This document shows positions 1 to 64,000 of a stretch of 64,000 nucleotides of DNA, piece by piece. The stretch covers positions 496,001 to 560,000 of the forward strand of contig NZ_OZ026461.1 of assembly GCF_964019765.1 (NCBI RefSeq), in the 5' to 3' direction. Position 1 is the first letter of the stretch; every line of letters begins with the position of its first letter. A model generated the notes under the pieces. It saw nothing but the letters and a program-made list of their open reading frames with translations, was not told the DNA's origin and searched no databases. This DNA is from Spiroplasma endosymbiont of Panorpa germanica (GTDB lineage Bacteria > Bacillota_I > Bacilli_A > Mycoplasmatales > Mycoplasmataceae). The translations under genes were made by a program, and so were the position numbers.

Positions 1-1
1 T

Positions 2-328
2 AATATAAATTCTATTTTAACCAAAATGATAAATACTCAAATAGTTTTTGATGCTTCAAATTCAGAGAAAAAAACAATTATTCCACAATCAGATTTTATT
101 ATCGAGATTGAGAGCGAAAAACTTTTTGATGTCGAAAAAATTAAAGAAGAACTAAATAAAAATTTAGAAAAGATAAATAATGAAATTCAAAGATCAAAAA
201 ATATCTTGAATAATGAGAAATTTTTATCAAAGGCTAGCCCAGAAAAAATCGCTGAAGAAAAAAACAAATATGAAAATTATTTATCACAACTAAATAATAT
301 AAAATCTGAAATTGATAACTACAATTAA
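2..328 (+). CDS. valS: Valine--tRNA ligase, C-terminal end (partial at window start)
   Basis: This is the last 108 codons of a gene that starts before the window. The visible part matches the C-terminal tRNA-binding coiled-coil arm of ValS: a conserved segment with DFIIEIESEKLFDVEKIKEE, then a long Lys/Glu helix with the family signature NEKFLSKASPEK. ValS charges tRNA-Val in the cytoplasm. The frame is open from the left edge, so the ATG at position 26 is internal. The stop codon lies inside a perfect inverted repeat that looks like the terminator. The assignment rests on this C-terminal arm alone, because the catalytic domain is outside the window. Confidence 0.8.
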   Translation, partial: NINSILTKMINTQIVFDASNSEKKTIIPQSDFIIEIESEKLFDVEKIKEELNKNLEKINNEIQRSKNILNNEKFLSKASPEKIAEEKNKYENYLSQLNNIKSEIDNYN

Positions 329-349
329 TTGTAGTTATCAATTTTTTTT
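311..349 (+). terminator. Rho-independent terminator after valS
   Basis: A perfect 16-base inverted repeat (311-326 with 327-342) with essentially no loop is followed by a run of T. It overlaps the valS stop codon. Confidence 0.75.
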
Positions 350-361
350 AACGAAATATTG

Positions 362-919
362 ATGGGATACATGAACAAAAAAACTGCTTTAGCTATTTCT
401 ATAATAATACTTATTTCTGGAACAGGTGCTTTGATTTATAATTTTCAAAATAAAAGCCGGGAATCCTACAATGTTGTGAGTAATGACAATAAAATAAAAA
501 TATATTTAAATTTTAAATTACTCTACAATTACAAACTGAATAATAAAATATATTTGCCCGATAGGGTATTGGTTAATGATCCAAATACAACTATTCTTGA
601 AGAATTAACAGATCAGAAAATATCTTTGGATTTGTTCAAAAGTATTAATACTTTGACTCTAAACAAGTTGGTTAATGAAAGTCAAACCATTGAACTAATT
701 CCTAAGTCTGCTTTAATTACAAAGATTAATCATCTAGATTGTCAAATTGAAGATTTCACAGGAAACGGAATCAGCCAAGAACTGGCTAGTAAAACTATGA
801 AAATAATGTCTGATAGAACTTTGAAAATGAATGAAATTTTGAACAGAGTAAAAAAAATATATAAAACGGCTGAAGAAAAGAAATTTTTTGAAAAATTTAT
901 TAAAGAAGTTTACATTTAA
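362..919 (+). CDS. ComEA-like competence protein, degenerate
   Basis: Protein of about 185 residues with one N-terminal membrane anchor (residues about 8-25, ALAISIIILISGTGALIY) and an extracellular remainder. A first domain is followed by a helical C-terminus (NEILNRVKKIYKTAE) that resembles a worn helix-hairpin-helix DNA-binding region. Position directly upstream of comEC and then holA is the usual comEA-comEC-holA order of Firmicutes, which is the main support for the name. ComEA binds incoming DNA at the cell surface. The canonical NINTA and GIG motifs of ComEA are not visible, so the domain is divergent or no longer binds DNA. Start codons at 359 (TTG), 362 and 371 are all possible. Confidence 0.45.
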   Translation: MGYMNKKTALAISIIILISGTGALIYNFQNKSRESYNVVSNDNKIKIYLNFKLLYNYKLNNKIYLPDRVLVNDPNTTILEELTDQKISLDLFKSINTLTLNKLVNESQTIELIPKSALITKINHLDCQIEDFTGNGISQELASKTMKIMSDRTLKMNEILNRVKKIYKTAEEKKFFEKFIKEVYI

Positions 920-947
920 CTTTAATCTGTTATTATTTTTACTGTTG

Positions 948-2945
948 ATGATTTTAATGTTGAGTTTAGTCAACAAAATAATGTGATTACTAATTTTATC
1001 AGCTTTATTATCTATAGTATTATCTATCTACTTGATTTCAATCAATTATCGTTACTTGGCAATTATCGCTATAATGCTATTTGCGGTGCTTCACTGCGTT
1101 TTTGTCAATAGCGAAGTTAAATTTGATTTGGTATCTACAAAATTTGATGTTTTTTCAGGTAACAAAAATTATTCAATTTTATCAAGTAAAGGCCGCAAAT
1201 ATCTTTTAAAGGAATTTGAAAATGAGAAAATCTTTTGTCAAAAATACGAGATGCAATGTGACGTCAGATTGATAAAAAATGAAAACAATAAATATCAGTT
1301 CAGTTTTCAAGAATTAATGCTTTCCAAAAATGTTTTATATGAATTGAAAAATTGCCATAATACAAAATTGGTTTCTGAAAACTTTAAGACAAAATTATCT
1401 TTTAAAGGAAATACTAAATCTGATTGAATAAAATCAATAAATAATTTAGAGGACAACGAATTAACAGATTCGTTTAAAAATCTAGGAATGTCCTTTCTAT
1501 TGAACTCAAACGGATTCTTAATTCTAACTGGTTACTACTTGATTGATAAAGTTTTTATGAGATGGAAAAAGTATCATAAAATAAAGGTGATTTTGTATTT
1601 GCCGCTGATTCTAAATTTGGTTTTGCTTAATTTTTCAACAGAGCTTCTAAGAGTTGTAATGATATTGTGTATTCGGTACTTAGCTTGAATATTAAAAATA
1701 AAGATTAATCGTTGAAACAATTATATTTTCATTTGATCAATAATTCTTTGTGTTAGTCCAAATTGATTTATTTCTCCAGGTTTTATCTATAGTTTTGTGA
1801 TAACTTTTTTCAGTATGATATATTTGAAAATGAATAGTAGAAAAAACTTTTTCAAAAATCTGCTAAATTGAAGTTTACTAATAATACCATTGCAAGCAAT
1901 GTTTAATTACAACTTGTTATTTTTGCAAAATTTTAATCAGTTATTTTGGCAACCTATTTTAAGTATCTTTTATATTTTTACATTATTCACAAATTGAATA
2001 CCAAAAATAGATCTTATTTATAATCTATTTTTTCATTTCTGCTTAATTCTATCTAGAATTGGAGAAATGTTTAATCTTAGTTGAAATATTGGTCATCTTG
2101 ATTTTATCTACTATGCAACCTATTATTTCATTTATTACATTATATGCGTTAATCAAGTTAATTTAAGGCCCTATAGAGTTTATACCTTTCTGTTGATGGT
2201 TTTTAGCATTGTCTGTTTAAACGTCAATAATGTTAAGAATCAGTATGATTTTATTGCGATGATAAACGTTGGTAATGGCAATAGTTTTTTGTTGCATGAA
2301 AGGGGAGGAAAGAATATATTCTTTGATATAGGTTCGGGTATCGGCAAGTCAAAATCGACGGACCAGGATTTTTTAAAGTACTATGGTTTAAATAATATTG
2401 AAGCGGTATTTATTTCGCACACGGACCAAGACCACAATAACAATATAAATGCGGTTTCTAAATCAACTATAATAAAAAAAATATATAAAAATGACTTTTA
2501 TTTCAGAAATATGAAAATAAAGGATATAAATATAAAAAATTTTGAGTATTATAACGAAAAGGATCCAAACGATAGTTCACAAGTTCTGCTATTGAATTGA
2601 AAAAATAAGCAGTTTTTGTTCACTGGTGACTTACCTAAAAGGATTGAGTTGCAGTTAATAAGAGATGTTGAATTTACTAAATCTATTAATATTAAAGGAA
2701 TTGATTTTTTACAAGTTCCACATCATGGTAGTAAAACTTCATCTTCACATGAATTTATTGAGTTATTAAAGCCTAAAATATGTTTTATTTCAGGCGAAAA
2801 TAAGGGCAGATTACACTTTCCAGACCCATTAACGCTTAGTACCTTAAGTAATAATAAATGTGAGACTTATTCAACCCTGGGAAAATATACTTATTTTTAC
2901 AAACCTTTCTTATTATCGAAAAATAACATTGTATTAGTAAAATAA
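948..2945 (+). CDS. comEC: ComEC/Rec2 family DNA uptake channel protein
   Basis: About 665 residues once five or more in-frame TGA codons are read as Trp. The N-terminal two thirds hold many hydrophobic segments of the competence channel type. The C-terminal third is a metallo-beta-lactamase domain with the metal motif SHTDQDHNNN (residues about 490), FTGDLPKR, and VPHHGSKTSSS (residues about 590), which is characteristic of ComEC. ComEC is the inner-membrane channel for single-stranded DNA during transformation. The frame is also open upstream into the comEA-like gene, so the start is uncertain; ATGs at 948, 957 and 981 are candidates and none has a good ribosome binding site. The gene looks intact. 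It ends just before a bidirectional terminator shared with rpsT. Confidence 0.85.
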
Positions 2946-2972
2946 AAAAAGCGAGTTTAAACTCGCTTTTTA
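2944..2972. terminator. Bidirectional terminator between comEC and rpsT
   Basis: A hairpin with stem AGCGAGTTT/AAACTCGCT is flanked by an A run on the left and a T run on the right, so it can end transcription from both convergent genes. Confidence 0.8.
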
Positions 2973-2981
2973 TAATCTTAA

Positions 2982-3227
2982 TTAAGCACTCATTAGACGT
3001 GATTTCTCACGAGCTGCTTTATTTGCTTTGAAAATACCTTTGGTAACACCTTTATCAACTAAACTTACTGCTTCGTTAACTAATTTGTCTTTATCGGCAC
3101 TATTTGCTTTTTTTGCAATCAGCGCTTTTTTAATCGATGTTTTAACAGATGATTTAAAGCTTTTATTAGCTAATCTGCTTTTTTCATTAGTTAAAATACG
3201 TTTCTCTTGTGATTTAATATTTGCCAT
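2982..3227 (-). CDS. rpsT: 30S ribosomal protein S20
   Basis: 81 residues, the usual size for S20, starting MANIKSQEKRILTNEKSRLAN with the long basic helices typical of the family and ending in NKAAREKSRLMSA. S20 binds the 5' domain of 16S rRNA and helps 30S assembly. A strong ribosome binding site (AAGGAG) lies about 8 bases upstream of the ATG. The gene is divergent from holA, a common arrangement in Firmicutes. Confidence 0.95.
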   Translation of the reverse strand: MANIKSQEKRILTNEKSRLANKSFKSSVKTSIKKALIAKKANSADKDKLVNEAVSLVDKGVTKGIFKANKAAREKSRLMSA

Positions 3228-3262
3228 TCTTTCAACTCCTTTTAAAGTTCACACACTAAGTA

Positions 3263-3291
3263 ATTATAGCAAAAATCTATTTTTTTTTGAA
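3263..3291 (-). promoter_or_regulatory. Promoter of rpsT
   Basis: Reading the minus strand: -35 TTCAAA (3286-3291), a 17-base spacer, and an extended -10 TGC-TATAAT (TATAAT at 3263-3268), upstream of the rpsT ribosome binding site. Confidence 0.6.
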
Positions 3292-3344
3292 TAAAATTAA
3301 CATTTTTTATTAAATTATGTTTAAATCATAAAAGTAGGTGTTTT

Positions 3345-4298
3345 ATGTATTTATTTTTAGGTAATGATGATTTCTTAGTCCGTAAAGAAGCAGAAAAAGC
3401 TGTTCACAAACTAAATTCAAAGGGTGAATTTGAAGTATTTAAATTTGATCTAATTAATGATGATTTCAATGCAATTATTAATGAATTTTATTCTTTTAAT
3501 CTTTTTGCAAAGCAAAAAATAATCATAATTGAGGAGGCTTGATTTCTAACAGAGAAAAAAGTATCATTAAATAAAAATTTTAGTTGAGACAAATTAAAAA
3601 CTTATCTAGATAATCCTAACCCTGATAATAAGATTATCTTCATACTAAAAAATGATAAAATAAGCAAGAAACTGAAGATTTCCAAGTATTTCGAAGAAAA
3701 ATTTAAAGTTATAATGGTCCCAGAACTTAGTCAAATTACAGCCAAGAAATTAATTTCCAATAAGCTAGATAATGAAAAAATTGAATATGAAGAAGGAACC
3801 TTAGAATTTTTATTGTCAAAAATACCACTAGAATCAAGAGTGATAATAAATGAAACAAACAAATTGGTTAATTTAGGTAAAAGGGTAACAAAATCACAAA
3901 TTTCAAGCATTCTATCAGAATATTTTTTCTATGATATTTTTGAAATTAGTAATCATTTTTTAAACGGAGATTTAATCAACTTTCTTACAAATTACAGGAA
4001 ATATCGTAGTCAAAATAAAGAGGTTTTTTCTTTCATCATACTTGTAACCAATACTCTTATTTTGATGAGAAACATCAGGCTTCTAAAAAATAATTCTTTA
4101 AGCAATAGTGAAATCGCTGAAAAATTAAGCGTTAATCCTTACAGAATTTCTAAAATTTTAGAAATTAATTTTAGAAATTTTAAACAAATTAATGATAAAA
4201 TAAAAGAAATGTATGTTTTAATTTCAAACATTTTTGAGGGTAATTTTGATGACGAAGTGATCCCGGAATTATTTTTTATAAAGACTTTATTAATTTAG
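3345..4298 (+). CDS. holA: DNA polymerase III delta subunit
   Basis: 317 residues including internal TGA-encoded Trp. The start MYLFLGNDDFLVRKEAEKAV is the HolA N-terminal pattern (structure-binding loop of a degenerate AAA+ fold). The middle (DNPNPDNKIIFILKNDK) and the helical C-terminus (SEIAEKLSVNPYRISKILE) fit the family. HolA opens the beta sliding clamp as part of the clamp loader. Its place after comEC and opposite rpsT is conserved in Firmicutes and supports the call. A ribosome binding site is weak (GTAGGTG upstream). Confidence 0.88.
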
Positions 4299-4313
4299 AA
4301 TGGGGGACTTAAG

Positions 4314-5756
4314 ATGGACATGAAGGTAAAACAATATCAAGAAATTGTTAATTTATTAAATAATATTATTCAAAATGAAAAGACTCGTGCCAATCTTTTT
4401 TCAGATGAAAAATTGAGAGATATGTTTATTAATCAAGTTAATAATTTACTATCTCTAGAAATCGATAGCAACATACTATTTTTAGATAAAAAATGAGCGG
4501 CAATTTTTGGTAAGTCATTAGTTAATATATCTAAACAAAAATTAAAATTTGCAAAGACAGATAATAATACTGATGATAATATTTTTGCAGATTACACCTT
4601 GTTAGTTAATTATGTATCAAAAGAATTTGATTTGGCTAAGGAAGAATTAATTAAGGAAAACGAAGTTAGTGAAGAAATAATAAAAAGAAATTCTGTGTTG
4701 AACGATGAAATTAAAAGTAAATACATTTCAGTTGATAAAATAGTTGTCGAACCTGAAGTGGTTAATAAAGATAAGGAAAAACCTAACACTGAAAATTGAC
4801 AAAACACAAATAATGGAGGTCAAAATTTAGTTGCACCACCGTTACATCCAAGACAAGATCCAAGATTTTATCCATTTAAAACTAAACCAAATAGCATTAG
4901 AATGATAAAATATTTAATTGGTGCTTCGATGATTTTATTAGCTTCAGTCGTGTTGATTTTTTTCATTCTAGGAGTTTCAAAATCTTATAATTTTGGAAAA
5001 GACAACAGTGCTATATCAAAACTTTTTAACAACATGAGCGTTTGAAATAAAGAGACAAAACACTATGATGAACCATTTGCTGGTGGTAAAGGTATAAATC
5101 TTTCAAATTTATTCATTCTAAGTATTACACCTTTTGGAAGCTCACACTGAATAAGTCCTGGTTTCTTTTTATTTATAACATTATTTTTCATATTTTATAT
5201 GGGATTAAATTTATTTACCCCAGCAAAAAATAGAACTGAAGAATATACAATTAGCGGTTGAACAATGTTATTTTTAGTATTTTTATGTGTAATGTTTATA
5301 TCGATGTATTCCCAATATTTATCTGAAAGTTGAATTGAAAATTCTTACAGAAATCACTTTCACTTAATATTCTTTAGTGATGAAGGAAAGGATTTTTACA
5401 CTGCTGAACAGTTTAATGCCGATTTTGATGTTTTTTGAAAAGATTTTGCAGGTAAATCTCTATTTGGACCAATGAGAGTTTTAGCCATAGTTGCTGTTAT
5501 AATTACATCACTTATAGGGTTGTTCATTTTAGCTTTATTTGCTTCTAAACCAAAACTAGATATTGAAAAACTAAAAAGAGCTGATTTCGAATATCAAAAA
5601 ATGCTTTCTGAACTAATGCAAGGAAGAAAGTATGAAATGTCAAGTTCTCTTTACGAAAGTGAAGAATTTGTTCCAAAGACACTATTTAAAAAAAGAGACA
5701 AAAAAGAAGATAATAACGAAGATAATAACGAAGATAATAACGAAGATAAAAAATAA
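4314..5756 (+). CDS. Unknown multi-pass membrane protein with acidic repeat tail
   Basis: 480 residues. An N-terminal soluble part (1-195) is helical and charged. Then come about four to five hydrophobic segments (for example IRMIKYLIGASMILLASVVL near 200, FFLFITLFFIFYMGLN near 290, and VLAIVAVIITSLIGLFILAL near 390) and a cytoplasmic-looking tail. The tail ends in the short repeat EDNN three times, encoded by a 12-base tandem repeat. A GGGGG ribosome binding site precedes ATG 4314, and the gene starts 15 bases after holA, so co-expression is likely. I do not recognise the family. It may be an orphan mollicute membrane protein; no enzyme motif is visible. Confidence 0.75.
5701..5749 (+). repeat. 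12-base tandem repeat coding EDNN
   Basis: Three to four copies of a 12-base unit (GAAGATAATAAC) sit in frame at the end of the membrane protein gene and give an acidic, variable-looking tail. Confidence 0.7.
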
Positions 5757-5838
5757 GTATTTAAATTTCTATATTCTTAATTGATTATTATAGAATCTAA
5801 ATATTTTTTTTATTTAACCAGAAAGAGAATGATAATAT

Positions 5839-6486
5839 TTGAAAAATTTTGACTTAATGATTCCTGATGTATTAAATGAAATTTACTTGGCTCACGATTA
5901 TTTAAATAATATTTTCTTTAATAATGAACTTCAAAAAATTCAAATAACGATCACATCAAATAATAAAAAAAGCAGAAAGAATACCACGCTTGGTTACTTT
6001 AATCCAAAAAAAACTTGAGAAGGGGATTTTAACGAAATAGTGCTACTAGACTCAGTTTTTACAGGAGATGAAAATGATGTTTTTCAGACTTTAGCTCATG
6101 AGATGGTTCATCAGTATTGTTTTGAAAACAATATTAAAGATTGCGAAAGTAACGGAAGACATAATAAGAATTTCAAGAACTTTGCCGAGCAAATTGGCTT
6201 AACAGTCAATAAACCAAAAAGTAAAAACAGTGGATACACAACATCCTTAAATTCCCATCTCAAAGACGTATTTAAGAAAATGCCTTTAAATCACCAAGTG
6301 ATCAGAGATTTTGTCGGTATTAGAAATTTCAAGAACACTCAAAAAGATGAGATTGAGAATAGGGAATTCAAACAGTTATCATATAAATATCTCTGTCAAG
6401 GATGTGAGATAAGTTTTAGATCAAAAATTGATATGGATTTATCTTGTAATAAATGTGAACTTAATTTAATAAAAAGTGTAAATTAA
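5839..6486 (+). CDS. SprT-like zinc metalloprotein
   Basis: About 215 residues. The core is TLAHEMVHQY, an HExxH zinc site (residues about 85-89), preceded by an extended segment with GYFNPKK and EIVLLD. The C-terminus has two CxxC pairs (YLCQGCEI and LSCNKCEL), a zinc ribbon. This order, HExxH core then zinc ribbon, is the SprT/Spartan architecture. SprT family members are thought to act as proteases on DNA-bound proteins, but the bacterial function is poorly known. A TTG start at 5839 (MKNFDLMIP) fits the domain start; ATG 5857 is the alternative. Its stop lies within a terminator hairpin. Confidence 0.75.
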
Positions 6487-6500
6487 AATACACTTTTTAT
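6471..6500 (+). terminator. Terminator after the SprT-like gene
   Basis: Stem AAAAAGTGTA/TACACTTTTT (6471-6480 with 6489-6498) with an 8-base loop and a T-rich 3' arm. It overlaps the stop codon. Confidence 0.7.
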
Positions 6501-6576
6501 TAAATTAAGTATTTATATTTATATTTTAAAGTGATAATATTATATAAGTTAATGAAAATAGAAATGGAAAATTACT

Positions 6577-7479
6577 ATGGCCCTACCTAAATATCCCAAG
6601 TTTTGTAATATTCATCAAGTAATTCACATTTGTGAAAATATGGATCCAATGTTTAAAGTTAAAGAAGAAGAAGCTAAACTAGCATCTAAAGTAAGACGTC
6701 TACATGGTAAACAAACTGAAGAAGAAATAGAAGCTGAAAGACAAAAGTCTATGCCTCAAAAAGGGTCTCTTGCCGCCATTTTAGCTAGTGCTAAGGAGAA
6801 TATCCAAAAAGAAAAATCTAAGTTAAATGGGGGCCAAAATAATTCAAATAGCGACAATACTGGTGAAGGAAAAGTGGATGAAGGACTCCTTTCTGAAAGA
6901 ATGATGGCTTTAAGGGCTAAGACATTAGGAACTTCAAGCGAAGAAACAGTAAAAATAAATAATAACAGTGATAACAACTCCCCTATCGCTAAGAGAAACC
7001 CCCCTATTCAAAAGAATGTCACTATAAATGACGATTATTTAAGCGATATTAAAGAGCGTCATGACAGTATGTATTCTGCTGTTAGAATGACTGATTTAAA
7101 GAAGCGACCAACAGCCGCTATTCACCTTCCTAAGAAAAAACCAACAACCCCAAAGCTAGTAAAAGACGATAAAACTATTGCAGATCAAAAAAAGACAACT
7201 GCAACTAAACCAATTTCTTCAAAAACTAAGTCTCAGGCTACTAATAAAGTAGATGACAAGAAAAAACTAACATCTTCAACCACTAAGGTAATTAAAACTA
7301 GTGCAAATGATAAAGTAACTAGCAAGACTCAAGCGGTGAAGCCTAAGACAACCAAAAATACGTCAGAAAGCAAAACTGGATTAAATAAAGATAAACCTGT
7401 ATTTACTAAAGCTGAAACTAAGAAACTTATCGAAGAGGCGGTTAAATTAGCTTTAAAAAAGGTTGGTAAAATAGATTAG
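6577..7479 (+). CDS. Unknown lysine-rich, low-complexity protein
   Basis: 300 residues without signal peptide or membrane segment. Residues 1-55 are ordered and unusual (ALPKYPKFCNIHQVIHICEN, with Cys and His). Residues 65-150 contain helical, Asn-rich stretches. From about 165 the chain becomes a long Lys/Thr/Ser-rich disordered region (KKKPTTPKL, TKPISSKTKS) before a final helix (ETKKLIEEAVKLALKK). The pattern suggests a basic linker between two small ordered ends, possibly binding nucleic acid or the membrane. That is inference; I do not recognise the family. The gene stands alone between two terminators. Confidence 0.75.
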   Translation: MALPKYPKFCNIHQVIHICENMDPMFKVKEEEAKLASKVRRLHGKQTEEEIEAERQKSMPQKGSLAAILASAKENIQKEKSKLNGGQNNSNSDNTGEGKVDEGLLSERMMALRAKTLGTSSEETVKINNNSDNNSPIAKRNPPIQKNVTINDDYLSDIKERHDSMYSAVRMTDLKKRPTAAIHLPKKKPTTPKLVKDDKTIADQKKTTATKPISSKTKSQATNKVDDKKKLTSSTTKVIKTSANDKVTSKTQAVKPKTTKNTSESKTGLNKDKPVFTKAETKKLIEEAVKLALKKVGKID

Positions 7480-7531
7480 AATTTTGGATGAGAAGCTCAT
7501 TGATTTAAACTAATAAAAGTATCCAATTAAT

Positions 7532-7562
7532 AAAAAAAATCCCTGAGGGGGATTTTTTTTAT
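7532..7562. terminator. Bidirectional terminator between convergent genes
   Basis: Stem AAAATCCC/GGGGATTTT with loop TGAG, an A run on the left and a T run on the right. It lies between the Lys-rich gene (plus) and coaE (minus). Confidence 0.8.
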
Positions 7563-7633
7563 TAATAAAGATAACTTACTGATTCTTTTTAAAACACCTA
7601 GTCTAATTCTCTTTTGGTAGATAAAATGATGTC

Positions 7634-8215
7634 TTATAAATTCTTATATATGTTATCAATCACACGATCAATTTTTTGATATAAACTTTCCTTATCGGCA
7701 CTGTTATCAATGATATAGTCAATGCTACTTTCACGATGCATTGTCTCTTGAATTTTTAATATTTTTCTAATTTCTTTATTATCCCTTTTATCTCGCTCAT
7801 CAATTCTATTGACGTGACTACTATAATTCTTGTTTATCAAATAAATATATTTATCGATTGGTAGCTTTAAAAGGGGTAATAAAGCAGCCTCTACAGCAAT
7901 TCTTTCTTCACCACACTTTGAAATGTCAAATCTGATTAACTTACTTATATGTGGTCACATGATTTTTCCAAGTTCTATATTTAAAGACTTTTTAGTAAAA
8001 ATGACACTTCGTAACTTTGAACGAAAAACTTGATCATTTTCAAAATCATAGGCATCGGGAATCTTTTTTTTAACAAATTCCTTGACCTCGGGATAATTTA
8101 ATACTATTTTACTTTTTTTATCAGCGTCAATTATATAAAAATTATGCTTTTTATTTAAATAATCTAATGCAGTACTCTTACCAGTACCGATGTATCCAAA
8201 AACACCTAAAATCAA
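7634..8215 (-). CDS. coaE: Dephospho-CoA kinase
   Basis: 193 residues with one internal TGA-Trp. The N-terminal P-loop GYIGTGKST, the following IIDADKKSK segment, and ERIAVEAALLPLL match CoaE, which phosphorylates the ribose 3'-OH of dephospho-CoA in the last step of CoA synthesis. The start is TTG at 8215 (MILGVFGYIG), preceded by GAGGG at suitable spacing. It is the last gene of a minus-strand run that starts near 11062. coaBC, an earlier step of the same pathway, is at 41.8 kb. Confidence 0.88.
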
Positions 8216-8241
8216 AACATCACCCTCTTTTTAAACTACAA

Positions 8242-9684
8242 TTAAGATAAATCCCCAATAAATTTTTTCAATTTCTCTTTAATTGGAGACATTAATATTA
8301 TTGCCTCTTCACAAATAAGTTTATAGCTGCTAAATTTTTTATTATCTCTTGCAAAATCAAGTTTTGTTATTAAATTGTTATCCTTCTCGATTGAATCAAA
8401 ATTATTAACAAGTCTGTGCTTAATACAGAAACCAACTTTAGCAATTAAATTTTGATAATTTAAAGCAATTGCAAAAATTTGTTCTATAGCTACTTCAGCC
8501 TCTAAAATTTCTCAATTTTTAATCGCAGTCTTAAATTTTGAAATCAATGTTATTAATATATCAGAAAAATCTACAAAAAAACCAGGATTATTTTTCATTA
8601 GGTCTTCAATTTTTCCAACAAATTTTAAGTCTGATTCGCTTGTGAAGTTAATATAATCCTCAATGCTTTTTTCAACCTGATCCAATTTATGATCAAGTGA
8701 ATTGTCCAATAAGGCACTATAAGTAACTCTAAATTTCTTATACATATCATTATTTGTATTTTCGCCCTTTTCAAAAACTTGGATTGCCTTTTTAAAGAAT
8801 TTTTCACAACTTTTTTTCAAAGTTAGATCTACTGATTCCATTTCAACAATATCTTTTCCAAGATTTACATCAATTCCATCGACTTTAGTCAAATCATCTC
8901 AGTGATTTTTTTCGTCTGCCATTCTTTGATTAAAGTTTTTAAAATCACTTATCTTGGTATTATTTGAATTTGGATAATCAGATTTTTCTTCTCCTGAAGT
9001 CTTTTGAATATTTGACTTATTGATAATATCTTCATTCGACATGACTTTTTTATTTGTTTTAATAAAGTCAGATTTAAAAACTTCAAATGGATCTTTTTTT
9101 ATTTCCAGTAATACCTTACTTGAAATTGAAATAATAAGTATTGGTAATATCAAGAAAGGTAGAATTGTCATAAAATTGATTAAAATTTTAATAGCTATGG
9201 AAATGTCTGAATTTTTTAAAATATTTGCCCCTCACAAGACTACATTTGCATTATAATAATCATTAGATTGAAAATAAGTATCAATTACTAGTAATTGTAA
9301 GAATCAAATAATGATGAATATAATACTAATTACAGAGGTAAAAATTATAGCTGTTAAAGTTGAACTAGCTCTAGTTGATGTTATAGGTAGTTCTTCTTTT
9401 AAATTTGCGTCCATGTCTTCTAAAAACTGGTCTTTGACATTAATTTTTTTTAAATTGCTGATAAAAATAATCAAACAAATAGCCAATCCAAGTGGCATTA
9501 AACAAAATAGTAATAAATTTAAAAACAAAAAAGTAGCTTCAATAGCCGAATTTACTTGAAACAAATAAGGTTTTCCTAAAAAAGTGATTGAAATTAAAAT
9601 TAGAAAAATAGCTTGAATCATCGAAACAATATAAATTGTTTTAACTTTCTTGTTTTGGAAAGCTCATATATATTTATTATTCAA
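8242..9684 (-). CDS. Unknown membrane protein with long cytoplasmic domain
   Basis: 480 residues with internal TGA-Trp codons. Four hydrophobic segments lie in the first 190 residues (MIQAIFLILISITFLG, FLFLNLLLFCLMPLG, STLTAIIFTSVISIIFIII, FMTILPFLILPILIISIS). A 290-residue charged, helical soluble part follows. The start is TTG 9684, chosen because AGAGGTG lies 6 bases upstream and no other start has a binding site. It sits between coaE and another unknown gene with short gaps, so one transcript is likely. I do not recognise the family. Confidence 0.72.
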
Positions 9685-9717
9685 TTTAAACACCTCTTTT
9701 CTTAATTATAAACTATT

Positions 9718-10758
9718 TTATTCATTTTTTTTAGTTAAATCTTCTAAGGCAATCTTAATTCCTTTAATACTAATTGCAAAATTAATCAATCCGATTTGCT
9801 CTTTGTTTAAAATAAGAGGTTTAAAAATGAATTTATTCTTTTCGCCCCTATTATCTGCATCTAAAATAACTTTATGGTTAGGATGCAAAATACTTGGAAT
9901 TTTTTCAACATTTATTGAGTTATTTTGAATATAGTCAAATAAAGGTCTAAATTCACCCTTTCCAGGTCCTAGATTAACAAATCCAATAGCTAAATCAGGA
10001 TTAACTATCATGACTGAAAGTAGTGTTATTTGAGACTCTTTATCAAGGAAATTTCCGATCATTTGATTATTTAAAATAAAGCTTTTCTTTTCAAATTCTG
10101 TAATCTTAAATATTTTCATAAAGTTATTATTTACTAAATGATGGAAGTAAATTTCTATATAAGTGAAATCTTGTTCTTCAAAATCCTCTTTTCTGACTTT
10201 GATTATTTTGTCTTCTTCGCTACCTAAATTTTCACCATCATATCGATCCACATAGTTTTTCAAATTTGCAAATAGCCTTTTAGTGAATAAAAGATCATAA
10301 AGTTCGAAAAGAATATAATTTAAAATTAGTAATAAATTATGTCTAGTTTCCTCGTCCATTTCACTTTCTAGAGTGTCTAAAAAGCAATAACTTTCTTCTT
10401 CATCCTCTTTTTGGAATTTATAATCACCATTTAATATGCTAATTAAAAAGAAAAAATATCTTAAAAATAAGACGTCAAAACCATTTAACTCAGGATTTTT
10501 TATACCCATTATTTTCACATCAATGATAAAACGAGCTTCTTGAGAAATCTTATTAAACTGATTAATAACCTCTTCAATATCAAAACTGTCATCTTGTTCA
10601 AAAATAAGCTTTATTAGAGGGTTGTTGTCTAAATTTATTCTATACTTTTTATTAGTGTGAAAATCCAAATAAGTAAAGCTATCATCATTAATTCATTGTT
10701 TGATAAATTCATCTGAATAAATTAGAGCCGAGTTTATTTTCTTTATTTTCTTTTCCAT
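9718..10758 (-). CDS. Unknown soluble protein
   Basis: 346 residues, with no signal peptide or convincing membrane helix. An internal TGA (KQW, residue about 22) extends the protein upstream to ATG 10758, which has a GGGGG ribosome binding site. The composition is mixed alpha/beta, with an acidic stretch (KEDEEESYCF) and a C-terminal region VMIVNPDLAIGFVNLGPGKG. No catalytic motif is obvious. It is part of the coaE gene run. I do not recognise it. Confidence 0.72.
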
Positions 10759-10780
10759 AATAAACCCCCTTTTTAATTAG

Positions 10781-11062
10781 CTAAAGATTTTTTTCAATTA
10801 CTTCAAGTTGCTTTGAAACTGACATTTGAGTAACTGTTATTATTAGGTTATTAGTTTTATTAACCACAAAAAATAATTCTGTTTTTGCAATTTTTATATA
10901 AATATGATTACTAGTTTCAAACTCGTAAGTTGATTTGTCTATAAGTTTCATACAATGTTCTTTCGCTTCGAAAGTGTTTTCTCTGTTAAGTTTTAATCTT
11001 TCACAAGCTCTTTGCAAGCCATGATCTGAAAATACATAATTGTGCTTGAAATAGTAACTCAT
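10781..11062 (-). CDS. Small unknown protein, DUF4258-like shape
   Basis: 93 residues. The N-terminus VFSDHGLQRACERLKLNREN resembles the (F)SxHxxxRxxER pattern of the DUF4258 group of small RelE-like proteins, and the C-terminal strands (LFFVVNKTNNLIITVTQMS) fit that fold. The similarity is by eye only. No partner antitoxin gene is visible next to it. It is the first gene of the run that ends with coaE, and the ATG follows AGAGG. Confidence 0.6.
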   Translation of the reverse strand: MSYYFKHNYVFSDHGLQRACERLKLNRENTFEAKEHCMKLIDKSTYEFETSNHIYIKIAKTELFFVVNKTNNLIITVTQMSVSKQLEVIEKNL

Positions 11063-11077
11063 AAATAACCTCTACTT

Positions 11078-11086
11078 ATTATAACA
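11078..11086 (-). promoter_or_regulatory. Extended -10 box upstream of the coaE gene run
   Basis: TGT-TATAAT on the minus strand, just upstream of the start at 11062. No good -35 is seen, and the leader would be very short, so this is tentative. Confidence 0.35.
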
Positions 11087-11141
11087 TAAAAAGAGACTAT
11101 CGGTTAAGCAATACCTGGGATTAAAGTTGAGTAAAAAATTA

Positions 11142-12608
11142 TTAAATAAATAGTACATTTTTAAAGCCATTATAAAGCAAACTATTCACACCATACTGAT
11201 TTTTGTAAGTATTTAGTTGTTCTTCAGAATCAAAAAGATATGTTTCAGTTATATTATCAATCTTTGAGTCATATAAAGCCATTACAACTGTTGAAGTAGC
11301 GGTTGGAATAATCCTGAATTCCTTATCGTCCACTTTATTAAAAGCGCCTGCATAGAGATAAATTTCAAGAGGGATTTCTTGTTTCATGATTTTAATATTA
11401 TTTACCCCAACATTTTCAGCTGCTTTAATGAAATCTTTTATATTTTTATCTGACTCTCTTGGATGAGGCTTAAATCAAATTGTATAATCGTTTGAAGAAT
11501 GTTTTTCTTTCAAGTAGTTATCAATACTTTTCACAGCTTCAGCACTTTTTTTGACAGTTATTCCTTCCCCCATTTTGTTACCACTATATACAAAATTCAG
11601 TTCAGATTCGGCCTTAGGCATTTTATCATCAGTTAGTTGAAAAACATCTTTAAAAATTTGTAACCCGTCTTTTTCATAATCCTCATTTTTTCACTGCATT
11701 ATTGCATCGTTTATACCCGCTCCAACAGATGAATATGTATTTCTCTCTCTTCAGTAGTTTGACTCATCATAAAATTGAACATCATTAATTGCTCAAGAAT
11801 TAATATAGCGAACCCCGTAACTATTTCTACTAGTTACTAGCGGAAAGAAGGTATTTATATATTTCTTCATGTTAGTTTTTTTATCAAAATCTCCAGAAAA
11901 AAGTGAAACAACCTCTGATGACAATTTTTCGAAATTTTTGCTTGATAAATATTTAAGATCATCATATAAGTTTAAAGAAAATGTGTTATGAGCTGTACCA
12001 TCAGTCATTAAAGTTAATATTTCAACTTGATTCATAACACTTGATAAATTAGTCAATGACTTTGAAGATACCTTAGAACTCATTGAATAATCATCTGTAA
12101 ATAAATTTACTTTTTTAATATTTGGATCTTTTTTATTTAAAACTTTAATCCCCTCTTGAATTATAAAAGGTTTTAATTCTTGATTAGAACCCTTCAAATA
12201 TTCAACATGAATATTTGAGAAGTTTTTTGAAAGAGCATCAATGTTTGTTGTGTTTTTACCAAGCGGACCATCGGGATTCATGTCGTTGCTTAAATAAATA
12301 ACGATTTGTCTTTCTGGGAACATTAAAGCTTCGCTTATTGCTGATACAAATGCTTGAACTCCAATTGCAGCTCCAGCACGAGAAACATAGTATAGTGTAC
12401 CAGTATTTAAGCCTAATTCATTTTGTTTTTTAACTGTCTGAAGATAATTATTAATACCTTCGTGTTCATCATCCTTGATTTCATTTGGAGTAAAATTATA
12501 TCTTGAGTCAATATCAACCAATTTTAAATTCAATTGACAAGAAACTACTCCTAAAGATGTTGAAGATACAAGTGATATTGATGCTAGAATGGTTAGTAAT
12601 TTTTTCAT
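11142..12608 (-). CDS. Lipoprotein with GT80 sialyltransferase-like domain
   Basis: 488 residues. It has a lipoprotein signal peptide with lipobox VVSC (Cys24), so the mature protein should sit on the outer face of the membrane. The rest follows the motif order of GT80 sialyltransferases of the Pasteurella PM0188 type: a Rossmann-like start (QIVIYLSND), a segment with LMTDGTAHN (Asp203, aligning with LNLYDDGSMEY), FVYSGN, then WFKPHPRE (His382), EIPLEIYLYAG (Glu415) and TATSTVV (Ser439/Thr440). In that family the Asp, His, Glu and Ser residues of these motifs form the CMP-sialic acid site. All are present at matching relative positions. The motif reading is mine from memory of the family, not from a search. 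The acceptor and donor are unknown. It sits just after dinB. Confidence 0.7.
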
Positions 12609-12615
12609 TTTTAAT

Positions 12616-13914
12616 CTACTTCTTTCATTTTTGTTTTACTTGTTCATTTGAAATGTGAACATCATCATTTTTAATAAATTTTGATTGCGAAATATTTTTA
12701 TCAATTTTTTTATTGAGCTTTTCTGCGGTAAAAATAACCTCTGAGTTCATTGAAAAATTTATGTCAAAGGTAACTTGATCTAATTCATTTTTATTGTTTC
12801 TTTCTTCTAAAATTTCAAATGAAATTTGTTTGAATCCATCAATATTAGAAATCAAGTTTGAAGAGCGAACTCCAATTAAGGAGATTGCTTCACCCTTTCA
12901 TAAGTAATCAAAACAGCTTTGCGCCACAACTAAAATATCTTCAAAGTTATTACTAGTTTTAGATAGCGTCTCTTGTCTTCTGATAGTTTTTTTGTGAATT
13001 CTTTTATTATATTTTTCTTCACTTGATCTTTCATATCTCAAAACTATTGAAACACAATTGGCTTCTAGTGATCTTTTCTTAAGTCTTTCACTGATGTTTT
13101 TGCAAATTCAATAAATTATAGTTCTTATTTCTTCTTCGTTTGAAGTTGAAAATTCTAAGGTCATTTCATTTCCGATGCTTTTCATCTCGTTGCTTTTTGA
13201 TATGACATCATCATCTCCGATGCCCATTGCGTTTAATTTCAATTTTCTTCCGTTTTTACCAAGCAAAGTTTCTAAAAATTCGATATTTGTGTTAGCTAAA
13301 TCACCAATTGTAAATATCTGATTATTTTTTAATAACTCCGCTGTTGAAATTCCCACTCCAAACATAGTCTCTATTTTTAGAGGTCATATTAAATTGGGAA
13401 CATTTTTTGGGAGTATTATCATAGTACCATAAGGTTTTTTAAAATCAACCGCTGTTTTTGCTAAAAATTTATTAGTACTAATACCGATTGAACAACTAAC
13501 GTTTAAATCGGCCATTATTTTTTTCTTAATAGACTCAGCCATGTTTGTTACGGTTTTAAATTTTTTATATTCATTCGTGACATCAATATAACATTCATCG
13601 ATAGAAGCTACTTCCATTTTTTTTGAGAAATTATTATATATGATATCAAAAATTTTGCTTGAGAATTCAATATATGTTTTAAAGTCAGAAGGTAAAACAA
13701 TCAACTCTTTACATATTTCCTTCGCTTTAAAAACTGGAATCCCAGCTTTAATCCCTAAACCTCTTGCAGCATAAGAAGCTGCAGTAACAATGGCACGACT
13801 ATTTGGTGAAGCAACTACAACAATAGAATCTTTTGGTAAATTATGTTTAGCCATTGAGCAAGAAGCAAAAAAAGCATCCAGGTCAATTAAGAAAATAATC
13901 TTTTCATTACTCAT
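12616..13914 (-). CDS. dinB: Y-family DNA polymerase (Pol IV)
   Basis: 432 residues including TGA-Trp codons. Catalytic motifs are FLIDLDAFFASC (first metal ligand), SYAARGLGIKAG, and MEVASIDECYIDVT (catalytic SIDE), followed by SCSIGISTNKFLAKTA and the GVGISTAELLKNN helix-hairpin region. These are the palm/fingers and thumb of DinB/UmuC polymerases, which copy damaged DNA. The C-terminal 60 residues beyond the little finger are not recognisable. ATG 13914 overlaps the tlyA stop by 8 bases, so the two are translationally coupled. Confidence 0.92.
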
Positions 13915-14737
13915 TATTTGCTTCTTTCTTTAACAAATTTTTATCCGCTAAATTGACAACATCTAATACTTCCTGATCTGAAACTTTAATTTTGGGATCA
14001 TTATTATAGCTTAAAAGACATATATACTCAATGTTACTTTTTTTATTTCCCAGTATAGGAGAATAGTCTAATTTATCAACAGAAAAGTTATTCTCCAAAG
14101 CATATTTAAAAACATTTTTAATTGCTGTAATATGATTTTCAACACCATTAACTCGACCATTTTTCACAATATCTCTTTCTGATTCAAATTGAGGCTTTAT
14201 CAGAATAACTCCTTTTACATTAATTTGTAATATTTTTGAAAGTGCTGGTAATATTTTTTCAACCGAAATAAAACTAACATCACAGCAAAAAAAATCAATA
14301 TCGCCATGATTGAAATTGTCTTTGGTAACATACCTAAAATTAGTTTTTTCCATTGAGATGACTTTTGGGTTGCTTCTAATTTTTCAGTCTAATTGATTTG
14401 TGCCAACATCAACAGCATATACCAATTTTGCATTATTTCTTAAGCAGCAATCTGTAAATCCTCCTGTTGAAGATCCGATATCAAGACAAATTAAATCGTT
14501 CAAATCCAACTTTCAATTTTCCACAGCTTTTTGTAATTTCTCCCCTGCTCTTGAAACGAAATTTTTATCATTGTTTATTATTGTAATATTGTTGATGTTT
14601 TCGTCAAATAAAGTTCCAGGCTTAGTTTCCTTAATGTTGTTTACTAGAACTTTACCATCAACAATCAGTCCTCTAGCCTTGCTTCTGTTTTCTACTAAAG
14701 AATTATCCAATAGTATCTGATCTAATCGTTTTTTCAC
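13907..14737 (-). CDS. tlyA: TlyA family rRNA methyltransferase / hemolysin A
   Basis: 276 residues. The N-terminal S4 RNA-binding domain ([20 protein letters not shown]) is followed by a SAM-binding motif [15 protein letters not shown] and [16 protein letters not shown] of the FtsJ-like fold. TlyA members 2'-O-methylate rRNA; a hemolysin role is disputed. The start is GTG 14737 with AGGAG about 8 bases upstream. One internal TGA-Trp joins the two halves. In other genomes tlyA is commonly near dxs and xseA, as here. Confidence 0.9.
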
Positions 14738-14746
14738 TACGCACTC

Positions 14747-15340
14747 CTATTTATTAGAATATAATTCTTCTTCTTGTTTTATTCACTCGGCTACTTTTGC
14801 CAAAAAATTAACTCCATAACTATTTTCTAATCCCTTAGTGAAAGCTTCAATTTTTTTAAAAAAAATTCTTTCTTTATCATTTAACTTTCTAGTTAAATTT
14901 AAGGTTTCAAGACCCATATCTAAAAAAGTTTCACTTTCTGAATCCTCTTTTTTGTCTACTAGTTTGATGTTATTTTTTCTCTCTTCTTCTTTAAAATTTA
15001 ATTCATCTTTTGCCAATGACTCTTCAGTTTTAATTGGAAAACTTTCAATAAAATCATCTTTTCATTTCTTAACTAATTCAGGTTCTTTATATTTATAGCC
15101 ATAATTTTTAAGATTAAAATCTTCCAATTCTTGAATCAAATTATCTTCACTATCTTCAACTATGTTCTTCTTCTTTATCTTTTCATTTTTGAAATTTTTA
15201 TTAAATTCTTCTTTCATATGCAACATCTTTTTTAATTCATTGACATCTTCATAAATTTTTTGAAAAATTTCTTCGCTATTAATATTTGAAAAGTCTTCAA
15301 AATTTTTAATTTTATTTTTTAAAAAATCATCGTTATTCAT
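14747..15340 (-). CDS. Unknown acidic/coiled-coil protein
   Basis: 197 residues, rich in Lys, Glu and Asn, with predicted helices and no signal peptide or enzyme motif. A TGA-Trp codon near residue 93 and another near 187 join it into one frame, and it ends 10 bases before the tlyA start. ATG 15340 follows AGAGG. Its place between dxs and tlyA corresponds to where ispA or argR often occur, but it resembles neither. I do not recognise it. Confidence 0.65.
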
Positions 15341-15349
15341 AGCAACCTC

Positions 15350-16987
15350 TTAATTTAATATCTTATCTATAATATCATTATATCAAATATTGTTTTCTTT
15401 GAGCAGACTTTCTAATTTGCCGTGGCCTATGTGATTACTTTTCAAATTAAAAGATTTGATCTCGATGTTATTTTCTCTAAATAAGCTTGACAGGCTACCA
15501 TTATTAATAACGTGTTCATATATAAAGATTTTTGTATTTTTAATTTTATCAACTATATTAAAATCTATGCAGTGTAATCATCTAGCATTAATTAAATTTA
15601 TTGGTAAATTATTTTCCTCGATAATTTTTTCAAAAATATTGCAATTCTGACCATAAGATATTAAAGTGTTTAGATTCTTAGAATCAAAATTGACCACTTC
15701 ATACTCTCCTATTTTAAAACTTTTATTCTCAAAATTATGAGGGTTAGTTTTATTTTCCACTCTAATGAAAAATGGTTCATTTTTGTTATCATAACTTAAC
15801 TCTAACATTTTTTCTAATTCAAAGGAATTTCTTGGATGAGCTATTTTTTTGTTATTAATATTGTTACACATTGATAAGTCATAAATACCGTGATGTGAAA
15901 CTCCGTTGTCACAGCTTAAACCAACTTTTTCAATAATAAAAGTCACGGGTAAATCATTTCTCGCAACATCATGAATTATCTGATCAAAAGTTCTTTGAAA
16001 AAATGTTGAATAAATTGATACAACTGCTTTTAGTTTGTTAATGGCAAAGCCAGTTGCTAACAGTACTGCGTGCTCTTCGTTAATTCCTACATCAATTACA
16101 TTATTAGGGAATGTTGCTTTTAAATCAAAAAGTAAATTTGACTCAATCATTCCCGGAGAAATTAACTTGATATCTTTGTCTATTGAAATTTTGTCATGAT
16201 AAAATTTAGCAATAATTTTATCTGAAACTATTAAGCGGTTACTTTTATTTAAACTAATATTGTGATTCAAAGTTCTTGAATTTGAAATTAGATACCCATT
16301 ACTTTTTTTGGTTTTAAAATGAATAACGGTGCTGTTTTTAGTTTTTTGAGCAAACTCTAAAGAAGCTATTACGCTTTCAAGGTTATTACCTTCATTGCAT
16401 AAAACATAATCGAGCCCCATGCTCATAAAAAAACTTTTGGGATTTTTAATTTTTAAATTATTATCTCCAATCCCATGTTCATTATCGTTATAAATAATTA
16501 TTATTTTTTCATTTTGATTTGCAATATTAGTAATTCCCTCAAGAGAAACTCCATTTAAAAATGCAGCATCACCAACTACAACAATAATCTCATCTTCAGG
16601 ATTAGAAATTTTGTGAGCTAGACCAATTGATAAACCTGTTGAGGAATGACCATTTGAAATATGATCTAAATTATTTTCTGCTATTTCTTGAAAAGCACTA
16701 ATTCCTTGATATTTTCTGATTGAATCAAAATTGCTTATTCTATTTGTTAATAATTTATAAAAATGCGATTGATGCCCAGTGTCGAAAATAATTTTACTGT
16801 CCTGTAAACTGAACTTATTTAAAATTGCTACTGTTATTTCTAGAACACCCAAATTACTACCTAGGTGTCCTCCAAATTTATTATTATGACTTATTAAAAA
16901 AAATCTCAAATCATTAATTAAATCTTCAAGTTCTTTAACCTCTTTATTATAAATATCTTTTCAATCTCTATAATCTTTTAATTTCAT
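15350..16987 (-). CDS. dxs: 1-deoxy-D-xylulose-5-phosphate synthase
   Basis: 545 residues, shorter than the usual 600-640. The thiamine-diphosphate transketolase-like fold shows GGHLGSNLGVLEITVAI, FDTGHQSHFYKLLT, the cofactor loop VVVGDAAFLNG...NDNEHGIGDN, and in the second half NEEHAVLLATGF and SHHGIYDLSM. DXS condenses pyruvate and glyceraldehyde-3-phosphate, the first step of the MEP isoprenoid pathway. ATG 16987 lies upstream of a TGA-Trp in the N-terminus. The order xseA-xseB-dxs-tlyA is conserved in bacteria. Cofactor-loop residues deviate from the common GDGA form (here GDAA). Confidence 0.88.
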
Positions 16988-17005
16988 GAATTAAGATTCA
17001 CCCCT

Positions 17006-17224
17006 TTAATTTTCAAAATCTACAACTTTATTATCAGCCATAACCTTCTTAACTTCTCCCTTAATATTTTCCAATTTATCTTTTGCTTCTTTTATTATTT
17101 CTAAGCTCTCCTTAAAAATTTTAATTGAGTCTTCCATATTTATTTGTGAAGAATCTAACTTCTCTATTTTATCTTTAATTTCTGTTAGTAATTCATCAAA
17201 ACCCTTATCTTTATAATTGCTCAT
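17006..17224 (-). CDS. xseB: Exodeoxyribonuclease VII small subunit
   Basis: 72 residues, the normal length. The helical pattern GFDELLTEIKDKIEKLDSSQ and EDSIKIFKESLEIIKEAKDKL is that of XseB, which wraps around XseA to form the nuclease that degrades single-stranded DNA. It starts 6 bases after xseA ends, so they are co-translated. Confidence 0.9.
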   Translation of the reverse strand: MSNYKDKGFDELLTEIKDKIEKLDSSQINMEDSIKIFKESLEIIKEAKDKLENIKGEVKKVMADNKVVDFEN

Positions 17225-17230
17225 CTATAT

Positions 17231-18502
17231 TTATTTCTCCATTTCGTCTATTTTTGTTTTAAAAATTCCGTCTTTCATTTCTATTGATATGCTTTTGTTA
17301 TTTTTTAAAGAAGTAGTATTCTTGATTAAATTATTATTAAAGTCTCTTATTATGGCAAAACCATTGTCTAAAGGTTTTAGTGGATTTAACAATAATATCT
17401 TCTCATTAAAATGACTTAAATTAATTTCGCTAATCTCGATTTTTTTTAATATCATTGACTTCTGCTTAGTTAAAGCGTTATTTAAAAAATCATCGATATT
17501 TTTAATTTTTGAATTAACCACTTGAATAAGATTGTTTGAAATCAAATTAAAATTATTTTCTGAATTAATAACTTTATTTTTAAAAGTTTTCTTGATCAAA
17601 TTATAATACATCTGAAGTTCTCTTTTAAAATCATTGTGCTTCTTAATTATGCTTTTAGTAATTTGAGATTCAAAGCTAATAAAAGCCCTTCTTAATTCAT
17701 CAATGCTTGGTGTTGCGACTTCACCAGCAGCTGTTGGTGTTGCAGCTCGCATATCAGCCACATAATCTGATAGAGTAAAATCTGGTTCATGACCTACCGC
17801 TGAAATTGTTGGTATTTTAGATTCTCTAATTGCTTCAAGGACTGGCATTTCATTAAAAGTCCATAAGTCCTCATAACTACCTCCACCTCTACCAATTATT
17901 AATGTGTCAAGTTTGGTTGAAAATGAATTAGCTTGTTTTATTTTTTGAGCAATATCAAATTGAGCTTGCTCACCTTGTACTAGTGCAGGAAATACAAAAA
18001 TATTTACCTGAGGAAATCTTCTAGAAACAGCTCTAATAAGATCTTGGACCGCTGCCCCTGTGCTTGCTGTTATAATTCCTAAGTTTTTTGGAAATCTGGG
18101 AATTTGTTTTTTTATTGATTTGTCAAACCAACCAAGATTTTCTAACTGATTTTTTCTCTCATTGAAAATTAGGTGCAATTTTCCCAAACCATCAAGTTTA
18201 ACATCAACTACTTCAAAATTCGTTTTCCCTCCAGGAACATAGTAAGTAACTCTTCCTGTAACGGTTAATTTCATCCCATCCTTCGGATCAAGAGATTTAA
18301 AAATATTTGATTTATCTTTTCAAATCATGCAAGAAATTGCGGCGCCTTCGTCTTTAATTGAAAAATAAATATGCCCAGATTTATTGAAAGTTAAATTGCT
18401 AAGTTCACCTGTTACATTAATATTTTTCAGGTATTCGTTTGATTCTAGATTTTTTTTAATAAAACTATTCAATTGAGTTACTGAAAAAGTTTTCTCTTCC
18501 AT
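17231..18502 (-). CDS. xseA: Exodeoxyribonuclease VII large subunit
   Basis: 423 residues with one TGA-Trp. An N-terminal OB fold (FSVTQLNSFIKKNLESN...VTGELSN) precedes the catalytic core with GIITASTGAAVQDLI, IIGRGGGSYEDLWTFNE and SAVGHEPDFTLSDYVADMRA. A long coiled coil follows (residues 260-370). These are diagnostic of XseA. Its ATG abuts the stop codon of the upstream repeat protein gene, and its ribosome binding site AGAGGTC lies inside that gene. Confidence 0.95.
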
Positions 18503-20830
18503 TTACTTTTGACCTCTTTTTCAATTTGTTATTAAAGTTTGTGATTCCTCAAACTTACTTTGAACGTGTAGGAAAAGAGTATACACCCTTAGTGCAAAAA
18601 GACTGTCCACTTCACGGTTGTAAATTTTGTTAAATATCATTGAACTATTCTCTTTTAAAAATTCATAAGTTTCTTCGATATTCATATATCTAAGGTTTTC
18701 TTCGAATTTCTTGAATTTATTTTTATCGTATTTTTTTGAGTTAACTATTAGATTATCTTTTTGAATTTGAAATTGATCCATAAAATACTCAAAATAAACC
18801 GCTCAACGCATTACTTCAGGAAGAGATTTGTTATTTTTCAAGTAAACAAAATCCTCTGTAACCTCAGTTGTTAAGGTATTTTCAAACACCATTTCAAAAG
18901 TATTGTTTATAAAATCATCATTAATTTCTTCAACGTTTTTATCATGATTATCCAAAACTTTATCGTAGAATTCTTTGCTAATATCCTCTTTTATTGATTC
19001 TTTTTTAGCTCGTTTTTTCTTGGTATTTTTCTTTACAACAACTGATTCTTCAACAACTGATTCTTCCACAACTGATTCTTCAACAACTGATTCTTCCACA
19101 ACTGATTCTTCCACAACTGGTGCTTCAACAACTGGTGCTTCAACAACTGGTGCTTCAACAACTGGTGCTTCCACAACTGGTTCTTCCACAACTGGTTCTT
19201 CCACAACTGGTTCTTCCATAACTGGTGCTTCCACAACTGGTTCTTCCATAACTGGTGCTTCTTCAACTGATTCTTCCACAACTGGTGCTTCTTCAACTGG
19301 TTCTTCCACAACTGGTTCTTTTAAATCTTCTTCTAAAATATTCTTTAAAATTAAATCTTCTTCTAATTCAATTGTCATTTCCTCAATTGATGTTTCATCA
19401 TTATCAATTTCATTCGATTCGCTATTATCATTTACTTCGAAATACTCGCCCTCTTGAACCTCTTTAACTTTTTCAATAGGTATTACTTCTTTTCAAATAT
19501 CAAGTAGATAATCACCACTTAGCCCAAAAATTTCTTCCTTTTCCTTGAACTCAATTGTTTTAATTTCATTATTCTCATCAACAAACTCAATTGTTGGATC
19601 AAATGCAATGAACTCCTCTAAAATTATAGTCTCTTCCACAACTGGCTCTTCCACAACTGGTTCTTCCACAACTGGTTCTTCCATAACTGGTTCTTCCACA
19701 ACTGGTGCTTCCATAACTGGTTCTTCCACAACTGGTTCTTCCATATCTGGTGCTTCCACAACTGGTTCTTCCACAACTGGCTCTTCAACTACGATTTCAG
19801 GAAATGCTATTTCTTCATCCAATTTTAAGTTACCCAAGGGGATGCTTGAATCTAAAATGGAAGTATTATCAAATGTGACTTTTTCCTCAAATTCAGGAAA
19901 AGTGATGTCCTCAACATTTTCTTTATCATCTTTATTTTTTGAATGAACTTTATCTTTAAAAAATAAATCGTCAATCTTGCTAATTTTTTTGTAATAAAAA
20001 CAACTTGTCAGCGAGTGAAAAAAATTATTTTTAGGATTAAACTCAACAATTGGGAGATTATTTTCTAGAAGATTTGTGTTAATAAATTCAAAGTTATTTT
20101 CTAGTAGGTCATCCTTTATTTCTAAATTTGTTGAGTTTGTATTGTAAATTACTATTAAAGAGTTTTTGAACAGCAGTTCTTTTAGATTATTAATTGATAA
20201 AAATGATTTGCTTTGGTTTGAAAAAAAGTTATTTAGCATTGGCTTAACAGCCTCTTTAATAAATTGTGAATATAATTTTGAATAATCATAATTTTCTTTA
20301 ATATTAATTAAGTTCTCATTTATGATTTTAAACTGATTAAAATCAAAAATTATAAAATCAGCCAATTGTAGGTTAACTTCACTTTCAATATCTATTTTCT
20401 TGCTCTTATACGCCAAATTTTTAATTTCAGCTTTTTTAAATTTGGTCTTACGATTTCATTCTTTTTTTATTAAGTTTTGAATTTCTCTTTTTTCAACTTC
20501 AGTCAATTCACCGTTATTCTCAATAATGCAGACATCTTTAAATTGCTTATTTTCAAATACCTTTTTTGCCTCATTCAAATAATTTTCTAAAAAATCATCT
20601 TCTTGATATATTAATTTTTCAAAGTCCTTCTCCAAATTATGTAGGATGAATTTATTTTTAAAAACCTCATTTAGCATTTCCTTTTTAGAGGTTTTTGATT
20701 CGTTATTTTCTAGTTTCTTTTCATAGTTAAAAATAGCATTAATAAAAATTCTTAACAAAATATTTTTGTCAATATTGTTTTTAATTACTTTTAAGTTATG
20801 AAATTGATCAAAGAATTTAACTTTATTCAT
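18503..20830 (-). CDS. Unknown large protein with two Val/Glu/Pro pentapeptide repeat tracts
   Basis: 775 residues, seen only when in-frame TGA codons near 20456, 19493, 18803 and 18521 are read as Trp; otherwise it falls into four or five pieces. There is no signal peptide or membrane segment. Residues 1-330 are charged and helical. Residues about 347-400 and 504-598 are tandem five-residue units of the type P-V-V-E-E/A, with S and M variants, encoded by 15-base repeats. The C-terminal 190 residues are ordered and helical (FALRVYTLFLHVQSKFEES). The acidic, proline-spaced tracts probably form stiff spacers. It is locked between nusB and xseA with no gaps. I do not recognise the family. Confidence 0.75.
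19036..19320 (-). repeat. 15-base tandem repeat tract, C-terminal (about 19 units)
   Basis: Degenerate 15-base units (consensus CCAGTTGTGGAAGAA on the coding strand) code for PVVEE, PVVEA, SVVEE and PVMEE. The 3'-most units are almost identical SVVEE copies, which points to recent expansion. Confidence 0.85.
19632..19795 (-). repeat. 15-base tandem repeat tract, N-terminal (about 11 units)
   Basis: The same 15-base unit as the tract at 19036-19320, separated from it by about 300 bases of non-repeat coding sequence, in the same reading frame. Confidence 0.85.
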
Positions 20831-20841
20831 TACTACCTCTT

Positions 20842-21240
20842 CTATGCTACCTTATCTAAAATAGCATTAATAAATTTTGAGTCAAGATCTGGTTGATAAG
20901 TTCTTGCCAGTTCCACCATTTCATTAATAATTATTGCCTTAGCAACTTTTAAAAATTTTATTTCATAAATACCGACAACTATAATTGCCTTGAAAATATT
21001 TGGAATTCTATTTCATGACCATTCTTTTGAAAGATGCAAACTAGCTACCTCTTCAATCGCTTCAATTTCTTTAACCAAATCAAGAGCTACTTGAATTGCG
21101 TTATCATCAAATTCAAGCTGAAAGTTATCTAAAATTTCTTGCAATATTTTTTGTTTGTCACAGTTTAAAATGTAATATCGATAAATTATTTGAACTAACC
21201 CTTTTCGTCTTGCTGTCAAACTGGTATTTTGAATCTCCAT
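20842..21240 (-). CDS. nusB: Transcription antitermination factor NusB
   Basis: 132 residues with one TGA-Trp. All-helical, beginning SLTARRKGLVQIIYRYYIL and ending VAKAIIINEMVELARTYQPDLDSKFINAILDKVA, the NusB C-terminal signature (INE.VE.A...........F.N..L). NusB binds boxA RNA with NusE in rRNA antitermination. It begins the run nusB, repeat protein, xseA, xseB, dxs. In other bacteria nusB is also next to xseA/xseB, so the repeat protein is an insertion in a conserved order. Confidence 0.88.
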
Positions 21241-21260
21241 AGTTTGTTCCCTCTGTTCTA

Positions 21261-22184
21261 TTATTTATCTAAGAAAATAGAGAATCACAAACCAGCTATT
21301 TGAATTGGTTTTGAGATTTCCTCAACATTTTTACTTTGGAAATTTGAAAGCAATGTTTGCATTTCTATATTTAATTTTTCAGTTGCTTCTTTATTTTCTT
21401 TTGTATACAGAAAACTAACAAACTCATCAAAATTTTTGTTAAATGCTTCTCCATTTTTGCTAAAGCTTTCGATAAGATATTGTTTTTGAAGATTATTGCT
21501 TATTTCTGAGGTAACTCCATTTTTAAAGCGTTTAAGTTGTAGACTTTCATTATCAGCTGAAGTGTTTCAATCAGAAGGTTTTGAAGAATTAAATGAATTG
21601 AAAAAATTTGAAGTAAAACCAACTGGATATGGGTTTTCTTCAGTAAATGTACCCATTGGAAAACTTAAACTATCTTGGTTATCGCTAACTGAAATCTTAT
21701 CTCTATTAACTAAAAATATTTGTAAAAAACCTGTTGTATCTTCATCAGTGGCTCCTACAAATTTTACAAAGAAATTGCTTTCTTTGTTAACTAGAGGGCC
21801 ATCTTTTACGTTTTGATCAAATAATCCCATTGGACCAATAAAATGGCCATCTAGAATTTTTGACTGTTCCCTGTTGGTTCTATAAAAAACTATTTTATAT
21901 TTAGAAATTATTTCAACAATTTTACTTGATGAGTTATTATTAGAAAATTTAATTGCAGTTTGGTTAAAAATCTCTTCTTCAATCTCTTCTAAAGCTTTTT
22001 TTTCATCATTGGCCTCGATGCTTACGTTACCTACAATAACATTTCGACTAATATTTCAAGCTTTATCTATTGATCTAGCATTTTCATATTCAACAAATGT
22101 AAGATGTTCTGCACAAGCTATTACACTCATTCCTCCAGCTGCTGTTAAACTAAAAACTGATAAAATACTTAATAATTTTTTCAT
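21261..22184 (-). CDS. Predicted lipoprotein
   Basis: 307 residues with a signal peptide MKKLLSILSVFSLTAAGGMS and lipobox VIAC (Cys24), so it is a surface lipoprotein. The mature part is mixed alpha/beta with no motif I recognise. Two TGA-Trp codons interrupt it. A strong AGGAGG ribosome binding site precedes the ATG. It is not similar by eye to the GT80-like lipoprotein. It may belong to the large, fast-evolving lipoprotein sets of mollicutes. Confidence 0.75.
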
Positions 22185-22278
22185 TTTTCCTCCTAATAAA
22201 TATATATAAATATTTACTCTCTATTTAAATATACACTATTTCGCTCTTTTTTTGTAGTTGCAATAGATAATTTTAAAA

Positions 22279-22307
22279 CAAAAAATAGTCAATTTAAGAC
22301 TATTTTA
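22279..22307 (-). terminator. Terminator of nfo
   Basis: Stem AAAATAGTC/GACTATTTT (22282-22290 with 22298-22306) overlaps the nfo stop codon and is followed by a T run on the minus strand. Confidence 0.7.
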
Positions 22308-23204
22308 GACTAATAATTCTGGGAAATTATCTTCAAATTTCCTATTTCTCAACATTTTTATCTCCAAATTATATGGGTTTTTATTTCCAACTCATGGAGT
22401 TTCAAGAACAATTGGAATCGCGCTTAATTTCGGGTGTTCAATTACTTTCAACAAGGAATCAAAGCCGATTTTACCATAACCAATATTGGCATGACGATCT
22501 TTGTGACTTTCTATATCATTTAAAGAATCATTTAAGTGTACAGCAAAAAGTTTATTCATTCCAACAATTTTATCAAATTCATCCACGACTTGATTAAAGT
22601 TATCTCTAACCTTGTATCCTGCATCATGTAAATGGCAAGTATCAAAACAAACTCCCACCAATTCAGGATTGTTTACTCTATCAATGACATACTTAAAATC
22701 TTCAAATTTAGTGCAAACTTCATTTCCTTTACCAGCCATTGTTTCAAGAGCTATTCTTACTCCTTGATCGGGAGTTATAACCTCATTGAGACCTTTAATT
22801 AACTGATCTAACGCCTGATTTAATGGAGCTCCTAACGAACTTCCGGGATGAAGAACCAGAGTTTTAATTCCAATTGCAGATACCCTTTTAATTTCTTCTT
22901 TTAATGATTTAACCCCAAAATTATAGGTCTCTTCCTTTAAGGAATTAGCTAAATTAATTGTATACGGTCCGTGAACAATTAAATTATTGATGTCGATATC
23001 GTTTTTTTTCAGAGATTCTTGAAATTCTGGGATATTCAATTCCTCAACCGGAGTTCTTCTTGTGTTTTGGGGAGCTCCTGTGAATATCATAAAAGTGTTG
23101 GCATTAGCATCAATTGCTTCTTGCAAAGAACCTAACAGATATTTCCCTGGTTTGTTCATACTAACATGACAGCCCAATAACAAATTTTTATTTTCTATAG
23201 ACAT
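22305..23204 (-). CDS. nfo: Endonuclease IV (apurinic/apyrimidinic)
   Basis: 299 residues. TIM-barrel metal-site motifs are all present: LIVHGPYTINLAN, LVLHPGSSLG, IALETMAGKGNEV, VCFDTCHLHDAGYK, AVHLNDSLNDIESHKDRHANIG, and the C-terminal PIVLETPW. These supply the three-zinc site of Nfo, which cuts 5' to abasic sites in base excision repair. The Trp after ETP is a TGA codon and the frame continues 23 residues past it. Confidence 0.95.
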
Positions 23205-23249
23205 TTAATTTCTAACTCCTTTTTGTAAAAATTTTATTAACTAATAAGA

Positions 23250-24146
23250 TTAGTTTATTTTTTTGATTAACTCTTTAGCGGTTTTTAAGTCCTCGCCGAT
23301 TAATTCCTTCAATTGATCTAAATTATCAACTTTCTGGTTTGGTCTAATATAAGCTAGTGGAACGATTCTTACCTGTCAACCATAGATATCTTGATCAAAG
23401 TCAAGAATAAAGGTTTCAAACATTGTCTTACCATCACTATTATCTCAGTGATCGCTAATTCCGTAGAAACTTTTATCTTCAATTCCTCTTACAAAAACCT
23501 TTGATAAAAATACTCCTTTTTCTAGTGGTAATTTATCATCAACTTCTTGATTGATTGTTGGAAATCCAATTTTTCGACCAACTTGCTTACCTTTTTTAAT
23601 GAATTCACTAAATTCATATTGCATTCCAGTTTCATCTTCAAACTCTTTGAATTTACCAGATTTTAATAAATTATTTAATCTTAGGATATCGGGATTTTCT
23701 CGACCCTTTAAATATTTAAAATTTCCTTCCAAACAATCAAATTTAGATTCATCTAAAACCCCATGATTATAAAATTTGAAACTATCATCGTACAAAACAG
23801 CTTGTGTATTTAAATTTAACTTCATTGCATAAAAAATACTTTTAACAGGGTCGCTATTAAACAATTCTGTTGGATAATAGCAATAAAAAATTAGGTGATC
23901 AACATCATAGTCTGAAAATTTTTTAATAATATTGTGTTCTGCTCAAATTCTATTGTGTTCCAAAGTTTGAGTCAAAAAAACTGTTATAGAAGTTTTTAGC
24001 TTTTTTTCCTTACCATAATCAACTAATTCCTTAATTTTTTCATCGTGATAATTTGTCCAGTTTGCAAAATCTGCCACCAAAGTAACATTGGGGTCAAGAT
24101 GGTGCAACATTCTGTTATATGGATTAAAATACGTTACTCTACTCAT
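23250..24146 (-). CDS. ribF: Riboflavin kinase / FAD synthetase-like protein
   Basis: 298 residues with TGA-Trp codons. The C-terminal half is a clear riboflavin kinase: FIKKGKQVGRKIGFPTIN, KGVFLSKVFVRG, and the ending FILDFDQDIYGWQVRIVPLAYIRPNQK. The N-terminal half occupies the place of the FMN adenylyltransferase domain but lacks the GxFDGxHxGH loop; its start reads VTLVADFANWTNYHDEK. The kinase makes FMN. Whether this protein can also make FAD is doubtful from the sequence. Start ATG 24146 has a good AAGGAG site. Confidence 0.82.
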
Positions 24147-24163
24147 AAATTTCTCCTTAAAAA

Positions 24164-24406
24164 TTATTTAATATTTTTAACAACTATTCGGTGTCTAAAT
24201 TTATTGAACCTAATTCTTCCGTTCAAATCGAATTTGACATCACATTTTAAGCAACCATAAATTGCCGGTGGTCCCACCAATCTAATATTTTCATGAGCAC
24301 ATTTTGGCATACCTGCTCCAACGCTATATTTACTAATGGAACTTGAACTAATTTCAGATAAGCTTTTATTTGTTGGTTGACGATAATCTTTTGATGTTTT
24401 TTTCAT
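24164..24406 (-). CDS. Small unknown protein with CxxC motif
   Basis: 80 residues. A Ser/Lys-rich first third is followed by MPKCAHENIRLVGPPAIYGC and LKCDV, which gives Cys-x-His plus CxxC, a possible zinc ribbon. The end is very basic (RIRFNKFRHRIVVKN). It could bind rRNA or zinc; this is inference. It lies 17 bases upstream of ribF and just after the dehydrogenase gene. Confidence 0.6.
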   Translation of the reverse strand: MKKTSKDYRQPTNKSLSEISSSSISKYSVGAGMPKCAHENIRLVGPPAIYGCLKCDVKFDLNGRIRFNKFRHRIVVKNIK

Positions 24407-24418
24407 TTATACCTCCGA

Positions 24419-25156
24419 TTATATTTTTTGATTTACATGAGATATAACTAATTCTTTTATTGCTATGTGCTGAGGCAGACTATAGATATAATTAATTTGT
24501 TGAGCAATTTCTTCGCTTGACAAACCGTTATTAATTTTTTTCTTCATTGTTTTGTATTTTTCAACAATTTCTAAATTGGTGCTTGTATTTAAAAGGTTTG
24601 TATCAACTATCGCTGGTGCAATTAGACTAATTCTAACTCCTGAATCACTAACTTCTCTTCTTACGGCCTCTGTTAGAGCGTGAACTCCAAATTTTGAAGC
24701 GTTATAAACAGCTCTTCAATCGCTAGTTCATCTACCTGCAACCGATCCAACATTTATTATTGTTCCGTGTTTGCGTTTAGTCATATTTTCAAGAACACAG
24801 TCCATTCCATTGATTACACCTTTTAAATTAATGTCTATCATATCCATTTTCTCGCTATGATCTTGACTTATAAATCAATCAACAGGCATAACTCCCGCAT
24901 TATTTATTAGCAAATCAACTGGACCGTATGTTTTTTCTCCGATTTGAATTGCTTTTTTGAATTCTCCAAAGTCTCTGACATCTAATTTAACAGCAATTGA
25001 GTTTTTTAGATCCAATTCTTCGATTAATTCCACTCTACGAGCCATTAAAAGTAAGGGGTAACCTTGACTTTCAAAAATTTTTGCACAAGCTAAACCAATA
25101 CCGCTGCTGGCACCAGTTATTGCAATTAAAGGTTTGTTATTTTTTTCTTTACTCAC
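24419..25156 (-). CDS. Short-chain dehydrogenase/reductase
   Basis: About 245 residues. It has the Rossmann signature ITGASSGIGLA, LKLDVRD, LLINNAGVMP, NVGSVAG and the catalytic YNASK. The TGA-Trp codons are at positions expected for Trp. These are classical SDR NAD(P)-dependent oxidoreductases; the substrate cannot be read from the sequence. The start is GTG 25156 because AAGGAG lies 9 bases upstream of it; the in-frame ATG 25174 lies upstream of that site. The GTG overlaps the stop of the small membrane protein by 8 bases. Confidence 0.88.
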
Positions 25157-25439
25157 TTGAAGCAACTCCTTCATTTTGATGTTTTTTGTAAAAAAGCATT
25201 TGTAACTCTAAAAGTGCAATTTCTTCTTTGATTTTTCTTATAGGAACTGAAAATTCTGGATTTTCATTTCTTCTTTGAATCGCAAAATAATAAATTAATA
25301 GTCCAATTATAGGAATCATGAATCAAAGTCATAATTTACCACGCTTAATTTTCTCTAATTGCTTCTCATTTTTATATAATTCATTTAATCTATCCTGAAT
25401 TTCTTTTAGTTCCTTGGCTGATAAATCTTTTTTAATCAT
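25149..25439 (-). CDS. Small single-pass membrane protein
   Basis: 96 residues, readable only with TGA as Trp. Its parts are a charged coiled-coil N-terminus (KKDLSAKELKEIQDRLNELY), one membrane segment (LWLWFMIPIIGLLIYYFAI) and a second coiled coil (PIRKIKEEIALLELQMLFY). Both ends overlap neighbours: its ATG overlaps the upstream stop (ATGATTAA) and its stop overlaps the SDR start. No family is recognised. Translational coupling suggests the three proteins are made together. Confidence 0.65.
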
Positions 25440-26136
25440 TTGCAACTTCAACCACTTTCTTCAAAACTCTTTCGACCAATATATCAACTGATTGTAAAAC
25501 AATTTTTAATTCGTTAAGTTGTGTTAAAAAAACCTGTTGTTCGCTATCAAGATTAACGTTTGGTGACTTTGAATCAACAAAGGAATTTGATTGTAATCAT
25601 AACACAAATTCTTCAACTCTGGCGATTTTTTCGATAAAATCTTTTTCTGTTAGTGCAACTGATATTTTATCGTTTAACTTTTGATTGAATTCTTCATTTC
25701 AAACACTTAATTTAGTATCTCTCATGATTTCTAAGAAATTCTCAAAATAAAAATCTATTTGCTTGCTAAAAAATGGCATATAAATTGTCTCAAAAGTTGC
25801 AGATGGATTTGTGATTGTTTCTGCTGAAATCGGATCTGTAAAATTATTATAATTTACATATGTTTGATAAAAATAGTGATATCTTTGAATAAATTGAGAA
25901 ATCACCATTGCTTCATTAAAACTCTCCTGTTTCGCTAATTTTTCAAATAAGTTCTCAAGTCCAGTTAAAAAATCCTTTGGTTCTTCTTTGCTGGTAATCT
26001 TTTTGAAATCTTCAACAACACTTTTATTAATTAAAAAATCGTTGCTCTTATTATTTTTAAGTGACTTAAAATCATCTAAAATTATTTCCTTGATGATGGG
26101 TTTGAAATTAATTACTTCGTTTATTTTTTGACTCAT
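25432..26136 (-). CDS. Unknown helical protein
   Basis: 234 residues, mostly helical, with no signal peptide or membrane segment, from ATG 26136 (MSQKINEVINFKP) to a TAA that overlaps the next start. A TTG 18 bases upstream is less likely. Interior composition (Phe- and Tyr-rich stretches such as YHYFYQTYVNYNNF) is unusual. It is the first gene of the coupled SDR cluster. I do not recognise it. Confidence 0.65.
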
Positions 26137-26177
26137 GATAAATCTCGCTTTCAATATATATTATTTTAACTCATTTA

Positions 26178-26206
26178 TTCAATTATCTTGAAATTTATTG
26201 TAAAAT
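26178..26206 (+). promoter_or_regulatory. Possible plsY promoter
   Basis: TTCAAT (26178-26183), a 17-base spacer and TAAAAT (26201-26206), about 25 bases before ATG 26232. The -35 is weak. Confidence 0.35.
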
Positions 26207-26231
26207 TATGTTTATATGAAGGAGTTAAAAT

Positions 26232-27098
26232 ATGATATTAGGTACGTTTTTAGCAAGTTTGCTAGCTTATCTTATTGGAAGCATTAGTTTTTCTATTGTT
26301 TTTGTTAGATTTAAGACTGGTGGAGATGTCAGAAGACATGGTAGCAACAATGCGGGGGCAACGAACGCAAGTAGAATCTTGGGGAAAAAATGAGGATTAT
26401 TTATTGTTTTCCTAGATTTAGTTAAGGTGGTTGTGGCAGCTTTTGTTGCATTAGGTATTAGCGCTATTCCTCACCCGCTATTTTCAAAAACTTCATTATT
26501 TATACCAGCACTTTTTGCACTAATAGGACATTGCTACCCTATTTACTATAAATTTAAGGGTGGTAAGGCTGTTAGTTGTTTTATTGGATTAATTCTGGTT
26601 GCCAATGGATTTTATGCAGTAATATTCACAATTATTTGATGAACAACAATTTTTGTATTTCGTAAAATTAGCATTTCATCATTAGCAGCAACGATCGGGG
26701 TTTTAATATTAGCTTGAGTTCCTCAAATTTCGAGCTTATCAAATTTTAGTATTAATGGGGATGATTTTATAAAAATTTATTTCCAAGATGATTTTGTAAG
26801 CAGACAAACTTGAATGAACTACTTCCACAATTTAGTTAATTCACAAGGAGAACCTTTCTTTGAAAGTTGATTAATGATTAACATAACAGTTACAATCGGT
26901 GGAGTTATTTTAATTACTAAGCATCGTTCAAACATTCAAAGATTATTTAAAGGTACTGAACCATATTACTTTAAATATGGTCAAAAAACAAAAAGAATTA
27001 ATGTTAATGCAGATACTAATCAAGATTCAAAAGTAGATCAAGCCGATCTAAAACAAAATAAAAAAGTTCAAATCAAAAAAGGTAATTCACCATTCTAA
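26232..27098 (+). CDS. plsY: Glycerol-3-phosphate acyltransferase PlsY
   Basis: 288 residues, longer than the usual 190-220. The family motifs are present: SYLIGS-type start (AYLIGSIS), HGSNNAGATN (loop 1), and GHCYPIYYKFKGGKAVS (loop 2). PlsY transfers the acyl group from acyl-phosphate to glycerol-3-phosphate in the membrane. Extra length comes from an insertion before the last helix (NFSINGDDFIKIYFQDDF) and a hydrophilic tail of about 50 residues. AAGGAG precedes the ATG. Many Trp codons are TGA. Confidence 0.92.
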
Positions 27099-27118
27099 TG
27101 AATTACCTTTTTATTTTA
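27076..27118. terminator. Bidirectional terminator between plsY and yneF
   Basis: Stem AAAAGGTAATTCA/TGAATTACCTTTT (27077-27089 with 27099-27111) with T runs on both sides. The stem overlaps the plsY stop. Confidence 0.8.
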
Positions 27119-27121
27119 TTT

Positions 27122-27340
27122 TTACGCGCCTTTTTTAACAGCGTTCATTGTTCTTTTTATGTCACTTTCACTAGGTTTTCTACCCATACTCATGTACATT
27201 GCACGAATTTGTGCTTCATTGATTGGCGGGTTTTCCTTTAGTTGTTTTTTTACAATTTTTTTTGTAATTAAGAAACCAATAAAACCACCAATTACTAGTG
27301 CTAAGATTATTAAAATTAATACTCAATATCACTCCAGCAT
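27122..27340 (-). CDS. UPF0154 (YneF) family membrane protein
   Basis: 72 residues, readable only with two TGA-Trp codons near the N-terminus. One membrane segment (VLILIILALVIGGFIGFLI) is followed by the family signature KQLKENPPINEAQIRAMYMS and MGRKPSESDIKR. The function is unknown. In Bacillus yneF is also next to tkt, which matches here. An AAGGAGA site precedes ATG 27340. Confidence 0.9.
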
Positions 27341-27389
27341 TACAAGTCTCCTTTCAAATTAATTTTCTTTAATAAGAATAACATATTTT

Positions 27390-29366
27390 TTAATTATTTA
27401 CTTTTTTAATTATTTCTTTGCAAAGATTTTCAACAGTAAATCCAAATTCCTTGATTACTAAGTCACCAGGAGCTGAATGCCCAAATTCATCAATTCCAAA
27501 ACTATAACCATTATCACCTAAATATTTACCTCAACCAAAAGTTGAACCCATTTCAATTGAGAATCTTTGAGTATTTTTATTAATTATTTTTTGTTTATAT
27601 GAATTGGGTTGTTTATCAAATAAATTCATACTTGGCATTGAAACAACGTTAACCCCAATTTTTTGAGTTTTTTCAATTTGTTCTCTAACTTTAATAGCTA
27701 AATTAACTTCACTACCAGTTGCGATCAAAGTAATTTTAGGATCTTTTGATTCTCTGATTAGGTAAGCGCCCTTTTTAACATTTTCCAAAACATTTGAATT
27801 TTCAATTTCTTCTAAATCTTGTCTTGTCAAAATAAATGCACTTGGATGTTTTTTATCCTCTAAGGCAGTTAAATACGAAGCGTAAGTTTCTTTAAAGTCA
27901 GCTGGTCTAAATACATTAAGACCTGGAATACTACGAAGCATTGCTAATTGTTCTACTGGTTCGTGTGTTGGACCATCTTCTCCAACGGCAACTGAATCGT
28001 GGGTAAAAATATAAAAACTTTGTAAATTCATTAAAGCTGCAAGACGAATTGCTGGTTTCATATAGTCAGAAAAGACAAAGAATCCTCCTGCAAATGGCAA
28101 CAATCCACCATGGGCAGCTATCCCGTTGTTAAAAGCTGTCATTCCAAATTCTCTAACCCCATACATAATGTTTCTTCCAGTTAGATTTTTATTTTCAAAA
28201 TTACCATCTAATCCTTTTGCTTTTGTTGATGTGGTTAAATCTGCACTTCCACCAATAAATGATGGTACTAATTGTGAAATTTTGTCTAAAATTTGACCCG
28301 AAGAAACTCTGGTTGCTTGTGGTTTTGTAGGAATCATTGCAACAAAATCTTTTTCACCAACTTGATAATTTTTGCTTAAGGCGTTTTTAAATTCCCTGAA
28401 TTCATTTGGGAAAGATTTTTCATAATCTTTTAGTAATTGATTTCATTTTTCTTGAGTTTTAGCCCCTCTTAGAGCGACTGTCTCATTATAGTGTTCATAG
28501 ATATCTTTGTCAATGTGAAAAGCATCATTTTCTCAGTTATAGTATTTTTTAACATTAACCAAGTCATCTCTAACGGGCTCACCATGAACTGCACTAGTCC
28601 CTTGTTTGGTAGCTCCCAGACCAATAATAGTTTTCACTTCAATATAAGTTGGTTTATTTGATTTCTTAGCTTTTATGATTGCTTGACTTATTTGAGCTAA
28701 GTCTTCACCATCTGTTACTAAAATTGTTTCTCAGTTTGCGGCTTTAAAACGATCTTGCATTTTTTCAGATTGAGCAATGTTAACCGGACCATCTAGTTGA
28801 ATATCATTTGAATCGTGAAAGACAATTAGCTTATTCAAACCATAGTTTCCAGCAAAAGAAATTGCTTCCTGTGAAATACCCTCTTGTAAATCACCATCTC
28901 CAACTAGTACATATGTAAAGTGATCAACAATGTCAAACTTAGGTTTGTTAAATTTTCCAGCTAAATGTTTTTCACTAATAGCCATTCCCACAGCACTAGC
29001 TAAACCTTGACCTAAAGGACCTGTTGTAACCTCAACCCCATCAGTCATTCCATATTCTGGGTGACCTGGTGTTAGTGAGTGTAGTTGTCTAAAATTTTTC
29101 ATATCTTCGATTGAAAGATTATGACCTGTTAAATGTAGTATCGAGTACAACAAACCACTTCCGTGACCTGCTGAAAGAACAAAACGATCGCGATTAAATC
29201 ATTTTGAATCTTTTGGGTTTATGTTAATATGTCTTGTATACAATTCATATACTATTGGTGCTGAACCAAGGATAATTCCAGGGTGTCCAGAATTAGCTTT
29301 GTTAACTGCCTCAACTCCTAAAATTCTTAAACTGTTTAAAAATTTGTTACTCTTATTGTTTACCAT
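27390..29366 (-). CDS. tkt: Transketolase
   Basis: 658 residues, normal length. ThDP motif [27 protein letters not shown] (substrate His), [26 protein letters not shown], and in the Pyr domain [19 protein letters not shown] and [18 protein letters not shown]. The C-terminal domain is complete after a TGA-Trp at 27531. The enzyme exchanges two-carbon units in the non-oxidative pentose phosphate pathway and supplies ribose-5-phosphate. A CAGGAGA site precedes the ATG. Confidence 0.96.
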
Positions 29367-29414
29367 TAAATAAATCTCCTGACAATATTATTATATAACT
29401 AATTTTATAGAATA

Positions 29415-29452
29415 TAAAAAAATTTGGAATTTTTACCAGCCAAATTATTTTT
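29415..29452 (-). terminator. Terminator after the UPF0291 gene
   Basis: Minus-strand stem AATTTGG/CCAAATT (29440-29446 with 29421-29427) followed by a T run. Confidence 0.6.
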
Positions 29453-29671
29453 TTATTCTTTATTAATGTTTTTACTCTTATGCTTTGGGGTTATATCATT
29501 ACCATCAGCATCAACAATTTTTAAGTTATCAAGTTTTTGTTTGAATCCTTCTCGAAAATTAATTATGTAAGCTTCTCTTAATTGCTTTCGTTCATTAGTT
29601 TCTTCATTAGTCAAATCTCTTGATTTACTTATTGCACTTAGTTCATTAATTCTTTTAATTAACTTCTCCAT
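29453..29671 (-). CDS. UPF0291 (YnzC) family protein
   Basis: 72 residues starting MEKLIKRINELSAISKSRDL, the family helix-turn-helix pattern, then NFREGFKQKLDNLKIVDADG, a conserved ending of the family. The function is unknown; Bacillus YnzC binds nothing known. The ATG at 29671 begins right after the glcK stop, and an extended frame upstream is spurious. Confidence 0.88.
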   Translation of the reverse strand: MEKLIKRINELSAISKSRDLTNEETNERKQLREAYIINFREGFKQKLDNLKIVDADGNDITPKHKSKNINKE

Positions 29672-29672
29672 C

Positions 29673-30629
29673 TTATTTGTCCTTATTTTGAATTGCGTAA
29701 TATGATGCTCCAATTATTCCAGCATCGTTACCCAATTGTGCAGTTTGGATTTTTAAATCAGCTGAATAAACTGGAAGTAGCAAGGGTTTTAAACCACTTT
29801 TGATAATATCAACTAAAGGGTCGCCCATCTTGCTACCTCCTCCACCAATTAAAATTGCTTCTGGATCTAGAGCTTTTGTCATTATCGCCATATGATTTAG
29901 AAGTGGTTTATAAATGGTGATAATTAAATTTTTTAAGTCTTGTGGAAATTTATTTTCTTGATACACCTTAGCGATATCTTTCATTTCAACTTCATCAAGA
30001 TTCTTGAAATATTTAATGGTACTATGGTCAGGATTTTCTTTTCAAAATTTCTTAATTGCTTTACTTAAACCCACAGCACTAGTTGTTGGTTCTAGACAAT
30101 GTTTCAATCCGCAATTACAATCAATCTCATGTTGCATATCTCCACCATGACCAAATTCTCCTGCATACCCGTGCTGGCCTTGAATTAATTGACCATTAAT
30201 GATAATAGAACCCCCGATCCCGGTTCCAAGAGTATAAAAAATTACAGAATTATATTTTTTACCTGAACCAATTCAAAACTCACCTAATGCAGCAGCGTTG
30301 GCATCATTAAGAACCAGCACCTTTTTTTTGAAAATTTTCTCAGCTTCAGTTTTTAAATCAAAATCGAATCAGTTTAAATTACCAGCTATTCTAACAATTC
30401 CTTCACCATGATCTATAAAACCAGCTGTTGAAAAACCTATTAATTCTAAATCTTCATATTTAAATTTGTCTTCTTTTAAAGTCTTAATAATTTTTTGATA
30501 CAAATTATCTAAAATGTTATTCATATCATTTTCAACAATAAAATTTAAAAGAACCTCGCCCTTTTGATTAACGACTCCGACCTTGGCACTAGTTCCCCCA
30601 AGATCAATTGATAATATATTACTTTGCAT
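29673..30629 (-). CDS. glcK: ROK family glucokinase
   Basis: 318 residues. It has the ATP loop SIDLGGTSAKVGVV, IFYTLGTGIGGSI, the ROK zinc motif CNCGLKHCLEP and AILIGGGGSKMGDPL. These fit a ROK sugar kinase, most likely glucokinase, which phosphorylates free glucose; another hexose is possible. Two TGA-Trp codons occur in the middle. The gene follows yqeH, and a strong AAGGAGA site precedes the ATG. Confidence 0.85.
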
Positions 30630-30641
30630 TTTTTTATCTCC

Positions 30642-31823
30642 TTAAATTAGTGCTGGTAACAAATGTATTTTAACACCCATATTTGTTTTTGGAACAGTTA
30701 TTGAAATTTTTAGTCCCGGATAAGTTTTGAAATTAACTCATCCTAATCCAGAAATGTGTAAATCCACATTCTCAGAATTTGTGAATTTGAATTCTTTGGT
30801 TTCGAATTCAGCATCATTATCTGATAATCTTGGAGCTAAATAATGGCGATTTTTCCTAAAGTAGTTTTGCGCATTTAAAGCTTTGGTTCGGTGTAATGGT
30901 AAATTACGATTTACATAAAAGTGAAAATTTGTTGCGTTTCTTGATCTATGATTATTTAAAGGATTAATACCTTCTTGAAATGTTATTCAAGCGATCCCAC
31001 CATAAAAAATTGTTTGCCCCGCTTCTAATTGGTAAGTCTTTTGGTAAATTTCTTTGGTGAAGAAAAAGAAATCTCAATAAGTAGTAGGAGTTGCATTGGC
31101 AATATGGTGATGCTTAACTAATCCTGGTGTATCAAAAATAGTGTTTTTTTCATTGAACTCAATTTTAATGCGATCAAGAGTTGTATTAACGTAGCGACTC
31201 GCAACGATTGATGAAATCTGATTATTAGACTTTAACATTGCGTTTATTAAACTTGATTTACCCGCATTGGAAATTCCAACAACATACTGATCATAATCAA
31301 CTTTTTTAATTTCGTTAAATAATTCTTCAACATAAGCTGGTTTTAGTGAGCTTGATAAAATAATTTTTGAATCCTTCAAGGCAGTTCCTGAGAATAAATT
31401 TTTTATATAAGTTAATATTTTTTCTCTTTTTACAGATTTTGGCATCAAATCAATTTTATTGATAACAATAACAACCTCTTTGCTAGCTATCAAAGATTCC
31501 AATCAAGTAATTCTACTTCCAGGCAAGTCAAAAATATCAATCACGTAGTAGTAACGAATTTTTTTGGATTCTTTATTTATGTTATCTAAAATTTCAATAA
31601 AGTCCTTATCGTTAATTTCTTGTTCAACTAAACTATTATAGTATTTAATTTTAAAGCAACGTAAACAATAATCTTGAATCTTAATATCTTTAACATATCC
31701 TGGTTTTTTAGAATCCTCAACATGTAAAAAGTGGCCACAACCAATACATTTTTTACCATTTGAATTTGAAGTAACGGCTTTATTTTCATTTAAATTTTCA
31801 ATATTTTTACTAGAGAATTTCAT
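30642..31823 (-). CDS. yqeH: Ribosome biogenesis GTPase YqeH
   Basis: 393 residues. The zinc finger CIGCGHFLH...YCLRCF comes first, then a circularly permuted GTPase in the order G4 (VINKIDLMP), G5 (SSSLKP), G1 (GISNAGKSSLIN) and G3 (FDTPGL). This permuted order and zinc finger define YqeH, which acts in 30S assembly. The C-terminal third has TGA-Trp codons. The ATG overlaps the upstream yqeG end by 14 bases, with GGAGG inside it. Confidence 0.93.
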
Positions 31824-32397
31824 AGTTACCTCCTATTTCACCTTCTGTATAGAATCCTTCTTGAAGGATGTTTTTTTGAGATAAGCTTTTGTAAATAAAG
31901 TTCTCAAGGAATTTTACAAGTTTGCTATCTTCGTTAATTTTACTAATTGGTGAAACCAAAATACTTTTAATGTGCGCTCGGTTTGCTACTAAAATATCTG
32001 TTATTAATTGATCACCAATCATAATCATTTCAGAATCATCAAATGGTAAAAGTTTTTTTACAACTTTCATTTTACCTAAAAGTGGTTTTTTGCAATCTCA
32101 AAAGTAATTTTCAATTCCAGCTTTTTTGGCAAAATTTTGAACACGACTTCGAATATTATTTGAAAACAAAACAAATTCTAAACCGTTTTCCTTAACGTTT
32201 TTAATGAAATTCATTATATCAGCATTGGGAACTCTTTGATTTCAACCAATTAAAGTATTATCTAAGTCACATAAAATTACCTTAATTCCACTTTTTTTCA
32301 AACTGCTAAGATTTATTTTTTTGTAACTTCTAAGATAAATTGAGGGCTTAAAGTAGTTCAAAAGTAAAAAATTTCGATTATTATTTTTATTTTTCAC
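31810..32397 (-). CDS. yqeG: YqeG family HAD phosphatase
   Basis: 195 residues. HAD motifs: LCDLDNTLIGWN (nucleophile Asp), VLFSNN (motif II), KPLLGKMK (motif III Lys) and MIGDQLITDILVANR (motif IV). This is the YqeG/YqeH pair order seen in Bacillus. The start is GTG 32397 with AAAGGGGGAAC upstream. Two TGA-Trp codons lie in the N-terminal half. The substrate is unknown. Confidence 0.88.
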
Positions 32398-32459
32398 TTT
32401 AAGTTCCCCCTTTAAGTCATAGATATATTATATTTGAAATTATTGATAAAGTGCTAAAA

Positions 32460-33383
32460 TTACCCATTTTTTATATATTTATTATCTTTATATGGAAGAA
32501 ACGAGAACGAATATAAAAAATCAATTAACAATAGTAACTTTAAAACATCGTTGTAACAGTGTTTTCTAATTTGTTTGATATCGTTATTTAAAGATTTATA
32601 TTTTTCTAAGCTAATCTTCTTATAACTATAGAACTCCAAAGCTTTACAAGAAAGTTGGTAAACATCCTTTTCCTCGTGAAAGTCATGATTATTTATGTCT
32701 TCAAAATAATCAAAAAATTTCTTTAAGCCCGGAATTGAAATCATATCTTCTCCACATCACCCTGGTTTTAGATATTTTTGAACGTGGAATTCAGACCCTT
32801 TGTTATTAAAATTGGAAAAAGCCAAAGCCTCTTCCAGTGGCTTATAGATATCAAATGAGTTGATATCTGGTAATGGTGATTTTGTACTAAAATTAAATAA
32901 ATCTATTTTCTTATTTTTAAATAAAGTATGGTATTTTGCAGCTCAATCTTGGATAATTTTATTGTCGTTAGTTCCTCCAGCAACAATCATTGTGCGGATT
33001 CTCTTCTTAATGCAATTGCTTAAAAAACTTTTAACCATCTTCTCGTATTGAGCTTCAAAATCATACCTGCTATCATTGTAACCTCTTTTTAAGGAAACTG
33101 ATTGAATCGCTTTCGTGTTATCTCTAGTAGTGATTTCTTTTAGATTACTTATAAATGAGTACTGAAAAACTACAACTACGTCTTTGCGATTCTCATTATA
33201 AAGTTTTTCATTATTTGGATCGTTTCGATCATGAGAATGGTTAAAAAATTCTGTATCAATTACAATAGCTGGGAACTTAATTTGATTCAAATATGAATTT
33301 AACTTAGGACGGTCAATTTTGAAAAATTGATGATTGTTTAAATAGAACATCCCCTCCTTGGGAGTTATACAATATTTCTTCAT
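32460..33383 (-). CDS. DnaQ-like 3'-5' exonuclease superfamily protein
   Basis: 307 residues with TGA-Trp codons. The exonuclease-type motifs are IVIDTEFFNHSHD (Exo I, DxE), MIVAGGTNDNKIIQDWA (Exo II-like) and RKHCYNDVLKLLLLIDFLY (Exo III, with Cys/Tyr ahead of Asp). They suggest a DEDD fold nuclease. The match is by eye and the family is unusual: the first 35 residues are MKKYCITPKEGMFYLNNHQ-like and not part of the fold. AGAGAG precedes the ATG. It may instead be an inactive relative. Confidence 0.55.
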
Positions 33384-33478
33384 GTTATCACTCTCTCTAA
33401 TTAAATAATATCAAATTAATGCTACTTTTTAAAAGTATTATGTTATAACATTTAAGTAAGGAAGTTTTGGAGATTTAA

Positions 33479-34330
33479 ATGAAAAAAACTAACAATGATA
33501 AGAATTTTGGAGAGTTTCTTAACGAAATTGGTATAACATGATTTAGGGATAATTTAGGGATAAAAATTGAAAAACTTAAAAAGGATTTTCTAGAATTAAC
33601 AAATGGAGAAAACAATGAAAATAATCCTTTAATTGATAATGCGAGTGCAATTATGATTAAACCTCAAGCGATCGATTCAGTATATAAAAAATTTCAGGAC
33701 GTATCACAAAGTTGAGATACTATACAAGATATTAAAAATTATACTATCAGCAATAACAATATCTTTGATTTGACAAAAATATTTTCAGAGCAAAACTCAA
33801 TCAACAATAGTGACCTGATTAGCGAAATGATTGATGGAGATTTGGATATAAGTGAAGTGATAGTTAAAGTTCAAATTGAAACTATCATAAAAATGTTATC
33901 AAATAGCTTAGACTTAATTGATGATATTTTGAGCAAATTAGGCCCAAATACCCAACTAAAAGAAATTGACACTGAAGACTTGGAATATGTCTTAGATGTA
34001 AGCATCAAAAAATCAATAGATAATTTTGAGAAATGAATTGAGATGAACTATCGTGAATTTGAAAATTTCAAGGAAGAGTTTTTGATTTTAAAAGATGAGA
34101 AAGTCACTTTGGAAAAAAGACTTGAAAAAGCTGATGTAATTAGCCTCTTCTTTAAACAGTTCAAAAGCAAAGAAATCGCTAAAGATATCGAAGAAATTGA
34201 TCTAAATAATGATCAAGGATTTACTAAAAATACCGCTGAGAAGTTCATTAATTTCACCAATGGAGCTCAAATAGTTGGAGACATTAAAAGCAGAATAAAA
34301 ATAGCTATTTTAATCAAAAATAAATTTTAG
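33479..34330 (+). CDS. Unknown helical protein
   Basis: 283 residues with TGA-Trp codons near residues 20, 79 and 186. No signal peptide or membrane segment. It is almost entirely helical, with coiled-coil character in the C-terminal half (KDEKVTLEKRLEKADVI). A GGAG site lies about 8 bases before the ATG. It begins a short plus-strand transcript with pncA, which starts 14 bases after its stop. I do not recognise it. Confidence 0.68.
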
Positions 34331-34344
34331 AAAGAGAAATTAAA

Positions 34345-34842
34345 ATGAAAAAAGCCTTACTAATAGTAGATTACCAATTTGATTTTGTAAATCCAAAAGG
34401 GAGTCTTTATGTTAAAAATGCAGAAAAACTAGCAGATTATATAAATCAACTGATAAATAGTTTTAAAGCAGATAATCAATTTGTTTTTGCCTCAAAAGAT
34501 TGACACCCAGAAAATCACTATTCATTTGAAAAATGAGGAAAACATTGTCAAAAAAATACAAATGGTGCAGAACTTTGCATTCCAACTAAAGATATCGACT
34601 TTACAATTTTAAAAGGACAAAATCAAGATGCAGAAAGTTATAGCGCCTTCTTTGATGAAAAAGGAAATAGCAATGGACTTGATGAAAAAATGAAAGAGTT
34701 AGAGATTGCTGAAATTATAGTAGTTGGAGTTGCCACTGATATTTGTGTAGCTAAAACTGTCGGTGATGCCATAAAATTAGGCTATAAAACCACTTTAGAC
34801 TTACAAGGTTGTGCTGGTTTTAGTGATAAAATAACTTTTTAG
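34345..34842 (+). CDS. pncA: Nicotinamidase / isochorismatase-family amidohydrolase
   Basis: 165 residues. Motifs are LLIVDYQFDF (catalytic Asp), KDWHPENHYSF (metal-binding D-x-H...H, with TGA for Trp), Lys of the triad region (ILKGQN), and VVGVATDICVAKTV (nucleophile Cys). The enzyme deamidates nicotinamide to nicotinic acid for NAD salvage. This is short for PncA (180-210). It is read only with TGA-Trp codons near residues 53, 63. Confidence 0.85.
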
Positions 34843-34845
34843 TAA

Positions 34846-34878
34846 TTAAAAAGAATCCATTATTTGGATTCTTTTTTT
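34846..34878. terminator. Bidirectional terminator between pncA and arcC
   Basis: Stem AAAAAGAATCCA/TGGATTCTTTTT with a 5-base loop and T run. It serves convergent pncA and arcC. Confidence 0.75.
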
Positions 34879-35809
34879 ATATCTTAATTTTAGTTCCTGA
34901 TTTTCCGGCTAAAACTTCTTTAACTTTTTCTAAACTACCAATGATGGCTAGATTATTTTTACCCTTTTCTGCAAAACTAATAGCTGCCTCAACTTTAGGC
35001 AACATACTACCTGGAGCAAACTGGTTATCCTTAATATGTTCAAGTAATTCATCTTTTGTTACTTCGCTTAAAGCTTTTTGTTCAGGTTTTTTATAATTGA
35101 TCATAATACTTTCAACGGCAGTTAATATTATTAATTGATCGGCTTCAATAATTTCAGCAACCTTAGCAGCAGCAAAATCTTTATCGATTACAGCTGCAAT
35201 ACCAATTAAATCTTCCCCTTGTTTAAAGACAGGGATTCCTCCGCCTCCGGCAACAATAGGAACAATACCGCTTTCAATCATTGATATAATAATATTTTTC
35301 TCAATGATATCAATTGGTTTAGGTGAAGCAATCACCCTTCTTCAACCCCTACCTGAATCCTCTTTAATAGACCAGTTATTTTTTCTGGCTAAATCTTTTG
35401 CAGTATTTGCATCATAGAAAGAACCAATGGGTTTGGTTGCGTTACTAAAAGCTTGATCATTTTTATCAACAACTGTTTGAGTAATTAAACTACCAACTTC
35501 TTTGTTGATTTTCATTTTATTAAGCTCGTTTTTTAGAGCTTGTTGTAAATGATAACCAATGTAACCTTGACTCATGCTTCCGCATTCAGGAAAATCAACA
35601 ATTGGTGATTTAGCATCGCTTTTATGAGCTAAATCAAAACCTAAATTAATCATTCCAACTTGAGGACCGTTTCCATGAACGATAACAAGTTGATTGCCTG
35701 AAGCAATAATGTTCGCTAAATGCTTAGCTGTATTTTTAACTATTTGTTTTTGCTCATCAGGACTATCACCAAGTGCGTTTCCTCCGATTGCTACAACAAT
35801 TTTACTCAT
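34877..35809 (-). CDS. arcC: Carbamate kinase
   Basis: 310 residues. VVAIGGNALG, LVIVHGNGPQVGMI, PECGSMSQGYIGYHLQQAL, VIASPKP and VPIVAGGGGIPV are ArcC motifs, as is AVIDKDFAAAKVAEII. It makes ATP from carbamoyl phosphate in the last step of the arginine deiminase pathway. A TGA-Trp follows EDSGRG. It is the last gene of the arc operon, with AAAGGAG before its ATG. Confidence 0.95.
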
Positions 35810-35829
35810 ATGAAAATGTCTCCTTTATT

Positions 35830-35861
35830 AAAAATATCACACACAGTAGTGTGTGATATTT
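35830..35861 (-). other. Perfect hairpin between the antiporter gene and arcC
   Basis: Inverted repeat AAATATCACACA.../...TGTGTGATATTT with a small loop lies in the gap between the antiporter stop and arcC. A T run follows on the minus strand but is short. It may set arcC mRNA level by termination or processing. Confidence 0.55.
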
Positions 35862-35869
35862 AATTTATT

Positions 35870-37456
35870 CTAAAATATTGGTGAAGGTAATAATGTACCT
35901 AACGATAATAATACAATTGAAATTAATACAGTTCCTAGAATGTAAATTCATGCACCTTTAAATAGTTTTGAGTATTCTATTTTAGCAATTCCTAATGCTC
36001 CCATTACAACTCCTGAAGTTGGAGTAAATAAATTTAAAGTTCCAGAAGCAAACGAGAATGCAGTGATCGAACCACTAGCAGCTGATGCACTAATTCCTCC
36101 AGCTACTGGTCCTCATAGAGGGAATATTGCAGTTGCAAATCCAGATGTTGATGGAATCAAGAATGATAATGGTAAGAATATAAGGAATGAAACTATAACA
36201 AAAGGAAGTGTTCCAAGTCCACCAAGTCCACTTGAAAGTCCTGTAATAATTAAAGTTTGAATACCACTTGAGCTCATAATGAAACCAAGTCCAGCAGCAA
36301 CAGCGATAACTAAACAAACTCCTAACATATCTCTACTTCCGGCAATGAAACCGTCAACATAATCTTCTTCGCCTTTTCAATCAATCAAAGCAACAATTAA
36401 AGAACTGATTATGAAGAAACAAGCAACTTCTGCAAGTCCACCTTCTCCAAATCCTGGAATTAATCCAGATAAGAAGAATACGTATTTGTTAAATCATTCT
36501 CCTGCTTCAGCAGCTCCGGTCCCACCAATAATGCTATCTCAACCAACTAGGTATAAAATCATAATCAAGAATGTGATCAAGAAAACTACAAGTGTTCCTA
36601 TTCTTTTTTTAGTGAAATTCACTTCCTCAACTGATTCACCAAGGAAGAAAATTTTATCTTTTTCTGCAGTTTCAAAAACTACAGATTTTTGTGGATTATT
36701 TTTTACACGATTAGCATATCACATAATAAATCCTATTGTGAATAATGTGAAAATAACTCAACTGATTCAACGGAATGCCATTCCTGTACTAGTTGTTATA
36801 TTTTCTAGTCCTGAAGATTCAACAGCTAGACCGATTAGGAATGGGTTAACAGTTGATGCAACCACCCCTGTTCCAGCTCCAAATAAAACAATCATTAGAG
36901 CTGTAAAACTATCAAATCCTGCTGCAATCATTAAAGGAATAACAATCATATAAAATCCTAATGTTTCTTCGGCCATACCATAAGTTGAACCACAGAAACT
37001 AAAGAAAGTAACTAATACTGGGATTACTCAAATTGCGTTTTTCCCTAATTTTCTAGTTATTGATTGGGTAAAAGCTTCTAAAGCTTTTGTTTTCATAATT
37101 ATACTTAAGAATCCTCCCAAACAGATTATGAAAATATTAATTTCAGCCTTGTCAACAAACCCTTTGGTCATTGCCAAGAAAATATCTAATATACCGGTTC
37201 CTTTTACAGTTTGACTTACTGTTTCTCATTCATTTGGAATTGGATTACCCGAACCGTCAGATTCTCATGCGATGGGTCTTCTTAAATTATAAGTTCACCC
37301 AGATAGACTACCAATTCACGTAAATATAACAACAACAAATATTATGAAAAACAATATCGTAAACGACGTGGGCATTTTAAATTTCTTTTTTTTACCCGAT
37401 CTGGAATTTGAACTTGTTTCAAATTGTCCAGAACTTTTCTTTTCTTTTTTTGTCAT
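35870..37456 (-). CDS. YfcC-family transporter, likely arginine/ornithine antiporter
   Basis: 528 residues, about 12 membrane segments, readable only with many TGA-Trp codons. The motif-rich core GGFLSIIMKTKALEAF, FSFCGSTYGMAEETLGFY, FGAGTGVVASTVNPF and FLIPSTSGFATAIFPL belongs to the YfcC/C4-dicarboxylate anaerobic carrier superfamily. Members inside arcA-argF-arcC operons are taken to exchange arginine and ornithine. The exchange role here is inferred from the operon, not from a substrate motif. ATG 37456 follows AAAGG. Confidence 0.85.
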
Positions 37457-37539
37457 AAAAAACCTTTCTATCTTAAATAGATATAATGTTTATTTTAAAC
37501 AATAATCATTTAAATTAATAGTTTTTTACTATTTTTTTG

Positions 37540-38535
37540 TTAATTTCCAATCATTGCAACCATTACAGCTTTTATTGAATGAACACGGTTTTCAGCTTCT
37601 TCGAAAACAACTGAATTTTTTGAACGGAACACTTCATCAGTTACTTCCATCTCTTTTAAACCAAATTTTTTGTTAATATCTATCCCTACTTCAGTATTTA
37701 GGTCATGGAAGGCAGGCAAACAGTGCATAAATAATGCATCAGATTTAGCTTGTTTCAATAAATCCATATTTACTTGGTAAGGTTTTAGTTCTTTAACTCT
37801 TGATTCTCAAACTTCTGCAGGTTCTCCCATTGAAACTCAAACATCAGTATATAGAACATCAGCATCTTTTGCTGCAGCTTTTGGATCTTCGTTAAATTCA
37901 ATTTTAGCTCCAGTTTCTTTTGCGATTGCTTGACACTCTTTTACTAAGCTATCTTCGGGTCAATATTTTTTAGGAGCAGCTGCCACAAAATGCATACCCA
38001 TTTTAGCGGCCCCGATCATCAATGAATTTCCCATGTTATTTTTGGCATCACCAAAGTAAACTAATTTTTTACCTTTTAATTCTCCGCGTTCTTCAATGAT
38101 TGTCATAAAGTCGGCTAGAATTTGGGTTGGGTGATATTTATCGGTTAAACCGTTAAATACTGGAACGCCTGAATGATTTATCAGAATTTCAACATCTTCT
38201 TGTTTGTAACCTCTAAATTCAATTCCATCATACATTCTACCAAGAACTTTGGCAGTATCTTCAACAGATTCTTTTTTACCCATTTGCGAACCACTAGGTC
38301 CTAAATACGTAACTCTAGCCCCTTGATCTAATGCAGCTACTTCAAACGCACATCTTGTTCTTGTTGAGTCTTTTTGAAATAACAGACAAATGTTTTTACC
38401 AACTAATTTTGGAATTTCATTTCCTGCGTATTTAGCTCTTTTTAAATCTCTTGCTAAATCCAATAAATATCTAATTTCTCTTGGTGAGAAATCTAGTAAA
38501 GTTCTAAGACTTTTTCCTCTTAAATTTAAGGCCAT
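37540..38535 (-). CDS. argF: Ornithine carbamoyltransferase, catabolic
   Basis: 331 residues. [46 protein letters not shown] and the C-terminal [18 protein letters not shown] match OTCases. In this operon it runs in the phosphorolytic direction, splitting citrulline to ornithine and carbamoyl phosphate. No other arginine-synthesis gene is seen. Residues for carbamoyl phosphate binding (STRTR) and ornithine binding are intact. Confidence 0.94.
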
Positions 38536-38563
38536 ATTTTTTCTTTCTCCAAACTAATAATTT

Positions 38564-39751
38564 CTATTTTAAATCTTCTCTTACTAAAGGCATTGTCATA
38601 CAACGAGGACCACCTCTACCACGAGAAAGTTCGCTACTTGGAGTTACAATTACTTCAACCCCAGCCTTTTTTAGTAAGTCAATTGTTACTCAATTTCTTT
38701 CATAAGCAATTACTTTACCTGGAGCAATTGTTATAACATTTGTTCCATCATTTCATTGTTCTCTTCCTGCAGCAATTTCATCTGAACCACCACATTTGAT
38801 TAGTTGAACTTCTTTTCCAACTATTGAACTTAAAAATTCAATTAAAGGTTTCTTAATTTCTGTTTTTCCTTCTTTTGTTATTTCAAATATTTTAAATTCA
38901 CTAATTGCATCGAAAATTAATGGATGCACAATAAATTTATCAAAATCAATATTTGTGAAAACTGTATCTAGGTGCATGTAGCTTCTAGTTTTTGGTAAAT
39001 CTAATACTATAATTTTTTTAAATGTTTCTTCTCCTTTGAACAAGTTCTCGGCAAGTTTATCAACCGCTTGGTGACTTGTTCTTTGAGAAACTCCAATTAT
39101 TAAAGTTTCCTTATTCAATACCAAGATGTCACCACCTTCGATAAAGTCTTTATATTCTCTTTGATAAACTTTTTCTACATTATTTTTATAATCTTTGTGA
39201 TTATCAAAAACAAAGTCTGGAAAAAGAGTTTCACGATTTCTTGTTTCACTTCACATTTTGTGAATTGTAACTTTATTACCAACTGATGCAAATGGATCTC
39301 TTTGGAATAAAACGTTTGGTAATGGATCGGCTATAAATGGATATTCTGTTTTATCTTTTTCATCCAATTCTATTTTTTTAGTTCCACCAATCATTTGTCT
39401 TACCATGTCGATATTTGACATTTTTGATAAAAAGTCTTTAAAATCTTTAGCGTATTCTTTTTTAACTTTTGCTTCTTCAATAAATTTGTTAATAAAACCA
39501 TCTCTTAAATCTGGGTTTTGGTCAAGTGTTTCTGCCACTAAATTCTCTATATATTTAACAACAACACCATTTTCTGTTAGCAACTTGGTAAACCTATCAT
39601 GTTCAAATTGTGCTACTTTTAAGAATGGTATGTCATCAAATAATAAACGATCCAGTAAATCTGGTGTTAAGTTTTCTAGTTCATTTCCTGGACGGTGTAC
39701 TAAAACTTCTTTTAATTTTCCTATTTCAGAAAATACATTAATTTTGCTCAT
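38564..39751 (-). CDS. arcA: Arginine deiminase
   Basis: 395 residues. Guanidine-group motifs [30 protein letters not shown] (catalytic His) and the C-terminal [13 protein letters not shown] with nucleophile Cys384. ADI hydrolyses arginine to citrulline and ammonia. Two TGA-Trp codons join the parts. Its ATG follows GGAGGA. It is the first gene of the operon. Confidence 0.95.
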
Positions 39752-39819
39752 ATTGACAAATCCTCCTTCATGTTTTTTACTACTACTCTAGGAACCACCC
39801 CCAAATTCAACTCACCCCT

Positions 39820-39847
39820 ATTATCACACTTTAAAAATAAAAATCAA
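39820..39847 (-). promoter_or_regulatory. Promoter of the arc operon
   Basis: TTGATT (39842-39847), a 16-base spacer ending in TGT, and GATAAT (39820-39825), giving a leader of about 60 bases before arcA. The leader is unusually rich in G. Confidence 0.5.
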
Positions 39848-39872
39848 TACTTTTTAGAAATATTACCAGATA

Positions 39873-40829
39873 TTATTCTTTCTTTTGGTGAAAATTATTT
39901 TTAAATAAAACCGTTAATCCCGAATCAGTCAACATCCGACCTTTTGATGTTCTTTTAATTAGATTTTGAATAAGTAATGGTGGCTCAATAACTGATAAAA
40001 TGACAGAAATCGGAGTTGAAGCAATGTGTGAAATTGTTTCAATTCCGATCGGTTGATATTCTTTTAAAATAAGTAGATAATTTATGTCTATATCAGTTAA
40101 TCCATAATCATAGATATTCATTTTAGCCAAAATATTTTTTAAGCGTTCTTCGGTTATTACCTCATTTTCTTCATAAATTATATAGTCATAGATACGCTTT
40201 AAAATATTAATAGCAACTCTTGGAACTTGTTTACAATGATTAGCTAGAAAAACTGCTAGTTTATCGGTTAATTTTAATCCGATTTTTTCACTAGCATTAA
40301 GAATTATTTGGCTTATTTCAATTACATTATAATTTTTTAAATGTAAATTTATCGCAAATCGATTTGAAAAAGGAAAAGGCAATTTATTTAATTCTGTGGT
40401 TGCCACGATTATTGTGATATCAGGTATTTTTAAATTTATAACCTTTGAGTTATAATCCTTACCAATTATTACACTCAATTTATTTTCTTCTAAAACGGGA
40501 TAAAGTATTTCTAGAACTTCTTTAGTAACGGCATGAATTTCATCGATAAAAAGAATTTCTTTTTCTTTAATAGAAGTTAATGTTGATATAAGATCACTTG
40601 GTTTTTGCAAACTTGGTCCATTTAAAATATGAATTTTTTGTCCCATAACTTTTGATATAAGATAAGCTAACGAAGTTTTCCCCATTCCACTCGGACCATG
40701 AATTAAAATATTATCCAGTGACTTACCTTGAATTTTAGCAGAACTTACATAAACTTTTAAATTATTAATAATATTTTCTTGACCAAAATATTCCTTTCAA
40801 TTTCTGGGTCTAAAAGCTTGACTGCTCAT
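39873..40829 (-). CDS. ruvB: Holliday junction ATP-dependent DNA helicase RuvB
   Basis: 318 residues, slightly short. FRPRNWKEYFGQENI at the N-terminus, Walker A GPSGMGKTSLAYL, Walker B ILFIDEIHAV, sensor VATTELNKLPFPFSNRF, and the winged helix GIETISHIAS...EPPLLIQNLIKRTSKGRMLT are RuvB features. The ATG overlaps the ruvA end by 20 bases. It branch-migrates Holliday junctions with RuvA. Confidence 0.95.
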
Positions 40830-41385
40830 TTTCAACCACTCTTCCTAAAACTTTTTGAAACATTTCTTCAATTTTTAAATTGTTATCAATTTTACTGACT
40901 GCTTGATAAATTCTTTTTTGGTTATATCCAAGCTTTTGCAAACTTTCAATAACACTTAGTTGCTTAGAGTTATAAGTAATTTTAAAGTAAACCTTTTGTA
41001 ACTCGTTAATAATAACCTTTGCGGTAAAAGAACCAATATTTTTCAAATCTTCAAGTTTCTCGTATTCATTATTTCTAACAATTTCTAAAAAATCCTCATA
41101 TCTAAAATTCTTCATTATTAGTTTGGCGGTTTTGGTTCCAACAGTTTTGATTTTATTAAGCTCTAAAAAGAGGCTTTGACTTTGCTCGTTTCTGAAACAA
41201 TAAATAAATGATTCAAAATCTGATTTTACTTCAGCTAAATAAACCCTGTCTTTTGGATGATCCTGGTTAAAATCTTCGTCACCTAAAACCTTAAAATGAT
41301 TAAATTTATATCCGATATTTTGTTCTGTTTGAATTATTAGATATTTTCTTGTTATTTCTTGAATTTTACCAATTACATAATGCAT
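40810..41385 (-). CDS. ruvA: Holliday junction DNA helicase subunit RuvA
   Basis: 191 residues from ATG 41385 (MHYVIGKIQE), chosen because GGGGAA lies about 9 bases upstream; ATG 41400 has no site. OB fold, then two HhH motifs (NKIKTVGTKTAKLIM, LKNIGSFTAKVIINELQK) and a C-terminal RuvB-binding helix (LQKLGYNQKRIYQAVSKI). It is divergent in sequence from model RuvA but complete. Confidence 0.9.
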   Translation of the reverse strand: MHYVIGKIQEITRKYLIIQTEQNIGYKFNHFKVLGDEDFNQDHPKDRVYLAEVKSDFESFIYCFRNEQSQSLFLELNKIKTVGTKTAKLIMKNFRYEDFLEIVRNNEYEKLEDLKNIGSFTAKVIINELQKVYFKITYNSKQLSVIESLQKLGYNQKRIYQAVSKIDNNLKIEEMFQKVLGRVVENEQSSF

Positions 41386-41437
41386 AAAAATGTTCCCCAA
41401 ATGCTAATCGGGATATTTTTCAGAATATTAACCTTAA

Positions 41438-41468
41438 AAATAAAAAAAATTTGGACTAGCCAAATTTG
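41438..41468 (-). terminator. Terminator of rpsU
   Basis: Minus-strand stem AAATTTGG/CCAAATTT with loop CTAGT, overlapping the rpsU stop, followed by a run of T. Confidence 0.75.
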
Positions 41469-41620
41469 CGGTTTTGTTTTTGTTTGTAAATACGTTTTTC
41501 TTTTTTACTTAAGTGATATTCGCGTTTACGAGCTTCTGCTTTATTTGCTGAAGCAACTTTTTGAAAACGTTTTAATGCTTTTTCGATTGGTTCACCTTCG
41601 TGTAAAGTAACACTAGCCAT
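41456..41620 (-). CDS. rpsU: 30S ribosomal protein S21
   Basis: 54 residues, MASVTLHEGEPIEKALKRFQ then NKAEARKREYHLSKKEKR, the S21 pattern including the basic helix. S21 joins the 30S platform near the anti-Shine-Dalgarno region. It starts at ATG 41620 with GGAG upstream. Confidence 0.93.
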   Translation of the reverse strand: MASVTLHEGEPIEKALKRFQKVASANKAEARKREYHLSKKEKRIYKQKQNRKFG

Positions 41621-41644
41621 CTTTTTCAACTCCAATTCATTTAA

Positions 41645-41673
41645 ATTTTATAAAATTTCAACAAATATTTCAA
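41645..41673 (-). promoter_or_regulatory. Promoter of rpsU
   Basis: Minus strand TTGAAA (41668-41673), 17-base spacer, TAAAAT (41645-41650). Confidence 0.55.
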
Positions 41674-41774
41674 CTAAAAACTTGATAAAGTTTAAAAAAG
41701 TTTATCTTTATCGCATCATTTTAACAATTTTAACACTAATTTTAGTAAAATTAAACTTAGAACGAGGTATTTTC

Positions 41775-42947
41775 ATGAAAAAAATCAATTTAATTGTAAC
41801 TGGTGGGATCGGTGCTAGCAAGAGTTATGAGTTGTATCTCTTACTAAAGAAAAAATACGATGTAAGTGTAATGTTATCGAAAAACGCGAAATATTTTGTT
41901 GATTTTAAAGATACCCCTATTCATAGTGATATTTTTCAAAAAGATTTTTATGATCCTCACAGTACTGGTGAACATATTGCTAAAACTTATGAATCAGACT
42001 TTAATATCGTCTATCCTGCAACCTATAACTTTATTGGTAAAATAGCATCAGGGATTTGTGATGATTTACCATCTTTAATTTTTGCAGCAAGTAGTTCGCA
42101 TAGTTGGTTATTCCCAAGCATGAATTCAAGAATGTATTTGAACCCCATCTTCGAAAGAAATAAAGACCTACTTAAAGCTGATAATAAAATTCATTGAATT
42201 GAGCCAAAGACCGGAAGATTAGCCAGTGGTGAAATCGGAATCGGAAGATCATTAGAACCCAAAGAAGCTTTTGAAATTATTGAATCTTATAATAATAAGT
42301 ACTTAAAATTAAGGAATAAAAAAGTTCTAATTAATTTTGGTCGCACTCGAACTTATCTTGATAAAATCCGCTATTTAACTAATGAAAGTTCTGGTCAAAT
42401 GGGATTGGAAATATTAAATGTATTAAAAGAATTTTCAGTTCCAACACAAGCAATAGTTGGTGATTGCGACTTTGACATCAAAAGCATTTCTAATTTGAAG
42501 AGAGTCAAAACTAATCAAGAAATGCTAGAAGCTATGGTTGATAATTTTTCTCAATCACAAATAGTTATTTGTGCTGCCGCCTTAAATGATTTTGAGTTTT
42601 CAAATTATTATGATAAAAAATTAGATAAGCGAAGCATTGATATTCAAAACTATAAAATTGATTTAAAAGAGAGTGTTGATGTATTAAGAGAGCTTGGCAA
42701 GATTAAAACGAATCAAATTCTGGTTGGCTTTTCACTAGCAAACGATTTTGATCTGCAAAAATCTTGAATTAAAATGGCTGAAAAAAATCTGGACATCCTA
42801 ATTTTAAATCTAACTTCAGCTATGAGCAATAATCAAACAGAGATTAAAATACTAATTTCTAAATCTAAAAAAGTTATTAATTTTTTACCAAAATCAAAAG
42901 CCGAGACTTCTTTAGATATTTTGAATATAATAGAGGATTATATTTAA
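41775..42947 (+). CDS. coaBC: Phosphopantothenoylcysteine synthetase/decarboxylase
   Basis: 390 residues. The flavoprotein decarboxylase half has LIVTGGIGASKSYELY and the signature FPSMNSRMYLNP (PxMNxxM). The synthetase half starts near KVLINFGRTRTYLDKIRYLTN and has AAALNDFEF and KTNQILVGFSLAND. CoaBC adds cysteine to 4'-phosphopantothenate and then decarboxylates. ATG 41775 follows CGAGG; an in-frame ATG at 41682 adds an unlikely hydrophobic leader. TGA-Trp codons are present. Confidence 0.88.
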
Positions 42948-42949
42948 CT

Positions 42950-42989
42950 GAAGAACTTAAGTTAATTTTCTTAACTTAAGTTCTTTTTT
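42950..42989. terminator. Bidirectional terminator between coaBC and the PTS gene
   Basis: Stem AAGAACTTAAGTTAA/TTAACTTAAGTTCTT with a short loop and T run. It overlaps the PTS gene stop. Confidence 0.8.
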
Positions 42990-44840
42990 GTATTCTTTGT
43001 ATGCAATTTTATAATCATTAGAATTAGAAATAGATTCATTAAATGAATAGATTCACAAATCAGTTCCATAACTTGAGAAGTTTTTATTAATTTTTACTAT
43101 AATAGCTTTTGAGTCTAAATTGATATATTCAATGAATTGATTTTTCTTAGCCATTTTAAAGTCAATTATAGTATCTTGTAAAGCTATTTTAAACAATTCA
43201 GAATCAACTATTTCAAGCTTTAGGATATTTTTTTTGCCACCAAAAGTCTGGTTTAACTCCTGAAAAATCACCTTTTCTTTTAAAAACTCATTTTTCATTT
43301 TCAAGGTTTCAAGATTTTGATTTAATGTTAACTTGATACTCGTTTTTTTATATGCCAGTCAAAAAGTTACAAAGCAAATAACACCAGCTACTATTCCAAC
43401 TACAAATATTAATCAGATTCTCATGTCTTGATTTTGATTTGTTAAACTTGGCAGAATCCCGTTGGTAACAAAATCTAAAAGTCCTGTTGAAAATGTAGAT
43501 CCTATTTTGATTTCAAGTAAATTAGCAACCATTGCTTGCAATCCTGCCATCGGGGCATAAAATCCAAAATAAATTAATGGATTAGAATATAAAAATAGAA
43601 ATTCGATTGGCTCAGTAATTCCTAACATCGAAGACATTAAGGCTGCTACAATAAAATAACCCCTTCTCTCTTTTTGGCTATTTTTATCCAAGTTCAAAAA
43701 CATTCCAAAAGCTATTGCTGGAAGAACTATCATCGAATTACTAAACCCACCACTTGTAAATCGCGTTAATTTAAGCCCCACAGCTCAAAAATCTTGAATA
43801 TTTACATAATTATTATTCAACACTAAAACAGAAGCAATTTGGTCTCCTTGAGTATTTCAAAAATCAGGTCCAGTAGAATATCATCAAGCCTGCACTTGTG
43901 GAATGAAACTAGCATATTCTTGGATCTTCATTTCATTAATAACTGCATCAATTAAATCTTGATTTCGCAAGCCATCACTAATTCCTCATTGTAAAAATAA
44001 ATTCCCGCTATTTTGACCAATTAAATCAGCCACATAATTTTGAAGAACTAAATATTGATAGTCAATTAGAGAACCTCCAACACTTGTTCATCAAAATGGC
44101 CCATGCCATATAACTTGACCTTGAAAAATTACTAAAACTCTTTGCACAAACTTAAAAATAAAACTATCAATTCCTCAAGGTAGTTTTGTCGTTCAAGAAC
44201 CAAATATATTTAAAGCGATTATAACAAGTGGTCAGACTAAAATAAAAATTGCCGCTAAACCAATCGCGATTATAGGACTAATTAGGAGAATGAAACTTTC
44301 CCTACGAATGAAACTCAAGTAACTTGGCGCTTTAATATTCCTAAAATAGTTATTAAATAAAATTATGACTAAGCCTATGATCATTCCTCCCAATACTCCT
44401 GTTTGTAGAGTTGGGATTCCAAAGAAACTATCTATCATCAAACTTTTAGATTGATTTTTATAAAATCACAAATTGATTGTTCCATCACTATTTTCTCTAA
44501 TAAAAGAACTTATAAAAATGATAAATATTATATAACTGATTGCCCCAGCGATAATTGCCAAGCTCTTATTTTTTGTAAAACCAAAAATTAACGCCAAGCA
44601 AAAAAAGAATCCTAAATTTTTAAATAAAATTCCCCCAATTGTGGTGAAAACTTTTGAAGCCTGATTAACACTACCATTAGCTGTTGCTATAATATTTCCT
44701 ATTGATAGTGCTAATCCAAAAAAAGGCATTAGTATTATTATAACAAAGAGACTTGATCCAATTTTTTTTAAAACCCCAGAGATTATGACAGCATTAAAGT
44801 CTTTAATGGCAAAGCTTGACATTTTTTTTGAATCTGACAT
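42957..44840 (-). CDS. PTS sugar permease EIIC with degenerate EIIB-like tail
   Basis: 627 residues, with many TGA-Trp codons. Residues 1-500 are the glucose/N-acetylglucosamine-type EIIC: many membrane segments, ITEPIEFLFLY, and MIVLPAIAFGMFL. A C-terminal part (about 515-600) starts FGGKKNILKLEIVD and resembles the EIIB fold start (GGxxNIxxxxxCxTRLR), but no Cys or TRLR follows, so the usual phosphocysteine is lost. The sugar is not determined; the nearby nagA suggests an amino sugar. The start is ATG 44840 with GGGGA upstream rather than GTG 44873. Confidence 0.82.
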
Positions 44841-44881
44841 TTTAATTCCCCGCTCATTTAAATTACTATACACTAATAATA

Positions 44882-44914
44882 CAAAAAAACTTCCCTAATG
44901 AGAAGTTTTTTCAT
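44882..44914 (-). terminator. Terminator upstream of the PTS gene
   Basis: Stem AAAAAACTTC/GAAGTTTTTT with loop CCTAATGA, followed by T on the minus strand. It ends the small gene at 44918-45055. Confidence 0.65.
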
Positions 44915-44917
44915 CAA

Positions 44918-45055
44918 TTATTTAATTGGATTTTTACAATTTATAGTTGCAACTAGTTCTATAATATTTTCAAAACTTTTTTCAAACTTATTCTTAATGG
45001 TATTATGTAATGCGGCCACTTTAAAATCTCTTGCACCACAACATATTATTTTCAT
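44918..45055 (-). CDS. Small unknown ORF, 45 codons
   Basis: 45 residues: MKIICCGARDFKVAALHNTI followed by a helical stretch and ending NCKNPIK. A GGGAAA precedes the ATG and a terminator follows the stop, so it is probably expressed. It could be a small protein or the start of a decayed gene, because the opening KIICCGARDF looks like the first strand of a nucleotide-binding domain. The rest of the 44841-45186 gap holds only terminators. Confidence 0.35.
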   Translation of the reverse strand: MKIICCGARDFKVAALHNTIKNKFEKSFENIIELVATINCKNPIK

Positions 45056-45140
45056 ATTTTAAATTTCCCATTAAAAATTAATTTTATAATACAATTTCTT
45101 ACACTTAGGCCTTAATTCTTATGTTGTATTAATAAAGAAA

Positions 45141-45178
45141 AAAACCCAAAGAGTAAAAGCGCTTTGAGTTTTTCTAAT
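45141..45178 (-). terminator. Terminator of ldh
   Basis: Minus-strand stem AAAACTCAAAGCG/ctctttgggtttt with an AT loop and T run, just after the ldh stop. Pairing is imperfect. Confidence 0.6.
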
Positions 45179-45186
45179 TAATTTAA

Positions 45187-46146
45187 CTATTTTTTAATAG
45201 CTTCTCTTGCTTTTGCAATTGAATTTGTTAAAGTTGCACATGATTCATTAAACATTTTTTGTTCTGCATCAGTTAAATTTCATTCGATAATTTTTTCTCA
45301 TCCATTTTCACCAATGATTGCAGGAACTCCTGTATATAAATCTTTGTTTTTATATTCACCATTTAATTTAGCACCAACCATTAAAGTTGTACGTTCGTTT
45401 CTTAGAACCGCTTTAACAATTCTGCTTAAACAAACACCAATTCCGTAGAATGTTGCGCGTTTTAGTTCAATAATTTTATAAGCCATGTGAACAGCTTCGT
45501 CTCTAATTTTATCCAAATCAGCTTGAGTAATTACTTTATCAGCGATATATTTGCTAATTGGTTGTCCCATTACTGAGGCGTGTGATCAAACAGCCACAGA
45601 AGAATCACCATGTTCTCCAGCTAAAAAGGCATTTACAGATTCAGCTCCAACATTTAATTTTTCAGCTACTAATCTTCTTAAACGAGCTGAATCTAAAGTA
45701 GTTCCTGATCCAATAACTTTATGTTGATCATATCCAGTTACTTCTTGATAAATTTGAGTTAATACATCCACTGGATTTGATGCAATTACAGTAATCCCAT
45801 CAAAACCTGATTTTTTAATTTCTTGAGCAATAGATTTCATGATTACTGCATTACCTGCAACCATGTCTAGTCTAGTTTCTCCGTCTTTTTGAGGTCTACC
45901 AGCAGTTATTACAATAACATCAGCATCTTTACAATCTGAATAATCTCCGGCCTTAATTGATGTAAAAGGCACTGGTAAAACAGCCATTGTGTCGGCTAAA
46001 TCCAAAGCATTACCTTGGGCAGCTTGTGGAAAGGCATCTATTAGCACATAATCAGACGCAATTCCTTGGTTAATTGCAGAATACATAAAAGATGTTCCAA
46101 CCGCACCTGCTCCAACTAATACAACTTTATTAGATTTCTTCTTCAT
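45187..46146 (-). CDS. ldh: L-lactate dehydrogenase
   Basis: 319 residues. NAD loop VGAGAVGTSFMYS, substrate arginine in KDGETRLDMV, NPVDVLTQI, and catalytic GEHGDSSVAVW with TGA for the Trp. It regenerates NAD from pyruvate at the end of glycolysis. An AGGAGA site precedes the ATG. Confidence 0.95.
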
Positions 46147-46215
46147 TTTCTTCTCCTCTTACCTATTCATTAGGTTATTCTTCTTTATAAACAAACACAG
46201 ATTGCTTACCAAAAA

Positions 46216-46224
46216 ATTATAACA
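46216..46224 (-). promoter_or_regulatory. Extended -10 promoter of ldh
   Basis: TGT-TATAAT on the minus strand, 70 bases before the ldh start. The -35 region is poor, as usual for extended -10 sites. Confidence 0.5.
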
Positions 46225-46270
46225 CTTTAATAATTAAAAAAATATCGAAATGATAAAAATCTCCTAATTT

Positions 46271-46930
46271 TTAGTAACCTTCGTTGGTTTGACCTTGAAT
46301 TATAGCAACTCCTCCGCTTGTTCCCAAACGGTCTGCCCCAGCTTTGATCATTTCTTGAGCATCTTGTAAATTTCTCACTCCTCCAGCTGCTTTTACCAAG
46401 GCTTTTCCAGCAACGGTCTTTTTCATTAAAGTGACATTTTCAATTGTAGCACCTTGAGTTGAAAATCCAGTTGAGGTTTTAACAAAATCCAATTTTGCTT
46501 CAACCGCTAATTCACAAGCTTTGATAATTTCTTCTTTTGTTAAAAGTGCTGTTTCAAAAATTACTTTGACAATATTTGAACCCGCTGCTTTTTTAACTTT
46601 TTTCATATCTTCTAAAACTACATCATATTGTTGACTTTTTAAAGCTCCAATATTTATAACCATGTCAATTTCAGTTGCCCCATCCTTTAAAGCTTGATTT
46701 GTTTCACAGGCTTTCACATCACTGTGATTTGCTCCCAATGGGAAACCAATTACAGTTGTAATTCCTACTTGACTTCCTTGTAAGTTTTTCTTAGCAAGTT
46801 TTATTCAATATGGATTAACACAAACTGTGGCAAAATCAAATTCCTTAGCCTCTTCACATAATTTGATAATTTGCGATTCTGTAGCATCTGCTTTTAATAA
46901 AGTGTGGTCTATATATTTATTTAAATTCAT
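46271..46930 (-). CDS. deoC: Deoxyribose-phosphate aldolase
   Basis: 219 residues. [11 protein letters not shown] at the N-terminus, [21 protein letters not shown] (Schiff-base Lys) and [15 protein letters not shown]. It splits 2-deoxyribose-5-phosphate to glyceraldehyde-3-phosphate and acetaldehyde in deoxynucleoside breakdown. The ATG overlaps the end of the upstream oxidoreductase gene. Confidence 0.95.
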
Positions 46931-46931
46931 A

Positions 46932-47912
46932 TTAGTTTTCTCCGATTCTTTCTTGATTTTTTTCAATCATATTTAATACTCTAATTGATTCAATTGATAA
47001 TTCTAAAAGATAATCTCTTAAATCGAATTCTTGATTTAATACCATTTCTACAAAAGTTTGAATTTCATAGTCAAAAGCTTCTTGTTTTTGATCTGCGACA
47101 AAAACCTTTTTAAGCTCCCCATTTCCCTGAGAAATAAAAATTTTACTAATCCTTGTTAGTCCTTCAAAAACCAAAGTTTCTTCATCTGATAGAAATTCTG
47201 ACCCTATTTTACCATAACTTGCCTTTGAATTTGTAATGTTAACTAGGGTATCATTTTGATGCTTAAGAATAACTGAGTTGTTTAAAGCAACATTATTGGG
47301 TAAAAAATGAGCCATCGCCTTTACTTCTTTAACAGGACCAAATAAACTAATGGCCAATTCCACTGGATAAATTAAAGTATCATATGTTGAACCTTTACCC
47401 AAATTGATATCAAAGACTGACTCATAAATCCCTTTTTTGATATCTTTCATTCGACTAGAATATTGATTAAAAGATAAGTTGGCAATAAAGGGATTGTTAT
47501 TTTGTACTCAATCAGATAATTGTTTATATTGGGGTAAATGAATAGTTTTCATAGCTTCCATCAAAATCACATTATTCTTACTAGCAATCTGACTTAATTC
47601 GATTGCTTCATTGAATGAAAGTGTTAGTGGTTTTTCAACAAAAACATGTTTTTGTTGAAGTAAAAAGTATTTAGCTTGTTCGTAGTGCAAACCATTTGGA
47701 GATGCAATATAAACCGCATCAATTTCATCAACTAAGACATCGAATTTATCAACTGCTTTAGCCGTTTTGATTTCGCACTCTGCAATAAAATCCTTGGCTT
47801 TTTGCAAGTTTCTAGAATAAACACAAGCAATTTTTAAAGCAACATTTTTTTTAGCAGCATTTACAAATTGTTTACATACATCACTTGTTCCAATTGTAGC
47901 TATTTTAATCAT
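46932..47912 (-). CDS. Gfo/Idh/MocA family oxidoreductase
   Basis: 326 residues. N-terminal Rossmann fold ([19 protein letters not shown]), [14 protein letters not shown] and [15 protein letters not shown], where the EKP Lys contacts NAD(P). The C-terminal half is the usual substrate beta-sheet. ATG 47912 follows GAGGAGGAA; an upstream in-frame start lacks a site. The substrate is unknown; these are often sugar dehydrogenases. Confidence 0.85.
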
Positions 47913-48495
47913 TGATTTCTTCCTCCTCAATGGCAAATGGATTGTCTTTGTTATTAATTTGAGTTTCTTTTATTTTAGATACCTCAACTTTTTTAGACAT
48001 TTTTTTTGGCTCTGGTGTTTCTGTTTTAGAAGCTAAAGTCTGTTGACGATTTCAAGCTACAGTTTCATTAATCCTACTAAAAGTTTCTAAAATTGAGGTA
48101 ATAACACTAATTAAAATTGTTAGAGAAAGTAAAACAATTGCTGGAATTTTTATTTGATCTAACTTCAAATTGATTACAAAATAACTAGTGAAAAATATTT
48201 GCAAAATAATGGTTAAAATAATTAATCCTAAAACCATTCACAAGTAAATTTTGTCACTTCGATTTAGCGTGTAAGAAGAGGTTTTTTTTAAGTAAAGTAA
48301 AATAATAACATAAATTGTTCCTAGCAAAATTGTTAGACCCATGAAAATGTAAATCGTCTTACGAACATTTTGCAAATAAATTTCTGTTATTTCCGCTTTG
48401 CTACTTATTATTATCCCTAAAACATAAGTTAGTAAATTTAAAACAAAGAATAAAGTTAAGATAAATTTAGCGTAAATATAATTTCTAGGATTCAT
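47905..48495 (-). CDS. Unknown membrane protein
   Basis: 196 residues, about four membrane segments (FILTLFFVLNLLTYVLGIII, TIYIFMGLTILLGTIYVIILL, MVLGLIILTIILQIFFTSYF, IPAIVLLSLTILISVITSI) and a charged tail (ASKTETPEPKKMSKK). TGA-Trp codons join pieces. It overlaps the Gfo/Idh/MocA gene at its end and nagA at its start, so it is translated with them. Family not recognised. Confidence 0.68.
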
Positions 48496-49639
48496 TATTT
48501 TGGTAAACGACTTTCCCTTCACTAATTGTCATACTTACTTCAAATTTTTCATTCAAAATTACTAAATCAGCTAATTTATTATTAGCAATACTTCCAGTAT
48601 TTTTATAAATATTTAATTGTTTGGCAGCATTAATTGATGTCATCTTGATCAAATCTGTCATCTCAATATCACAAACACTTCTAAAATATCTCACATTATA
48701 ATCATAGTTGGCTCCAGCTCCAGCCAAGGTATTTGTTCCTTTAAGGACAACTTTCATTCCGGTTTTCTCAACTTCTAAAGTTCCCAATTTATAATTCCCA
48801 TCTTTTAAACCTTTAGCATTCATAGCATCAGTTATTATCGAGATTCCACCAGGTCCTTTTATTTTATAAATCAATTGCAAAGTTTCTGGTTGAATGTGAA
48901 TCCCATCACTAATTACTTCAGCAACAACGTCATCTCTTAAAAGTGCAGCTGTAGCTAATCCCGGTTCGTGTTGACTAACTCCACTCATTCCGTTAAATAA
49001 ATGTGTCACATGTTTTAGTCCTAATTGATAATCTTTTTCAAATTCATTAGCATGCATATTACTATGTCCTGCGCTTGGAATCACATTGTTTTTTAACAAG
49101 AATTTAGTGAAATCACCATTTTGTAGATCACTTGCATAAGTTAGCATTCTAATATTGTTTTTTGATAAATCAATTAGATTTTTCATTATTTCTATATCAG
49201 GATTAACTAAAAGGTTTTCTGCATGAGCACCTTTTCTTAGTGGAGAAATAAATGGTCCTTCCAAATGAGCTCCAAGACATTGTGACTGAGATAGTTGTTT
49301 TTGTTGTTCAACAAAAATTGCAAATTCCTTAAGAATTCTTTTATTATCATCCAAACTATTCGTCACAGCTGCTTGCAAATATTTAGTTATTCCTTCGCGA
49401 CTAACATTTTGAGCAAATTTGTTAAATCCTTCAACTGTTCCAGTTTCAAAATCTACACCATATCCTCCGTGAACGTGAACATCAATAAATCCGGGCAAAA
49501 TTCATTGACCTTTTAGGTCTACCCCCTCAGATTTGCAACTCCCCTCTTGGATATTTACTATTTTATTGTCCTTGATTTCGATAAAACCATTGTTAATTAC
49601 TTTGTCTTCCAAAACAATTTTGGCATTTTTTAATATCAT
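48485..49639 (-). CDS. nagA: N-acetylglucosamine-6-phosphate deacetylase
   Basis: 384 residues. HVHGGYGVD (metal), HLEGPFISP, SAGHSNMHANEF, HLFNGMSG, ISDGIHI, and SIITDAMNAKG are NagA motifs of the amidohydrolase superfamily. It deacetylates GlcNAc-6-phosphate. One TGA-Trp is near the N-terminus. nagB is not in the window. Confidence 0.94.
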
Positions 49640-49709
49640 CCTACACCTCTTCTAATTTGCTATTATACATCATAATTTTAACTCTTTTTTTGAAACAATT
49701 TCTATCGAA

Positions 49710-49747
49710 TTTAAAAATACTTAATCCAAGTATTGAATTAAGTATTA
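49710..49747 (-). terminator. Terminator of the ABC exporter genes
   Basis: Minus-strand stem AATACTTAAT/ATTAAGTATT (49737-49746 with 49716-49725), 11-base loop, then T-rich. It overlaps the ATPase stop. Confidence 0.55.
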
Positions 49748-50484
49748 CTTTTATTACCATAAAAATCGTCAATTTGATTCAAATCAGGATTTTCTTTGCC
49801 GATTAATTTGTTATGAATATCAATTATTTTCTGTGTTTCATTATCAAATTCTGCATTATAAATGATTTTTCCAGCATCGATAATAACCAGTCAATTTGAA
49901 ATCAGTTGCAATTCATCAATTAAATGACTAGTTATCATTATTGTAATACCTTGGTCATGTAATTTTTTAATAATTGTAAGGAATTCGTTTTTTGATTTAA
50001 CATCTAAATTTGCTGTTGGCTCATCAAAAATAATTAACTCAGGTTTGTAAACTAAAGTAGCAGCCATTATTGCTTTTTTCTTCTCCCCAGCAGATAAATC
50101 CTTTAATTTTGATTCACCAAGGTCTGTAATTTTTAGCATATTAAGTAACTTAATACGAGCGTTTTCTATATCTGAACTTTTAATTCCATAAAGTAACCCG
50201 ACAAATTCGATGTATTCATTAACTTTTAAGTCCAAAGGAATATTATTGGAATCTGGAAAAAAAGCCATTTTACGCAAATCTTTTTTTTCTATCAAATGAT
50301 TATCGTATTTAATTGATCCAGAATCACTTTTTATTTCCTTAAAAATAGTTTTAATAGTCGTTGTTTTTCCTGCACCATTAGCGCCAACAAAGGCAACTAA
50401 ATCACCTTTTCTAATTTTGAAAGAAACATCTTTTATTCCAGAACCATTCTTATAAACTTTTCACAATCTTTTAATTTCTAACAT
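49738..50484 (-). CDS. ABC transporter ATP-binding protein
   Basis: 248 residues. Walker A VGANGAGKTTTIKTI, signature DLSAGEKKKAIM, Walker B ELIIFDEPTANLD and switch His (ITSHLIDEL). The family is the ATPase of simple two-part exporters such as the bacteriocin or Na+ exporters. A GGGGTG site precedes ATG 50484. It partners the two permeases upstream. Confidence 0.93.
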
Positions 50485-50500
50485 TTTTTTCACACCCCTT

Positions 50501-52159
50501 TTAATTGTATGTTGCTTTTCTAAAAACAAAGTAACTAGCAATTCCAATTCCAATAATCATTAAAAAATTAAATATGTAGACCGACCAAAAAGGGACCACT
50601 GAAACAGATTTAATGTTTTCAATAAGTTCATAATAGGATTTAATTCCTTGATCATTACTTTCAAAATCTAATTGAAATTTTGATTTACCGAAATCTTCTT
50701 CTTCAATTGGTTTTAAAATTTCATTTACCAAATCCAAATGCTCATTTAAATAATTTGTTTTAATAAAATTATTGTTTAACGAATAGTTTAAGACATTTAC
50801 TTGATATCCGTTAATCAAACTATCAATCTCAAGATTTTTATGTTGGCCTTGACTCATAATTTTTAAAGAAGCTAGCGGGTTAAAAATTAAATCATATTTC
50901 AAATTTTTATTGATTTCATTTTTGTATTGTTTCATATAACTGATAAGATTCTCAGAAATATTAAAAATATTATTTGTTAAATTTAAAATCAATCACGTTG
51001 CAAAGACAGCGCCATAATTGTTATTAAAATATTCTCATAGATCTGAATCAAAATAATATTCCTTATAAAAAGATGATCTAATGAAAATTAAATCATTTTG
51101 ATTGTTAAATAGTAAAACTTTTTCAAGTTCCTCAATACGTTCATTTATAAAAATCAACAATCTCAATTCACTTTCACTTCCCTGATAATTTTCAACTAGA
51201 AAATTAAAGCTTTTCTTAAAATCTTGTTCTAAATAATTATTGTAGTTAAAATATCTATTGTTGTTAAAAGGTAAAGCACTTGATTTATTATCACTATTTC
51301 AAATAAATTTTTGGTCTGATTTGAAAGTTTTATTAATATTTTGAATCATCTCTGGATAATTTGAATCTAGTTTTTGCATTGAAAAAATATCATTTAAATC
51401 TTTTTCATCATTTTTAAAAACTTCTGAAAAATAATCAAAATATGAATCAAACTCTGAAGTATTTTTTAAAATATTAAAATAATCTCACGCAAGACTTATT
51501 TCAATGTTGGCTTTTTTAGATTTTTCACTAAACTCAAGTTTGTTATCGCTTCCTAAAAAAGCATAAGTAAATCCAGATATTTGAGAAAATCCAATTATAA
51601 CTGTTAGTGTCATTGAAATTATTAAAGCATTAATATACTTGAATAGCATTGTGGATAAGATTGCAACAACACTAATTAATAGTATTACATAAAAATAAAA
51701 TAAATATGAAAAAAGATTATGAAAATATATTGAATTATAACTGCTTCAATAAAATATCGACAAATCAATTGCGAAAATAATAAAGAATAAAATTAAACTT
51801 AATAAAATTATCAATATGATTTTTTCAAGAAAAATATTAATCTGACTTTTACCAGAACGCATTTCTAAATTAATTTTCTTATTTAAAATCTGATAATGGA
51901 ATAACTCAATAACCAATACTATTTGAAAAATACCAAATAAAATAACTTGAATAAAATTTTTGATCGCCAAAATGTTCAAAGCCAATTCAATTGAATTATT
52001 TTCACCCCTGCTTTGATTATTTAATAACAGCAAAAATAAAACGGAGATAATTAAACTTGAAAGAATAATTTGCCCCGCAATAATTATTATTAGTGGCTTT
52101 TTAAATGTAATTTTAAAATTATGTCAAAACATTTTAAAATATAAATTACTTTCCTTCAT
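50501..52159 (-). CDS. ABC exporter permease A
   Basis: 552 residues. It has six or more membrane segments: one at the N-terminus (IIIIAGQIILSSLIISVLFLL), four near 80-210, and one at the C-terminus (FWSVYIFNFLMIIGIGIASYF). A large extracellular domain of about 300 residues lies between. Conserved NNNYGAVFATWLILNL and EMRSGKSQINIF are also found in permease B. A tight AGGGAGG site precedes the ATG. Confidence 0.8.
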
Positions 52160-52181
52160 AATTACCTCCCTCTAATTTTTT

Positions 52182-52796
52182 TTAATAAATAAAATCAATT
52201 CTTTTAATTTTTGCGTCTAGATAAACATTACTTACTGAACCTGTCGAATAAGCTCTTGTATAACAAGAAAAGTAAATATTTCCAGAAGCCTTATAAACAT
52301 ACACTTCTGGTTTTAATTCAACTTTTTGAGAAGCTCAACCTTTTTTTCGTTTAAATGTTCTTGTGTCATAAAATTGAACATAATCGCTTGTTACTCTTTT
52401 TTGATTTATACCCATACCATCGAGATTTTCGCGCTTTTTACCATTTTCAAATTCGGCTCACATGTCACCTCTGAGAGCAAGCCCTCTATACTTGGAAATG
52501 CATTCAAAGCTTTCATCATAATCACTTATATTACCAATTTTTTTATTGTTAACTTTAGTCCCTTCTTTTCAACCGCTACTTCAACCACTAGATGCGCTCA
52601 AAACAGCAATATTTCCACCATTTGGTTCAGTAACACCAAAGTTACCATTACATAGCTCTCTTACATTTTCCTCATTTTGATCCAATTAAGAATTTAATTT
52701 GTTGTTAATTTCTATTTCTTGGTAGTTTAAAACAGAGTTTGCCACGTTTGGTGTAACTATACTCGTTGAAAAAAGTATTGTTAGTAAATATTTCAT
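52182..52796 (-). pseudogene. Secreted protein gene interrupted by an in-frame TAA
   Basis: A signal peptide (MKYLLTILFSTSIVTPNVAN) starts at ATG 52796 and is followed 36 codons later by TAA at 52686-52688. The same frame then stays open for 167 more codons, with TGA-Trp (SSGWSSGW) and a compact, small-residue-rich domain ending in KRIDFIY. No ribosome binding site precedes the TTG after the stop. This looks like a nonsense mutation in a gene for a secreted protein of about 200 residues. It lies between the two ABC permease genes. Confidence 0.6.
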
Positions 52797-52846
52797 ATAT
52801 ACTCCTTATTTTGGTATTATTTCCATACCTAATTTTATTATACTAC

Positions 52847-54472
52847 TTATCTTAAATATTTTTTATTATATATTAAATAGCTTAAAGACATAATAAAAAT
52901 ACCAAATAGAATATCTGTTGTAAATACCAATCAAATAGCTATATCTCTGGAATACTTAAAATTATCGATTAAATCATAAAAGCTTTGATAATTTTTATTG
53001 CTAATATTTTTAAAATCTGGCTCAAAACCATTTTTGATTTTCATCTTGTTTTCGCTTTTGATAATTTCATCCAAAATATCTTCGTATCCAGGTTTAAATT
53101 CAAAATTTATATGACCGTTAACTTTGCCCCCATAACCAGAAAAACTTAATGACTGAAAAATATTGTCTAAATAAATATTTTGATCGTTTAAGATTATCAT
53201 CTGTGGTAGTCTTGATCAAGGATTGATCAAAAAGTTAATTTTGTTGATTGAAGTAGAATTATCCAACAGGTACTCAATTAATTGATCTGAAACAGAAAAG
53301 ACACTTTTAGTAAAATTCATTACTAACCAACTTGCATACATTGAACCATAATTATAGTCATAATACTCAAACACTTCTTGGCTAATAAAACGTCCTCTTT
53401 GCAAAAGATTTAATTCATTGTCTGTTTCCAAATAAAGTGAATAGATTAAATCTTTTTCATGTTCTTTGAGAAAATAAAAAATTGGTAAATATCTTCGGGA
53501 TTTTTCATCATTTGATTTTTCAATTGAGGAAATTAACTGCGGTAAAACCTTTTGAAAGTCATAAATTTTATAAAATTCAAGATAATTAAAATTTTTAATA
53601 TCTATAAATGGAAGTCCTTTTGAATCACTATCGTTGACTTTAAATTCAGCAGCAGAATAATTCTTAATTGTTTTAATAAATTCAAATTCGATTTTTGGCA
53701 ATTGGGTAAGACTGAAATAATTTGAGTATCAATCATTACTATCATCTTCATTATAAAGCTGCTCTACAGATTCCTTCATTTCATCATACAAGTTATTTTG
53801 TTTTAATATTTTGTAGTACTGCATAGAATTATAAACTTCCCATTCAGCACTAACTTGTGTTGATTGAATGTCTTTTTGCTTTTGAGATGTGAATAACGAA
53901 TAATTCATTGAGGAAAACGAAAGACTGAATACAATTAAAATTAAAAAAACAAATGAGTAAGTAACTTTGAATAATAATATGATCAGCAATGAAAAACTAA
54001 TAAATGTAAAACTAAAGACAATATATGCTAAATAAGAACCAATGGATTTTGAGATAAAGTATTTAAAGGGATTAAACATACTTATTGTCAAATCTAAAAT
54101 AAAAGTAAATATTATTAAACTTCAAATAATTACCAAACTAGCCAGTATGCTTTGTAGAAATACTGAGATAGATTTTCTTCCAGAACGTAACTGTAAATTT
54201 AATATACCATTTTCAACGTCATGAACGAACATTCTAATAGCCACCATTAAAACTATTAATCCTAATGATATTATTTGAAAAAAGTTTTTTACTGAAAGTC
54301 AAATATACCAATTCGTTGATAATTGATCAACTGTCTTAATATTTAAAGAATTTATCATTAATAAAAGCGAAAACAAAATACTAATTAGAACAAAAAAACC
54401 CATTGCTATTAAAGTAGACTTTAACATTAATGTTTTTTTTATTTTAAGTCAAAATAAATAGATATGATTCAT
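52847..54472 (-). CDS. ABC exporter permease B
   Basis: 541 residues, same architecture as permease A: N-terminal membrane segment (IAMGFFVLISILFSLLLM), four more by residue 210, a large exterior domain, a last C-terminal segment (FTTDILFGIFIMSLSYLIY). It shares LRSGRKSISVFL and NYGSMYASWLVMNFTKSVFS with permease A, so the two are paralogues that probably form a heterodimer. ATG 54472 follows GGGAGATAAAGG. Confidence 0.8.
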
Positions 54473-54529
54473 CAGAATTACCTTTATCTCCCTTTATATT
54501 TATTCTATCACTTAATCAAAATTTTATAA

Positions 54530-54562
54530 TAAAAAAATAACGTATCTCACGTTATTTTTTTA
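54530..54562 (-). terminator. Terminator of the 54566-55816 gene
   Basis: Stem AAAAAATAACGT/ACGTTATTTTTT with loop GAGAT. It separates the ABC genes from the upstream genes. Confidence 0.75.
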
Positions 54563-54565
54563 AAT

Positions 54566-55816
54566 CTATATTTTTGTTTTTATGAAAAATGTTAGCGAGA
54601 TCAATCCAATTGTAATTGATGTTATTGGGATGAACACTGCGAAAGTCTCTGGATAATTAAAAATATCTTTAAAACCAATTCATAAAACTAATTGAATAAT
54701 GATTCCTACAACTATTAATAATAGCTGTTGATAAAACATAATCTTGTGCTGAGATAACTTAAATATTTTATTTATCAAAATCTTTTGTACTATTGTTGGA
54801 ATGAAAGTCAGAAAAGCAATCACTAAGACAACAACTGTGACAATGTAACCACTCGGGTTTGAGTAGCTATGAATAACTCCTGGGGCTAGTACTGAAATTC
54901 CGAATCCAGCTACTGCCACTCAGAATCAAACATTGTGAAAAATCATTTCTCTAAATTCTCGGCGAGTATAAATTCCACGATAATCAAGTCAATTATGAAA
55001 GTGTTCAATCTCTTGATAACTTTTATTTGAGTACATCGCCCCAAATCTAAATACGATTGCATTGATTGCTAAAATTGAAGAAATTGGAGTTAGAATAATT
55101 AGAAACACCAATCCAGCGATCATTTGCGATTCATTAATATTTGAATTAGCAAACGCTCCCCCAATTTCATGAAGTTGATCATTAATTCCTGGACTTAAAA
55201 TTCCAGTCATTGTTGATCCAAACATAAATTTTAATGCGGTAATGAACTCAAAGACGTGAACCAAGTTTGTGTTAACAATTACTTTATCATTGTGAGTTCC
55301 ATCTCAAGCTGTTAGTAGTCCCGATTCTTTCAAGTTACTTTCCATTGGTAGAAAAATTAGAAAACCAATTAGTAAGAAAACTATGGCGCTGATTCCAGCA
55401 ATATAAATTATAAAGCGATTAATGTTACGAATTTCGTCATAGCGATATTGTTTAGTTCTATCAATTAATATTTTGTAACAAAAGATTCCTCCAAAAAAGA
55501 AGATAAAGATTGAACTAATTGGTAACAAAATTACTAAGAATAATACAAAAGCTCCAAAAACAGAGGAAACACCAATTTTTATCATTCCATTAAATGAGAA
55601 GAATCCTAGCGAGAAATATGCCAAAGAGAACGGATCATCAACATTTTTTTCGATTAGATTCCAATAATCATTATTTATCTGCCCCCCATTTGGCTTTAAT
55701 TGTGCAATTATCTCATCAACATTAATTGCTGGAGCTAAGGAAAAAGTTACAATCAAACAAAGCAAAAAAGCAGAACCCGATATTATTGTGGCTATTGTTA
55801 AGGCTTTATTACGCAT
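54566..55816 (-). CDS. Unknown polytopic membrane protein
   Basis: 416 residues with about nine hydrophobic segments (AFVLFLVILLPISSIFIFFF, YIVTVVVLVIAFLTFIPTIV and others) and TGA-Trp codons near 171 and 276. A loop in the first half (PNGGQINNDYWNLIEKN) is probably extracellular. An AAGGAGAGA site precedes ATG 55816. The gene starts 14 bases after the recD2 stop, so co-transcription is likely. Family not recognised. Confidence 0.7.
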
Positions 55817-55829
55817 ACATATCTCTCCT

Positions 55830-58025
55830 TTATTTTATTATTTTCTCAACTAAAGTTGTATTTCTTGGTTTGGTTGTTTTGTTCAATCCACTTCAAAAAG
55901 CATCTTCTCCACCAATTATATACAAATGCTCTTTAGCTCTTGTTATAGCGGTATAAATTATTTTTTTACTTAAAAAGTGATTGTTCGCTGCGGGATCTAA
56001 CACTAATATCACATTATTGTATTCACTTCCCTGGCTTTTATGAACACTAACACCATAACCCAAGGTTATCTCTGAAAAATTTGATAGTTTTAAGCTGACA
56101 TCACGTCCATTGAACTCACCAGTGGCATCGATTAGTTTTGAATTTTCAAATTTCATATCACCAATTTTACCGATATCCCCATTTGAAAGTTCTAGAACAG
56201 AGTCGTTTTTTAAGTACATAACTTTATCGTTTTTTGTTATTTTTGTCTCTCCCTTTTTAAAAATTTTACCATTATTTTTAATGTTTTTGTTAAATTTTTC
56301 TTGAATTATATTATTTATCATGTTTATCCCTAATTCCCCTCTATAGAAAGGAGATAAAACTTGAACATGATTAAAATTATTGACTTCTTGAGTTGCCAAA
56401 AGCTTTTGGTAAGTATCTATTAAGTTTCTAACATTTTCTTCGTTATTATTACTGAATAAAAAATCAATATTATTTAGATTCTTATTTTTAAACTCTTCTG
56501 CTTGATTACTAGTAATTCGGGCAGCTAACTCGATAATATCGTTTTGTTCAGCTTGACGAAAAATTTTACTTAAAGTGATTGTGGCAAATTGTTTTGAAAT
56601 TATTAAATCTTCAAATAAATTTCCATAACCAACGCTTGGCAGTTGATCTACATCTCCAACCAAAACCATTTTTCTAGCAAAATCAGTTCCTCTTAAAAAA
56701 TCGGAAAATAAATGATTTGACAACATGCTTGACTCATCTAAAATAATTAAATCTAAGAAAATTGGATTGGCTTCATTTACCTCAAAAGCATCATCCCCAC
56801 TCGCTTTAAGAAGTTTGTGAATTGTGGTTGCTTTATAGCCGCTAGTTTCTTGAATACGACTAGCAGCTCTTCCAGTTGGGGCTGCTAGAGCAAAATTACT
56901 AGAACCATAAACTTTTTCAAACATTCTAACCATACCATTTATTACCATGGTTTTTCCCGTTCCAGGTCCCCCTGTTAAAATAACGATATTATTTTCTAGA
57001 AACGCTTTTAAAGCTTTTTTTTGAGAATCATCATATTTAAAGTCTAAAATTTTAAAGTTGTATCCAATTTCAGTTTCAACCTCTTTTATTAGAACTTCAA
57101 ATTCAATTGGATTAATTATTGGTAAAGCCGCTTGGCTTTGAATTTTGGATAAACTATTGACAATAAGTTCTTCGTCATTTCAACTTTCTGCAGAATATAT
57201 TCTATGATTATTGAATACCAAAATTTTTTGTTCTTTGCAATAAATTAACGCTTGCATAACAACATCCAAAGAAACCGCTAGTCTTTTTTGAATTTCTTCA
57301 ACCAAAATATTTTTGGTTGTATAAGTGTCACCACTAGTGAACAATATATTATTAATAGTTTCATAAGCTCAAGCGCCCACTCTTTGAGGTCCATATTGGG
57401 GGGTGTTAAAATATAAGGCAATTTTATCAACTTCTAAAAATGGTTGAAAATTATTTTTTCTTGCATAATCATAAAAATCTGAATTTAAAATTTCACTAAT
57501 TTCATTTTTATCTTCATGTCATTTTAACATTAACTGCAAAAAGCTTATTTTTAAACCATTCATTGTGAAAATCTCAACCAACTCTTGTTCTGTATCAACT
57601 TTGCTAACAACATCTATAATTATTTGACAAGCTTTTTCAGATATCCCAGGAACGGTTTTAATTAATTCTGGGTCTTTACGAATTTTAATAATAGCATCAA
57701 TTCCTAAGTGTTCAACAATTAGTTGAGCAGTCTTAATTCCGATTGTGGGAAAAATTCCTGAAGATCAAAAACCAACTGCTTGTTTAATCGTGTTACTATC
57801 AGCCACCTTAAAATTTTGGACTTCAAAAGATTGACCATATTTGGGGTGTTCATCTAAAAAACCACTAACCTCGTAAATGACCTTTAATCGCATTTGACCG
57901 ATTTGACCCTTGATTTTCATTTGTTGGTTTTTATTGTTCTCATCTATAAACAGACCAATTCCTCAACCCATTTCGTTAATGAACAGAAACTTTACTAACA
58001 ATCCTCTAAAAACCTTTGTACTCAT
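55830..58025 (-). CDS. recD2: RecD2-like ATP-dependent DNA helicase
   Basis: 731 residues. N-terminal OB/HhH region (IKTVPGISEKACQIIIDVV), then SF1B motifs: Walker A GGPGTGKTMVIN, Ia ALAAPTGRAASRIQE, motif II LIILDESSML, motif III LVGDVDQLPSVGYG, motif V/VI YGVSVHKSQGSEYN and YTAITRAKEHLYIIG. RecD2 unwinds 5'-3' and protects against replication damage in bacteria without RecBC. It follows the parC terminator. Confidence 0.93.
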
Positions 58026-58050
58026 AATTGCCTCCTTGATTATTATAAAT

Positions 58051-58092
58051 AAAATAAACCGCATTTATGAAAATAAATGCGGTTTATTAGTT
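58051..58092 (-). terminator. Terminator of parC
   Basis: Stem AATAAACCGCATTTA/TAAATGCGGTTTATT (58053-58067 with 58074-58088), followed by T on the minus strand. It begins right after the stop of the -1 parC extension at 58096, not after the zero-frame stop 260 bases earlier. Confidence 0.8.
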
Positions 58093-58095
58093 TAA

Positions 58096-58356
58096 TTAAT
58101 CATCGTCTTCGAATCAATCTTCAAAATCATCTTCTTGGGAATCTTCTGAATTTGTCTTAAATTTGTCTAAATTAATTTTATTTAAATTATTTATTGAGAA
58201 AACAAGAGTTTTAACCTCTTTTTTAGGCTCATTTAAGGGCTTTTGAGGGTTATTAATACTCTCAGTGGTCGAGTCGTGATTTATTTCGTTTAAGTATTCT
58301 TTTTCACGAATTTTATCAGCTTTTTTAATAACTACCTGCTCAATTGGGGTAGTTAC
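58096..58356 (-). other. Possible -1 frame extension of parC
   Basis: From the slippery heptamer the -1 frame codes for 86 residues ([20 protein letters not shown], then NSEDSQEDDFEDWFEDDD). It has no start with a binding site of its own, continues the acidic character of the parC C-terminus, and ends at 58096 just ahead of the terminator stem. It may be a frameshift tail, a homopolymer indel, or a sequencing error in A7. Confidence 0.55.
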
Positions 58357-60845
58357 TTTTTTTCTACTTCACCATCGGTTTCACTTTCATTTTCAGAAGT
58401 GCGAGGTAATTTAGGAATATCGTTATTTTGAATAATGTAATTTTTTTCAATAATAGCTGTATCAATTTCACCCATATCTAAGTCATTGTTAATTTCTTCT
58501 AAATCTGAGTATTTTATTGAATTGATATTTAGTTGAATGATATTATCATTTTCATCTAAAAGGTTAATAATTTCATTATTTAAGGCTGGGAATAAGTCTT
58601 TAACAAACTCATCGCGTTTTTTATTTCAAGGATATAAACGAACCCCTTTTTTAGGACGGTTCATCAGCGGAATCAATTCAGCCTTGATTTTTTTGATATT
58701 ACCTTTATTGGTAATGATCACAACATCTTCATTATCAAAGGCTTTACCAGCAATAATTTTTTCATCTTTGGCTGAAAATGATTTAACACCTTTGGCAGTT
58801 ACACTAGCTGAAGGGATTTCTTCAATGTCATAGCGAACTGAGAATCCATTTTCACTAACCATCGTTACAAACTTGGTTTTTGAAGTAACCAGAGAAGCTG
58901 AAACTAGTTCATCTCCTTCTGAAAGTTTCATAATTTTAAATGCTTTTGAAGACATTTTAGTTTGCATTCCCTCAATTGGAGTACGTTTGATTAAAGCGTT
59001 TCTTGAGGCAACTAAAATTTCTTGTTTGGCGTCTGTGAAACTATTTACTACAAAAGCCGCCACAATTTTATCATTTCCATTCATGGTTGCAATTTGGTTT
59101 AAGTGCATTCCGGTTTCTTTTCACTTACTTGGATTAATTTTGAAAACTGGGATTGAATAATATACTCCAGCTGATGATAGCAAGATTAAGTGATCTAAAG
59201 TTGTTGCCGGAACACATGAGATTCATAAATCGTTTGGTCTTCTTTTGAAATCTTCAAAACCAAATTTCCCAATTTGACCTGCTTCAAGTGCTTTTAAATA
59301 TCCATCTCGTGAAATTCAAATAGTAAATTCTTTTGAAACAATTGTTTGTTTTATTTCTACATCTAATGTTTCAATATCATCAATAATTTGTGTTCGACGA
59401 GGCACACCAAACTCTTCTTTAATTTTTTTAAGGTTTTCAATGATTTCTTTGTTCATTGCATTAACATCACTTAATATTAAATTAAAGTTGGCAATTTGAG
59501 CGTTTAAACTTGCTTGCTCTTCTTGCAATTTCACAATGTCTGTTGAAGTTAAACGGTATAAACGTAAGTCTACAATAGCTCCAGCTTGCACATCAGAAAA
59601 TTGGAAGCGAGCTACTAAGTTTGTAATAGCTTCGCCACGATTACTTGAACCACGAATTATCGCGATAACCTCATCAAGGACAGAAATTGCTTTGATAAGA
59701 CCTTCAATGATTTCTAATCTTTTTAAAGCTTTTGCTAATTCAAAATCAGTACGTTTAGTGTAAGTAACTCTATGGTGTTCAATGTAAGCTTTTAGAATTG
59801 CTACAATTCCCAATTGCATTGGTTGTTTGTTAACTATCACAACATTATTGTAGTTATAAGAAACTTGCAGTGGAGTATTTTTGAATAAGAATTTACGTGT
59901 AACTTCAAATTCTGCATCTTCACCAAGCTCAATTACAATTCTTAGTCCAGTACGATCAGTTTCGTCTCTAACCTCTTTTACCCCAATACCAGGGTTGGCA
60001 TCAACAACTTCTCCAATTTTTCTTACTAAATCTTGTTTAACAACTTCATAAGGAATTTCAGTAATTACTAAGTGACCATTTTCTTCGTGATATTTTGATT
60101 GAATAAATAGTCGACCTTTTCCTGAATCAAATGCACTTTGAATCCCTTCAATTCCACGAGCAGTTCCCCCAGTTGGGAAATCTGGCCCTTTAACTATTTT
60201 TAAAATTTCACTTAAAGTTAAATTAGGTTTATTTATCAAAGCGACAGTCGCATCAATAATTTCTCCTAAATTGTGGGGTGGCATATTTGTAGCATAACCC
60301 GCAGCAATTCCACTAGCACCATTGGCTAGAATATTTGGAAAGTAGGCTGGTAAAACTGTTGGTTCTTTTTCTGAATCATCAAAGTTGGGTGCAAAAAGCA
60401 CAGTGTTTTTTTCTAAGTCTTTTAAAAGTAATCCTGAAAGTTTTGCCAATCGAGTTTCAGTATAACGCATCGCTGCTGCTGAATCACCATCAATTGAACC
60501 ATTATTCCCTTGCATATCAATTAAGGGACTTCCTAATTTTCAACTTTGACTCATTCTTACTAAAGCATCGTAAACCGATCCATCACCGTGGGGGTGATAT
60601 TTACCAATAACTTCCCCAACAATACGAGCTGATTTTTTGTGTTGCTTATCACTTGTAATTCCAAGTTCATTCATGGCATAAAGAATTCTTCTTTGTACTG
60701 GCTTTAGACCATCCCTTACATCCGGTAATGCTCTTTCTTGAATGATGTATTTTGCATAACGACCAAATCTCTCACCAATGATGGTTTCTAGTGGATAATC
60801 AAGAATTCCTTGCTCACTTAATAAATTATTTTCTTCTTTTGACAT
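58353..60845 (-). CDS. parC: DNA topoisomerase IV subunit A (zero frame, possible -1 extension to 58096)
   Basis: 830 residues in the zero frame. Winged helix [31 protein letters not shown], catalytic [11 protein letters not shown] (Tyr128), the [11 protein letters not shown] and [20 protein letters not shown] region, and a C-terminal beta-pinwheel. ParC cleaves DNA to decatenate chromosomes with ParE. The zero frame ends TAA at 58353, directly after the heptamer A AAA AAG (58362-58356). The -1 frame is open for 86 more codons to 58096. ATG 60845 is chosen over 60851 because GGAG lies 8 bases before it. Confidence 0.92.
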
Positions 60846-60859
60846 TTTCATATCTCCTT

Positions 60860-61849
60860 TTAATTAATATCCATTGATAGTAAATCGTTAACAGTTTCAA
60901 AATTTAAGAAATCCAATAAGTTAAAGTCTTCTAAAATTTTCTCACCCAATTTTGTTAACCATCATTCCTTGGTTTTTTCATTTTGATAATAGAATGGGAA
61001 TTCATTTCTCACAATTAATTTTTTGGCAAATTCTAGAAAAACAATATTGCACTCTTCGTAATTGCGTAAATGATTGTAAAGTTCAACCAGTTGTGACCTT
61101 TGAGATAAATTTGCTTTTATAACATTGCTCATTTGAACTTGATCACTATTATTGTTGGAAGCTGTTATGATAATTTCTTTACAATTTAAAACCACTTCGT
61201 TTTTATTGCTTTGATCTAGTTTGACTTCCCAGTGAGGAACCCCTTCCACTCGATCTAATAACTCAAAGTTTTTTTCAAAGCGTTGGGTTATTGATTCAAC
61301 TAGCATAATTATTTGTTTAGTATCCAAATCAACAATTTCTTGATCAAATTTTTTAGAACGAACGAAATTTTTCAAAAAGTAAATGATTGCTAGAATGTCA
61401 ACCTTGGTTAAATAAATTTCATTTTGAAAATCTTTATTTAATTGCAAAATTGATTCTATCTTGGGATTTGGCACATAACAATTTTTAACCGGATTATAAG
61501 TCATTAAACCTGCATCTGGTTTTGAAAATTCTTTTGCTTTTTTCAAATTACTTTCACTTCTTTTAATTAAACACTTACTTGTATAAATACCTCAAATGAC
61601 TTCATCGTTTTTACTCAGGTCAATCATCAAGGACTCATCATTGTTGGTTTGATCTAAGACTTTTTTCTCAGCTCCAACTTGACCCTCACAAATTTCGATG
61701 TAAACTAAGTTTCCTTCACGAAAACTTGTGTGATAATAAAAATTAAATATCGGATATTTTGACAATTTTAAATTTACTTCATCATATTCTTTGAAACGTT
61801 TCATTAATAAATTATATTTTTTGTCCAAACTATCTAAATTTGAATCCAT
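60860..61849 (-). CDS. Unknown protein between parE and parC
   Basis: 329 residues, three or more TGA-Trp codons. It has a helical N-terminus ([20 protein letters not shown]), a mixed middle and a Lys/Asp/Glu-rich rest, and no signal peptide. It does not resemble any topoisomerase domain. Spacing to both neighbours is short: 14 bases to parC and 22 to parE. Since parE and parC are usually adjacent in Firmicutes, this is an insertion or a lineage-specific member. I do not recognise it. Confidence 0.7.
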
Positions 61850-61871
61850 AATTTCACACTCCCTTTTAAAG

Positions 61872-63812
61872 TTAGTTGCTAATTAGTTCGGTTTGATCAT
61901 CTTCTAAAGTGAATTTAACGTTTTCCTCAATTCACTCTTTTCTGATTTCAGCATCATCACCCATTAAGGTTCTAAATGCTTTTTCTGCTGCCAGGGCATC
62001 TTCGATTGTTAATAAAATTAATTTTCTTTTAGTTGGATCCATGGTTGTTTCTCAAAGTTGATCTGCATTCATTTCTCCAAGTCCTTTATATCTTTGAATT
62101 TCATATTTTGATTTTGAAGTTTTAAGAATTTTTGCTAGTTCTTCTTCATCTCAAACGTAGTAAAAATCACTTTTCTTGCTTGTTGAAGTTAATTTATAAA
62201 GTGGTGGTAAAGCTAAGTAAACCTTGTGATTTTGAATTAGCTCTTTCATGTATCTAAAGAAGAATGTTAATAGTAGAACTTGAATATGCGCTCCATCAGT
62301 ATCAGCATCCGTCATAATAACAACTTTACCATAATTTACATCATTGATATCAAAATCCGAACCAATTCCAGCGCCGATTGCTGTAATGATTGTACTAATC
62401 TCTTCGTTTTTTAGTAAGTCAATTAGTTTGGTTTTTTCAGCGTTAATTACTTTTCCTCGTAGTGGCAATATCGCTTGGAATGTTCTATCTCTTCCAGATT
62501 TAGCACTACCTCCCGCTGAATCTCCTTCGACTAAGAACAATTCATTTTTATCTTTGTTTTTTCCTTGAGCTGGAGTAAGTTTTCCCAACATTCCCCTAGT
62601 CTTAGATTTGTTTTTTGAATCACGAATTGCTTGACGAGCTTTTCGAGCTTCATCACGAGCTTTTCGAGCAAGTAGTGCTTTTTCAATAATAATCACAGCG
62701 ACTGTTTTATTTTCTTGTAATCAAAAACTAAAGTGTTGATTAGTAATTGTCTCAGTGGCGCTCTTAGCCTCACTAGTTCCTAATTTACCTTTGGTTTGTC
62801 CTTCGTATTGAATTAAGTTTTCAGGAATTTTTACAGTAACAACAGCATTCAAACCTTCTTTTATATCTGTGGAATCAAGTTTTCGATCTTTTTCTTTAAT
62901 CAAGTTAGCTGATTTACCATATTCATTTAAAGCTTTAATTAGTCCAGTTCTAAAACCAGATACATGAGTTCCCCCATCAGCAGTTTTAACGTTGTTGGCA
63001 AAACCAAGCACTGTTTCATTATAATCTTCTGTGTATCGTAAACAAATTTCAACTTCAATTTCTTCTGCAGCCCCCTTGATTAGAATTGGACCAGTAATTG
63101 GTTTTTGATTTGTGGTCAATTCTTTGACGAATTCCACTAAACCATCTTCAAAGAAATATTCAACTTGTTTGTCACTTCTTTCATCACGTAGTTTGATTTT
63201 TAATCCTGAATTAAGTAATGCTGATTCTTTTAAGCGCTCTGAAATAGTTGAAAAACTAAATTTAGTTGTTGAAAATATTTCCTCATCTGGTAGGAAATTA
63301 ACCTTTGTTCCAGTAGTTTTAGTTTGACCAATTACAGTTAATGGTTCTGCTAATTTTCCACCTTTTTCAAATTTAATTGAATAAATTTGTCCATCACGGT
63401 TAATTTGTACTTTGAACTTTTTACTCAAAGCATTAACAACTGATGATCCAACTCCGTGCAGTCCACCCGAAGTTTTATAACCACTTCCTCCAAATTTACC
63501 TCCAGCATGTAAAACTGAAAAAATAATTTCTGGAGTTGATTGGTTTGTATCGCGATATTTACCCGTTGGAACTCCACGACCATTATCAGTTACAGTAACT
63601 GAACCATTTTTTTCTAAGACAACTTGAATTTCTGTTGCATATCCTGCAAGAGCCTCATCGATTGAGTTATCAACGATTTCTCAAACTAAATGGTGCAAAC
63701 CCCTTACATCAGTTGAACCGATGTACATTCCTGGTCTTTTTCGAACCGCATCTAGGCCTTCTAAGACCTGAATACTATCTTCGTTATATGATAAGTCCTT
63801 TTTTTCTGACAT
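61872..63812 (-). CDS. parE: DNA topoisomerase IV subunit B
   Basis: 646 residues. GHKL ATPase with [33 protein letters not shown] and [15 protein letters not shown], and a TOPRIM domain with [40 protein letters not shown] and [11 protein letters not shown]. The sequence after EGDSAGG and the INAEK...LLKNEE stretch are of the ParE rather than the GyrB type. A TGA-Trp follows HFSF. AGAGGTGG precedes ATG 63812. Confidence 0.95.
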
Positions 63813-63839
63813 TTATAATCCACCTCTTAAACTTTTTTT

Positions 63840-63868
63840 AGTATAAATAGATTTTGACAAAATAGCAA
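63840..63868 (-). promoter_or_regulatory. Promoter of parE
   Basis: Minus strand -35 TTGCTA (63863-63868), 17-base spacer, -10 TATACT (63840-63845), about 28 bases upstream of ATG 63812. Confidence 0.6.
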
Positions 63869-63895
63869 ATTTTTTAACTATTTTATTTATTAATT

Positions 63896-64000
63896 TTAAT
63901 TATCTAGGATTAAATCCCTTAAAACAACGCTATTATCCTTAAAAATTGGGTAATAATCGTTATTTTTATCTATTCTACTGACCACAGCTTCAAGCAAATC
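63896..64000 (-). CDS. Unknown gene, C-terminal end (partial at window end)
   Basis: The last 34 codons of a gene that continues beyond the window, ending in NSVVLRDLILDN, then TAA at 63896. No motif is visible and the product cannot be named. Confidence 0.5.
   Translation of the reverse strand, partial: DLLEAVVSRIDKNNDYYPIFKDNSVVLRDLILDN

Follow-up and report, generated by a model that had tools for sequence, protein, structure and literature searches.

The gene, its surroundings and its relatives

The window, by which we mean the whole stretch of 64,000 nucleotides that was analysed, is part of a genome of 1,054,068 bases in a single contig. At 11142-12608 on the minus strand it holds a coding sequence for 488 aa, placed to the base by the first-pass annotation. 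The frame is open under genetic code 4 only, in which four TGA codons are translated as Trp (W272, W286, W306, and W378); translation table 11 interrupts it at these four codons. The features that carry the argument are listed below, with the corresponding residues of the GT80 enzyme PmST1 and the GT38 polysialyltransferase MhPST.

11142..12608, minus strand: coding sequence, 488 aa, genetic code 4, lipid-anchored sialyltransferase-like glycosyltransferase
12537..12608, minus strand: lipoprotein signal peptide, residues 1-24, lipobox VVSC with Cys24 (NF038029)
11346..12395, minus strand: PF07388 (A-2_8-polyST) match, residues 72-421, E 3.2e-7, 30.6 bits, cut-off 23.3
12000..12002, minus strand: Asp203 of TDG, predicted catalytic base (PmST1 D141, MhPST E153), invariant in 16/16
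11460..11471, minus strand: K380-P381-H382-P383, HP motif, with K, H, and P invariant in 16/16 (MhPST K289, H291, P292)
11364..11366, minus strand: Glu415, predicted ribose-binding residue (PmST1 E338, MhPST E323), invariant
11289..11294, minus strand: Ser439-Thr440, predicted phosphate-binding pair (PmST1 S355/S356, MhPST S339/T340), invariant

The preceding gene, 12616-13914, appears to encode a DinB-like DNA polymerase, and its stop lies 7 bases from our coding sequence, so that shared transcription of the two is probable. No Rfam family was found at the locus. Elsewhere in the window the minus strand carries another lipoprotein-like gene (21261-22184, 307 aa, MKKLLSILSVFSLTAAGGMSVIACAEH), a gene for 775 aa with long acidic repeat runs of the EEPVVEEPV/EAPV type (18503-20830), and an apparently full arginine deiminase cluster with putative deiminase, carbamoyltransferase, antiporter-like membrane protein, and carbamate kinase (34877-39751). 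About 8 kb into the window (genome ~504,000 of 1,054,068) the GC skew flips from positive to negative, and the main coding strand changes near the same point; this is possibly the replication terminus region.

Residues 1-24 match positions 1-24 of the 24 in NF038029 (NCBIfam, LP_plasma lipoprotein signal of mollicutes) with 29.9 bits against a cut-off of 24, and Cys24 is the final position of the match, which bears out the lipoprotein signal peptide that had been proposed with this very cysteine. Searches of whole Mycoplasmatales genomes gave 15 relatives with 15-71% identity to the query. Their distribution is patchy, the family being present in about 16 of 320 genomes, and in a class-level search of an even sample of 395 genomes, performed with a profile from which the N-terminus had been removed (profile A3), only five matched, all of them mollicutes. 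Many lipoproteins matched the family profile weakly; these were rejected, the alignment being confined to the signal peptide. No relatives turned up in two scans of named genome contigs, and a literature search found no report on a Spiroplasma or mollicute sialyltransferase.

All 15 full-length members, the query included, seem to possess a hydrophobic N-terminal export or anchor segment. A clear lipobox-like Cys is present in six of them (query, L002, L003, L006, L024, and L029); L004 and L005 have no lipobox at the expected site and carry a C-terminal membrane helix instead (Kyte-Doolittle 2.6-2.7), and the remaining ones have apparently uncleaved N-terminal anchors or are ambiguous. That one domain is held by differing anchors would argue that its outside position matters. 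The Photobacterium GT80 enzymes probably have a lipobox, in which case lipid anchoring of a sialyltransferase would not be without precedent. In four genomes a small membrane protein of ~125-131 aa (L023:3053-3427, L025:198-581, L028:3057-3443, and L030:29-421) is encoded directly upstream of the transferase gene; it is a possible partner.

The dN/dS ratio between the query and its nearest relative is ~0.13 (0.205/1.55, with synonymous sites near saturation), and that between L004 and L005 is ~0.11 (0.073/0.68). Because these values are low, ~0.1, the family is under purifying selection. The copy in genome G036 (L007/L022), read with code 4, is interrupted by two TAA stops in frame and is probably a pseudogene or a sequencing error, and genome G092 (L009/L034) holds a divergent fragment only, in which HL replaces HP and ESST surrounds the Ser/Thr pair.

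Sequence family, predicted fold and invariant residues

PF07388, annotated as alpha-2,8-polysialyltransferase, is the sole Pfam match of the query and lies above the curated cut-off; the same profile is matched at E<=1 by 7 of the 16 family members. Profile-profile comparison also joins the query family to PF07388 proteins, with a probability of 93% and E 4e-7, over the region from K-x-HPR to P-x-E. The class-level PF07388 matches L055-L057 were set aside, since they read as putative UDP-GlcNAc 2-epimerases. The first-pass annotation had named GT80 as the family. Its profile PF11477 (PM0188) gave no match to the query up to E 10 and none in the whole genome, and control genomes gave none either; PF07922 (GT52, Glyco_transf_52) likewise gave no match to the query up to E 10. 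Searches of the solved-structure sequences with the query, both single-sequence and profile, returned nothing significant. By sequence the family is PF07388, and the GT80 family label is not supported. What stood of the earlier claim is the predicted fold, which is nearest to GT80 crystal structures, and the label sialyltransferase-like GT-B is supported for the query.

Two AlphaFold2 models, the first from 7 and the second from 16 sequences, reached moderate confidence (pLDDT 65 and 69, pTM 0.73 and 0.75), which is low near the D203 loop. In Foldseek searches against the PDB, GT80 sialyltransferases headed the lists for both models (best E 6e-10 and 3e-9), in agreement with the GT-B domain originally proposed. 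They filled ranks 1-8 for the first model (E 5.7e-10 to 1.3e-8), followed at rank 9 by MhPST (5WCN, E 2.3e-6), and ranks 1-6 for the second. Enzymes using UDP-sugars came next at ~1e-5 to 1e-4. The nearest fold is hence of the PmST1 type, at moderate model confidence. The TM-scores to the best structures are modest, ~0.35-0.5, which would fit a different spacing of the two domains in the models or errors in the low-confidence parts. A search of a viral fold library found no sialyltransferase. In the second model D203 follows the strand 195-201, K380 sits at the end of the strand 376-380, E415 at the start of the helix 414-419, and S439/T440 at the start of the helix 440-448; these predicted places along the secondary structure agree with a sialyltransferase active site.

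In the alignment of the 16 members the invariant columns besides Met1 are D203, G204, G343, K380, H382, P383, E415, S439, and T440. The motifs recognised at first reading, MTDGTAH, KPHPRE, IPLEIYLYAG, and TATSTVV, are indeed found in this order and at the places given, and all five residues named there from one sequence (D203, H382, E415, S439, and T440) belong to these nine columns. Under a uniform draw such an overlap would have a chance of ~6e-10, a figure that overstates the surprise because catalytic-type residues are conserved more often. The HP motif of the bacterial GT-B sialyltransferases (GT38/GT52/GT80) is thus invariant as H382-P383, and so is the full CMP-contact set with K380, H382, P383, E415, S439, and T440. 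Order and spacing agree with those in the known enzymes: the distance from the His to the Glu is 33 residues in the query, 32 in MhPST, and 27 in PmST1. The base of MhPST is E153, its cytosine contacts are K289 and P292, and it binds the ribose through E323 and the phosphate through H291, S339, and T340 (PMC5517516); the corresponding PmST1 residues are D141, H311, E338, S355, and S356 (PMC4202792). The D/E-D/E-G motif is found with one acid: D203-G204 is invariant, but the first position is T202 in the query and T, S, A, or G in the relatives. Mutation of E152 in MhPST, the counterpart of T202, gave a 300-fold worse catalyst (PMC5517516).

A probable transferase outside the cell and its alternatives

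Profile searches with positive controls, which a very divergent enzyme could escape, found no NeuB in any of the 17 carrier genomes (17/17) and no credible CMP-sialate synthetase (NeuA), so that the genome search for CMP-sialic acid synthesis came out negative. NeuA-family matches over the cut-off occurred only in G036 and G315, and both are IspD; weaker ones, below the cut-off, were seen in G001 and G002. The same searches gave no BNR_2 sialidase and no NanA-type lyase (PF00701) in any carrier, while NanE exceeded the cut-off in six carriers and was absent from the query's genome. A genome without NeuB and NeuA would need to obtain a CMP-sugar from the host or from neighbours.

We are highly confident that the gene product is exported, that its domain is a GT-B one of the sialyltransferase type, and that its CMP site is intact. 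The protein would carry a lipid at Cys24 and be kept at the outside of the cell's only membrane, and its two-domain fold, from the GT38/GT52/GT80 neighbourhood, would transfer a CMP-activated sialic-acid-like sugar with inversion. In this reaction D203 would remove the proton from the acceptor hydroxyl. By analogy with the known enzymes, K380 and P383 are predicted to read the cytosine, E415 to hold the ribose, and H382, together with S439 and T440, to bind the phosphate and stabilise CMP as it leaves. The donor would be taken from the host or from neighbours, and the acceptor may be a glycan on the own cell surface or on the host. That the protein is active in this way outside the cell is probable, and we regard the whole account, an extracytoplasmic membrane-anchored transferase with an environmental donor, as fairly likely. 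It draws on the PF07388 match, the profile-profile match to PF07388 proteins, the fold matches to GT80 and (in the first model) GT38 enzymes, the invariant residue set, the N-terminal export or anchor segments, the missing NeuB and NeuA, and the low dN/dS. T202 in place of the first acid, the moderate models with their low TM-scores, and the lack of a significant sequence match to a solved structure speak against it. The scarcity of free CMP-sugar outside cells and the low sialic acid content of insect hosts, which are likely here, count against it as well.

A surface lipoprotein in a cell without CMP-sialate synthesis, in which the first acid of D/E-D/E-G is lost, could also be a non-catalytic binder of a nucleotide or sialoglycan, for example an adhesin that retained the GT-B fold. 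A plain glycan binder would not require D203, H382, S439, and T440 together, and the base and all donor-contact residues are invariant in 16 proteins with identities down to 15%, which makes this reading unlikely. Slightly less likely again is an enzyme working in reverse with the same active site, a CMP-dependent or hydrolytic (trans-)sialidase on the surface that strips or moves sialic acids of host glycans. GT80 enzymes are known for CMP-sialate hydrolase, trans-sialidase, and sialidase activities (PMC4202792; PMC8512710), and no BNR_2 sialidase gene was found in any carrier; yet in the known enzymes these are side activities only, and without NanA-type lyase in the carriers and NanE in the query's genome the freed sialic acid would have no evident use as food. 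We give the least credit to a GT-B transferase for a different nucleotide sugar, such as CMP-Kdo or a UDP-sugar. The HP motif is common to the CMP-using beta-Kdo transferases (PMC5517516) and UDP-using GT-B enzymes come next in the fold search, but sialyltransferases precede them there by ~4 orders of magnitude in E-value, and K380 and P383, whose MhPST counterparts bind cytosine, are invariant.

Nucleotide-sugar transferases normally act inside the cell, where the donor is made. If the favoured reading of an extracytoplasmic transferase is true, this conserved family, exported and with its CMP site intact, would mean surface sialylation by a borrowed donor in wall-less bacteria. More tentatively, and with somewhat less than even confidence, one may speculate that mollicutes without sialic acid synthesis genes have an extracytoplasmic, membrane-anchored family of dedicated sialyltransferases. 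With CMP-sialic acid made by the host, these would coat the cell's own surface or remodel host glycans, so that nucleotide-sugar glycosylation would take place outside the cell. Surface glycosylation of mycoplasmas is established, with the enzymes not yet identified (PMC12453214). The family is a concrete candidate for this process, although the reaction described there uses oligosaccharides and not nucleotide sugars.

Comparison with known systems

L050 and L051, the top PF07388 relatives outside the mollicutes, have the EDG/DG, K-x-HPR, P-x-E, and S-S motifs in common with the query family. Unlike its members they have no export signal, and they adjoin a CTP_transf_3 gene of the CMP-sialate synthetase type, whereas no credible synthetase was found in the genomes of the query family. 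Gonococcal Lst relies on CMP-sialate scavenged from the host, as the cell is unable to make its own, and is now located inside the cell (PMC11078009). It resembles the role proposed here in its host-derived donor but belongs to GT52, whose PF07922 profile the query does not match. The GT80 enzymes (PmST1 and those from P. dagmatis and Photobacterium) are the best structural matches, and D141, H311, E338, S355, and S356 have counterparts in the query, which differs from them in the missing PF11477 match, the single acid of D/E-D/E-G, its mollicute host, and its mollicute-type lipid anchor. Finally, MhPST of GT38 differs by E152 at the position of T202 and by its work in capsule synthesis inside the cell, but its E153, K289, H291, P292, E323, S339, and T340 all have counterparts in the query.
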